NCBI GenBank assembly: GCA_021803215.1
Contig: JAJZLV010000016.1
Coordinates: 1-38,440, forward strand
Direction: 5' to 3'
DNA from: Actinomycetes bacterium
Lineage (GTDB): Bacteria > Actinomycetota > Acidimicrobiia > Acidimicrobiales > Bog-793
DNA: 38,440 bases
Shown piece after piece: positions 1 to 38,440 of this stretch. The stretch's first letter is position 1. Each line of letters begins with the position of its first letter. The position numbers and the translations under genes are program-made. Under the pieces are notes generated by a model that did no database searches, was not told the origin of the DNA, and saw only the letters and a list, made by a program, of their open reading frames with translations.

Positions 1-2500
1 CCTGGTCGAGGTCCTCTCGCCGCGGGTGCCGGTGAGCAGGATGGTCTTCCACGAGATAACCCCCGGTGCCATCGAGGAGGCCATCTCGCACCCGCGCCAG
101 CTCGACCGGCGCCTCGTCGACGCCCAGGAGGCCCGCCGCATCCTCGACCGGCTCTACGGCTACGAGGTCTCTCCGGTCCTGTGGCGAAAGGTGGCTCGCG
201 GTCTCTCGGCCGGGCGGGTGCAGTCGGTCGCCACCCGCATGGTCGTCGAGCGGGAGCGCGAGCGCATGGCCTTCTCCTCGGCTGCCTGGAGCTCGATCGA
301 GGGTCGCTTCTCGGCCGGCGGCCAGGGCTTCGCGGCCCGCTTGGTCGAGCTCGGCGGCAAGCGCATCGCCGGGGGCGACGACTTCTCCTCCAAGGGCGAG
401 CTGAAGGCGCCCGCCGAGGTGGTGCGGCTCGACCGCCCGACCGCCGAGGCGCTCGCCTCGAGCCTCGAGGGCGGTTCCTACAGGGTGTCCTCGGTCGAGG
501 AGCGGCCCTTCCGTCGCTCGCCGGCGGCGCCGTTCACCACCTCCACCCTGCAGCAGGAGGCTGCCCGCAAGCTGCGCTACTCGGCCCAGCGGACCATGCG
601 CCTCGCCCAAGGACTCTACGAGCGGGGCTACATCACCTACATGAGAACCGACTCGACCACCCTCTCGGAGACGGCTCTCGCGGCAGCCCGCTCCCAGGCG
701 AGGGAGCTGTTCGGGGCCGGCTCGGTGCCAGATCGCCCCCGCACCTACAAAAAGCGGGTGAAGAACGCCCAGGAGGCCCACGAGGCCATTCGCCCGGCCG
801 GGGACACCTTCCGCCTGCCCTCCCGCCTCTCGGGCGAGCTCGCCCCCGACGAGCTGCGCCTGTACGAACTCGTCTGGCAGCGGACGGTCGCCTCCCAGAT
901 GATCGACGCCACCGGCACGACCGCCCGGGTGCGGATCGCCACGCTCACCACGGCCGACTGCCCGGCGGCCCCCGCCCGGACGTCCGCCACCTTCGCCGCC
1001 AGCGGCACGGTCATCACCTCACCCGGCTTCCTCGAGGTCTACCGGGAGGACGAGGACGACGCCACCGACGGCTCGGCCGGCCGGCGCGATGGGGAGGAGG
1101 CTCGCCTTCCCCGGCTCCACCAGGGCGAGCTGGTCAACTGCGAGGGCCTCGAGAGCGAGGATCACGCCACGAAGCCGCCGGCCCGCTACACCGAGGCCTC
1201 CTTGGTGAGGCGCCTCGAGGAGCTCGGGGTCGGCCGACCCTCCACCTACGCCAGCATCATCCAGACGATCCAGGACCGCGGCTACGTGTGGCGCAAGGGG
1301 ACGGCCCTCGTGCCGTCGTTCACTGCCTTCGCGGTCGTCGGCCTCTTGGAGCGGCACTTCCCGAACCTGGTCGACTACGGCTTCACCGCCAGCATGGAAG
1401 ACGACCTCGACCAGATCGCCTCAGGCAGCGAGGAGTCGATCCCCTGGCTCGAGCGCTTCTACTTCGGGGAGTCCCGCCACTTCTCGCGCGACGGCTCGGC
1501 CGAGGACGGCTCTCGCGCCGAGCCCCGCCACGTCCTGGCGGTCGACGGCAAGCGGGGTCTCAAGGACGCCGTCCTCGCCCACCTGGAGGAGATCGACGCC
1601 CGGCAGGTGAACTCGATACCGATCGGGGCAGACGAGAACGGCGAGGAGATCGTGGTCCGCGTCGGGCGCTACGGCCCCTACCTGCAGCGGGGGGAGGACC
1701 GGGCCCCGGTCCCAGACGAGCTGGCCCCGGACGAGCTCACCACCGAGAGGGCCATCGAGCTGTTGGAGCGGACCTCGGGCGACCGCCTGCTCGGCACCGA
1801 CCCCGAGAGCGGCCTGCCGGTCATCGCCCGGGCGGGCCGCTTCGGTCCCTACGTGCAGCTCGGCGAGGTGAGCGCCGATTCGAAGCAAAAGCCCCGGACG
1901 GCCTCCCTCTTCTCCTCGATGAGCCTCGAGACCGTCGGTCTCGAGGAGGCCCTGCGCCTTTTGCAGCTGCCCCGGGTCGTCGGCGTCGAGCCCGAGGGGG
2001 GCGAGGAGATCGTCGCCTCGAACGGGCGGTACGGGCCCTATCTGAAGAAGGGCGGCGAGACCCGCAGCCTCGAGAGCGAGGAGCAGCTGTTCTCCGTCAC
2101 CCTGCCAGAGGCGCTCGAGCTCTTCGCGCAGCCGAAGTCCCGCCGCTTCGGCCAGGCCGCCTCCCCGCTCAAGGAGATCGGTCCGGACCCGGTGAGCGGG
2201 CAGGTCATCACGCTGCGCTCCGGCCGCTTCGGGCCCTATGTCACCGACGGGACCGTGAACGCCTCCCTCAGAAAAGGTGACGACCCCGAGACCATCACCT
2301 TGGAGCGGGCCGCCGAGCTGATCCAGCTCCGGCGGGAGGCCGGGCCTCCCGCGAAGGGTCGCAAGGCCAGCGGGGCCAAGAAGTCGGTCGGGGCGACGGC
2401 CAAGAAGTCGGCCGGCGCCAAGAAGGCCACCAGGACGAGAAAGGCGGTCAAGAGGGCCCCGGCCAAAAAGCCGGCGCGGCCGAAGGCCGACGCCGAGTAG
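1..2500 (+). CDS. topA: DNA topoisomerase I, 5' end outside the window
   Basis: Type IA topoisomerase that relaxes negative supercoils through a transient 5'-phosphotyrosine link. The reading frame is already open at base 2 and its first residues match the interior of TopA (PVSRMVFHEIT), so the true start lies upstream; the GTG at 26 is not a start. The active-site motif YITYMRTDST is present, with the catalytic Tyr codon at 638-640. The C-terminal part carries four GRxGPY repeats (GRYGPYLQ, GRFGPYVQ, GRYGPYLK, GRFGPYVT), followed by a Lys/Ala-rich tail of about 45 residues. There is no Cys4 zinc finger, as in mycobacterial TopA, and the basic tail is typical of actinobacterial enzymes. The stop at 2498-2500 lies three bases before tmk, so the two are probably co-transcribed. 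Confidence 0.97.
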   Translation, partial: LVEVLSPRVPVSRMVFHEITPGAIEEAISHPRQLDRRLVDAQEARRILDRLYGYEVSPVLWRKVARGLSAGRVQSVATRMVVERERERMAFSSAAWSSIEGRFSAGGQGFAARLVELGGKRIAGGDDFSSKGELKAPAEVVRLDRPTAEALASSLEGGSYRVSSVEERPFRRSPAAPFTTSTLQQEAARKLRYSAQRTMRLAQGLYERGYITYMRTDSTTLSETALAAARSQARELFGAGSVPDRPRTYKKRVKNAQEAHEAIRPAGDTFRLPSRLSGELAPDELRLYELVWQRTVASQMIDATGTTARVRIATLTTADCPAAPARTSATFAASGTVITSPGFLEVYREDEDDATDGSAGRRDGEEARLPRLHQGELVNCEGLESEDHATKPPARYTEASLVRRLEELGVGRPSTYASIIQTIQDRGYVWRKGTALVPSFTAFAVVGLLERHFPNLVDYGFTASMEDDLDQIASGSEESIPWLERFYFGESRHFSRDGSAEDGSRAEPRHVLAVDGKRGLKDAVLAHLEEIDARQVNSIPIGADENGEEIVVRVGRYGPYLQRGEDRAPVPDELAPDELTTERAIELLERTSGDRLLGTDPESGLPVIARAGRFGPYVQLGEVSADSKQKPRTASLFSSMSLETVGLEEALRLLQLPRVVGVEPEGGEEIVASNGRYGPYLKKGGETRSLESEEQLFSVTLPEALELFAQPKSRRFGQAASPLKEIGPDPVSGQVITLRSGRFGPYVTDGTVNASLRKGDDPETITLERAAELIQLRREAGPPAKGRKASGAKKSVGATAKKSAGAKKATRTRKAVKRAPAKKPARPKADAE

Positions 2501-2503
2501 CCG

Positions 2504-3130
2504 GTGCCCGACCTAGGCAGGCTCATCGCCTTCGAGGGCGGCGAGGGGGCCGGCAAGTCGACCCAGTCGAGGGCTCTCGCCACTCACATCGGAGCCGAGC
2601 TCACCCGGGAACCGGGCGGCACCCCCCTCGGCGAGCGCCTCCGCCGCCTGCTCCTCGAGGAGACGGGCCCGCTCGACCCGCGGGCCGAGCTCATGCTGCT
2701 GCTGGCGGCCCGCGCCGAGCACCTGGCCGAGCGGATCGGGCCTGCCCTGGCAGCCGGGCGCCATGTCGTGGTCGACCGCTTCACGGCCTCGACCCTCGCC
2801 TACCAGGGTTACGGGCGGGGCCTTCCGATCGAGGAGGTGAGGAGGGCCTGCGCCCTCGCGACGGGCGGGCGGGAGCCCGACTTGAACGTCCTTCTCGACG
2901 TGCCGGTCCCCCTCGGGGCCGCTCGGCGCTCTCCTCGGAGCGAGGACCGCATCGAGCGGGAGGTGGCGGAGTTCCACGAGCGGGTGCGCCGGGGATTCCT
3001 CGCCGAGGCGGCTGCCGCGCCGGAGCGCTGGCTGGTGGTCGACGGCTCGCTCGCCGAGGCGGAGGTGGGCGCCTTTGTCAAGAGCGGGGTGGCTGCCCGT
3101 CTCGGCATCTTGCCGAGGGCGGCCGGATGA
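2504..3130 (+). CDS. tmk: Thymidylate kinase
   Basis: Phosphorylates dTMP to dTDP in dTTP synthesis. The protein has 208 residues, the usual size. The P-loop EGGEGAGKST is at residues 11-20, the DRFTASTLAYQGYG segment matches the family DR(Y/F)-substrate motif, and an Arg-rich LID-like stretch (RRSPRSEDRIE) follows. The GTG start lies three bases after the topA stop, so translational coupling is likely. The stop codon overlaps the start of the next gene (ATGA at 3127-3130). The tmk then delta-prime order is common in bacteria and supports both calls. Confidence 0.95.
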   Translation: MPDLGRLIAFEGGEGAGKSTQSRALATHIGAELTREPGGTPLGERLRRLLLEETGPLDPRAELMLLLAARAEHLAERIGPALAAGRHVVVDRFTASTLAYQGYGRGLPIEEVRRACALATGGREPDLNVLLDVPVPLGAARRSPRSEDRIEREVAEFHERVRRGFLAEAAAAPERWLVVDGSLAEAEVGAFVKSGVAARLGILPRAAG

Positions 3131-4185
3131 GCCGAGAGGTCCCTCCCGTCTTTGAGAGGGTGATCGGCCAACCAGAGGCGGTCTCTTTCCTCGCAGCCTC
3201 CCGTGCCCACCCGGTGCACGCCTACCTCTTCCTCGGCCCGGCCGGCACCGGGCGCTCGGAGGCGGCCGCCTCCTTCGCGGCCAGCCTGTTCTGCGAGCAC
3301 GGCGGCTGCGGGCGCTGCCGGAGCTGCGAAGAGGAGCTAGCCCGCCGCCACCCGGACCTCGTCTTCGTCGAGCGCGAGGGGGCCTCGATAAGAGTCGCCC
3401 AGGCGGCCGAGGTGGTGCGGCTGGCAGCCCGTACCCCGCGGGCCGCCTCGTACCAGGTGCTCGTTCTGGTCGACTTCCACCTCCTCGGCTCGGCCGCCCC
3501 GACGCTCTTGAAGACGATCGAGGAGCCGCCCGAGACGACGATCATCATCGTCACGGCAGAGTCGGTCCCGGCCGACTTCGCAACGATCGCCAGCCGCTGC
3601 TCGCGCGTCGAGTTCCACCCTCTCGGCGAGCAGGTGATCGAACGAGCTCTCCTCGCCGAGGGGGCCGAGCGCGAGCGCGCCGCTCTGGCGGCCAAGGCCT
3701 CCTCCGGGCGGCTCGATCGGGCTCGCCTCTTGCTCGGTGACGAGGGGCTGGCTGCCCGCCTGGCCCGCTGGCACAGTGTTCCGGCCTCGCTCAACGGCAC
3801 GGGGGCCCGGGCGGCGGAGCTGGCGGCCTCTCTCCTCTCGTCCGCCAACGAGCCGGTCGAGGCGCTCGAGGCTCGCCAGGCCGCCCAGCTGGCGGCGCTG
3901 GTCGAGGAGGCGAAGTCGGGCGGCGAGCGGGGACTTCCCGGCCGGGCCGAGATCGAGGCCCAGCACCGCCGGGAGAGAAGGCGGGCCCGCACCGACGAGA
4001 TCCGGGCCGGCCTCGCCACCTTGGCAGGCGTCTACCGGGCCCGCTTGGGTGGCGAGGCGGCGACGGCCCGGGCTGCCATCGCCGCCCTGACTGCCATCGA
4101 GGAGGCCTCGGCCCGCCTCTTTTTGAACGTCGACGAGAGCCTCTTGCTCGAGTGGCTGCTCCTCCAGCTCGACCGAGCCGGCTGA
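3127..4185 (+). CDS. holB: DNA polymerase III delta-prime-type clamp-loader subunit
   Basis: AAA+ subunit of the replicative clamp loader, 352 residues. The Walker A-like segment GPAGTGRS (residues 37-44) has Arg where an ATP-binding subunit has Lys; such degeneracy is expected for delta-prime, which does not need to hydrolyse ATP. A four-cysteine zinc module follows (Cys56, Cys61, Cys64, Cys67). LLKTIEEPPETT and the SRC sensor region (ASRCSRVEF) are characteristic of the DnaX/HolB family. The ATG overlaps the tmk stop by four bases. The C-terminal collar region is long and Ala/Arg-rich. The Lys-to-Arg change argues against DnaX (gamma/tau). Confidence 0.9.
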   Translation: MSREVPPVFERVIGQPEAVSFLAASRAHPVHAYLFLGPAGTGRSEAAASFAASLFCEHGGCGRCRSCEEELARRHPDLVFVEREGASIRVAQAAEVVRLAARTPRAASYQVLVLVDFHLLGSAAPTLLKTIEEPPETTIIIVTAESVPADFATIASRCSRVEFHPLGEQVIERALLAEGAERERAALAAKASSGRLDRARLLLGDEGLAARLARWHSVPASLNGTGARAAELAASLLSSANEPVEALEARQAAQLAALVEEAKSGGERGLPGRAEIEAQHRRERRRARTDEIRAGLATLAGVYRARLGGEAATARAAIAALTAIEEASARLFLNVDESLLLEWLLLQLDRAG

Positions 4186-4199
4186 GGGCTCTTCGCCCG

Positions 4200-4205
4200 T
4201 AGATT
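4200..4205 (+). promoter_or_regulatory. -10-like box TAGATT before the MDMPI-family gene
   Basis: TAGATT fits TAnnnT and lies 29 bases before the GTG at 4235, in the 49-base gap after holB. A good ribosome site, AAGGAG with a 6-base spacer, directly precedes that GTG. No convincing -35 was seen. Confidence 0.4.
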
Positions 4206-4234
4206 CCGAGAGGTCCAAGACCAAGGAGCAGCCC

Positions 4235-5020
4235 GTGCCGTCCGACGCCGCCCGCCTCGTCCAAGGCCTCCGAGACGCACATGACCGCCTCTTTTCCTTC
4301 GCGGCCGGGATGGACGCCGGCGACTTGGAGAGGCCCTCCTACTGCGACGGCTGGACGATCGCCCAGGTGCTCTCGCACATCGGGAGCGCCGCCGAGATCG
4401 GCCGGGCGACCCTGCGGGCCGCCCTCGGAGGACAGGAGCCGCTCGATCAGGCGGGCCGTCAGGCGATCTGGGACCGCTGGGACGCCAAGTCTCCTGCCGC
4501 CCAGGTGGCCGACGCCGGCGCCTCCGACGACGAGCTGGTCGAGGCGCTCGAGGGGCTCGAGCAAGAGCAGCTCGACTCCCTCGAGGTGCCCTTCGGCGGC
4601 CGGCAGCTCTCGGCGGCCGAGCTGCTGCGCCTCTTCCTCGCTGAGAGAGCCCTTCACACCTGGGACGTCGAGGTGGTCTTCGAGCCCTCGGTCCGCCTCC
4701 GGCCTGCCCACGTCGACCTGCTGCTGGACGCCCTCGGGACGCTCGTCCCCTGGTACGCCGAGGCCACCGGCTACGCCGGTCCGGACCGGGTGGCGGTGCA
4801 CACTCTCGAGCCCGGACGGGACTTCGTCCTCTTGCTCAACGAGGGTGTCTCGCTGCTGCCGTCCGGGCCGGCCGGCGACGGGGTGGCCCGCCTCGAGCTG
4901 CCGGCGGAGGCCCTCATCAGGCTCGTCTACGGCCGGCTAGACACCGAGCACACCCCGAGCGAGGTCGAGAGCGATGGCGTCGGCCTCGACGAGCTGCGCC
5001 GCCTCTTTCCCGGGCGCTGA
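4235..5020 (+). CDS. Mycothiol-dependent maleylpyruvate isomerase-family protein
   Basis: 261-residue protein with an N-terminal DinB-like four-helix metal-binding domain of the MDMPI_N type. The motif CDGWTIAQVLSHIG (residues 37-50, metal-ligand candidate His48) is diagnostic, and ERALHTWDVEV further on supplies the second His-containing segment. The C-terminal part, from about residue 165, resembles the MDMPI C-terminal domain. Family members use mycothiol, the actinobacterial low-molecular-weight thiol, as cofactor. Most paralogues have no assigned substrate, so true maleylpyruvate isomerase activity should not be assumed. GTG start with AAGGAG six bases upstream. It follows holB after 49 bases and probably has its own promoter. 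Confidence 0.8.
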   Translation: MPSDAARLVQGLRDAHDRLFSFAAGMDAGDLERPSYCDGWTIAQVLSHIGSAAEIGRATLRAALGGQEPLDQAGRQAIWDRWDAKSPAAQVADAGASDDELVEALEGLEQEQLDSLEVPFGGRQLSAAELLRLFLAERALHTWDVEVVFEPSVRLRPAHVDLLLDALGTLVPWYAEATGYAGPDRVAVHTLEPGRDFVLLLNEGVSLLPSGPAGDGVARLELPAEALIRLVYGRLDTEHTPSEVESDGVGLDELRRLFPGR

Positions 5021-5455
5021 GGGGAGCCCTCCGACAAGAGAGGCCCGGCGGCCGACCTCGAGTCGCCTGCCGTGACCAGCCGGGCCGATCCCTTCTCGGC
5101 CTTTGGCGACGACTTGCTCGAATGGGCCAGCCGAACGCCCTCGGGCGACGGTGAGAGGGGCTCCTCGAAGCCCTGGGTGACGAGCGCGGAGCTCTCTCAC
5201 CATCTGGCTCACCATCTGGCGGCCGGTCTCAGGGATGGGCTCCGTCCCTGTCAGGCCCGGCCGGCCGGCGTCCCGCCCGACGCAGGCTCGAGGGGCCCGT
5301 CCGCTCCCCGATGGCCGCCGCGGCTCGGACCAGCTTGTGACCGGGCGAGGCAACCGGAGCGCTCCAGAGCCGCCCACGAGCTGTCCGGCGCCCGGCTTGC
5401 CTCTTAGACTGGCCAGAAGCTGAGGCGAGGAGGTCCCTCGGGTCAGCAGGGAGAG
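5021..5455. other. Intergenic region, possibly with a decayed small gene
   Basis: No gene can be supported with confidence. A GTG frame from 5072 to 5407 (111 codons, plus strand) begins with a protein-like stretch (FSAFGDDLLEWASRTPS) but turns into Pro/Arg/Ala-rich sequence without features in its second half, which suggests either chance or a frameshifted remnant. An imperfectly spaced direct repeat CACCATCTGGC occurs twice near 5200-5220. A -10-like TAGACT (5405-5410) precedes the RDD gene by about 45 bases. Confidence 0.35.
5405..5410 (+). promoter_or_regulatory. -10-like box TAGACT for the RDD gene
   Basis: TAGACT lies 45 bases before the ATG at 5456; a TTGCCT close upstream is too near to be a normal -35. 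The mRNA would have a leader of about 38 bases ending in the ribosome site AGGGAGAG. Confidence 0.35.
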
Positions 5456-6166
5456 ATGATGTCAGAGATGCCTCCCGCTGGCGAGGGAGCCGGCGCCGAT
5501 CAACGTGGGCAGGACTGGCCGCCTCCCTACCCGCCGCCTCCTCCGCCGGGCCAGGCTCCCTACCCGCCGCCTCCTCCGCCGGGCCAGGCTCCCTACCCGC
5601 CGCCTTTTCCGCCGGGCCAGGCTCCCTACCCGCCGCCCTATACGGGCGGCGGCTACCAGGCGCCGTTCCCCCCGGGCTGGCCGAGCCAGCCCGCAGGGCA
5701 GCCGCCCTACGGCTACGACCCGTACCAGAGCCCGCCTCGGCCCGCCCTCGCCGGCTGGTGGCGGAGGGCCGGCGGCCTCGTCCTCGACGCCGTCGTCATC
5801 GGCGTCCTGAGCGTGCTCGTCGGCTTCGCTGCCCGCGGGTCGGTCGCTCTCGCCCTCGCCCTCTCGGCGGTCGTGCAGCTCGGCTACCTCACGTTCATGA
5901 TCGGGCGCTACGGACAGACGCTCGGGATGAGAGTGGCCGGCGTGGTGCTCAACGACTCGGCCACCGGGACGAACCAGATCGGCTACTCCAAGGCCCTCGT
6001 GCGGGCCATCGTGGCGAGCGTGATCGCCCTACCGGCTTCCTTCTTCGCCCCACTCATCCTCCTTCCTGTCATCAACTACCTCTGGCCACTTTGGGACGCC
6101 CGGCACCAGACGTGGCACGACAAGGCGGCGGGTACAGTCCCGATGCTGGGCAAGGGCTTTCGCTGA
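5456..6166 (+). CDS. RDD-family membrane protein with proline-rich N-terminal repeats
   Basis: 236-residue predicted inner-membrane protein. Residues 22-90 form a Pro/Tyr/Gly-rich cytoplasmic tail containing three tandem copies of [11 protein letters not shown] (one with F for P). The RDD domain follows from about residue 98, starting with [14 protein letters not shown], with three to four hydrophobic helices and the conserved closing segment [19 protein letters not shown] proteins are poorly understood; a role in transport or envelope stress is proposed for some, and Pro-rich tails are common on actinobacterial members. Start at ATG 5456 (or the adjacent 5459) after AGGGAGAG. It is followed closely by msrA. 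Confidence 0.85.
5525..5623 (+). repeat. Three 33-bp in-frame tandem repeats
   Basis: Units at 5525-5557, 5558-5590 and 5591-5623, each coding for [11 protein letters not shown] or a one-residue variant, with a partial fourth unit after. The first two units are identical at the DNA level in the stretch I compared, so copy number could vary between strains. Confidence 0.8.
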
Positions 6167-6219
6167 GCCCGCTCAGGGCAAAGCGGCCCTCAGGGGCTCA
6201 GGCGGCAAAGGAGAGAGCG

Positions 6220-6873
6220 TTGTCCGGTGACAAAAAGCAGGAGATGGTGAGCGCCGGGGAGGCCCTCGCGGGGCGGAGCGAGGAGATGGCGGTGCCAGAG
6301 CGTCACTTCGTGCTCGGCACTGCCTTGAAGCCGATCTTCCGGGACGGCCTCGAGAGCGCCGTCTTCGCCCTCGGGTGCTTCTGGGGCGCCGAGCGGCGCT
6401 TCTGGCAGACCCAGGGAGTGGTGGTGACTGCGGCCGGTTATGCCGGTGGCTACACCCCGAACCCGACCTATGACGAGGTCTGCACCTCGCTGACCGGGCA
6501 CGCCGAGGCGGTGTTCGTGGTCTTCGACCCCGCCCGGGTGAGCTACGAGGAGCTCCTCAAGGTCTTCTGGGAGTCGCACGACCCGACCCAGGGAATGCGC
6601 CAGGGGGGCGACGTCGGGACCCAGTACCGCTCGGCCATCTACACGACCTCCTCCGAGCAGCTGGCTGCCGCCAAGGCCTCGAGAGAGGCCTACGGAGTCG
6701 CCTTGGCGGCCGCCGGCCGCGGAGGGATAACCACCCAGATCGCCGAGCTGGGCGACTTCTTCTACGCCGAGGACTACCACCAGCAGTACCTGGCGAAGAA
6801 TCCAGGCGGCTACTGCGGCCTCGGCGGCACCGGTGTCGCCTGCCCGATCGGCCTTCGCGTGGGCGGAAGCTGA
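6220..6873 (+). CDS. msrA: Peptide-methionine (S)-S-oxide reductase
   Basis: Repairs oxidised methionine in proteins and free Met-(S)-sulfoxide. The protein has 217 residues when started at TTG 6220, chosen because AAAGGAG sits six bases upstream; the frame remains open further 5' but overlaps the RDD gene. The catalytic motif GCFWG is present (nucleophile Cys53), and the C-terminal [15 protein letters not shown] supplies resolving cysteines. The N-terminal extension of about 45 residues resembles that of longer E. coli-type MsrA. It ends 22 bases from the convergent hydrolase gene. No msrB is visible in the window. Confidence 0.93.
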
Positions 6874-6895
6874 CCGCCGGCGCCGAGGTGGGCGC

Positions 6896-8758
6896 TCAGG
6901 TCCCGGCCGCCCGGCGGCCGCCGGAGAGCTCGTCTCGCGGCGAGACGACGGGAAGGTCGAGGACATCTTTTGCGAGGTGACCGGCCGAGACCGTGATGGT
7001 GAGGGCGTCCGGCAGCCGGTCGCCCAGGTAGGCCTGGTCCGTGGCGGCGATGACGAGCTCGATCCGGTCCCCCTTGGCGTAGCGGTGCACCACGCCCGGG
7101 AGCGTGAGGGTCACCTCTCTCGAGCCCCTGAGGCGGGCGGGCGACACAAGCCGGTTGACGAGCGTCACCGCGCCGGAGGGCGAGACGTCGTAGATCTTCG
7201 CGAAGACGACCGCCTCGGTCGCCGGGCTGAGCGAGCTGGCGCTCGCCCCGGAGATCATGAGGTGAAGGACGGGAATCCCGACCGAGTCGAGGTTTGCCCT
7301 GAGAGGGGCCGTCTCGAAAGAGGCGTAGGTGCCGGGGGGGTCACTGGGCGGGATCGAGTCGAAGGGCGACTGGTCCTGCACCCCGGAGGTCTCCGAGTAG
7401 CTGGCGGGCTCGGCCCCAGGCGGGTTGAAGAAGGTCTTCGTGCCGGTCGTCACGGCCCTCTTCGAGGAGACGAGGGTCCCGCTGGCCGACAGGTAGAGCG
7501 GCAGCACCCGCCCGACCGGCCAGGACCGGGCCGTGCCGTAGGCCGGTTCGGCCGAGCCCTTCTTCGAGTACTTGACCCAGGGCCGGAAGTACTCGACGTT
7601 GGGGCCGGTCGAGATCTTCTCTCCCTTCAGGTACCGGGCGAACCAGTCGAGGATGAGCCTCGTCTCATAACCATGGGCCGGCGAGGTGTAGCTGAGCTCT
7701 CCCGGCGCCGGGGTGAGGTCCGAGTGCCCCCAGCTTTGCAGCACGAGCTTCACGTGGTCGCCGATCGACTTGAGCGCCTTGTAGTTGGCGACCGCCTCGG
7801 CGATGTTGAAAAGGCTGTCGTTCTCGCCCTGCATGAGCATCGTGGCGGCGTGGACGTGGCGGAAGTAGGTGAAGACCGAGTCCCTCTCGAGCAGCGAGAT
7901 GGTGGAAGGCGTCGGGTACCCGGCGGCGACTGACTGGAGGTAGGCATGGCAGACGGCCGGGTCGAAGCCCGGGCAGCTCGAGGGCGGGAACGGGGTGGCC
8001 GTCGGGTTCTGGAAGGGCTCGGAGAGGCCCTCCCCGAAAAAGAGCGAGGTCCACTCCCACTTGAGCACGCCCGGGGCCGCCTTCGCCCAGTGAAACTGTG
8101 GGCTCGAGTTGTTCGGGGCGAGCGAGTAGGCGAGGTCGTTCCAGGTGATCATGGGGATGATCGCCTTGATGCGCGGGTCGATGGCGGCGGCGGCGAACTG
8201 CACCTCGCCTCCGTAGGAGCCTCCGATCATGCCGACGACAGGAGAGTCCTTCCCATCCTTTCTCACGACCCGCAGGCGGCCTAGATAAGAGACGAGCTGG
8301 CTGGCGGCCTCGCCGTCGTAGGCCCGCGAGTCGAGCTCGATGTTGCAGCCGCTTCCTCCGAAGCCGAGCCCCGAGTAGGTGAGCACCACGTAGCCGTAGC
8401 GGACCGCCAGCTCGGCGAGGGCGACCTGGTCGGTGTAGGAGCCGCCGAAGCCGTTCGTCGTCAAGATGGCCGGGTCGCGCCGGGCGCGGCGGGGGACGAA
8501 CAGCTCCCCGATGATCGAGCAGCTCGTCGCCCGATGCGGGCCGACGTGCACGGTGAAGTGGTGGATGACGGCGGTGAAGTCCCTCCCCTTGGCTCCCGGC
8601 GCGCTCGAGGTCACCTTGGCCGGGGGAGGCGGCACGAAGCGGTGCCTGGTCGCCGCCCCGGCCGGGCTCGGAGCACCGGCGAGACTCGGAACGAGCAGGC
8701 CGGCCAGGCTGAGGGCTCCACCGGCCAGGAGGAAGCGTCGCACTCTCGAAGTTCGCAC
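6896..8758 (-). CDS. Secreted CocE/NonD-type alpha/beta hydrolase (X-Pro dipeptidyl-peptidase-like)
   Basis: 620-residue predicted exported serine hydrolase. An Arg-rich N-terminus (residues 1-9) and a hydrophobic, Ala-rich segment ending near AGAA (about residue 36) look like a signal peptide. The alpha/beta hydrolase core shows the nucleophile elbow GGSYGG (Ser181), a GENDS acid loop (Asp314) and WGHSD (His345), consistent with a catalytic triad. The C-terminal 200 residues form a beta-rich domain of the PepX_C/CocE type. Substrates in this superfamily include acyl esters and proline peptides; the substrate here is unknown. GTG start at 8758. It is convergent with msrA and divergent from the next gene. 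Confidence 0.82.
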   Translation of the reverse strand: MRTSRVRRFLLAGGALSLAGLLVPSLAGAPSPAGAATRHRFVPPPPAKVTSSAPGAKGRDFTAVIHHFTVHVGPHRATSCSIIGELFVPRRARRDPAILTTNGFGGSYTDQVALAELAVRYGYVVLTYSGLGFGGSGCNIELDSRAYDGEAASQLVSYLGRLRVVRKDGKDSPVVGMIGGSYGGEVQFAAAAIDPRIKAIIPMITWNDLAYSLAPNNSSPQFHWAKAAPGVLKWEWTSLFFGEGLSEPFQNPTATPFPPSSCPGFDPAVCHAYLQSVAAGYPTPSTISLLERDSVFTYFRHVHAATMLMQGENDSLFNIAEAVANYKALKSIGDHVKLVLQSWGHSDLTPAPGELSYTSPAHGYETRLILDWFARYLKGEKISTGPNVEYFRPWVKYSKKGSAEPAYGTARSWPVGRVLPLYLSASGTLVSSKRAVTTGTKTFFNPPGAEPASYSETSGVQDQSPFDSIPPSDPPGTYASFETAPLRANLDSVGIPVLHLMISGASASSLSPATEAVVFAKIYDVSPSGAVTLVNRLVSPARLRGSREVTLTLPGVVHRYAKGDRIELVIAATDQAYLGDRLPDALTITVSAGHLAKDVLDLPVVSPRDELSGGRRAAGT

Positions 8759-8807
8759 GACCCGGTAACGCTCGGCGGGAGGAGAACTTGCGGCCGGAGG
8801 CTCCCCG

Positions 8808-8814
8808 AGTCCTA
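8808..8814 (-). promoter_or_regulatory. -10-like TAGGACT for the secreted hydrolase
   Basis: On the minus strand TAGGACT lies about 50 bases before the GTG at 8758, inside the 81-base divergent gap. No clear -35 was recognised. Confidence 0.3.
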
Positions 8815-8827
8815 GCCGCCGGCTGGC

Positions 8828-8833
8828 TATGGT
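8828..8833 (+). promoter_or_regulatory. Leaderless-type -10 box TATGGT
   Basis: TATGGT fits TAnnnT and is followed by six bases and then the GTG start at 8840, with no ribosome site. This spacing places the transcription start at or next to the start codon, as in leaderless actinobacterial genes. Confidence 0.55.
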
Positions 8834-8839
8834 GCCTGC

Positions 8840-10441
8840 GTGCAGCGTCTCTTATCGCGCCGGCTCGGGCCGGTCGGCCTGGCAACAATCTCGATCATCT
8901 GCCTGGCGCTCGCCGTCGGGCTGTTCTACGTGCTCTTCGCCGCCTCGATCCACGCCTTCCTGCCCGACTCGGACGGGGCCACCCCGATCCTCGAGGCCAA
9001 CGCCATGATGAACGGCCACCCGCTCTTGTCGGGCTGGGCCATCTCGCTCGACTCCTTCTGGCTCGTGGACACCCTCTGGTACATGCTCGGGATCGTCCTT
9101 TTCGGGATCCACCCCTTCTTGATGCACGCCATCCCGGCCCTCATCGCCACCCTCGTCATCCTCGTCGGAGTGCTCATCGCCGCCGAGGGGCGCCGGGGGG
9201 CCGCCGCCCTGGCGGCCGGCGGGGTCGTGGTGGCGATCCTCGGCCTTCCCTCGAATGCCTGGGCGATCTTCTTCCTCCGCGGCCCCTGGCACGTCGGGAC
9301 GCTGCTCTGGGCCCTCATCGCCTTCTATGCCGTCCGCCGGGCGCGCTTTGGGTGGGGCTTTGTCGTCGCCGTGGTCTTCCTCACGGCGGGGATGCTCGGC
9401 GACCTCCAGATGGCCGCCCTCGGAGTCGGGCCGCTTTTCATAGCCGGCCTGTTCGCCATGGCGCGCAAGCGGGATTGGCGAGCCGGCATCGTGCCGGTGG
9501 TGGCCGCCCTCGGCTCGGCCGCCCTCTGGGAGCTAGTCCGCCACATTGCGAAGGCGATCGGCACCTTCTCGATCGCCCCGGCCAACCCCCACGCCGGCAT
9601 CCACCAGATGTTGCTCAACGTGCGACACGGCCTCCACGAGGGCACCCTGCTCCTCGGGGTGGGCGGCTCCTACTACGGCCTCGGCGCGGTCCCGAAGGGC
9701 CTCAGCTACGTCCACGTCGCCGCCGTCGCCCTCGTCGCCCTCGCCATCGTCGCCGCCCTGGTCTCACTGCTTTGGGGAGCTCTCGCCGGGCGCGAGAGCG
9801 TCGTGGGCGATGGGTCGGAGGCCGCCTGGCGGCTGGACGACATGTTGCTGCTCGGGGCCCTCGGAGGTTTCGCCGCCTTCTGCTTTCTTGCCACCGCCCC
9901 CGATCCGACCTTCGCCCGCTATCTCACCGCCCCGGTCGTGTTCACAACGATCCTGGCCGGCCGCATGGTCGGCCGGGTCGTAGCCGGGGGCCACCTGGGA
10001 GTGGTCGGCCGCCTGGCGGCCGCCGTCGGGCTCGGGGTTGCCGGCTGCTTCGCCGCCGGCGTCGCCCTCGACCTCAACCAGCCGGCCCCGGTGCCGCCGA
10101 CGGGGGTGCTCGCGAGCTTCCTCGAGGCCCACGGCTTCACCCATGGCGTCGGGGGCTACTGGACGGCCTCGATCGTGACGGTGGAGTCGAGCGACAAGGT
10201 GATCGTGCGACCGGTGGTCACCCACGACAGCCTCGTCTACCGCTACGACCGCAACTCGGCCTCTTACTGGTACAACCGGTCGTTCCAGTTCCTCGTCTAC
10301 GACACCGCCCTTCCCTTCGGCGGCGTCGACTCGAGGACGGCGGCCGCCACCTTCGGCCCGCCTGCCAGGACCTACACGGTCGACGGCATCTACAAGGTGC
10401 TCGTCTGGCCGAAACCGATCCGCGTGCGCAGCCGGAGCTGA
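8840..10441 (+). CDS. Polytopic membrane protein, possibly GT-C glycosyltransferase-like
   Basis: 533-residue integral membrane protein with roughly ten hydrophobic helices. After the first helix comes an extracytoplasmic loop with a DSDGATP acidic motif near residue 42, then further helices, and a soluble C-terminal part of about 100 residues after the last helix (about 385-410). An acidic loop after helix 1 with many helices and a soluble tail is reminiscent of GT-C enzymes (PMT/ArnT type), but I see no decisive motif, so the function is unassigned. GTG start at 8840, supported by the leaderless promoter box. It is convergent with the AsnC-like gene. Confidence 0.75.
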   Translation: MQRLLSRRLGPVGLATISIICLALAVGLFYVLFAASIHAFLPDSDGATPILEANAMMNGHPLLSGWAISLDSFWLVDTLWYMLGIVLFGIHPFLMHAIPALIATLVILVGVLIAAEGRRGAAALAAGGVVVAILGLPSNAWAIFFLRGPWHVGTLLWALIAFYAVRRARFGWGFVVAVVFLTAGMLGDLQMAALGVGPLFIAGLFAMARKRDWRAGIVPVVAALGSAALWELVRHIAKAIGTFSIAPANPHAGIHQMLLNVRHGLHEGTLLLGVGGSYYGLGAVPKGLSYVHVAAVALVALAIVAALVSLLWGALAGRESVVGDGSEAAWRLDDMLLLGALGGFAAFCFLATAPDPTFARYLTAPVVFTTILAGRMVGRVVAGGHLGVVGRLAAAVGLGVAGCFAAGVALDLNQPAPVPPTGVLASFLEAHGFTHGVGGYWTASIVTVESSDKVIVRPVVTHDSLVYRYDRNSASYWYNRSFQFLVYDTALPFGGVDSRTAAATFGPPARTYTVDGIYKVLVWPKPIRVRSRS

Positions 10442-10513
10442 GCTGCGGCAGCCCGGCGGCCGGCCCGGGCGGCCGACGCGGTGCTCGTCGCAGGCTCGCC
10501 GGGTGGCCAGCTC

Positions 10514-10774
10514 TCAGATGTTGGCGAGATCCCCGCTCGAGTAGGCCCGGAAGGCGATGAGGGTGCGGGTGCGGATGACGCCCTCCAAAGGGGCGATCCG
10601 TTTCGTCACCAGGTCGGCCAGCTGCTCGTGGTCGGCGGCCCGCACCACAGCCACGAGGTCCTCGTCGCCGGCGACCGAGTAGGCGACGTCCACCCCGGGG
10701 ACGTCGGCCACCTGGCGGCCGAGGGGGGCCACCCGGTCGGGCTCGGCGTTGAGGAGGACGATCGCTGTGACCAT
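10514..10774 (-). CDS. Stand-alone Lrp/AsnC ligand-binding (RAM) domain protein
   Basis: 86 residues forming only the beta-alpha-beta-beta-alpha-beta effector-binding domain of Lrp/AsnC regulators (MVTAIVLLNAEPD near the start; SVAGDEDLVAVVRAAD in the middle). There is no helix-turn-helix part. The frame extends upstream, but ATG 10774 is chosen because homologous domains begin here and a TAnnnT box lies seven bases upstream. Such stand-alone RAM proteins are widespread in actinobacteria and are thought to bind amino acids or similar ligands; regulatory partners are unknown. A perfect palindrome overlaps its promoter. Confidence 0.85.
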   Translation of the reverse strand: MVTAIVLLNAEPDRVAPLGRQVADVPGVDVAYSVAGDEDLVAVVRAADHEQLADLVTKRIAPLEGVIRTRTLIAFRAYSSGDLANI

Positions 10775-10781
10775 GGGGCCG

Positions 10782-10804
10782 ATGTTAGGCCCGGTCAGGC
10801 CTAA
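10782..10804 (-). promoter_or_regulatory. Leaderless -10 box overlapped by a palindrome
   Basis: On the minus strand TAACAT (10782-10787) is followed by seven bases and the ATG at 10774. A perfect inverted repeat, TTAGGCC with a six-base spacer and GGCCTAA, spans 10785-10804 and shares three bases with the -10 box. It is well placed for a repressor. It could alternatively act as a hairpin after the upstream gene, which ends at 10828. Confidence 0.5.
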
Positions 10805-10827
10805 TGGGGGAGTGACAGAGGGCGCAG

Positions 10828-11841
10828 CTAGCCGTTGATGGGACCGCGGCTGCGGGAGAGGCTCGTCGCCGGGCGACCGGCCCGGAAAGAGAGGATCTCG
10901 GCCGCGATGCAAAGGGCGGTCTCCTCGGGCGTCCGGGCGCCCAAATCGAGGCCGACCGGGCCGTGCAGCCGGGCCAGCTCCTCCTCCGAGAGCCCCTCCC
11001 CGGCGAGCCGCCGGCGCCGGCCGTCCTGGGTGTGGCGCGAGCCGAGGGCCCCTACGTAGCAGCCGGCCCGCAAGCCGGCGGCCAGGGCGGGGGTGGCTTC
11101 GTCGTGGTCATGGAGGAGGACGACCAGGGCGTCTGCCGGCCCGAGGCTCTGAAGGCTCAGCTCCATCTGGGAGTCGTACGCCTCGTAGGCGGCGACGGAC
11201 CAGCCGAGGAGGCGGGCCTGTGCCCCGAGGGCAGTCACGAGCTCGCCTGTCCCGAGGATGTAAAGCGTGGTGCTCGGGACGAGGACCTCGAAGAAGGCGG
11301 GCGCGAGGGGCCCCTCGGTGATGAGGAGAGCCGACTCCCGGCCCGCCCTGAGGCCCTTCGTCGCCTCGCCGAGGGCCGTCTCGTCGAGCCTCTCGTCCCC
11401 GAGGCTCCCGAGCACGAGACGGCTCCGCTCGGCCGGCTGGTCCAGGACGGCCAGAGTCCCGCCTTGGCCGATCCGGCTCACGAGGGCGACCGCCTGCCCG
11501 CGCTCGAGAGCGCCCCAGACCTCCTTAGGCACCGCGCCCAGCTCGCTCACCGCCACGCGGGCCGTCCCGCCACAGGCGAGCCCGGCGCGCCTGGCCTCGC
11601 CCTCTTCGAGGACGAGCTCGAGCAGTAAGGCCCCAGCGCCGGGGGAGAGGGGGCTGTCAGCCAGCGCCCTCTCGCCGAGGTCGCCGAGGAGCGAGCCATG
11701 GGCCTGCCCGTCGTCGGAGAGGATGAGGGTCTCTCCGGCCCGGCGGCCGCCGACGCCGGAGAAGGAGATGACGCGGGCCACCAGGGCATCTCGGCCCTCC
11801 TCGGCGAGCCGGCGGGCGATCGGCGCCAGGTCGCCCCTCAC
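10828..11841 (-). CDS. XdhC/CoxI-family protein
   Basis: 337 residues. XdhC-family proteins bind molybdenum cofactor and help insert or sulfurate it in xanthine-dehydrogenase and CO-dehydrogenase-type enzymes. The N-terminal XdhC_CoxI part (about residues 1-110) includes GRRAGETLIL; the C-terminal Rossmann part carries LYILGTGELVTALG and the typical YVGALGSRHTQDGRR and ARTPEETALCIAAEIL segments. GTG 11841 is chosen because it overlaps the ferredoxin stop (GTGA). No molybdoenzyme is encoded in the window, so either the partner is elsewhere or the protein has an adapted role beside the P450. Confidence 0.85.
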   Translation of the reverse strand: MRGDLAPIARRLAEEGRDALVARVISFSGVGGRRAGETLILSDDGQAHGSLLGDLGERALADSPLSPGAGALLLELVLEEGEARRAGLACGGTARVAVSELGAVPKEVWGALERGQAVALVSRIGQGGTLAVLDQPAERSRLVLGSLGDERLDETALGEATKGLRAGRESALLITEGPLAPAFFEVLVPSTTLYILGTGELVTALGAQARLLGWSVAAYEAYDSQMELSLQSLGPADALVVLLHDHDEATPALAAGLRAGCYVGALGSRHTQDGRRRRLAGEGLSEEELARLHGPVGLDLGARTPEETALCIAAEILSFRAGRPATSLSRSRGPING

Positions 11842-12032
11842 TCCACCTCTTCTATGGCGTACTCCGGGCAGTTGGCGATGGCGAGGCGGGCCTTCTCCTC
11901 GAGCTCGGTCGGGACCTCGCCTTCGAAGTTGAGGCTCGAGTAGCCGTAGTCGTCGACGTCGAAGAGCTCGGGCGAGAGGCCGAAGCAGCGGGCGTGTCCC
12001 TGGCAGCGGTCCGGGTCGAGCCGGATCCTCAT
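11838..12032 (-). CDS. [3Fe-4S]-type ferredoxin
   Basis: 64-residue electron carrier. Cysteines at 10, 16 and 55 give a C-x5-C...CP pattern; the position that would supply the fourth ligand of a 4Fe-4S cluster is occupied by His13 in C-QGHAR-C, as in P450-associated [3Fe-4S] ferredoxins. The ATG at 12032 overlaps the P450 stop (ATGA) and the stop overlaps the XdhC-family start, giving a tightly coupled three-gene operon. It probably delivers electrons to the neighbouring P450. Confidence 0.93.
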   Translation of the reverse strand: MRIRLDPDRCQGHARCFGLSPELFDVDDYGYSSLNFEGEVPTELEEKARLAIANCPEYAIEEVE

Positions 12033-13210
12033 CGCAAGACCACCGGGAGGCTGCGGGGACCCCGCACCTGGCCACCGGCCCAGGTCACCTCGGCGCCCTC
12101 GGCGAGCGAGAACTCCGGGATGGCCGCCAGCCACTCCTCGAGCGCCACTCGCAGCTCCATGCGAGCCAGGTTGGAGCCGGCGCAACGGTGGATGCCAGAG
12201 CCGAAGGCCACGTGGCGGTTGCGGGCCCTGTCGAGCACCACCTGGTCGGAGTCTTCGAAGACCTCGGGGTCCCGGTTGGCGGCCGGGAAATTCATGAGGA
12301 TCCTGTCTCCGGCCCTCATCGGGCAGCCGGCGAACTCGACGTCTCTTTGGACCACCCGGGCCATCGTCACCGGCGAGTAGGCCCGGAGCAGCTCTTCTAT
12401 CGCGAGGGGCCAGACCTCCTTGTCGCTCAGCAGGCGCCTGCGGTCGTCCTCGTGCGTGGCGAGGTGCCAGAGGGAGGAGCCGATGGCGCTCCAGGTCGTG
12501 TCGACCCCGGCGATCAGCACGAGGGCGGCCGTTCCGAGCACGAGCGAGTCGTCGATCGCCTCGCCCTCCACCTCAGTCTGGAGGAGAGAGCTCAGCAGGT
12601 CCTCGCCCGGGTTCGCCCTCCGCCGGTCGAGCTCGGTGAGGAAGTACTGGATGAGCGCCTGCATGCCGGCTCTTCGCCGTTGCTGGTCGTCGGCGAACTC
12701 GAGGACGTCGCGGACCCAGCCGGTGAAGGTGTCGGAGAGCTCGGGCGGCACGCCGAGGATGTGGGCTATCACCCGGACGGGGATCTGCTGGGCGTAGTCG
12801 GCCGCCGCATCTGCCCGCTCGGCCTCCTTCAGGCCGGCCGCCAGGCTCCGGCAGAGCTCCCGGGTGAGGGGCTCGTAGCCGGCCACCTTCTTGTGGGAGA
12901 ACCATGGCAGCAAAAGCCGCCTCGTCCAGGTGTGGAGAGGCGGGTCGGCCGAGATGGGCGGCAGCCCGTAGGCGAGGAGCGGCTCTTGTGGAGCCTCGCC
13001 CTCGAAGGGGATGACGGCCACCTCGAGCGAGCTGAAGTGCTCGATGTCGTGGGCGAGGGCGGTGACGTCCTCGTATCGGGTCGGAAGCCAGCTGCTCCCT
13101 CGCCTCGAGGAGTGGGCCACCGGGCAGCTCTGGCGCAGCTCGTCCCAGACCGAGAAGGGGTCGGCGATGTACTGCGGGTCGAGGACGTCGAAATCGCTTG
13201 CCCAGTCCAT
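12029..13210 (-). CDS. Cytochrome P450
   Basis: 393-residue soluble bacterial class I P450. The I-helix oxygen-activation motif AGVDTT is at 234-239, the ExxR pair at Glu273-Arg276, and the heme loop FGSGIHRCAGS at 336-346 with thiolate ligand Cys343. The start ATG at 13210 is preceded by GGAGG. Its stop overlaps the ferredoxin start. The substrate cannot be deduced; the layout without a reductase gene means that the ferredoxin reductase must be elsewhere. A -10-like TAGGCT lies about 35 bases upstream. Confidence 0.96.
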   Translation of the reverse strand: MDWASDFDVLDPQYIADPFSVWDELRQSCPVAHSSRRGSSWLPTRYEDVTALAHDIEHFSSLEVAVIPFEGEAPQEPLLAYGLPPISADPPLHTWTRRLLLPWFSHKKVAGYEPLTRELCRSLAAGLKEAERADAAADYAQQIPVRVIAHILGVPPELSDTFTGWVRDVLEFADDQQRRRAGMQALIQYFLTELDRRRANPGEDLLSSLLQTEVEGEAIDDSLVLGTAALVLIAGVDTTWSAIGSSLWHLATHEDDRRRLLSDKEVWPLAIEELLRAYSPVTMARVVQRDVEFAGCPMRAGDRILMNFPAANRDPEVFEDSDQVVLDRARNRHVAFGSGIHRCAGSNLARMELRVALEEWLAAIPEFSLAEGAEVTWAGGQVRGPRSLPVVLR

Positions 13211-13244
13211 CTCGCCTCCGTTCTGGATGGAGCTGACCCCGGTG

Positions 13245-13250
13245 AGCCTA
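13245..13250 (-). promoter_or_regulatory. -10-like TAGGCT before the P450 operon
   Basis: On the minus strand TAGGCT is 34 bases before the ATG at 13210, leaving room for the GGAGG ribosome site. No clear -35. Confidence 0.4.
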
Positions 13251-13318
13251 ACTGCCGGCCGGCTCGCGCCCGAGAGCGCCGGCTCGCCTGCGGCGGCCAG
13301 CAGTCAGGCGCGGCGGCG

Positions 13319-13564
13319 CTAGGGCTCCGGCGTCTCCTCCCACCACTGGCACCACCACTCGGCCCCGACGAGGATGCGGAGCTTCGGGTGCCAGCAGTAG
13401 GAGATGTCCTTGTACGGCTCGAGGTAGTAACGGCAGCTTTCGCACCTCTCCTCGCCGGAGGGCTTACCCTTCAGCACGGCGTTGTCGGCCAGGTGACGGA
13501 GCTCGATCGAGAGCTTCTCGTCGACCTCCTTCGGCTCCGGCTCGGGGATCACGTAATCGGACAC
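13319..13564 (-). CDS. Small four-cysteine protein, HiPIP-like spacing
   Basis: 81-residue, acidic, aromatic-rich protein of unknown function. Cysteines at 41, 44, 57 and 72 (C-x2-C-x12-C-x14-C), followed by QWW, resemble the order in high-potential iron-sulfur proteins, where the last cysteine sits in a WC-x-x-aromatic motif. They could equally bind zinc. There is no signal peptide, whereas classical HiPIPs are periplasmic. GTG 13564 is preceded by a TAnnnT box at leaderless spacing. It lies upstream of the P450/ferredoxin operon on the same strand, separated by 108 bases. Confidence 0.75.
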   Translation of the reverse strand: MSDYVIPEPEPKEVDEKLSIELRHLADNAVLKGKPSGEERCESCRYYLEPYKDISYCWHPKLRILVGAEWWCQWWEETPEP

Positions 13565-13571
13565 GCGGGCG

Positions 13572-13577
13572 AAACTA
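13572..13577 (-). promoter_or_regulatory. Leaderless -10 box TAGTTT
   Basis: On the minus strand TAGTTT is followed by seven bases and the GTG at 13564, with no ribosome site. Confidence 0.55.
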
Positions 13578-13597
13578 GCGGCTGGCGACAGAGCCCA

Positions 13598-13623
13598 TTG
13601 CCTCGGCGGCCGGCTGCTACATT
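13598..13623 (+). promoter_or_regulatory. Candidate promoter of the NCS1 permease gene
   Basis: TTGCCT (13598-13603) and TACATT (13618-13623) are separated by 14 bases, a little short of the usual 16-18. They would give a leader of about 58 bases that contains the hairpin at 13629-13668. Confidence 0.4.
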
Positions 13624-13628
13624 CGGGG

Positions 13629-13668
13629 CGTCGGCGAAAGCCCTGGGGAGCTGCTCGCCGTGCCGACG
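13629..13668 (+). promoter_or_regulatory. Hairpin in the permease mRNA leader
   Basis: A perfect 7-bp outer stem (CGTCGGC at 13629-13635 with GCCGACG at 13662-13668) overlaps an alternative inner stem (CGGCGA 13632-13637 with TCGCCG 13655-13660). The two stems compete for the same 5' bases. It sits just before the ribosome site of the TTG start at 13688. I do not recognise a known riboswitch. Confidence 0.4.
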
Positions 13669-13687
13669 AACTGCTCGAGGAGGGTAA

Positions 13688-15139
13688 TTGGCCAGCACGA
13701 CGACGGACCTGACCGTAGAGCCGTCAGGTCAAGCCGAGGGCTACGAAGCTTTCAAGGTAGAGCATCGCGGGATCGATCTGATCCCTGAGCAGGACAAGAA
13801 GATGAAGCCGTCTGACTTGTTCTGGCTCTGGGCCGGAGCTGTGTGGAACGTGGAGTTCCTCGTCTACGGCGCGCTCATCATGTCGTTCGCCTTCTCGTTC
13901 TGGCAGGCCGTGGCGGCGATCCTCATCGGGAACCTCTTCTTCGCCCTCCTCGGGCTCGCCAGCCTGCAGGGGCCGGTCACCGGCACGACCGCCCTCATGG
14001 TCTCGAGGGCGCCCTTCGGGCGGAACGGCAACCGCCCGGTCTCGCTGTTCAACTGGATCACTCAGGTCGGCTTCGAGATCGAGGGCCTCTACTTCGTGGT
14101 CGAGCTGGCGAAGACCATGTTCCAGCGGGGCGGCGTCACCGCCGGCAGGGGGCTCGAGATCGGCATCATCGTGGTCGCCCTCGTGATCCAGATCATCGTG
14201 CCCTTCCTCGGCCACGCCACGATCACCAAGGTGCTCCGCTACCTCTCGCTCGTGTTCATAGTCCTCTTCGCCCTCATGGCGATCCTCGTCATCCCGCACG
14301 CCCACCTGAGCGCAGTCCACCAGCACACGAGCCTCGCCCTTTGGACGACCGGAGTCGTGCTGATCGTCTCGGCCGGCGGGCTCGGCTGGACCGAGAACGG
14401 CAACGACTACTCCCGCTATCTCTCCCGCAGCACCTCGAAGGCGAAGACCTTCTGGGCGGCCACCCTCGGCGCCGGCATCCCGGCCATCCTCCTCGAGCTG
14501 CTCGGAGCCGGCGCCTACCTCGTGAGCACGAAGACGGCGCTCGGTGTGACCGGGATACCTACGGCCTTCACGGCCTGGTTCTTCTGGCCCTTCGCCGTCC
14601 TCGCCATAGTCCAGCTCTTCGCCATCAACACGATGGACCTCTACTCCTCCGGGGTCACCTTGCAGGCGCTCGGGCTTCGCCTCTCGAGAGTGGGCTGCGT
14701 GGTCCTCGACACGATCGTCTCCGGTGCCGTGACGGCCTACATCGTCTTCAACGGCCACTTCTACCAGGACCTCTCGGGCTTCCTCGACTACATCGTCGTA
14801 TGGCTGGCGCCCTGGTTCGGGATCATGATGGTCGACTGGCTCCTGCGGCGGGGCCGTTACGACCCCGGCTCGCTGGTGGGCGTGCGGGGTGGGCTCTACT
14901 GGCGCACCGGCGGCTGGAACATCCGCGCCCTCGTCGCCCAGGCGCTCGGCATGGTCGCCGCCATGATGTGGATCGACGCCGCCTTCTACCAGCCGGCTTA
15001 CACCGGCCCGATCTCGAGCACCCTCGGTGGCTCCGACCTGAGCTGGGTGGCCGGCATAGTCGTCGGCAGCCTCGTCTACTTCCTCTTGTCCTGGAAGAGG
15101 GTTCGCTGGGAGCGCGAGAGGACTCCCGCTCTCGACTAG
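13688..15139 (+). CDS. NCS1-family purine/cytosine-type permease
   Basis: 483-residue transporter with about twelve transmembrane helices, expected to carry a nucleobase, hydantoin or related compound with Na+ or H+. Characteristic NCS1 features are the cytoplasmic N-terminus leading into FWLWAGAVWNVEF, the GALIMSFAFSFWQ helix, and GPVTGTTALMVSRAPFG, the conserved helix 2-3 region. TTG 13688 is preceded by GAGGAGGG, supporting this start. A GNAT gene follows after three bases. The ligand cannot be read from the sequence. Confidence 0.9.
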   Translation: MASTTTDLTVEPSGQAEGYEAFKVEHRGIDLIPEQDKKMKPSDLFWLWAGAVWNVEFLVYGALIMSFAFSFWQAVAAILIGNLFFALLGLASLQGPVTGTTALMVSRAPFGRNGNRPVSLFNWITQVGFEIEGLYFVVELAKTMFQRGGVTAGRGLEIGIIVVALVIQIIVPFLGHATITKVLRYLSLVFIVLFALMAILVIPHAHLSAVHQHTSLALWTTGVVLIVSAGGLGWTENGNDYSRYLSRSTSKAKTFWAATLGAGIPAILLELLGAGAYLVSTKTALGVTGIPTAFTAWFFWPFAVLAIVQLFAINTMDLYSSGVTLQALGLRLSRVGCVVLDTIVSGAVTAYIVFNGHFYQDLSGFLDYIVVWLAPWFGIMMVDWLLRRGRYDPGSLVGVRGGLYWRTGGWNIRALVAQALGMVAAMMWIDAAFYQPAYTGPISSTLGGSDLSWVAGIVVGSLVYFLLSWKRVRWERERTPALD

Positions 15140-15142
15140 GCG

Positions 15143-16003
15143 GTGCAAGAGAGCCGTCCGACCGGCCTCGCGTACCTGGCCGAGGTCACCGGCCTGTTGC
15201 AGGCGGCCCGGCTGGCCCATCCGACGGCCGGCCTGTGGGAGGCCGCCGACCTGCAGTGGTGGTGGAGAGCAGACCAACACGACGATGACCGCCGGCAGCT
15301 CTTTCTTCGCGACAGCGGCCGCCCGGTGGCTGCGGTCGTGCTGGACGCCGTCGGCGGCAGGCTGCAGTGCGACCTCTTCCAGGTGGACCACGGCGATCGC
15401 CGGCTGACCGCCGGGCTCTTCGAGCGGGCCATGGGCATGCTCGAGGAGTTCCCCGACAAAGAGGTCGAGCTGTTCGTGCAGGACGACGAGCCGTTGCTCC
15501 TCGAGCTCGCGGCGAGCGCCGGTTTCTCTCACTCCGGCGAGGACGTCACCGCCTGGATCCGAGCCGGCGACGAGCGACTCGGCCCGGAGCTTCCGAGGGG
15601 CTTCCGGCTGGGGAGCCGAGCGGGGCGGACCGGGCTCCACCATCTCGCCAAGCGCAACGGCGAGCATGTCGCGAAGCGGCTCTCGGAGTGCTCCCTCTAC
15701 CGGGCGGATCTCGACCTTTTCGTCGAGACCGCCGAGGGAGAGCCGGCTGCCTATGGCCTCTTTTGGGCTGACCCGGTCACCGGTGTGGGCCTCGTGGAGC
15801 CGGTGCGGACGGAGGATCGCTACCAGGGACTCGGTCTGGCGAGCCATCTCGTCGGTCGGGGGCTGGGGCTTCTCGGGCGGGCCGGCTGCCGGCGCTGCAA
15901 GATCTCCTACGACCCGGCGAACGAGCCGGCGGCCCGCGCCTACCTGCGGCGGGGCTTCGTCCCGACGACGAGGAGCCGCATCCTCACTCGCCCGCCCGGA
16001 TGA
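15143..16003 (+). CDS. GNAT-family N-acetyltransferase
   Basis: 286 residues, about twice the size of a single GNAT domain; the N-terminal half looks like a degenerate second GNAT fold. The C-terminal half carries the acetyl-CoA motif A region, VRTEDRYQGLGLASHLV, and the closing DPANEPAARAYLRRGF that is typical of the family. The substrate is unknown. The GTG start lies three bases after the permease stop, so the two are probably co-transcribed. It is convergent with the NiCoT gene, whose end is one base after this stop, with no room for a separate terminator. Confidence 0.88.
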   Translation: MQESRPTGLAYLAEVTGLLQAARLAHPTAGLWEAADLQWWWRADQHDDDRRQLFLRDSGRPVAAVVLDAVGGRLQCDLFQVDHGDRRLTAGLFERAMGMLEEFPDKEVELFVQDDEPLLLELAASAGFSHSGEDVTAWIRAGDERLGPELPRGFRLGSRAGRTGLHHLAKRNGEHVAKRLSECSLYRADLDLFVETAEGEPAAYGLFWADPVTGVGLVEPVRTEDRYQGLGLASHLVGRGLGLLGRAGCRRCKISYDPANEPAARAYLRRGFVPTTRSRILTRPPG

Positions 16004-16004
16004 G

Positions 16005-17147
16005 TCAGCCGGCTACGACTTCCTCACGGGCGAGGGCCGGCTCGAGCTGCTCGGGGGGACGCAGCTTGGAGCTCCACTTCTGCTCCACCTTGCCGTAGCG
16101 CCAGAAGGCGACAGCGCCGGCCCAGGTGAGGATGAACAGGCCGACGATGAAAAAGCCGGCAGTGTTGACGTTGAAGCCGGACATGGCCTGCCAGAAGGCG
16201 CCGTGCAGGTGGAGCTCCGCCGGGATGAGCCCGAGCACCTCCACCGTGCCGATGAAAAAGCAGATGGCCACCGAGAGGGCGGTGATGGCGAGGTTGTAAT
16301 AGACCTTGCGGACCGGGTTGAAAAAGGCCCACCCGTAGGCGAAGTTCATGAAGCAGCCGTCGAGGGTGTCCATGAGGGCCATGCCGGCCGTGAAGAGGAT
16401 CGGCAGGCACATGATCGAGTACCACGGCAGGCCGTTCGAGGCGAGAAGGGCCGTCGTGGCGAGAAGGGCGACTTCGGTGGCGGTGTCGAAGCCGAGGCCG
16501 AACAGGACCCCGACGGGGTACATCTGCCACTCCTTGGTGATGGCCTTCATCCACCTGCCGAAGAAGCGGTAGAAAAAGCCCCGGTTCTCGAGCTGGCGCT
16601 CGAGCTCCGCCTCGTCGTACTCGCCGTGGCGCATCGAGCGGAAGACCTTCACGATCCCGAGAAGGATCACGATGTTCATGACGGCGATCAGGTACAAGAA
16701 GGCAGCCGAGACGCTCGTGCCGAAGACGCCCCCGAATTGCTCGAGAGCTGACCTCCCGTGCGAGACGGCTCCGTAGACGACCTTCTCCGCCACGACGATC
16801 CCGGCCCCGATCGCCACGACGATCGAGGAGTGGCCGAGGGAGAAGAAGTAGCCGACGCTGAGGGGCCGCCGCCCATCGCTCAGCAGCTTTCGCGTCGTGT
16901 TGTCGATGGCGGAGATGTGGTCGGCGTCGAAGGCGTGACGGAGCCCGAGGGTGTAGGCGAGCACGGCCACCCCGATCCCGAGGCCCTTGTAGTGGGCCGG
17001 GATGACAAAGGCGAAGAAGATGCCGAAGCCGACGATGTGGAGCAGGAGGATGCTGGCGAACATGAGCCTGGTTCGCAGCCACTGCGCAGGCGTGAGAGAG
17101 TCACGGAGCTCCCGCAGCTTTGCTAGGGCCATCTTGGCCTTGGCCAT
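16005..17147 (-). CDS. Nickel/cobalt permease, NiCoT family
   Basis: 380-residue secondary transporter for Ni2+ and/or Co2+ with about eight helices. The signature RHAFDADHI (residues 70-78, H-x4-DH in helix 2) is required for metal transport in characterised members such as HoxN, NixA and NhlF. LGFDTATEVALL and the later MALMDTLDG segment are further family motifs. ATG 17147 is chosen because AGAGAGGA lies seven bases upstream; the frame remains open far beyond it without family similarity. Metal preference cannot be decided. A near-perfect palindrome 30 bases upstream suggests control by a metal-responsive repressor. Confidence 0.95.
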   Translation of the reverse strand: MAKAKMALAKLRELRDSLTPAQWLRTRLMFASILLLHIVGFGIFFAFVIPAHYKGLGIGVAVLAYTLGLRHAFDADHISAIDNTTRKLLSDGRRPLSVGYFFSLGHSSIVVAIGAGIVVAEKVVYGAVSHGRSALEQFGGVFGTSVSAAFLYLIAVMNIVILLGIVKVFRSMRHGEYDEAELERQLENRGFFYRFFGRWMKAITKEWQMYPVGVLFGLGFDTATEVALLATTALLASNGLPWYSIMCLPILFTAGMALMDTLDGCFMNFAYGWAFFNPVRKVYYNLAITALSVAICFFIGTVEVLGLIPAELHLHGAFWQAMSGFNVNTAGFFIVGLFILTWAGAVAFWRYGKVEQKWSSKLRPPEQLEPALAREEVVAG

Positions 17148-17176
17148 GCGCAAGTCCTCTCTTCCCGGAGCGCGCC

Positions 17177-17205
17177 AGCTTACTGCGTCCAGCTCGCAGT
17201 TAGCT
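17177..17205 (-). promoter_or_regulatory. Palindrome upstream of the nickel/cobalt permease
   Basis: AGCTTACTGCG (17177-17187), a seven-base spacer, then CGCAGTTAGCT (17195-17205): 10 of 11 positions pair. It lies 30-58 bases before the start at 17147, where a repressor would block transcription. It matches neither the NikR nor the Nur consensus as I know them. No cobalamin riboswitch is visible. Confidence 0.55.
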
Positions 17206-17237
17206 GCTGGAGGCGGGGCGCCGCCGGCGGCGGTGTA

Positions 17238-17255
17238 CGCTACTGATAAGTAGCG
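17238..17255. promoter_or_regulatory. Second palindrome in the divergent gap
   Basis: CGCTACT-GATA-AGTAGCG, perfect 7-bp arms with a four-base spacer, 20 bases before the ATG at 17275 on the plus strand. It shares the core TACTG with the first palindrome. It could be an operator for the plus-strand gene or, in RNA, a hairpin in its leader. Confidence 0.45.
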
Positions 17256-17274
17256 AGCCGGGGAGGCCGTCGAG

Positions 17275-17886
17275 ATGGGCGAGTCGCGGGCCGCCAAGCG
17301 GCGGCCGCGGGGCGAGGAGCCGACCAGTTGCGCCGAGCGGCTGGCCGACGTGGCGGGGAAGCTCGGCCGGCGCCGGTATGTCGTCGCCCTCGGTGCAAGG
17401 GCTTGGCTCCAGGCCGCCGGCCTCGAGGTTGAGCTGGCCGCCGGGCAGCGGCCGGATCGGCCGCCGCCGGCCGAACGGGCCATCTTGCTCGAGAGGAGCA
17501 AGCTCGGCCTGGAGGCGGTCGGGTCGCTCCGGCTCGACTGGGTCGCTCCCGACAAGGCGGCCGGCCTCGAGCTCTCGGGGCTGAGTCTTCCCGGCGACTG
17601 CTGGAACGGCGCCGGGGCGCTGACGGAGCGGAACGTCCTTCTTCTCCACGCCGGCATCCGGCGAGCCAGGCGAGGCGGGGCCGGCGAGGTCTTCTTCCTC
17701 TCCGAGCCGGCGCTGCTCGCCGCCCTGATCCGCTCCTGCTCGCTCTTGCGCCTCGATCGCTCCCGCCCGGCCCCGAGCGGTCTCGCCTGGGCGGCCGCCA
17801 CGCTCCTGCCGGGGCGACGGGTGAGAGGCTTCGAGGCGGTGCTGCTCGAAGGCGCCGGCCTCGAGCGGCTGGCACTGTTCCTCTGA
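17275..17886 (+). CDS. Unknown protein divergent from the nickel/cobalt permease
   Basis: 203 residues, not recognised. Basic, Arg-rich start, then alternating hydrophobic and charged segments with no clear membrane helix and no obvious catalytic motif; two cysteines (SCSLL and PGDCWNG regions) and one near the N-terminus. ATG 17275 has GGGGAGG at a suitable distance, which favours this strand over the overlapping opposite frame. The divergent position and shared palindromes raise the possibility of a role in metal homeostasis, but that is inference only. Confidence 0.6.
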   Translation: MGESRAAKRRPRGEEPTSCAERLADVAGKLGRRRYVVALGARAWLQAAGLEVELAAGQRPDRPPPAERAILLERSKLGLEAVGSLRLDWVAPDKAAGLELSGLSLPGDCWNGAGALTERNVLLLHAGIRRARRGGAGEVFFLSEPALLAALIRSCSLLRLDRSRPAPSGLAWAAATLLPGRRVRGFEAVLLEGAGLERLALFL

Positions 17887-17900
17887 GCCTTTCGGCTCAG
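17883..17900. terminator. Bidirectional hairpin between convergent genes
   Basis: CTGAGCC-TTTC-GGCTCAG, a perfect 7-bp stem containing the stop codons of both flanking genes (17884-17886 plus strand, 17897-17899 minus strand). No U-run follows on either side, so termination efficiency is uncertain. Confidence 0.5.
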
Positions 17901-18226
17901 TCGCTCTCCCACCACTCGAGGAAGGTCACCAGCCCACCGTCTTGCCAGACCTGCAGGCCGCAACCGGGCGGGAGGTCCTCGGTCGCCGGGGCGGCGAAGA
18001 GGACGAGGCCGTCACCCGGTGGCCGATCACCGGAGAGGAGCAGGCGGAGAAGGACGACCCGGTCCGTCACCTCGGCCACGAGCCGCTCGGCGCCCTCATC
18101 GTCGAGAAGGACGAGACGGCGAGTGCGCAGCTCGCGCCCGAGCCGGTCGACCCTCTCTTCCAGCCTGGCCAGCCGGGCAGCCAGCCCCCCGTTTGCCTCT
18201 TCGCTCTCGCCGCGCTGCTCGTCCAT
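17897..18226 (-). CDS. Small acidic protein with N-terminal coiled coil, unknown
   Basis: 109 residues, not recognised. Residues 14-45 (LAARLARLEERVDRLGRELR) form a heptad-like helix suited to dimerisation, followed by a compact region ending in GGLVTFLEWWESD. ATG 18226 is preceded by GAGAGGA. A TACCCT box at 18303-18308 on the minus strand may be its -10. It is convergent with the previous gene and transcribed in the same direction as kdpC, from which it is separated by 152 bases. Confidence 0.65.
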   Translation of the reverse strand: MDEQRGESEEANGGLAARLARLEERVDRLGRELRTRRLVLLDDEGAERLVAEVTDRVVLLRLLLSGDRPPGDGLVLFAAPATEDLPPGCGLQVWQDGGLVTFLEWWESD

Positions 18227-18378
18227 CGCCCCGTCCTCTCACTGTCAGAAGGAGGGCCCGAGGCCGATAGCGGTCGGGGGCGCCGCCTCCCGACGAGGCT
18301 TCAGGGTAAATGGGGGGTGTTCGCCGGGGCCGGCGGCCCGAGCTCGATCCGGGAACGGTCGGCTCGCCCCCGTCCAAC

Positions 18379-18942
18379 TCAGGGCGCCTTTGTCGCCGAC
18401 TCGAGGTGGGCGAGCGACTGGTTGAGCCGCAGGACGTTCACGTAGGGCGATCCGAGGAAGCTCCAGTAGGGCCCGACGACATGGCTGGTGACGAGGCGCC
18501 GGACAGCCGAGACGGAGAGGTGGTTCGCCTTTGCCACCGCCGCAACCTGGACGTAGGCCGAGTGCGGGCTGATGTCGGGGTCGACGCCGCTTCCCGAACC
18601 GGTCACGAGCTCGTTGGTCGGCTTGATCCCCTCCTTCTCGAGGCGGCGGACCTGGGCCCGGGCGAAGTCGAGCAGCAGCTTCGACTTCGGGCCGTAGTTC
18701 TGCGAGCCCGTTGCCGAAGGGTTGTCGGTGTCGGGGCGTCCCTGGAACCACCTCGGCCCGTTCCAGTGCTGGCCTATGAGGCTCGAGCCCAGGTAGCCCC
18801 GGGGCGCGGCCACGAGGTCACCGCTTGCCTGGTGGCTGAAGAAGGCCTGCCCGATCCCGGTGATCAAGAAGGGATAGGCGAGTCCGAGCAGGACGAAGAA
18901 GATCACGGACGCAACGACGGCCCGCCGCAGGTGGACGAGCAT
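18379..18942 (-). CDS. kdpC: Potassium-transporting ATPase KdpC subunit
   Basis: 187 residues. KdpC is the single-pass accessory subunit of the KdpFABC K+ pump and is needed for assembly and ATP binding. A single N-terminal helix (about residues 9-31) is followed by the extracytoplasmic domain with GSSLIGQHW, WFQGRPD, NPSATGSQNYGP and the closing VNVLRLNQSL, all KdpC hallmarks. ATG 18942 overlaps the kdpB stop (TGATG) and has GAGGTGG six bases upstream; the GTG nine bases further up is less likely. Confidence 0.96.
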   Translation of the reverse strand: MLVHLRRAVVASVIFFVLLGLAYPFLITGIGQAFFSHQASGDLVAAPRGYLGSSLIGQHWNGPRWFQGRPDTDNPSATGSQNYGPKSKLLLDFARAQVRRLEKEGIKPTNELVTGSGSGVDPDISPHSAYVQVAAVAKANHLSVSAVRRLVTSHVVGPYWSFLGSPYVNVLRLNQSLAHLESATKAP

Positions 18943-21011
18943 CAGTACCACCTCACTGCTGTCAGGAAGAGGTCGATCAACTTGATGAAGGCGAAGGGGG
19001 CGATGAGGCCGCCGACTCCGTAGATGAGGACGTTCCGCCGGAGGATCTGAGCGGCGCTCATCGCCCTGAAGCGCACCCCGCGCAGGGCGAGGGGGATGAG
19101 GGCGATGATCACCAGGGCGTTGAAGATGACAGCCGAGAGCACGGCGCTCGTCGGCGAGTGGAGCCCCATGATGTTGAGCGCCTTCAACTGGGGGTAGGCG
19201 GCGACGAAGAGCGCCGGGATGATGGCGAAGTACTTGGCGACGTCGTTCGCGATGGAAAAGGTGGTGAGCGCTCCTCGTGTGATGAGGAGCTGCTTCCCGA
19301 TCTCGACGATGTCGAGCAGCTTGGTCGGGTTCGAGTCGAGGTCGACCATGTTCCCAGCCTCCTTGGCGGCGGTCGTGCCCGAGTTCATCGCCACCCCGAC
19401 ATCGGCCTGGGCGAGGGCCGGGGCGTCGTTGGTCCCGTCACCCGTCATGGCGACGAGCTTCCCGCCCTCCTGCTCGTGCTTGATGAGGGCCAGCTTCGCC
19501 TGCGGCGTCGCCTCGGCGAGGAAGTCGTCGACCCCGGCCTCGGAGGCGATGGCCGCCGCCGTGAGGGGGTTGTCGCCGGTGATCATGACCGTGCGGATCC
19601 CGAGGGACCGCATCTGGTCGAAGCGCTCCCGGATGCCCTCCTTCACGACGTCCTTCAGCTCGATGACGCCGAGGATCTTCGAGCCGTCGGCCACCGCCAG
19701 TGGCGTCGAGCCCGCGCGGGAGGTTGACTCGACGATCGTGTCGAGATCGGGCGGCACCGCCCCTCCCTGCTCGACCACCCAGCGCTTCACGGCCTCGGCG
19801 GCGCCCTTTCTGATCTTGCGACCGTCGAAGTCGAGGCCCGACATCCTCGTGGTCGCCGTGAAAGGGATGAAGAGGTGCTCGGCCCCGAGCTCGCGCTCTC
19901 TTATGTTGAAGCGCTCCTTCGCCAGCACGACGACCGAGCGGCCCTCGGGGGTCTCGTCGGCGAGCGAGGCGAGCTGAGAAGCGTCTGCCAGCTCCTCCTC
20001 GCCGGTGTCCCCGACGGGTATGAAGCGCGAGGCCATCCGGTTCCCGAGGGTGATCGTGCCCGTCTTGTCGAGCAGCAGGGTCTGGGTGTCGCCGGCTGCC
20101 TCGACCGCCCGGCCGCTCATGGCGAGGACGTTTCGCTGCACCAGGCGGTCCATGCCGGCGATTCCTATGGCGGAGAGGAGGGCGCCGATCGTCGTCGGGA
20201 TGAGACAGACGAGAAGGGCGACGAGGATGACGACCGAGACGTTGGCGCCGGCGTAGTGGCCGAAGGGCTCGAGAGCCACCACCACCGGCAGGAAGATGAT
20301 GGTGAGGGCCGCCAGGAGGATCGTGAGGGCGATCTCGTTCGGCGTCTTCTGCCGGCTGGCGCCCTCTACGAGCGAGATCATCCGGTCCATGAACGTCTGG
20401 CCGCGCTCGGCCGTGATCTGGACGACGATGCGGTCCGACAAGACCTTGGTGCCACCGGTGACGGCCGAGCGGTCGCCGCCCGACTCGCGGATGACAGGAG
20501 CCGACTCGCCTGTGATGGCGGACTCGTCGACCGAGGCGATGCCCTCGATGATCTCCCCGTCCGAGGGGACGAGATCTCCTGCCTCGCAGACGACGAGGTC
20601 CCCCTTGGCGAGAGAGGCGGCAGGCACCCGCTCCTCGCCCCGGCCCGGCAGCAGCTTTCGCGCCTCGGTCTCAGAGCGCATCTTCCGGAGCGTGTCGGCT
20701 TGGGCGCGCCCGCGGCCCTCTGCCACCGCCTCGGCGAAGTTGGCGAAGACGACCGTGAGGAACAGCCAGCCCGTGATCGACCAGTCGAAGAGGCCCGGGT
20801 GGACGATCGACTCGACCAGGGTGACAACGGTCCCGACGAGGACCACGAACATCACCGGGTTGCGCACCTGCACGCGGGGGTCGAGCTTCTTGAAGGCCTG
20901 ACCGGCCGCCGGGACGATGATCTCCGGGTCGAACAGCCCGCGGGACCGGGCCACTCCCCTCGCCAGCTCTTTGGACTTCGGCGCCGGGCCGGCCGCCACG
21001 ACCCGGTCCAT
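18942..21011 (-). CDS. kdpB: Potassium-transporting P-type ATPase KdpB subunit
   Basis: 689 residues, the normal size. Catalytic P-type ATPase subunit that hydrolyses ATP while K+ enters through KdpA. The phosphorylation motif DKTGT has its Asp at 315; the actuator motif TGES is at 167-170; [16 protein letters not shown] provides the hinge. All residues required for activity that I can check are intact. ATG 21011 overlaps the kdpA stop by one base (TGATG), and the stop overlaps kdpC in the same way, so subunit synthesis is probably coupled. Confidence 0.98.
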
Positions 21012-22702
21012 CAGAAGAACCTCCCGTGAATCAGCTGCTCGACGATCGGACCGAGCGAGACGGCGGGGAAGAAGGTGAGCGCCCCGATGATGATGATGAC
21101 GCCGATGACGAGGCCGGTGAAAAGCGGCGTGTCGGTGCGGAAGGTCCCGGCCGAAGCCGCCACGACCTGCTTGCCGGCGAGGACTCCGGCAAGAGCCAGG
21201 ACCGGCACGATGATGGCGAACCGGCCGAGCAGCATGGCGATGGCGCCCGAGATGTTGTAAAAGGCCGTGTTGCCGTTCAGGCCGGCAAAGGCCGAGCCGT
21301 TGTTGTTGCCCTGCGACGTGAAGGCGTAGAGGATCTCGGTGAAGCCGTGCGGGCCGGCATTGAGGGCCCCGGCCCGGCCGGCCGGCAGGGCCGAGGCGAT
21401 CGCCGTCAGGACGATGACGGTGATCGGCATCACGAGGGCCGCGAGAGCCGCCAGCTTCACCTCCCGCGACTGGATCTTCTTCCCGAGGTACTCCGGTGTT
21501 CGCCCCACCATGAGCCCGCCCAGGAAGACGGCGATGATGGCGAAGACCAAGATGGTGTAGAGGCCGCTTCCGACCCCGCCCGGCGTCACCTCGCCGAGCA
21601 TCATCCCCGAGAGGAGCATCATCCCGCCGATCGGGGTGTAGGAGTCGTTCGCCGAGTCGACGCTCCCGGTCGAGGTCTGGGTCGAGACGATGTTGTAGAG
21701 GGTCGACTGCGAGTAGCCGAAGCGGGACTCCTTTCCTTCCATGTTGCCGCCCGGCTGGTGCTTCACCCCGGCAGCTGCCACCGCAGGGTTGCCCTGCGAC
21801 TCGGCGTAGGTGGCGACGCCGAGCCAGACGCCGAAGAGGATGGTCATGGCCGCCAGCAGTGCCACTCCCTGGCGGACATTCCCCACCATCTTGCCGAAGG
21901 TGTAGGTGAGCGAGATCGGGATCGTGAGGATGAGGAAGACCGAGATGAAGTTCGTGAGGCCGGTCGGGTTCTCGAACGGCATCGCCCCGTTGGCGTTGTA
22001 GCTTCCGCCACCGTTCGTGCCGAGCTGCTTTATCACCTCCTGGGAGGCGAAGGGGCCCCGGGGGATCACCTGGTGGACGCCGTTCAGAGCGTCATGGACA
22101 GAGACCGGCCCGGCCAGGGTCTGGATGGCGCCCTCGGCGACGAAGATGACGGCGAAGACGATCGATATCGGAAGCAGGACGTAGTAGATGCCCCGGACGA
22201 GGTCGACCCAGAAGTTGCCGATCGTGGAGGACTCCCGGCGGACGAGGCCGCGGACGAGGGCGATGGCGACCGCGATGCCGACCGAGGCGCTCACGAAGTT
22301 CTGCACGGCGAGCGCCCCCATCTGGGAGAGGTAGGACATGGTCGACTCGCCGGAGTAGTTCTGCCAGTTGGTGTTCGTTACGAACGAGACAGCGGTGTTC
22401 CACGAGAGGGCCGGCGCCACGGCTCCGAGGTGCGCCGGGTTGCCCGGCAGGCTCCCTTGCAGGCGGAACATCCCGTAGAGCAGGAGGATCGCCACGCCCG
22501 AGTAGACGATGAGCGCCCCGGCGTAGCGCTGCCAGCTCTGCTCCCGCTGCGGGTCGACGCCGAGCAGGCGGTAGGTCGGGCGCTCGAGCCAGCCGAGGAA
22601 GCTCACCCGTCCCTCGTAGACGGCGGCCATGTAGGAGCCGAGGAAGCGCCAGGTGAGGGCGAGGCAGGCGACGAGCAAGAGGATGGTGAGAAAGAAGTTC
22701 AT
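21011..22702 (-). CDS. kdpA: Potassium-transporting ATPase KdpA subunit
   Basis: 563 residues, about ten transmembrane helices; the K+-selective channel-like subunit of KdpFABC. Selectivity-filter loops are visible: [34 protein letters not shown] and [14 protein letters not shown], each with the Gly/Asn-rich core typical of KdpA. ATG 22702 is preferred over the GTG nine bases upstream, because it overlaps the kdpF stop as TGATG and gives the canonical short N-terminus [10 protein letters not shown]. Confidence 0.98.
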
Positions 22703-22791
22703 CAGAACCACTCGGCCTTGAACATCGCCACGCCGAGGTAGGCGAAGAGCACGACCGAGAGGGCCAGGAGTATCCCGTCGGTGATGCTCAT
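22702..22791 (-). CDS. kdpF: KdpF stabilising subunit
   Basis: 29 residues read directly from the minus strand: a single hydrophobic helix (about residues 6-22) starting MSITDGILLALS and ending FKAEWF. KdpF is a lipid-like peptide that stabilises the KdpABC complex. The C-terminal KAEWF matches the usual K-P/A-E-x-F end of KdpF. The stop shares one base with the kdpA start; the ATG overlaps the stop of a second small reading frame upstream (ATGA). Confidence 0.93.
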   Translation of the reverse strand: MSITDGILLALSVVLFAYLGVAMFKAEWF

Positions 22792-22871
22792 ACGTGCTCC
22801 AGCGCCCGCACGAGGCCGAGCATCAAGAGGACGAAAAGGAGCGTTCCGAGAACGGCGAAGAGGTCAGCCAT
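22791..22871 (-). CDS. 27-codon-scale membrane microprotein upstream of kdpF
   Basis: ATG at 22869-22871 opens a frame of 26-27 codons (minus strand) ending TGA, with the stop overlapping the kdpF start as ATGA; the three-base overlaps through kdpC follow the same logic. The peptide starts MADLFAVLGTLLF, forms one hydrophobic helix and ends RALEHV, so it is polar at both ends and KdpF-like in size and topology. GGAAGG lies about nine bases before the ATG. This suggests a second small subunit or regulator of the Kdp complex. Similar short frames in front of kdpF may exist in other actinobacteria; I could not check. Not experimentally known to me. Confidence 0.65.
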
Positions 22872-22894
22872 GCGCCAGAGCCTTCCGGCCCCTC

Positions 22895-22943
22895 GCGTCG
22901 CCGTGGCGTCAAAAAGCCGTCCAGAGCGTCAATTCCGCGTCAA
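22895..22943 (-). promoter_or_regulatory. Paired direct repeats, candidate KdpE operator
   Basis: Plus-strand GCGTCAA occurs at 22906, 22926 and 22937, and an imperfect copy GCGTCGC at 22895. Start-to-start distances are 11, 20 and 11, so the repeats form two pairs with one-helical-turn spacing, the layout used by OmpR-family dimers. On the minus strand each perfect copy reads TTGACGC, so one of them may also serve as a -35. They lie 24-72 bases upstream of the microprotein start and after the KdpD-half stop. Confidence 0.5.
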
Positions 22944-22962
22944 CGGGGACTCGTCTCCCGGC

Positions 22963-24111
22963 TCAGTCCTCGCTGGCCCGGTTGGCGAGCGCCCTCGGCT
23001 CACGGCGGGCGATCACGTGTACGTCGACGTCGCAGTCCGATGCGAGGCGGATCACCTTCGAGACGATCGAGCCTCTCGTCAGCTCCTCGAGCCGGCTCCG
23101 CCGGCTCGAGCCGAGCACCACCTGGGTGATCTGGTGGGTCAAGGCGTACTCCATGAGAGCCCGAGCCGTGTCGTCGCCCTCTATCTCCCTCCACTCGGCC
23201 CCGAGCGCCGAGGCCAGCCGGCGCAGCTCGGAGAGTCTGGCGTCGTCACGGCGGGAGGACTCCGAGGAGGTGACGTGGACGACGTAGAGGTCTCCTTTCA
23301 CCCGGGCCGCCAGCCGGGCGGCGCGGCGCATGACGCCTCCGGTGCCCTCCGTGGCGTCGACCGCCACCATGATGCGCTCTGTCACGTCCCAGATCTGCCT
23401 CTGGTGGCGGGCTGCCAGCCGCTCTATCAGGTGCTCGTCGACCTCGTCTGCGACGAAGCGCAAGGTGAGCTCTCTGAGGGCGGTGAGGTTGTCGGTCGAG
23501 AAGAAGTTGTTGAGGGCGTCCGGCACCTTGTCGGGCGGGTAGATGTTGCCGTGGGCCATCCGGCGCCGCAGCTGCTCGGGCGACGAGTCGATCAGCTCCA
23601 GCTGGTCGGCTCGCCGGACCACCCAGTCCGGCACCCGCTCGCGCACCCTGGCGCCGGTCATCTGCTCGACGGCGTCGGCGATGGACTCGATGTGCTGCAC
23701 GTTCACCGTCGAGATGACCGAGATGCCGGCGTCGAGGATCTCGAGCACGTCCTCCCAGCGCTTCTCGTGCGCCCCTTCCTCGGGTACGTTCGTGTGGGCC
23801 AGCTCGTCGATGAGGGCCACATCGGGATGGCGGGCGATCACCGCTGCCGTGTCCATCTCCTCGAAGACCGAGCCGTGGTAGGCGACCTTCTTCCGAGCCA
23901 GCACCTCGAGGTCGCCGATGGCAGCCGCCGTGTAGGGGCGCTCGTGCGGCTCGACGAAGCCGACCACTACGTCAGAGCCGCGCTCGGCCCGGCGCTTGCC
24001 CTCGTCCAGCATGGCGACGGTCTTGCCGACGCCGGCCGAGGCGCCGATGTATATCCGGAACCTGCCGGCTGGCTCCACAGCCTCGGTCAGCTGAATCGTC
24101 TCATCGGCCAT
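22963..24111 (-). CDS. kdpD: KdpD sensor half (KdpD domain plus USP domain, no kinase)
   Basis: 382 residues holding only the cytoplasmic N-terminal half of KdpD. Residues 17-230 are the KdpD domain with Walker A GASAGVGKT (23-31) and Walker B VALIDELAHTN; residues about 250-375 are a universal-stress-protein domain ending VDVHVIAR. The transmembrane, HisKA and HATPase parts are absent and are encoded by the divergent gene at 24145. ATG 24111 is supported by the conserved beginning and a GAAGG upstream. A stop codon closes the frame cleanly, with no sign of decay. It heads the minus-strand kdp operon. Naming it kdpD is a convention; it is a half protein. Confidence 0.93.
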   Translation of the reverse strand: MADETIQLTEAVEPAGRFRIYIGASAGVGKTVAMLDEGKRRAERGSDVVVGFVEPHERPYTAAAIGDLEVLARKKVAYHGSVFEEMDTAAVIARHPDVALIDELAHTNVPEEGAHEKRWEDVLEILDAGISVISTVNVQHIESIADAVEQMTGARVRERVPDWVVRRADQLELIDSSPEQLRRRMAHGNIYPPDKVPDALNNFFSTDNLTALRELTLRFVADEVDEHLIERLAARHQRQIWDVTERIMVAVDATEGTGGVMRRAARLAARVKGDLYVVHVTSSESSRRDDARLSELRRLASALGAEWREIEGDDTARALMEYALTHQITQVVLGSSRRSRLEELTRGSIVSKVIRLASDCDVDVHVIARREPRALANRASED

Positions 24112-24144
24112 GGGCGTAACCTTCGCGTCGAGGTGTACCCCCAC

Positions 24145-25695
24145 ATGATGCCGCTCCGGCACAGGTTGGCCGGGTCGATCGCCGCCGTGGCGACGATGGG
24201 CCTGCTCGTGGCCGTCATGCTGCCCCTCCGGGCGCATCTCGCGATCGCCGTCGTGGCGCTCGTCCTGGCGGTGCCGGTCGTCGTGGCGGTCGTGATGGGA
24301 GGATCCTCGAGCGGGGTGCTCGCCGTCGCTCTCGGCTTCCTCGTCTACGACCTCCTCTTCATCCCCCCCTATGGGACCCTGCCGGTCGGCCGGGCGGAGA
24401 ACTGGGTGCCCCTCGGCGTCTATGTGATCGTCATGCTCCTCACCTCGCGGGTGGTCGACCGGCTCTGGCGGGCCGAAGCGGCCAGCCGGGAGAGCGAGCA
24501 CGACACGGCCAGGCTCTTCGACCTCTCGGAGCTGCTCGTGGCCGACCGGCCGCTCGAGGAGCTGACCGACATCGTCGTGCGCGACGTCCGCGAAGCCTTC
24601 GGGCTGTCGGCCGTCGCCCTGCTCATGCCGGAGCCGTCGCCGGCGGCCGCCGGGGGGGCGGTGAGGGTGGTCGCCCGCTCGGGCCGGCTCCTCGACGAGG
24701 AGGAGCTGCGCCTCGTCCTGCCGGCCGGAGGCTCGCCTTCGAGCCTCCGGGCGGTCTCGCGCCGCTCGGACGGGAGCGACGGCGAGCCGCTCGAGACGGT
24801 GGTGCTCACCATCGGGGACCGTCCGGTCGGGCTCCTTGCCATCGCCGGACGCCCGCTCGGGCGACGTCGCCGGGAGCTTTTGAGCGCCTTCGCCAACCAC
24901 ATCGCCCTTGCCATCGAGCGGACGATGTTGAGAGCCCAAGCCGTCCGGGTTGGCATCCTCGAGGAGGTGGACCGCCAGCGCCGGACGCTCCTCGGCGCCG
25001 TCTCGCATGACCTGCGGACTCCCTTGGCGACCATCAAGGCCTCCGCCACAGCTCTGCTCGACTCTTCCCTCCCCCTCGGGACCGAGGAACGGGCGGAGCT
25101 GACCGCGCTCATCGAGACGCAGTCGGACCGGCTCGAGCGGGTGGTGGCGAACCTGCTCGACCTGAGCCGCATCCAAGCCGGCGCCCTCGTGGCCGAGATC
25201 GAGCCTCTGACGCTCGGAGAGCTGCTCGCCGGCTCGCTCGAGGCGCTCGGACCGACCTCGTCGACGGTCGAGCTTCGGACGGCGGCCTTCAGCTCCTCGA
25301 CCGTCAGCGTCGACAGGGTCCTCGTGGTGGAAGCTCTCGTGAACGTGCTCGAGAACGCCGTCAGGTACTCGCCTCCGCGGGCAAAGGTGGTCGTCTCGGC
25401 CTGCCCGCTCCGAGGCAGGAGGAGGATGCGCCTCGTCATCGCCGACGAGGGCCCCGGGATCCGGCCCGAGGACAGGGGGCGCGTCTTCGACCTCTTCGAG
25501 CAGGGGAGCGGGCCGGGGCTGCAGCCCTCTGGGGGCACCGGGCTCGGGCTCTCCATCGCGAGGGCCTTCCTCGAGGCCCAGGGCGGCTCCATCTCGGTCG
25601 ACGAGCAGGCGGTGGCAGGCACGCGGATGGTCGTCGAGCTCGAAGAGCCGCCCGAGCGGCCGCTGCTCGACGAGAGCGCCCGAGGGCGGCCATGA
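24145..25695 (+). CDS. KdpD kinase half (DUF4118-GAF-HisKA-HATPase)
   Basis: 516-residue membrane histidine kinase matching the C-terminal half of KdpD. Residues about 8-110 are the four-helix DUF4118 module, with FLVYDLLFIPPYGTLPV matching the KdpD helix signature. A GAF-like domain spans about 130-265. The phosphoacceptor motif VSHDLRTPLATI has His288; the N-box is ENAVRYSP, and DEGPGI and GTGLGLS form the ATP lid. ATG 24145 (or 24148) is chosen; an in-frame GTG at 24133 is possible. Only 33 bases separate it from the divergent sensor half. Its stop overlaps kdpE (ATGA). It presumably phosphorylates KdpE when the sensor half signals low K+. Confidence 0.92.
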   Translation: MMPLRHRLAGSIAAVATMGLLVAVMLPLRAHLAIAVVALVLAVPVVVAVVMGGSSSGVLAVALGFLVYDLLFIPPYGTLPVGRAENWVPLGVYVIVMLLTSRVVDRLWRAEAASRESEHDTARLFDLSELLVADRPLEELTDIVVRDVREAFGLSAVALLMPEPSPAAAGGAVRVVARSGRLLDEEELRLVLPAGGSPSSLRAVSRRSDGSDGEPLETVVLTIGDRPVGLLAIAGRPLGRRRRELLSAFANHIALAIERTMLRAQAVRVGILEEVDRQRRTLLGAVSHDLRTPLATIKASATALLDSSLPLGTEERAELTALIETQSDRLERVVANLLDLSRIQAGALVAEIEPLTLGELLAGSLEALGPTSSTVELRTAAFSSSTVSVDRVLVVEALVNVLENAVRYSPPRAKVVVSACPLRGRRRMRLVIADEGPGIRPEDRGRVFDLFEQGSGPGLQPSGGTGLGLSIARAFLEAQGGSISVDEQAVAGTRMVVELEEPPERPLLDESARGRP

Positions 25696-26402
25696 CCCGG
25701 GGACCGGTGCTCGTGATAGACGACGACCCGGCGCTTCGCAGGGTGATGAAGATCGCCCTGGAGGCGCTCGGCTACGAGGTCGCCCTCTCTCCGACCGGGC
25801 GGGCCGGCCTCTCGGAGGCGGCTTTAGGCACACCCGCGGCTGTGGTGCTCGACCTGGGTCTGCCGGACCTCGACGGCGTCGAGGTGTGCCGGCGCCTTCG
25901 GGAGTGGACCGATGTCCCGGTCATCGTCTTGTCGGCCGACGCCAACGAGGAGCGCAAGATCGAGGCGCTCGACTCCGGGGCCGACGACTACGTCACCAAG
26001 CCCTTCTCTATGGGCGAGCTGCAGGCGCGCCTGAGGGTGGCCATGCGCCGGGCCGGGCGGACCGACTCTCCGACAGCCGGGGGGGACTCGGGGGTCATCG
26101 AGGTCGGACCGCTCCGCCTCGACCCGCTCCACCTCGAGGCCTGGCTGGAGGGCGAGCCGCTCGAGCTCACCCGGCGGGAGTTCGGCTTCCTCGCCTACCT
26201 TGCGAGGAACGAGGGCCGGGTCTGCACCCAGCACATGATCCTCTCGGCCGTGTGGGGCCCGGCATACGTGCGCGAGACGCGATACCTGCGCGAGTACGCC
26301 TACCGGCTCAGGCGAAAGCTGGGCGACGACGACGGCAGCATGCTCCGCACCCGGCCAGGCATCGGCTACCAGCTCGTAGCCCCCGATGTACCGTCCCGCT
26401 GA
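25692..26402 (+). CDS. kdpE: KdpE response regulator
   Basis: 236 residues, OmpR/PhoB family. The receiver domain has the acidic pair Asp11/Asp12, phosphoacceptor Asp54 (VVLDLGLPDLDG) and Lys103 (YVTKPF). The C-terminal winged-helix domain includes LELTRREFGFLAYLARNEGRV and the GIGYQLV end. In E. coli KdpE activates kdpFABC. The ATG overlaps the kinase stop by four bases. Candidate binding repeats lie at 22895-22943. Confidence 0.95.
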   Translation: MTRGPVLVIDDDPALRRVMKIALEALGYEVALSPTGRAGLSEAALGTPAAVVLDLGLPDLDGVEVCRRLREWTDVPVIVLSADANEERKIEALDSGADDYVTKPFSMGELQARLRVAMRRAGRTDSPTAGGDSGVIEVGPLRLDPLHLEAWLEGEPLELTRREFGFLAYLARNEGRVCTQHMILSAVWGPAYVRETRYLREYAYRLRRKLGDDDGSMLRTRPGIGYQLVAPDVPSR

Positions 26403-26500
26403 TCGGGGCTGCCAACGGTCCAGGAAAGCGCGGCTCCCCGTCGCGCAGAAGGTCGCCTTCGCTTGGACAGCGCCTTGCCCGGCGCGCTAGGCAACCAGCT

Positions 26501-26947
26501 GTGGCCACTGTCGAAGCCTCGGCCGAAGGGATCGTCCATGCCAGCGCGGACCGCGTCTACGCCCTCATCGCCGATCCAGCCCGGCACCAGCACTTCCTGC
26601 CGCCGGCGTTCTCCGACTTCAAAGTCGTTGCCGGAGGGAGTGGGGCCGGCAGCGAAGTCGAGTTCACGGTGACGGCGGGCGGGCGCCAGCGCCGGTACCA
26701 CATGGTGGTCTCCGAACCTGAGCCGGGACGGGTGCTCGCCGAGTCGGACGCCAACTCCTCGCTCGTGACGACCTTCACAGTCACCGCCGCTGGCGAGAGC
26801 TGCCGGGTCCGCATTCACACCGCCTGGCAGGGCGCCGGCGGGCTGGGCGGTCTCTTCGAGCGGCTCTTCGCTCCAAGGGCCATGAAGAGCATCTACGAGG
26901 AGGAGCTGGGGCTCCTCGACTCCTACGCCGCCACGGCGGCTGACTGA
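26501..26947 (+). CDS. SRPBCC-family (START/Bet v1-like) protein
   Basis: 148 residues with the polyketide-cyclase/START-like fold: IVHASADRVYALIADPARHQHF at the N-terminus, a run of beta strands (VEFTVTAGGRQRRYHMVV), and a C-terminal helix beginning with LFERLFAPRAMKSIYEEELGLL. Members bind hydrophobic ligands in a deep pocket. GTG 26501 is the best start in frame but has no obvious ribosome site, so the start is uncertain. It lies 98 bases after kdpE and ends 39 bases from a convergent gene. Confidence 0.8.
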   Translation: MATVEASAEGIVHASADRVYALIADPARHQHFLPPAFSDFKVVAGGSGAGSEVEFTVTAGGRQRRYHMVVSEPEPGRVLAESDANSSLVTTFTVTAAGESCRVRIHTAWQGAGGLGGLFERLFAPRAMKSIYEEELGLLDSYAATAAD

Positions 26948-26986
26948 AGCAGCTCCGGCCCGGCCCCGCTCACCGGGACCAGCAGC

Positions 26987-27337
26987 TCAGAGAGCCTCGC
27001 TGCCGGCGAACTCCTCGAAGGCGGCGAAGGCGCGAGGGCCGTGGACCGTGGCCGGCCCACCGTTCATGACGAGCGCGACCGAGAGAGCCTCCGCCACCTC
27101 CTGGCGGCTCGCCCCGTTGCGAGCCGCCGCCCTGGCGTGGGAGGCGATGCAACCGTCACAGCCGCGGGTGACCGCGATCGCAAGGGCGATGAGCTCTTTC
27201 ACCCGGCGTGGCAAGGCGCCGTCCGCCATGGCCGCTCCGTGCAGTGCGGCGAAGCCGGACCAGGCGTCCGGCTGGGAGGAGCGGAGCCCTCTCACGGGCC
27301 CGCGCAGCTCGTTGAGGATCTCCTGTGCCTCGCCCAT
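26987..27337 (-). CDS. AhpD/carboxymuconolactone decarboxylase-family protein
   Basis: 116 residues. The active-site pattern E-x11-C-x2-C-x3-H is complete (Glu48, Cys60, Cys63, His67 in RGCDGCIASHARAA), as in AhpD-like peroxidatic or disulfide-reducing enzymes. It probably takes part in peroxide removal or thiol exchange. ATG 27337 is preceded by GGGAGG at six bases; the longer open frame upstream has no family similarity. Confidence 0.9.
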   Translation of the reverse strand: MGEAQEILNELRGPVRGLRSSQPDAWSGFAALHGAAMADGALPRRVKELIALAIAVTRGCDGCIASHARAAARNGASRQEVAEALSVALVMNGGPATVHGPRAFAAFEEFAGSEAL

Positions 27338-27780
27338 CCCGACCTCCCGGCGCCGATCTGCCAACCGGTCTAGCGTTTTTTGTCCGGCATCCGGGCAAGA
27401 GGGGGGCGCCTCAGGCCGCCGCGCGGTGGCGATGCCGGTCGCGGCCCGCTCTGACGGGCTCACGGGCTCACCACCCGCCCGGCCACGACCGGCGTCAAGG
27501 TGATCGCGAAGAACTGAGCGCGCCTGGTCAGCGCTGGCCAGAGCCGCCGCAGCACGCCGCGGCGACCACCAGAGCTAGGGGAGCAACGGGAGCCCCACTC
27601 CTTCCGCCTCCGCCAGGGCGGGAGGCCGCCCTTGCCGCCTCGGCTCCGGCCCGCCCGGCCAGAGACACCCTCGCCGCCCGTCGGGCGCCAGGCAGCCGGT
27701 GCTCTCGGAGCCGGTGGCCGCAGACGGGCACCATCAAAGCTTCCCGCGGGGACCGGCGGCTTCAGCCGCCAGGGGAACCG

Positions 27781-27805
27781 GAGCTCGGGCCTGCGGCCCG
27801 AGCTC
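27781..27805. terminator. Perfect 11-bp stem, terminator-like
   Basis: GAGCTCGGGCC, three-base loop TGC, then GGCCCGAGCTC. Very stable; followed by TGTCCTGGG with no U-run. It stands 42 bases before the GTG at 27848 and may insulate that gene or be part of a mobile-element end. Confidence 0.45.
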
Positions 27806-27834
27806 TGTCCTGGGAGAGCTCCTACCGGTTCGAT

Positions 27835-27840
27835 TAGGGT
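27835..27840 (+). promoter_or_regulatory. Leaderless -10 box TAGGGT
   Basis: TAGGGT is followed by seven bases and GTG at 27848. No ribosome site is present. An in-frame GTG at 27839 overlaps the box and is therefore a less likely start. Confidence 0.55.
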
Positions 27841-27847
27841 GACGGCG

Positions 27848-28636
27848 GTGTCCGATTACCGCTGCGAGGGGACGGAAGAGATCATCGGGACCGCCGAGGA
27901 CCCGCTCGTCGAGGCACATCAGCTCGTCGCAGGAGCCTTCGACAGGAAGCTGCCCTTGAAGCTGATCGGAGGCCTGGCCGTGCGGGAGCTCTGTGCAGCC
28001 TTCCCGCCACGGCTGCGACGGGATCAGGACATCGACCTCGCCTGCCTGTCGAAGAGCCGTGGAGCGGTCGTCGCCTATCTGGTGGAGGCGGGTTGCGAGC
28101 CGGACCGGCGCTTCAACTCGCTCAACGGCGACCGCCAGATGTACTTCACGACGCCTGCCGGTCGCCCCCTAGACGTGATGGTCGACCGCCTGACGATGTG
28201 CCACACACTCGACTTCCGGCCATCTTTCAACGTGCTCCCGCTCACCCTCGACGTGGCAGATCTCCTCCTCACGAAGCTGCAGATCGTCGAGATGAACGAG
28301 AAGGACGCTCGCGACATCTTCCAGCTGCTCTCGGCCTTCTCGCTCGGGCCCGCCACGGCGAGTGAGCCTGCCATCAGCCAAACGCGCCTCGCCAAGGTGC
28401 TCGGGAGCGACTGGGGCTGGTGGCGAACGGTCACGGGCAATCTCGAGAAGCTTCCCGGACTGGCCGCCAGCAATCCGCGCCTCGTTCCAAAGAACGCCAA
28501 CCACGACCCGCTCGAGGTGGCTCGGGAGCTCAGAGCTGTCGCCGAGTCGGCGCCCAAGTCACTGCAGTGGAAGGTGAGGGCGAAGCTCGGAGAGCGGGTC
28601 AGGTGGTACGAGCTCCCCGAAGAGGTGGCCCACTAG
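27848..28636 (+). CDS. Nucleotidyltransferase-fold protein (AbiEii-like)
   Basis: 262 residues. The motif LIGGLAVRELCA followed by RRDQDIDLACL fits the GG...DxD pattern of minimal and AbiEii-type nucleotidyltransferases, and LLLTKLQIVEMNEKDARDIFQLL resembles the helical part of that family. No AbiEi-type antitoxin gene stands next to it, so a toxin role is not supported. Start GTG 27848 is chosen from the leaderless promoter spacing. It ends 69 bases before the phosphoesterase gene, which has its own promoter. Confidence 0.7.
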   Translation: MSDYRCEGTEEIIGTAEDPLVEAHQLVAGAFDRKLPLKLIGGLAVRELCAAFPPRLRRDQDIDLACLSKSRGAVVAYLVEAGCEPDRRFNSLNGDRQMYFTTPAGRPLDVMVDRLTMCHTLDFRPSFNVLPLTLDVADLLLTKLQIVEMNEKDARDIFQLLSAFSLGPATASEPAISQTRLAKVLGSDWGWWRTVTGNLEKLPGLAASNPRLVPKNANHDPLEVARELRAVAESAPKSLQWKVRAKLGERVRWYELPEEVAH

Positions 28637-28668
28637 GCCCGAGCGGTGTTCCAGCATATGGGCAAGCC

Positions 28669-28702
28669 TTGACCTGGCGTGCCACCAGGTAATACTGGTG
28701 GC
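28669..28702 (+). promoter_or_regulatory. Promoter with a palindromic operator
   Basis: TTGACC (28669-28674) and AATACT (28691-28696), 16 bases apart, form a good -35/-10 pair. A perfect inverted repeat, GCCACCAG-GTAATA-CTGGTGGC (28681-28702), is centred on the -10. It ends three bases before the ATG at 28706. A repressor bound here would exclude RNA polymerase. Confidence 0.6.
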
Positions 28703-28705
28703 CCA

Positions 28706-29644
28706 ATGAAGATCTTCTTCGCGACCGATATCCACGGCTCGGAAGTCTGTTGGAAGAAGTTCCTCAATGCGGCCGCTTTCTACAAGGCCGATCTCGTGAT
28801 CCTCGGCGGGGACGTCACCGGGAAGGTGATGGTTCCGATCGTCGACTACGGGACCTACCACCATGTCGTCCTCTCGGGCGAGACGCACCGGCTCGAGAGC
28901 CAGTCCGAGCTGTTGGCCGTCGAGGGCCAGATCCGCAAGCGGGGCTACTACCCGACACGCCTCAGCCCGGAGGAGCTGCAGGCGCTTAACGACGAGGACG
29001 GCTCGATCGACCGGCGCTTCCTCACCGAGATGATGGCCACGCTCGACCGCTGGCTCGACATGGCCGACTCGAAGCTGCGGGGCGGCCAAGTACCTTGCAT
29101 CGTCAACGGCGGCAACGACGACACCTTCGAGATCGACTCGGTGGTGGAGGACTCCGCCGCTGTCACCTTCGCCGAGGGCAAGGTGCTCGAGCTCGATGGC
29201 TTCTACCTGGCCTCGATGGGATATACCAACCCAACCCCGTGGAACACCTTTCGCGAGGCTCCCGAGGATGAGCTGGCCAAGCGGACCGAGAGCGTCCTCA
29301 GCCAGGTGCCTGACATGGAGCGGGCCATCTTCAACTTCCACGCGCCTCCCTATGGCTCGGGCTTGGACGAGGCGCCGGCACTCGATGCCAGCCTGCGCCC
29401 GATGCACGGTGGTGCCGCCATGGCGCCGGTCGGCTCTACGACGGTGCGCCAGTCGATCCTCACCTACCAGCCCCTGCTCTCGGTGCACGGCCACATCCAT
29501 GAGAGCCGTGGCATGGCGAAGCTGGGACGGACGCTCTGCATAAACCCCGGCTCCGTCTACGGCGACGGGGTGCTCCAAGGGGCAGTGATCGATCTCGACA
29601 CGAAGAAGGGCAAGGTCAGCAGGTACATCTTGGTCAACGGATGA
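28706..29644 (+). CDS. Metallophosphoesterase
   Basis: 312-residue calcineurin-like phosphoesterase. The metal-binding motifs appear in order: DIH (Asp8, His10), GGDVTGK, NGGNDD (the usual GNH[DE] has Asp in place of His), FHAPPYGS and HGHIHESRG. The substrate is unknown. The ATG follows an operator-covered promoter with a very short leader and no ribosome site. The APC permease starts 46 bases downstream in the same direction, probably in the same operon. Confidence 0.88.
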   Translation: MKIFFATDIHGSEVCWKKFLNAAAFYKADLVILGGDVTGKVMVPIVDYGTYHHVVLSGETHRLESQSELLAVEGQIRKRGYYPTRLSPEELQALNDEDGSIDRRFLTEMMATLDRWLDMADSKLRGGQVPCIVNGGNDDTFEIDSVVEDSAAVTFAEGKVLELDGFYLASMGYTNPTPWNTFREAPEDELAKRTESVLSQVPDMERAIFNFHAPPYGSGLDEAPALDASLRPMHGGAAMAPVGSTTVRQSILTYQPLLSVHGHIHESRGMAKLGRTLCINPGSVYGDGVLQGAVIDLDTKKGKVSRYILVNG

Positions 29645-29651
29645 GTCAGGT

Positions 29652-29669
29652 GCCGCAGCTCGCTGCGGC
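29652..29669 (+). terminator. Hairpin between phosphoesterase and permease genes
   Basis: GCCGCAGC-TC-GCTGCGGC, perfect 8-bp arms with a two-base gap (so the real loop is larger). No U-run. It may attenuate or stabilise the downstream part of a shared transcript. Confidence 0.35.
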
Positions 29670-29690
29670 TCGGCAGCCAGGGGAGGGCCA

Positions 29691-31355
29691 GTGACAACCA
29701 TCGACGAGGGTAGGACCGGCATGGGTGGCGTGGCGGGCGGTGCCGAGGCACCCTCGCTCTTCCTGCGCAAGGCCACAGGTCTCGTACGCGGCTGGTCGGT
29801 GCGCGATGCCGTCATATATGCCTGCCTCTCGACCAACGTCATAACTCTCGGCATCTACGAGTTCTCGTTCAACTCCTTCATACCGAAAGGTCAGCTGCTC
29901 ACGGCAGTCCTGATCTCGGCCGTCTGGGTCTCCTTCCTTGTCGTGACCTACTCGGGGCTGGTGGTGACGATCCCCCGGGCGGGCGGCGACTACGTCTGGC
30001 AGAGCCGCATCCTCGGCGGCCCTGTCGGATTCGTCTTCGCCACAACGGGGTGGTGGTTCATCCTCTGGCTCTGGGCACCCATCTACGGCTCTGTGTTGAA
30101 CGTCGAGCTCATCCAACCGCTCCTCTACACGATCGGAGCCAAAGGGGCGGCTTCCTACTTCGGCACTCACAACGGGACCATGACCATCTCCATCATCACC
30201 ATCGTGCTGGCAGGTCTCCTCGTCTCGATCGGCATGTCGGCCTATGCCCGGGTGCAGAAGTGGTGCTTCGCCGGTGGGATGGTCGGCTTCGCCACCATCG
30301 TCATCCTGCTGCTGGCGTTCTCCCATGGCAGCTTCGTCTCCTCGGTGGACTCCCAGGCCGCGAAGATCTTCGGCGTGCACAACGCCTACCTGGCCACCCA
30401 GCACGCTGCCCACTCGATCGGTTACGCCGCCCCCGGCTTCGGCCTCAATGCCTTCGGGGCCAGCATGCTGCTCGTGCCGATGATGATGTTCTACCTGCTC
30501 TGGCCGAACTGGGGCTCTACGCTCTACGGGGAGATCCGCGGGGCGAGCGACTTCAAGCGCGTCTTCACAGGGATGTTCTCCGGACTGTGGCTGACCGTCG
30601 GGCTCTCGGTCATCTTCCTCCTGCTCGTTGTCAAGACAGTCGGCTGGGGCTTCTACAACAACTCCAATGCCGTCTACTGGAGCGCCATCTACGGCGGCCA
30701 CACTGCTTCGCCCATCCCGATCTGGCCCTATCCGGCCATGCTCGCCGGCTGGCTGGTCCACAGCGCGGCCTTCCAGGTGGTCCTCCTTCTCGTCATGAGC
30801 CTCTGGTTCTTCGGCTGGGTCGGCACGCTCTTCCTCTCCTCGACGAGAGTGATCTTTGCGGCAGCCTTCGACCGGGTGCTGCCGGACGCCGCCGCCACCG
30901 TCTCGGAGAAGCGCAAGGTGCCGATGGCCTCGCTGGTGCTCATGCTCCTGCCGGCGATCGCCCTGAGCGCTGTCTACAGCTACTGGGTGAAGTTCCAGAC
31001 CTACACCCTCGACGCGACTCTCGTGATAGCAGTCACATACCTGGTGAGCGCCTTTGCCGTGGTGATCCTGCCCTTTGTCAAAAAGGAGCTGTGGCAGGCC
31101 TCTCCCGCCAGCCGCTTCAAGATCGGGCCGGTCCCCATCGTTCCGCTGGCCGGGCTCGCGACGATGGGCCTCATAAGCTTCAATCTCTACGAGTGGATGT
31201 CGAACAGTGCCTACGGCGTCAACAACAACGGCTCTCTCGTGTTCATGGGCATCCTCTACCTGCTCGCGATAGTCCTGTACACAGTCGCCCGCCTGGTGCG
31301 CAAGCGCCAGGGAATCGACCTGTCCCTGGTGAACAAGGAGATACCGGTCGAATAG
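29691..31355 (+). CDS. APC-superfamily amino acid/amine permease
   Basis: 554-residue transporter with about twelve to thirteen helices. The N-terminal region VRDAVIYACLSTNVI and the TIPRAGGDYVWQSR segment (the P-R-x-GG-x-Y motif) are typical of the amino acid-polyamine-organocation superfamily. A charged loop (EIRGASDFKRVF) is the usual helix 6-7 region. The ligand cannot be inferred. GTG 29691 has GGGGAGGG nearby. It is followed by a strong hairpin. Confidence 0.9.
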   Translation: MTTIDEGRTGMGGVAGGAEAPSLFLRKATGLVRGWSVRDAVIYACLSTNVITLGIYEFSFNSFIPKGQLLTAVLISAVWVSFLVVTYSGLVVTIPRAGGDYVWQSRILGGPVGFVFATTGWWFILWLWAPIYGSVLNVELIQPLLYTIGAKGAASYFGTHNGTMTISIITIVLAGLLVSIGMSAYARVQKWCFAGGMVGFATIVILLLAFSHGSFVSSVDSQAAKIFGVHNAYLATQHAAHSIGYAAPGFGLNAFGASMLLVPMMMFYLLWPNWGSTLYGEIRGASDFKRVFTGMFSGLWLTVGLSVIFLLLVVKTVGWGFYNNSNAVYWSAIYGGHTASPIPIWPYPAMLAGWLVHSAAFQVVLLLVMSLWFFGWVGTLFLSSTRVIFAAAFDRVLPDAAATVSEKRKVPMASLVLMLLPAIALSAVYSYWVKFQTYTLDATLVIAVTYLVSAFAVVILPFVKKELWQASPASRFKIGPVPIVPLAGLATMGLISFNLYEWMSNSAYGVNNNGSLVFMGILYLLAIVLYTVARLVRKRQGIDLSLVNKEIPVE

Positions 31356-31389
31356 GGCCGGCCCGGCTGGGCCCGGGAACGACCTCGAC

Positions 31390-31432
31390 GCGGCCCGGCA
31401 GGGCGCGGGCAACCCGCTCTCTGCCGGGCCGC
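31390..31432 (+). terminator. Large terminator hairpin after the permease gene
   Basis: Perfect 12-bp arms (GCGGCCCGGCAG at 31390-31401; its complement at 31421-31432) with an additional inner 5-bp stem (31405-31409 with 31413-31417). CTTTC follows. It stands 35 bases after the permease stop. Confidence 0.7.
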
Positions 31433-31626
31433 CTTTCGGCCCCCACCCCCTCGCGGCGGATGATAGAGCGCTTGTTTTCGGACGGCGCCGAAAGCGCCCT
31501 CACCTCACGCCGCCGCCGGGCCGTCCCAGCCCTGGGACCGAGTCGGGGCCGCCCAGGCAGTGCCGCCGCGCCCTGAGCCCCGCCGACGAGGGCCCGGCCC
31601 GGGCCGCTCTGTCGGAGCCGCGGCTG

Positions 31627-32910
31627 CTAGCGCCGCTGGCGCGGCAGGCAGCACTGCTTGTACTTCTTCCCGCTCCCGCAGGGGCAAAGGGCATTGCGCG
31701 GTGCCGTCCTCCACCGCCGGCGCTCGGCCGCCTCGGCGAGCTCGAGCTCGCCCATGACCTCGGCGATCGGACGGCCCCGGAGGCCGAGGCTGCGCATGCG
31801 GACCAGATAAGGAAGGGCGTGCTCGTAGAAGCGCCGATAGCCCGTGCACAGGTAGTTGAGGCCCGCCTCGTGGCCCGGCGCGGTTGCGAAGCGGTCCTTC
31901 GGACACCCTCCGTTGCACAGCGCCAGGACCGAGCAGGATCGGCAGGCTCCCGGAAGGCCGTCCCGCTTGGCCTGCCCGAAGGTCACCTGGCCGAGCGACT
32001 CGACGAGCCTGCCGAGGCCGTCGGCGATCGTGCCGAGGCGATGGGAGGGTGCAACGAAGTGGTCGCAGGAGTAGACGGAGCCATCGTGCTCGAGTGCCAG
32101 GGCCCGACCGCAGCTCTCGGCCATCACACAGAGGTTCGCCGGCTGGCCGCTCACGACGAGCAATGGCTCGAGGAAGTTCTGCACGCCGACCCGCCCGACG
32201 TCGTGCCGTACCCACTCATCGAAGACGGTGCAGAGGAACTCCCCCATGGCCTCAGGCACGACCGACCAGGGGTCCAGCCGGCCACGCTCGTCGCGGCGCA
32301 CGACGGGAAGGAACTGGAGCCAGGTGAGGCCCAGCTCCAGGAAGAACCGATAGGTCTCGAGGGGGTGGCGGACGTTGCGTGCCTGGAGGGAGCAGAGCAC
32401 GTCCGGGTCGATACCGTGCGAGCGGAGCACGCGCAGGCCCCGGAGCGCGCGGTCGTGACTCGACCGCCCTCGCCGGTCGCGCCGGCCCTCGTCATGCAGG
32501 TGGGCAGGCCCGTCCAGGCTGAGGCCGACGAAGAAGCCGTGCTCGGCGAGGAAGGCGCCCCACTTGTCGTCAAGCAGCGTGCCGTTGGTCTGCAGGCTGT
32601 TGAGGCACTGCCAGCCCTCGGGCAGGTACCGCCGCTGGAGCTCGACCGCGAGCCGGTAGAAGTCGAGCCCGGCGAGAGTCGGCTCGCCGCCATGCCACAC
32701 GAAGTGCACGAGGGGACCGGGGCTCGCATCGATGTAGCTCGCCACGTAGGCCTCGAGCACCTCCGGACGCATGCGGAACCGCTCTCCCGGTGGGAAGAGC
32801 GCTCGCTTGTCCAGGTAGTAGCAGTAACCGCAGTCGAGGTTGCAGAGCGGGCCGACGGGCTTGGCCATGACGAGGAACGGCTCGGCCGCCCGCATCGCTT
32901 GCTCGGTCAC
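31627..32910 (-). CDS. Radical SAM protein, anaerobic sulfatase maturase family, with SEC-C tail
   Basis: 427 residues. The radical SAM cluster motif is CNLDCGYC (Cys23, Cys27, Cys30), followed by HFVWHGGEPTLAG. The SPASM region contains the Cys set CVMAESC, YSCDHF, CRSCSVLALCNGGCPKD and YLCTGYRRF, as in anSME enzymes that convert Cys/Ser in sulfatases to formylglycine. The last 20 residues are a SEC-C zinc motif (NALCPCGSGKKYKQCC). No sulfatase is encoded in the window. GTG 32910 is taken as start; an internal ATG at 32895 is possible. Confidence 0.9.
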   Translation of the reverse strand: MTEQAMRAAEPFLVMAKPVGPLCNLDCGYCYYLDKRALFPPGERFRMRPEVLEAYVASYIDASPGPLVHFVWHGGEPTLAGLDFYRLAVELQRRYLPEGWQCLNSLQTNGTLLDDKWGAFLAEHGFFVGLSLDGPAHLHDEGRRDRRGRSSHDRALRGLRVLRSHGIDPDVLCSLQARNVRHPLETYRFFLELGLTWLQFLPVVRRDERGRLDPWSVVPEAMGEFLCTVFDEWVRHDVGRVGVQNFLEPLLVVSGQPANLCVMAESCGRALALEHDGSVYSCDHFVAPSHRLGTIADGLGRLVESLGQVTFGQAKRDGLPGACRSCSVLALCNGGCPKDRFATAPGHEAGLNYLCTGYRRFYEHALPYLVRMRSLGLRGRPIAEVMGELELAEAAERRRWRTAPRNALCPCGSGKKYKQCCLPRQRR

Positions 32911-32946
32911 CTGGCGCGCTCCCCCTTCGGCGCCAGTCTAGGCAAG

Positions 32947-32981
32947 CAAAAGTTGACTTAGTTAGTCGACTTTTGTAATGT
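32947..32981 (+). promoter_or_regulatory. Sulfide:quinone oxidoreductase promoter covered by a palindrome
   Basis: TTGACT (32953-32958), 17 bases, TAATGT (32976-32981) forms a near-consensus promoter. A 29-base inverted repeat, CAAAAGTTGACT-N5-AGTCGACTTTTG (32947-32975; 11 of 12 positions pair), covers the -35 and the entire spacer, ending where the -10 begins. The A+T-rich palindrome contrasts with the surrounding G+C-rich DNA. This is an expected site for an ArsR- or TetR-type repressor. The regulator is not in the window. Confidence 0.7.
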
Positions 32982-33017
32982 TGAGTAAATCAGTCAGATT
33001 TTATGGGAGGAGGGACG

Positions 33018-34211
33018 GTGCGCCACCGGGTCGTCGTCGTCGGCGGGGGAAGTGCTGGGATCACGGTCGCCGCCCGCTTGCGACGGGCGGGCGAGGACGA
33101 CGTCCTTCTTGTGGATCCCACCTCCTGGCACCACTACCAGCCACTCTGGACGCTCGTCGGGGCGGGCGTCCTTTCCATCGCCAGGACCCGACGGCGCCAG
33201 GCCGACCTCGTCCCCAAGGGAGTGGCCTGGGTGCGCGACGCCGCGGTGGAGATCGACGCCGACGCCCGCGTCGTGACGACGGAGGGGGGCCTGCGGATCG
33301 GCTACGAGGTCCTTGTCTTGTGCCCCGGTGTCGAGCTCGCGTTCGACCTCGTCCCGGGTCTCACCGAAGCGATGGCCGGCCCGGACGGCTCGACCAACTA
33401 TGTGGCGTCGCTCGCACCGAAGACTGCCGAGCTGGTCCGCCGCTTCCGGGGCGGACGGGCGCTGTTTTGCGCCCCCGGATCGCCGATCAAGTGCCCGGGC
33501 GCGCCGCAGAAGGCTGCCTATCTGGCCTGCGACCTGTGGCGGCGAAGCGGGGTCCTCGGAAAGGCCGATGTCACCTACGCCACGGGCGCCGGAGGCATCT
33601 TCGGCGTGCCCGAGTTCGCCACTGTCCTCGAAGAGGTCGTGGCGCGCTACGGCATCACGACCCGCTTCTCGACCGAGCTGGTCGAGATCGACCCCGGCGG
33701 CCGCAGGGCGACCTTCGAGACGACGGGGCCCGACGGCAAGAGTCGCACCAGCCTCGACTACGACCTGTTGTGGGCGGCTCCCCCGCAGCGGGCACCCGAG
33801 CTCGTCCGAGACAGCCCGTTGGCGGGCACGAGCCCTTACGGTTGGGTTCCCGTCGACCGTCACAGCTTGCGCCACGTCGACTTCCCAGAGGTCTTCGCGC
33901 TGGGGGACGTCTGCGACGCCCCCACCTCCAAGACCGGGGCGGCCATTCGTGCCCAGGCTCCCGTCGTCGTCGCGAACGTTCTCGCCACCCTGCGCGGGGA
34001 GGAGCTCGCCGGGCGCTACGACGGCTACTCGGCCTGCCCCTTCACCACGGCACGCGGCAGGATGCTTCTCGCCGAGTTCGACTACAGCCTTGCGCCGCAT
34101 CCGACCCTGCCACTGATCGATACCAGGCGCGAGCGCTACGACATGTGGCTTTTGAAGCGCTACGGTCTGCCCGCTTTCTATTGGAACCTCATGCTGCGCG
34201 GCCTGGCCTGA
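33018..34211 (+). CDS. sqr: Type II sulfide:quinone oxidoreductase
   Basis: 397-residue FAD enzyme that oxidises sulfide and passes electrons to quinone. The dinucleotide-binding motif GGGSAG is at 9-14; PIKCPGAPQKAAYL (Cys159) and YDGYSACPFTTARGRMLLAEF (Cys340) match the two redox-cysteine regions of the human SQOR/yeast Hmt2 type, and the C-terminal FYWNLMLRG also matches. It therefore belongs to the mitochondrial-like type II group rather than to the sulfur-bacterial type I enzymes. GTG 33018 is chosen over ATG 33003 because GGAGGAGG lies between them at good spacing. Divergent from the radical SAM gene. Confidence 0.9.
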   Translation: MRHRVVVVGGGSAGITVAARLRRAGEDDVLLVDPTSWHHYQPLWTLVGAGVLSIARTRRRQADLVPKGVAWVRDAAVEIDADARVVTTEGGLRIGYEVLVLCPGVELAFDLVPGLTEAMAGPDGSTNYVASLAPKTAELVRRFRGGRALFCAPGSPIKCPGAPQKAAYLACDLWRRSGVLGKADVTYATGAGGIFGVPEFATVLEEVVARYGITTRFSTELVEIDPGGRRATFETTGPDGKSRTSLDYDLLWAAPPQRAPELVRDSPLAGTSPYGWVPVDRHSLRHVDFPEVFALGDVCDAPTSKTGAAIRAQAPVVVANVLATLRGEELAGRYDGYSACPFTTARGRMLLAEFDYSLAPHPTLPLIDTRRERYDMWLLKRYGLPAFYWNLMLRGLA

Positions 34212-34232
34212 AGCTCGCCGGCGCGCCGAGCG

Positions 34233-34253
34233 GCGCCGGGAGGCTTCCGGCGC
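34233..34253 (+). terminator. Hairpin after the sulfide oxidoreductase gene
   Basis: GCGCCGG, seven-base loop, CCGGCGC, 21 bases after the stop, in the gap between convergent genes. No U-run. Confidence 0.35.
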
Positions 34254-34385
34254 GAGGCGCCGTACCAGCCTCGCCGCGTGCCGAGGATGGGCGCGCTCTC
34301 GGGCGCGGGACCGGGCCGAGGCGAGGCGGGTGCTCCCGCTCGCCCCAGCCGCGCAACGGAGAGCCAGGGACAGCTGCCGGCGGCC

Positions 34386-34820
34386 TCACGCGGCCGTCAG
34401 CTGTGCAGGCTGGCCTCCGGTCGTGATCGCCACCTTCCGGGGCTTGGCCGACTCGGCGAGTGGGATCGTGACGGTGAGGACGCCGTCCTCGTAGCTCGCC
34501 TCGACATGCTCGTCATCGAGCCCGTGGCCCAAGAAGAGCTCGCGGGCGAAGCTGCCCTGCGGGCGCTCGGAGATCAACACGTCGGCCCCTTCTCTGTCCC
34601 CGAAGGAGCGCTCAGCCTTCACGCTGAGCACGTCTCTCTCGAGCGAGCACTCGATCGACTGCGGGTCGACACCTGGGAGGTCGATCTGGACGACGACCCG
34701 GTCGCCGCGGCGATAGGCGTCCACGGGCAGGACCGCGCGTCCCAGTGAGTCGGGCGCTCCCCACACGGCCTGGAAGAGGCGCTCGAAGTCAGAGAACGGG
34801 TCGGTTCGCATGAGCATCAT
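34386..34820 (-). CDS. Small heat-shock protein, Hsp20 family
   Basis: 144-residue alpha-crystallin-type chaperone. It begins with a short N-terminal arm (DPFSDFERLFQAV), then the alpha-crystallin domain (VVVQIDLPGVDPQSIECSLERDVLSVKAERS, GSFARELFLGHGLDDEHVEASYEDGVLTVTIPL), with the conserved GVLTV motif, and ends with a short tail lacking a clear IXI motif. It prevents aggregation of unfolding proteins. ATG 34820 is preferred; GGAGG lies about six bases upstream, and the GTG at 34823 is too close to it. No CIRCE or HAIR operator was recognised. Confidence 0.95.
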   Translation of the reverse strand: MMLMRTDPFSDFERLFQAVWGAPDSLGRAVLPVDAYRRGDRVVVQIDLPGVDPQSIECSLERDVLSVKAERSFGDREGADVLISERPQGSFARELFLGHGLDDEHVEASYEDGVLTVTIPLAESAKPRKVAITTGGQPAQLTAA

Positions 34821-34864
34821 CACTCACCTCCACCTTTGCTCGATTGGGTGTCTGTCGGTGTGCT

Positions 34865-34883
34865 CGAGGCCCAGCGGGCCTCG
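34865..34883 (-). promoter_or_regulatory. Short hairpin upstream of hsp20
   Basis: CGAGGCCC-AGC-GGGCCTCG, perfect 8-bp arms with a three-base loop, 45-63 bases before the hsp20 start. It could be an RNA structure in the leader or an operator. Confidence 0.35.
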
Positions 34884-35263
34884 TCGATCTTGACAATGCG
34901 CGACGAGGCTCTTCTATTTCCGGACGAGTGGCTGGTCTCCCGGCTCTCGGCGCCGGAGGTGGCGCCCCGCACAGGCCGTCGCCTGGGGCCCGTTGGCGCG
35001 CGAGCACCTACAGACGGAGGCCTGCGAGGACAGGGCAGCGTCGTCGCTCGCCACCACCCCGCCGGGGCATCGAGTGCTCGACAGGCAAGACCTCGATGGA
35101 GGCGCCTCTCCCGGCCAGGAGAGACCGAGGAGCGATACCGAGTACCCCCGCTGACCTCGGCTCGGCTCGCGGGGCTGTCGGCTCGGCGCTCGCGGGGAGA
35201 GCTGCAATGCGTCCGAGCAGGCGAGGAACCGGCAGGAGCTCTGCGCCGCCCCGCTGCCCGAGC

Positions 35264-35308
35264 GGCTCTCGAGCATGTCAAAAGAGGCCCGCGACCTGCT
35301 CGAGAGCC
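35264..35308 (-). terminator. Perfect 12-bp inverted repeat after the STAS/ANTAR operon
   Basis: GGCTCTCGAGCA (35264-35275) and TGCTCGAGAGCC (35297-35308) with a 21-base loop, 60 bases after the last stop of the minus-strand operon. It may terminate the operon or stabilise the mRNA end. No U-run follows. Confidence 0.45.
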
Positions 35309-35367
35309 ACCATCCTCGCGCCTGGCGACGGCGGTCCGCAGCCGCCTGGGCCGGCTCGCGGAACCTC

Positions 35368-35634
35368 TCAGGAGCCGCCGAGCTGGTGGAAGTACGGCAC
35401 GGCGCCAGACTGGCCGAGACCGACCGCGTGGTCGTTGATCGCCTGGGCCAAGCAGTCGTACTGGTCGGGCTCGAGCGCCTGCCGGCCGGCCAGCAGATCG
35501 TCGACCACACCGGGAAGCTCCGAGCCGCCCGCTGTCACGTAGCCACGCCAGAGATCGTCTGCACCCAGGCCAGCACCTTGCATCGCACCGCCGAGCGTCT
35601 GGCGCATGAGCGCCTGGAGCTGTGGGCTGCTCAT
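35368..35634 (-). CDS. Small protein of unknown function after the ANTAR gene
   Basis: 88 residues, acidic to neutral, soluble, not recognised (begins MSSPQLQALMRQTLGG; ends VPYFHQLGGS). The ATG overlaps the ANTAR gene stop as ATGA, and its amino-acid composition is balanced, both of which support a real gene. Co-transcription with STAS and ANTAR proteins suggests a role in the same signalling pathway. Confidence 0.7.
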   Translation of the reverse strand: MSSPQLQALMRQTLGGAMQGAGLGADDLWRGYVTAGGSELPGVVDDLLAGRQALEPDQYDCLAQAINDHAVGLGQSGAVPYFHQLGGS

Positions 35635-36401
35635 GGCAGCTCGCCGCTCTCGACAAGGCCCTGGGCCACGTCGCGCAGCTTGCGGTTGGTGCGCTGCGAC
35701 GTCTCGCGAAGCAGGGCGAAGGCCTTCTCCGAGCTGATGGAGCGTCGGGCCATCAACAGGCCTTTCGCCTGGCCGATGAGATCCCGGCTCTCGAGGGCGT
35801 CCTTCAGGTGCGCAGCGACCAGCTCGAGGCGGGCGAAGGCCACCGCGTTGGCGACGACGAGGCTCGAGTCGTCGATCACGGGACGGAGCTCTCCGCTCAG
35901 CCCGGATCGGAGCCCTCCTCGGAGGTAGAACGTGAGCGCCGCCCCGACCGGCTCAGCATCGAGGGGCACTGCCAGGATCGCGGCGATCTCGGCCCTTCGC
36001 GCCGCCATCATGAGCTTTGGCCATCGCTGCTCTTCCCCAAGATCCGCGATAACGACCGGGCTCCCGCCGGTGATCGCCTCGAAGGCAGGCCCACCTGCGA
36101 CAGCGGACTGGAGGGGCTCTAGAGGCTCCGCCGCCGCCGTCGCGGCGCGTAGCTCGCCTCCCCATCCCGTCCGCAGCACGACCAGGCCGACGCCCCGGAC
36201 GAGCGGGCGCAGACGGGTCTCGGCAGAACGGACGACGGTGTCGAGCACACTCGCAAGCGGGGTCGCGTGGTAGGCGACGCGGAGCAGCTCGACCCCGGAG
36301 TCACCGATCCGGCCGTCCCGACTGGACGACCCGCCCTCCGTCGCTGGCCGATCGGGGCTCTGAGGGTAGCTCTCTGCCCGCAAAGAGGCGCCTCGTCGCA
36401 T
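35631..36401 (-). CDS. GAF-ANTAR RNA-binding regulator
   Basis: 256 residues. An N-terminal GAF-like sensory domain (about residues 38-180) is followed by an ANTAR domain, DALESRDLIGQAKGLLMARRSISSEKAFALLRETSQRTNRKLRDVAQGLV split over three helices (about 200-250), which binds paired hairpins in mRNA leaders and prevents termination. Its RNA targets are not known; the structured non-coding stretches in this window are candidates only. ATG 36401 lies four bases after the STAS stop and its own stop overlaps the next gene. Confidence 0.92.
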   Translation of the reverse strand: MRRGASLRAESYPQSPDRPATEGGSSSRDGRIGDSGVELLRVAYHATPLASVLDTVVRSAETRLRPLVRGVGLVVLRTGWGGELRAATAAAEPLEPLQSAVAGGPAFEAITGGSPVVIADLGEEQRWPKLMMAARRAEIAAILAVPLDAEPVGAALTFYLRGGLRSGLSGELRPVIDDSSLVVANAVAFARLELVAAHLKDALESRDLIGQAKGLLMARRSISSEKAFALLRETSQRTNRKLRDVAQGLVESGELP

Positions 36402-36405
36402 CGTG

Positions 36406-36960
36406 TCACTCGTCGAAGAGGATCGGAGTCAAAGAGAGGATCTTCTTCTGCTGGGCGCTGGCGCCGACTACTCGGACGGAACCGCCGTTCGCCGACAGCT
36501 CGTTCGTCAAGGTCACGAGCGGAGCCACACCGGCGCAATCGAGGAATCTGAGAAAGTCCATGTGCACCACGACCTGCTTTGCCGCCCCCTTGGCAATGGA
36601 GTCCAGCTCCCCGAGGATACGGCTCCTCGTCGCGATGTCCAGCTCTCCCACGAGGAAGAGATGGACTGCGCCGTGGTGGCGCTCGACCCATGCCGAAACC
36701 TCCGGCGGGGCCGACAGAAGGTCGTTCACGAGATCGACGACGGCCGTCGCAGCCATCTGCGCCCGGGCCACCGACGCCGAGAGGCGCTCGGCGGAATCGT
36801 GATCGGACGACCACTGCTCTTCGAGGAGCGACCGTCGCAGCGCCTCTTGGATCGTCGCGATCTGTCGCAGGCCATCGACGAGGACGTTGCGCTCCTCTCG
36901 CAGACGCCGGACGAGCGAGAGCTCGGGAGCAGCCCCTTCGAGGTCGCTGTAGTCGTGCAC
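36406..36960 (-). CDS. STAS-domain (anti-sigma antagonist-like) protein lacking the phosphoserine
   Basis: 184 residues: an N-terminal helical region (about 1-90) with heptad-like repeats, then a STAS domain (about 97-184; VHLFLVGELDIATRSRIL). In SpoIIAA-like proteins the segment corresponding to D-S-S-G is phosphorylated by an anti-sigma kinase; here it reads D141-C-A-G144, so the serine is lost. GTG 36960 has GGAGGAG nine bases upstream; the frame is open further but without similarity. First gene of the STAS, GAF-ANTAR, small-protein operon. Confidence 0.85.
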   Translation of the reverse strand: MHDYSDLEGAAPELSLVRRLREERNVLVDGLRQIATIQEALRRSLLEEQWSSDHDSAERLSASVARAQMAATAVVDLVNDLLSAPPEVSAWVERHHGAVHLFLVGELDIATRSRILGELDSIAKGAAKQVVVHMDFLRFLDCAGVAPLVTLTNELSANGGSVRVVGASAQQKKILSLTPILFDE

Positions 36961-37109
36961 TGGGCGAGTCTCCTCCGCGCAACTCGAACCGAACAGGGTG
37001 TGGGCGGGCGGTGAGGCGCGGACAGCGCCAGCGCGAGGTGCGCGAGAAGATCCGGACATCGCGTACGAGCGAAAGCGCTGCGAGGGGCACCTCGACGAGC
37101 GCGCAGCCC

Positions 37110-37136
37110 ACCCTAGGCGGTCGGCTGCGAGTTCAA
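37110..37136 (-). promoter_or_regulatory. Candidate promoter of the STAS/ANTAR operon
   Basis: On the minus strand TTGAAC (37131-37136), 15 bases, TAGGGT (37110-37115). It would give a leader of about 145 bases before the GTG at 36960. Confidence 0.45.
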
Positions 37137-37145
37137 CCGACGAAG

Positions 37146-37162
37146 CCGCGAATCTATCGCGG
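37146..37162 (-). promoter_or_regulatory. Palindrome over a second -10-like box
   Basis: CCGCGA-ATCTA-TCGCGG, perfect 6-bp arms. On the minus strand it contains TAGATT (37151-37156), a TAnnnT box upstream of the first promoter. Confidence 0.35.
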
Positions 37163-37333
37163 TCTCGGCCCGAGATGGGTGCGCCCCCTCGCCGATTGAG
37201 GCACCTCACTCCGAGCCTGGCAAGACGAGGAAGGACGTGGCGTGACCAGAGGGTGCCGCGCCGCGGGAATAGCCAGGCCAGCCCCCGTTGTTCGGTCGGT
37301 TGGCGCAGCCGAGAGGTGGCTCCCGGCGGCGTC

Positions 37334-37348
37334 ACGTTCACCGAACGT
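37334..37348 (+). promoter_or_regulatory. Inverted repeat upstream of the DoxX gene
   Basis: ACGTTC-ACC-GAACGT, perfect 6-bp arms, 22 bases before the ATG at 37371 and just ahead of the ribosome site AAAGGAGG. Possible site for a TetR- or MarR-type repressor. Confidence 0.4.
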
Positions 37349-37370
37349 TAGGCAACAAAGGAGGTAGAAG

Positions 37371-37922
37371 ATGGCACTGGGCATCCTCATCCTGCGCCTG
37401 GCGGTCGCGCTGGTCGCCGTGGCGCACGGGACCCAGAAGCTGTTCGGTTGGTTCTCCGGGGGCGGACTCGAGTCGACGGGCCGCTCGTTCGAGGAGATCG
37501 GTCTCCGGCCGGGCCGTCTGCACGCGCTCATTGCAGGGCTTGCCGAGGTAGTGGGCGGCGTCCTTTTGGCGACGGGTCTGCTCACCCCGCTCGGAGTGGC
37601 AGCCATCGTCGGCGTGATGGCTGCTGCGGTGGGACTCGTGCATCTGCGCAACGGCTTTTTCGCCAAGTCGGGCGGTTACGAGTACCCGCTCCTCATCGGG
37701 CTGGCCGCCCTCGCCATCGGTTTCGTGGGACCTGGCGCCTGGTCGCTCGACCATGTGATCGGCTGGTCGCTCTGGGGCCTGAGCTGGGGGTTCGGGGCGC
37801 TTGGGCTTGGACTCGTCGGGGCAGACGCCGTCGCCCTGCTGCGCCGGCTCGCCTCACGGTCAAGGAGCCTCGCCACGGTGGACCGCCTCGACCGTTCGGG
37901 TCACCGGCGACTGGCGGCGTGA
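37371..37922 (+). CDS. DoxX-family membrane protein
   Basis: 183 residues, four transmembrane helices. The N-terminal LRLAVALVAVAHGTQKLFGWFSGGG, with the conserved HG-x-QK-L motif, and the GLAEVVGGVLLATGLLTPLG helix are typical of DoxX/YphA-type proteins. Some family members form redox complexes with thiosulfate or mycothiol enzymes; the role here is not known. The ribosome site AAAGGAGG is nearly ideal. It has its own upstream palindrome. Confidence 0.9.
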   Translation: MALGILILRLAVALVAVAHGTQKLFGWFSGGGLESTGRSFEEIGLRPGRLHALIAGLAEVVGGVLLATGLLTPLGVAAIVGVMAAAVGLVHLRNGFFAKSGGYEYPLLIGLAALAIGFVGPGAWSLDHVIGWSLWGLSWGFGALGLGLVGADAVALLRRLASRSRSLATVDRLDRSGHRRLAA

Positions 37923-37946
37923 CGGGTCAGCTGATGGCCCTTCGCT

Positions 37947-37988
37947 GAGGTCGTGCAGGCTCCGGCCCGCTTAGGAGCCGCACGGCCT
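37947..37988 (+). terminator. Bulged hairpin after the DoxX gene
   Basis: GAGG-T-CGTGC-A-GGCTCC pairs with GGAGCC-GCACG-G-CCTC around a ten-base loop, 25 bases after the stop. One bulged A and one mismatch. Confidence 0.5.
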
Positions 37989-38361
37989 CGGCCCCTCTGG
38001 CAGCGGTTCTAGCCTGCTCAGTGGTCTCGCGCCCTCGACGCTCTGCAGCCTTGGCAAGGTCGCCGATCGGTCGCGAGGCGCCGGTGGGGGTGGCTGAGCC
38101 GGGCGGGACAGCCGAACAGACCGGCAGCCCGGCGAGCTCGGAGCAACGGATCCGACGCCGCAGGAGAGGACCCCCGACAAGGGTGCAGCGTGAGTGTTCA
38201 CCATCGCTCACTCGGCTGCAACGGCTGCTGGGCCTGGAGAGAAGGAGCCGCAGGTGCGCCACGAGGAGCGCCCCAGCCCCTCTGGGCCAAAGACGCCGAA
38301 CGAGCCCGCCGTGGGCATGACCAGCTGCCTGGCCCGGGCGGAGCCAAGGCAAGAGAGCTGG

Positions 38362-38367
38362 TAGCCT
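38362..38367 (+). promoter_or_regulatory. Leaderless -10 box TAGCCT
   Basis: TAGCCT is followed by seven bases and a TTG at 38375, the same layout as the other leaderless genes in the window. Confidence 0.45.
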
Positions 38368-38374
38368 TCCCGCC

Positions 38375-38440
38375 TTGCTCGTTGGCGACGGCATCTGGCA
38401 CGACGCCCTCGGAAGGCCGGTCGAGCTCCTGCACCCGCCG
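38375..38440 (+). CDS. Start of a gene cut off by the window end
   Basis: TTG at 38375 opens a frame of 22 codons that is still open at the window end and reads as a plausible protein start (LVGDGIWHDALGRPVELL). Too short to identify. The call rests on composition and the TAnnnT box seven bases upstream. Confidence 0.4.
   Translation, partial: MLVGDGIWHDALGRPVELLHPP

What the first reader, a model, noticed from the sequence alone, without database searches (positions are those of the whole stretch)
22963..25695. KdpD split into two divergently transcribed genes
The sensor half (KdpD and USP domains, 382 residues, minus strand) and the kinase half (DUF4118, GAF, HisKA, HATPase, 516 residues, plus strand) are separate, complete reading frames with start codons 33 bases apart. 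In most bacteria they form one protein of about 900 residues; truncated, sensor-only KdpD is known in some cyanobacteria. Here both halves are kept, the sensor with the pump genes and the kinase with kdpE, so the signal must pass between two proteins and their ratio can be set independently. The domains and layout are seen; the signalling consequence is inference.
Basis: partly seen in the sequence, partly recalled or inferred. Interest (0 to 1): 0.75.

Follow-up and report, generated by a model that had tools for sequence, protein, structure and literature searches.

The report
Split KdpD: separate pump and gene kinases
In this actinobacterium the potassium sensor KdpD is two separate proteins, an old and already described arrangement, but the half thought to shut off the potassium pump has a rebuilt ligand pocket in exactly those lineages that deleted the gene for its presumed signal molecule, c-di-AMP.

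Summary
A 382-aa KdpD/Usp protein (22963-24111, -) and a 516-aa DUF4118/GAF/HisKA/HATPase kinase (24145-25695, +) have start codons 33 bp apart, and the genome holds no other KdpD. It is no artefact: in the order (Acidimicrobiales, by named relatives) 84 stand-alone sensors were studied. Unfused kinases and sensors each form one old clade apart from fused KdpD; 37 of 66 sensors with a kinase on the fragment sit divergently beside it.

KdpD on two chains is already described (Silberberg 2024): the N-terminal chain is an atypical serine kinase for KdpB, the other the histidine kinase for KdpE. So 'the signal must pass between two proteins' is not required.

What seems new: the published signal for short KdpDs is c-di-AMP. 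Here disA is cleanly missing between radA and carD, and the sensor's c-di-AMP contact (S. aureus S244) is Asp. Across the order 14/14 sensors in genomes with verified disA loss have an altered pocket versus 1/57 in disA+ genomes (5 independent losses; correlated-evolution p about 4e-6). A conserved triple TTGAC repeat, probably the KdpE box, lies between sensor and kdpF. Function is inferred, not assayed.

The parts
22963..24111 (-). stand-alone KdpD/Usp protein (kdpD-N), putative atypical serine kinase for KdpB; 382 aa
   Evidence: PF02702 E 3e-88, Usp E 2e-14; Walker A G-x5-GKT (G23-T31), Walker B D102/E103 and R184 kept
23356..23358 (-). codon of Asp252 in the Usp pocket (equivalent of S. 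aureus KdpD Ser244, a c-di-AMP contact)
   Evidence: alignments
24112..24144 (.). 33-bp spacer between the two divergent start codons; overlapping -10-like elements inferred (TAACCT on +, AAGGTT on -)
   Evidence: sequence; conserved in near relatives; no consensus sigma-70 site by scan
24145..25695 (+). stand-alone histidine kinase (DUF4118 membrane part, GAF, HisKA with His288, HATPase); 516 aa
   Evidence: Pfam matches; motifs
25692..26402 (+). kdpE, response regulator (receiver plus Trans_reg_C), 236 aa, overlaps the kinase gene by 4 bases
22906..22944 (-). triple direct repeat GTTGACGCGGAATTGACGC..TTGACGC upstream of kdpF: probable KdpE box
   Evidence: first two repeats 11 bp apart; only match in the genome; kept in 6 of 6 near relatives; 21/61 split-type versus 0/62 fused-type loci
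22788..22871 (-). 27-aa single-membrane-helix peptide MADLFAVLGTLLFVLLMLGLVRALEHV, conserved in near relatives
22702..22791 (-). kdpF, 29 aa
   Evidence: PF09604 E 1.8e-6, over cut-off
21011..22711 (-). kdpA
   Evidence: PF03814 E 3e-229
18942..21011 (-). kdpB, with TGES motif; Ser170 (codon 20502-20504) is the presumed target of the serine kinase
18379..18951 (-). kdpC
   Evidence: PF02669 E 1e-51

Best explanation
This is a two-chain KdpD system inherited from an old unfused lineage in Acidimicrobiales. The two chains carry the two separate enzyme activities of E. coli KdpD. The membrane histidine kinase with its K+-sensing parts phosphorylates KdpE, which binds a repeat box in front of kdpF and switches on the pump genes when K+ is low. 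The soluble KdpD/Usp protein is an atypical serine kinase that phosphorylates Ser170 of KdpB and stops the pump when K+ is ample. In most of the order the Usp domain of this stand-alone kinase probably reads c-di-AMP. In the window's lineage disA was deleted and the pocket was changed to Asp, as in Usp proteins that bind adenine mononucleotides, so the serine kinase now answers to another ligand (AMP, ATP or cAMP) or to none. Shown here: gene structure, domains, active-site residues, antiquity and spread of the split, disA deletion, its association with pocket changes, conserved box. Inferred: the activities, the ligand and the role of the box.
For: Domains and motifs. The serine-kinase function of the KdpD domain, its action in a short KdpD, its stimulation by c-di-AMP and the existence of two-chain species are published (PMC11018627). 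Unfused kinases of the order form one clade of 65 (98*), fused ones another; 91 short sensors form one clade (support 100; one exception, L043). KdpB carries TGES in 123/123 sequences. disA is absent from G000, and radA is followed directly by carD where relatives have radA-disA-carD. Pocket altered in 14/14 sensors with verified disA loss versus 1/57 with disA; 5 independent losses, likelihood-ratio p 4e-6 (df 4) and 4e-7 (df 2). In an unbiased scan the two conserved columns that depart most in genomes without a detected disA are the equivalents of S244 and A242. S244D abolished c-di-AMP binding but kept about half of AMP binding in S. aureus (PMC8214093). Repeat box.
Against: No activity, ligand or binding was measured. 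The adenine-stacking Trp39 of E. coli is Val32 here, though this site varies widely in both short and fused KdpDs. Actinobacterial Usp domains with Thr at the S244 site are not known to bind c-di-AMP: the M. tuberculosis KdpD Usp, which keeps one of five motif residues, bound it poorly. Short KdpD of Deinococcus radiodurans, a relative of the c-di-AMP-stimulated D. geothermalis protein, has Ala there, so the residue alone does not predict binding across phyla. The sensor tree has weak inner branches (14 of 81 starred), and the tool's conservative pair test had too few supported pairs to decide. Fused KdpDs in G311 and G317 keep Thr without disA.
Confidence: 0.68

Rival explanations
1. The two halves still work as one sensor: the KdpD/Usp protein docks on the membrane kinase and modulates its kinase or phosphatase activity, so the signal crosses between the proteins.
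For: Divergent adjacency within 400 bp in 37 of 66 sensors that have a kinase on the fragment; both chains share a long common history; in E. coli the N-terminal domain matters for signalling by KdpD (PMC2714519, title and abstract listed).
Against: In at least 16 loci the kinase is away from the sensor, which sits behind kdpC; the published short KdpD of D. geothermalis acts on KdpB without a kinase partner; the kinase chain carries the known K+-sensing domains.
Confidence: 0.2
2. After disA loss the Usp domain is simply a relaxed relic: the serine kinase is constitutive or controlled only by its amount, and Asp252 has no ligand.
For: Several altered lineages carry different residues (Phe, Leu, Asn, Val), as relaxation would give.
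Against: In the window's clade Asp is uniform in 9 of 9 sensors and arose again in G304, and the rest of the Usp core is kept; an Asp in this loop is fully conserved in ATP-binding Usp proteins.
Confidence: 0.3
3. Assembly inversion, frameshift or recent break of a full-length kdpD.
For: Window and genome are draft assemblies (148 contigs).
Against: Same layout in independent genomes; sensor and kinase each belong to old unfused clades.
Confidence: 0.01

Closest known systems
Two-chain KdpD: KdpD/Usp serine-kinase chain plus TM/GAF/DHpCA histidine-kinase chain (Silberberg et al. 2024, PMC11018627)
   Same: Same division of domains over two proteins; Walker motifs, KdpB TGES target and a kdpE partner kept.
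   Different: Reported mainly for Acidobacteriota and Chloroflexota; no divergent layout heading the pump genes, disA loss or pocket change was described in the text read here.
Short KdpD of Deinococcus (D. geothermalis, D. radiodurans)
   Same: KdpD plus Usp only; in D. radiodurans behind kdpC, with a separate HK/RR pair near the pump genes.
   Different: The D. radiodurans kinase beside the pump is annotated as a HAMP type; the D. geothermalis protein is stimulated by c-di-AMP, for which this genome has no synthase.
Full-length KdpDE (E. coli; most Actinomycetota)
   Same: Same domains in total, same pump.
   Different: One chain; a separate clade for both halves; no TTGAC repeat box upstream of kdpA (0/62).
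S. aureus KdpD Usp domain bound to c-di-AMP (PDB 7ji4)
   Same: Same fold (Foldseek E 1e-9, TM 0.89 by target length).
   Different: S244 is Asp252, S246 is Thr254, N249 is Thr257 and Y271 is His279 here.

Membership tests
Two-chain KdpD (serine-kinase chain plus histidine-kinase chain) | KdpD domain with Walker A G-x5-GKT and Walker B DE on a chain without histidine-kinase domains | tested here: met
Two-chain KdpD (serine-kinase chain plus histidine-kinase chain) | Adenine-coordinating Trp39/Arg190 pair | tested here: inconclusive
   Arg kept (R184); Trp is Val32, but the site is variable in short and fused KdpDs of the order
Two-chain KdpD (serine-kinase chain plus histidine-kinase chain) | Separate TM/GAF/DHpCA kinase with kdpE | tested here: met
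Two-chain KdpD (serine-kinase chain plus histidine-kinase chain) | KdpB target serine in TGES | tested here: met
   Ser170; 123/123 KdpB
Two-chain KdpD (serine-kinase chain plus histidine-kinase chain) | Serine-kinase activity on KdpB | not testable with these tools
   needs purified proteins
c-di-AMP-controlled short KdpD | Diadenylate cyclase in the genome | tested here: not met
   no PF02457 match; disA missing between radA and carD
c-di-AMP-controlled short KdpD | c-di-AMP motif (A/G/C)xSxSx2N(Y/F) of Firmicutes KdpD | tested here: not met
   A-V-D-A-T-E-G-T and His279
c-di-AMP-controlled short KdpD | c-di-AMP binding or stimulation | not testable with these tools
   needs a binding assay
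Full-length KdpD | Both halves in one reading frame | tested here: not met

The most novel reading that the evidence does not exclude
Stand-alone KdpD serine kinases are matched to c-di-AMP: each time a lineage of Acidimicrobiales deleted disA, the Usp pocket of this kinase was remodelled, and in the window's clade it switched to an adenine-mononucleotide pocket, so that K+ pump shut-off now follows AMP/ATP or cAMP in place of c-di-AMP.
Probability: 0.3. Interest if true: 0.72.

Novelty: new variant of a known kind. Interest (0 to 1): 0.5.

Why it matters
It shows in one old lineage that the two enzyme activities of KdpD live and evolve as separate genes. It also gives a natural comparison, five separate disA losses, for the open question of what input controls the pump-inhibiting serine kinase. 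If binding tests agree, genomes of one order would document how a second-messenger receptor is rewired when its messenger is lost.

Tried and rejected
Assembly inversion or recent break: rejected by relatives and trees. Full-length KdpD elsewhere: none. c-di-AMP riboswitch or other Rfam element in 17500-27500: none. Consensus sigma-70 promoters in the spacer region: none. A KdpE box in the 33-bp spacer: 13/18 similarity by eye in the window only, not kept in relatives, so not claimed. The 'not found' status of disA in eight sensors with intact pockets was not trusted: radA was not found either in those assemblies, or the contig ends behind it. treekit's independent-pairs test had only 2 supported pairs and is uninformative. 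The AlphaFold model is of moderate quality (pLDDT 73, pTM 0.51) and was used only for domain folds.

Full report
Observation. The minus-strand gene 22963-24111 codes for a KdpD domain plus a Usp domain and nothing else. The plus-strand gene 24145-25695 codes for a DUF4118 membrane part, a GAF domain and a complete histidine-kinase core. Their ATG codons are 33 bases apart. kdpE follows the kinase with a 4-base overlap. After the sensor come a 27-aa membrane peptide, kdpF, kdpA, kdpB and kdpC. The genome has a single PF02702 match.

How common it is. In 298 genomes of the order, 104 carry a KdpD domain over the cut-off. With the family survey added, 84 stand-alone sensors were kept for study. 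Named relatives place the group in Acidimicrobiales. Of 66 sensors with a separate kinase on the same fragment, 37 have it divergent within 400 bp. The second large arrangement has the sensor directly behind kdpC. The window's own order, with the sensor heading the pump genes, occurs in G241, G313, G314, G315 and G174 and, with the kinase further off, in G317.

Age of the split. A tree of kinase halves puts 65 unfused kinases of the order in one supported clade and the fused KdpD kinases of Actinomycetota in another. A tree of sensors gives 91 short ones in one clade against the fused ones, with one exception in the order, L043, whose sensor comes from the fused lineage. The two-gene state is therefore old. 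Whether it came before fusion or from an early fission cannot be told, because the outgroups are few.

What the halves do. Silberberg and colleagues (PMC11018627) showed that the E. coli KdpD domain is an atypical serine kinase that phosphorylates KdpB Ser162 in TGES and inhibits the pump. They showed that the KdpD/Usp-only protein of D. geothermalis does so under c-di-AMP, and they reported species with both activities on separate chains. The sensor here keeps Walker A (G23, G29-K30-T31), Walker B (D102, E103) and the adenine-site Arg (R184); the Trp of that site is Val32, but it is variable throughout the order. KdpB has TGES with Ser170. So the simplest reading is two separate regulators and not one broken sensor.

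The signal of the serine kinase. The genome lacks any diadenylate cyclase domain. This is a true loss: in DAC+ relatives the order is radA-disA-carD, and in the window's genome radA is followed after about 200 bp by carD. The same empty place is seen in G241, G312, G314, G315, G317, G221, G303, G304, G301, G311, G110, G228 and G157. Mapped on S. aureus KdpD bound to c-di-AMP (PMC8214093, PDB 7ji4), the window has Asp252 at the S244 contact. An S244D change in S. aureus abolished c-di-AMP binding and kept about half of AMP binding.

Association. An unbiased scan of 183 well-conserved columns ranked residues 252 and 250 (S244 and A242) first and second for departure in genomes without detected disA. 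Taking disA+ genomes and verified losses only, the pocket is altered in 1/57 versus 14/14 sensors (Fisher p 6e-14, which ignores kinship). On a tree built from the KdpD domain alone there are five disA changes and six pocket changes, and a correlated-evolution likelihood-ratio test gives p 4e-6. The inner branches of the sensor tree are weak, the choice of 'intact' residues rests partly on the data, and the Usp domain of M. tuberculosis KdpD shows that actinobacterial Usp domains need not bind c-di-AMP well. The association is solid as a pattern; its chemical meaning is inference.

Control of the pump genes. Between the sensor's stop and kdpF lies a triple repeat, GTTGACGCGGAATTGACGC...TTGACGC (22906-22944, -). 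The first two repeats are 11 bp apart, as expected for an OmpR/PhoB-type regulator (own knowledge). The pattern TTGAC-N6-TTGACGC occurs once in the genome. It is kept in six near relatives although the flanks differ. A one-mismatch form is upstream of kdpA in 21 of 61 split-type loci and 0 of 62 fused-type loci, with 1% background. I take it as the KdpE box. The 33-bp spacer has conserved overlapping -10-like hexamers in near relatives, but no consensus promoter.

Verdict. The split is real, old and of a described kind. The part worth following is the coupling of disA loss to the pocket of the stand-alone serine kinase. No paper found in the held library reports it, which is not proof that none exists.

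Noticed in passing
window 22788-22871 (-): A 27-aa single-helix peptide (MADLFAVLGTLLFVLLMLGLVRALEHV) precedes kdpF and is conserved in G241, G313, G314, G315 and G317; no Pfam family matches it.
   Followed up: partly
L194, L195, L198, L199 (G311, G317, G312): Genomes of the window's family carry a full-length KdpD divergent from a kdpA (in G317 and G312 beside the split type); its Usp keeps Thr at the S244 site even without disA.
   Followed up: partly
L206 and L211 (G304): One genome has two stand-alone sensors, one with Val at the A242 site and one with Asp at the S244 site, an independent origin of the Asp.
   Followed up: partly
L043 7661-8716 (G164): Short sensor of the fused KdpD lineage combined with a kinase of the unfused lineage: a swapped half.
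   Followed up: no
G082:C49:91063-91636: KdpD domain with in-frame TAG codons, probably a decaying pseudogene.
   Followed up: no
all KdpD sensors of the order: The adenine-stacking Trp39 of E. coli KdpD is replaced by Cys, Tyr, Phe or Val nearly everywhere, in short and fused forms, so Trp is not a general requirement.
   Followed up: partly
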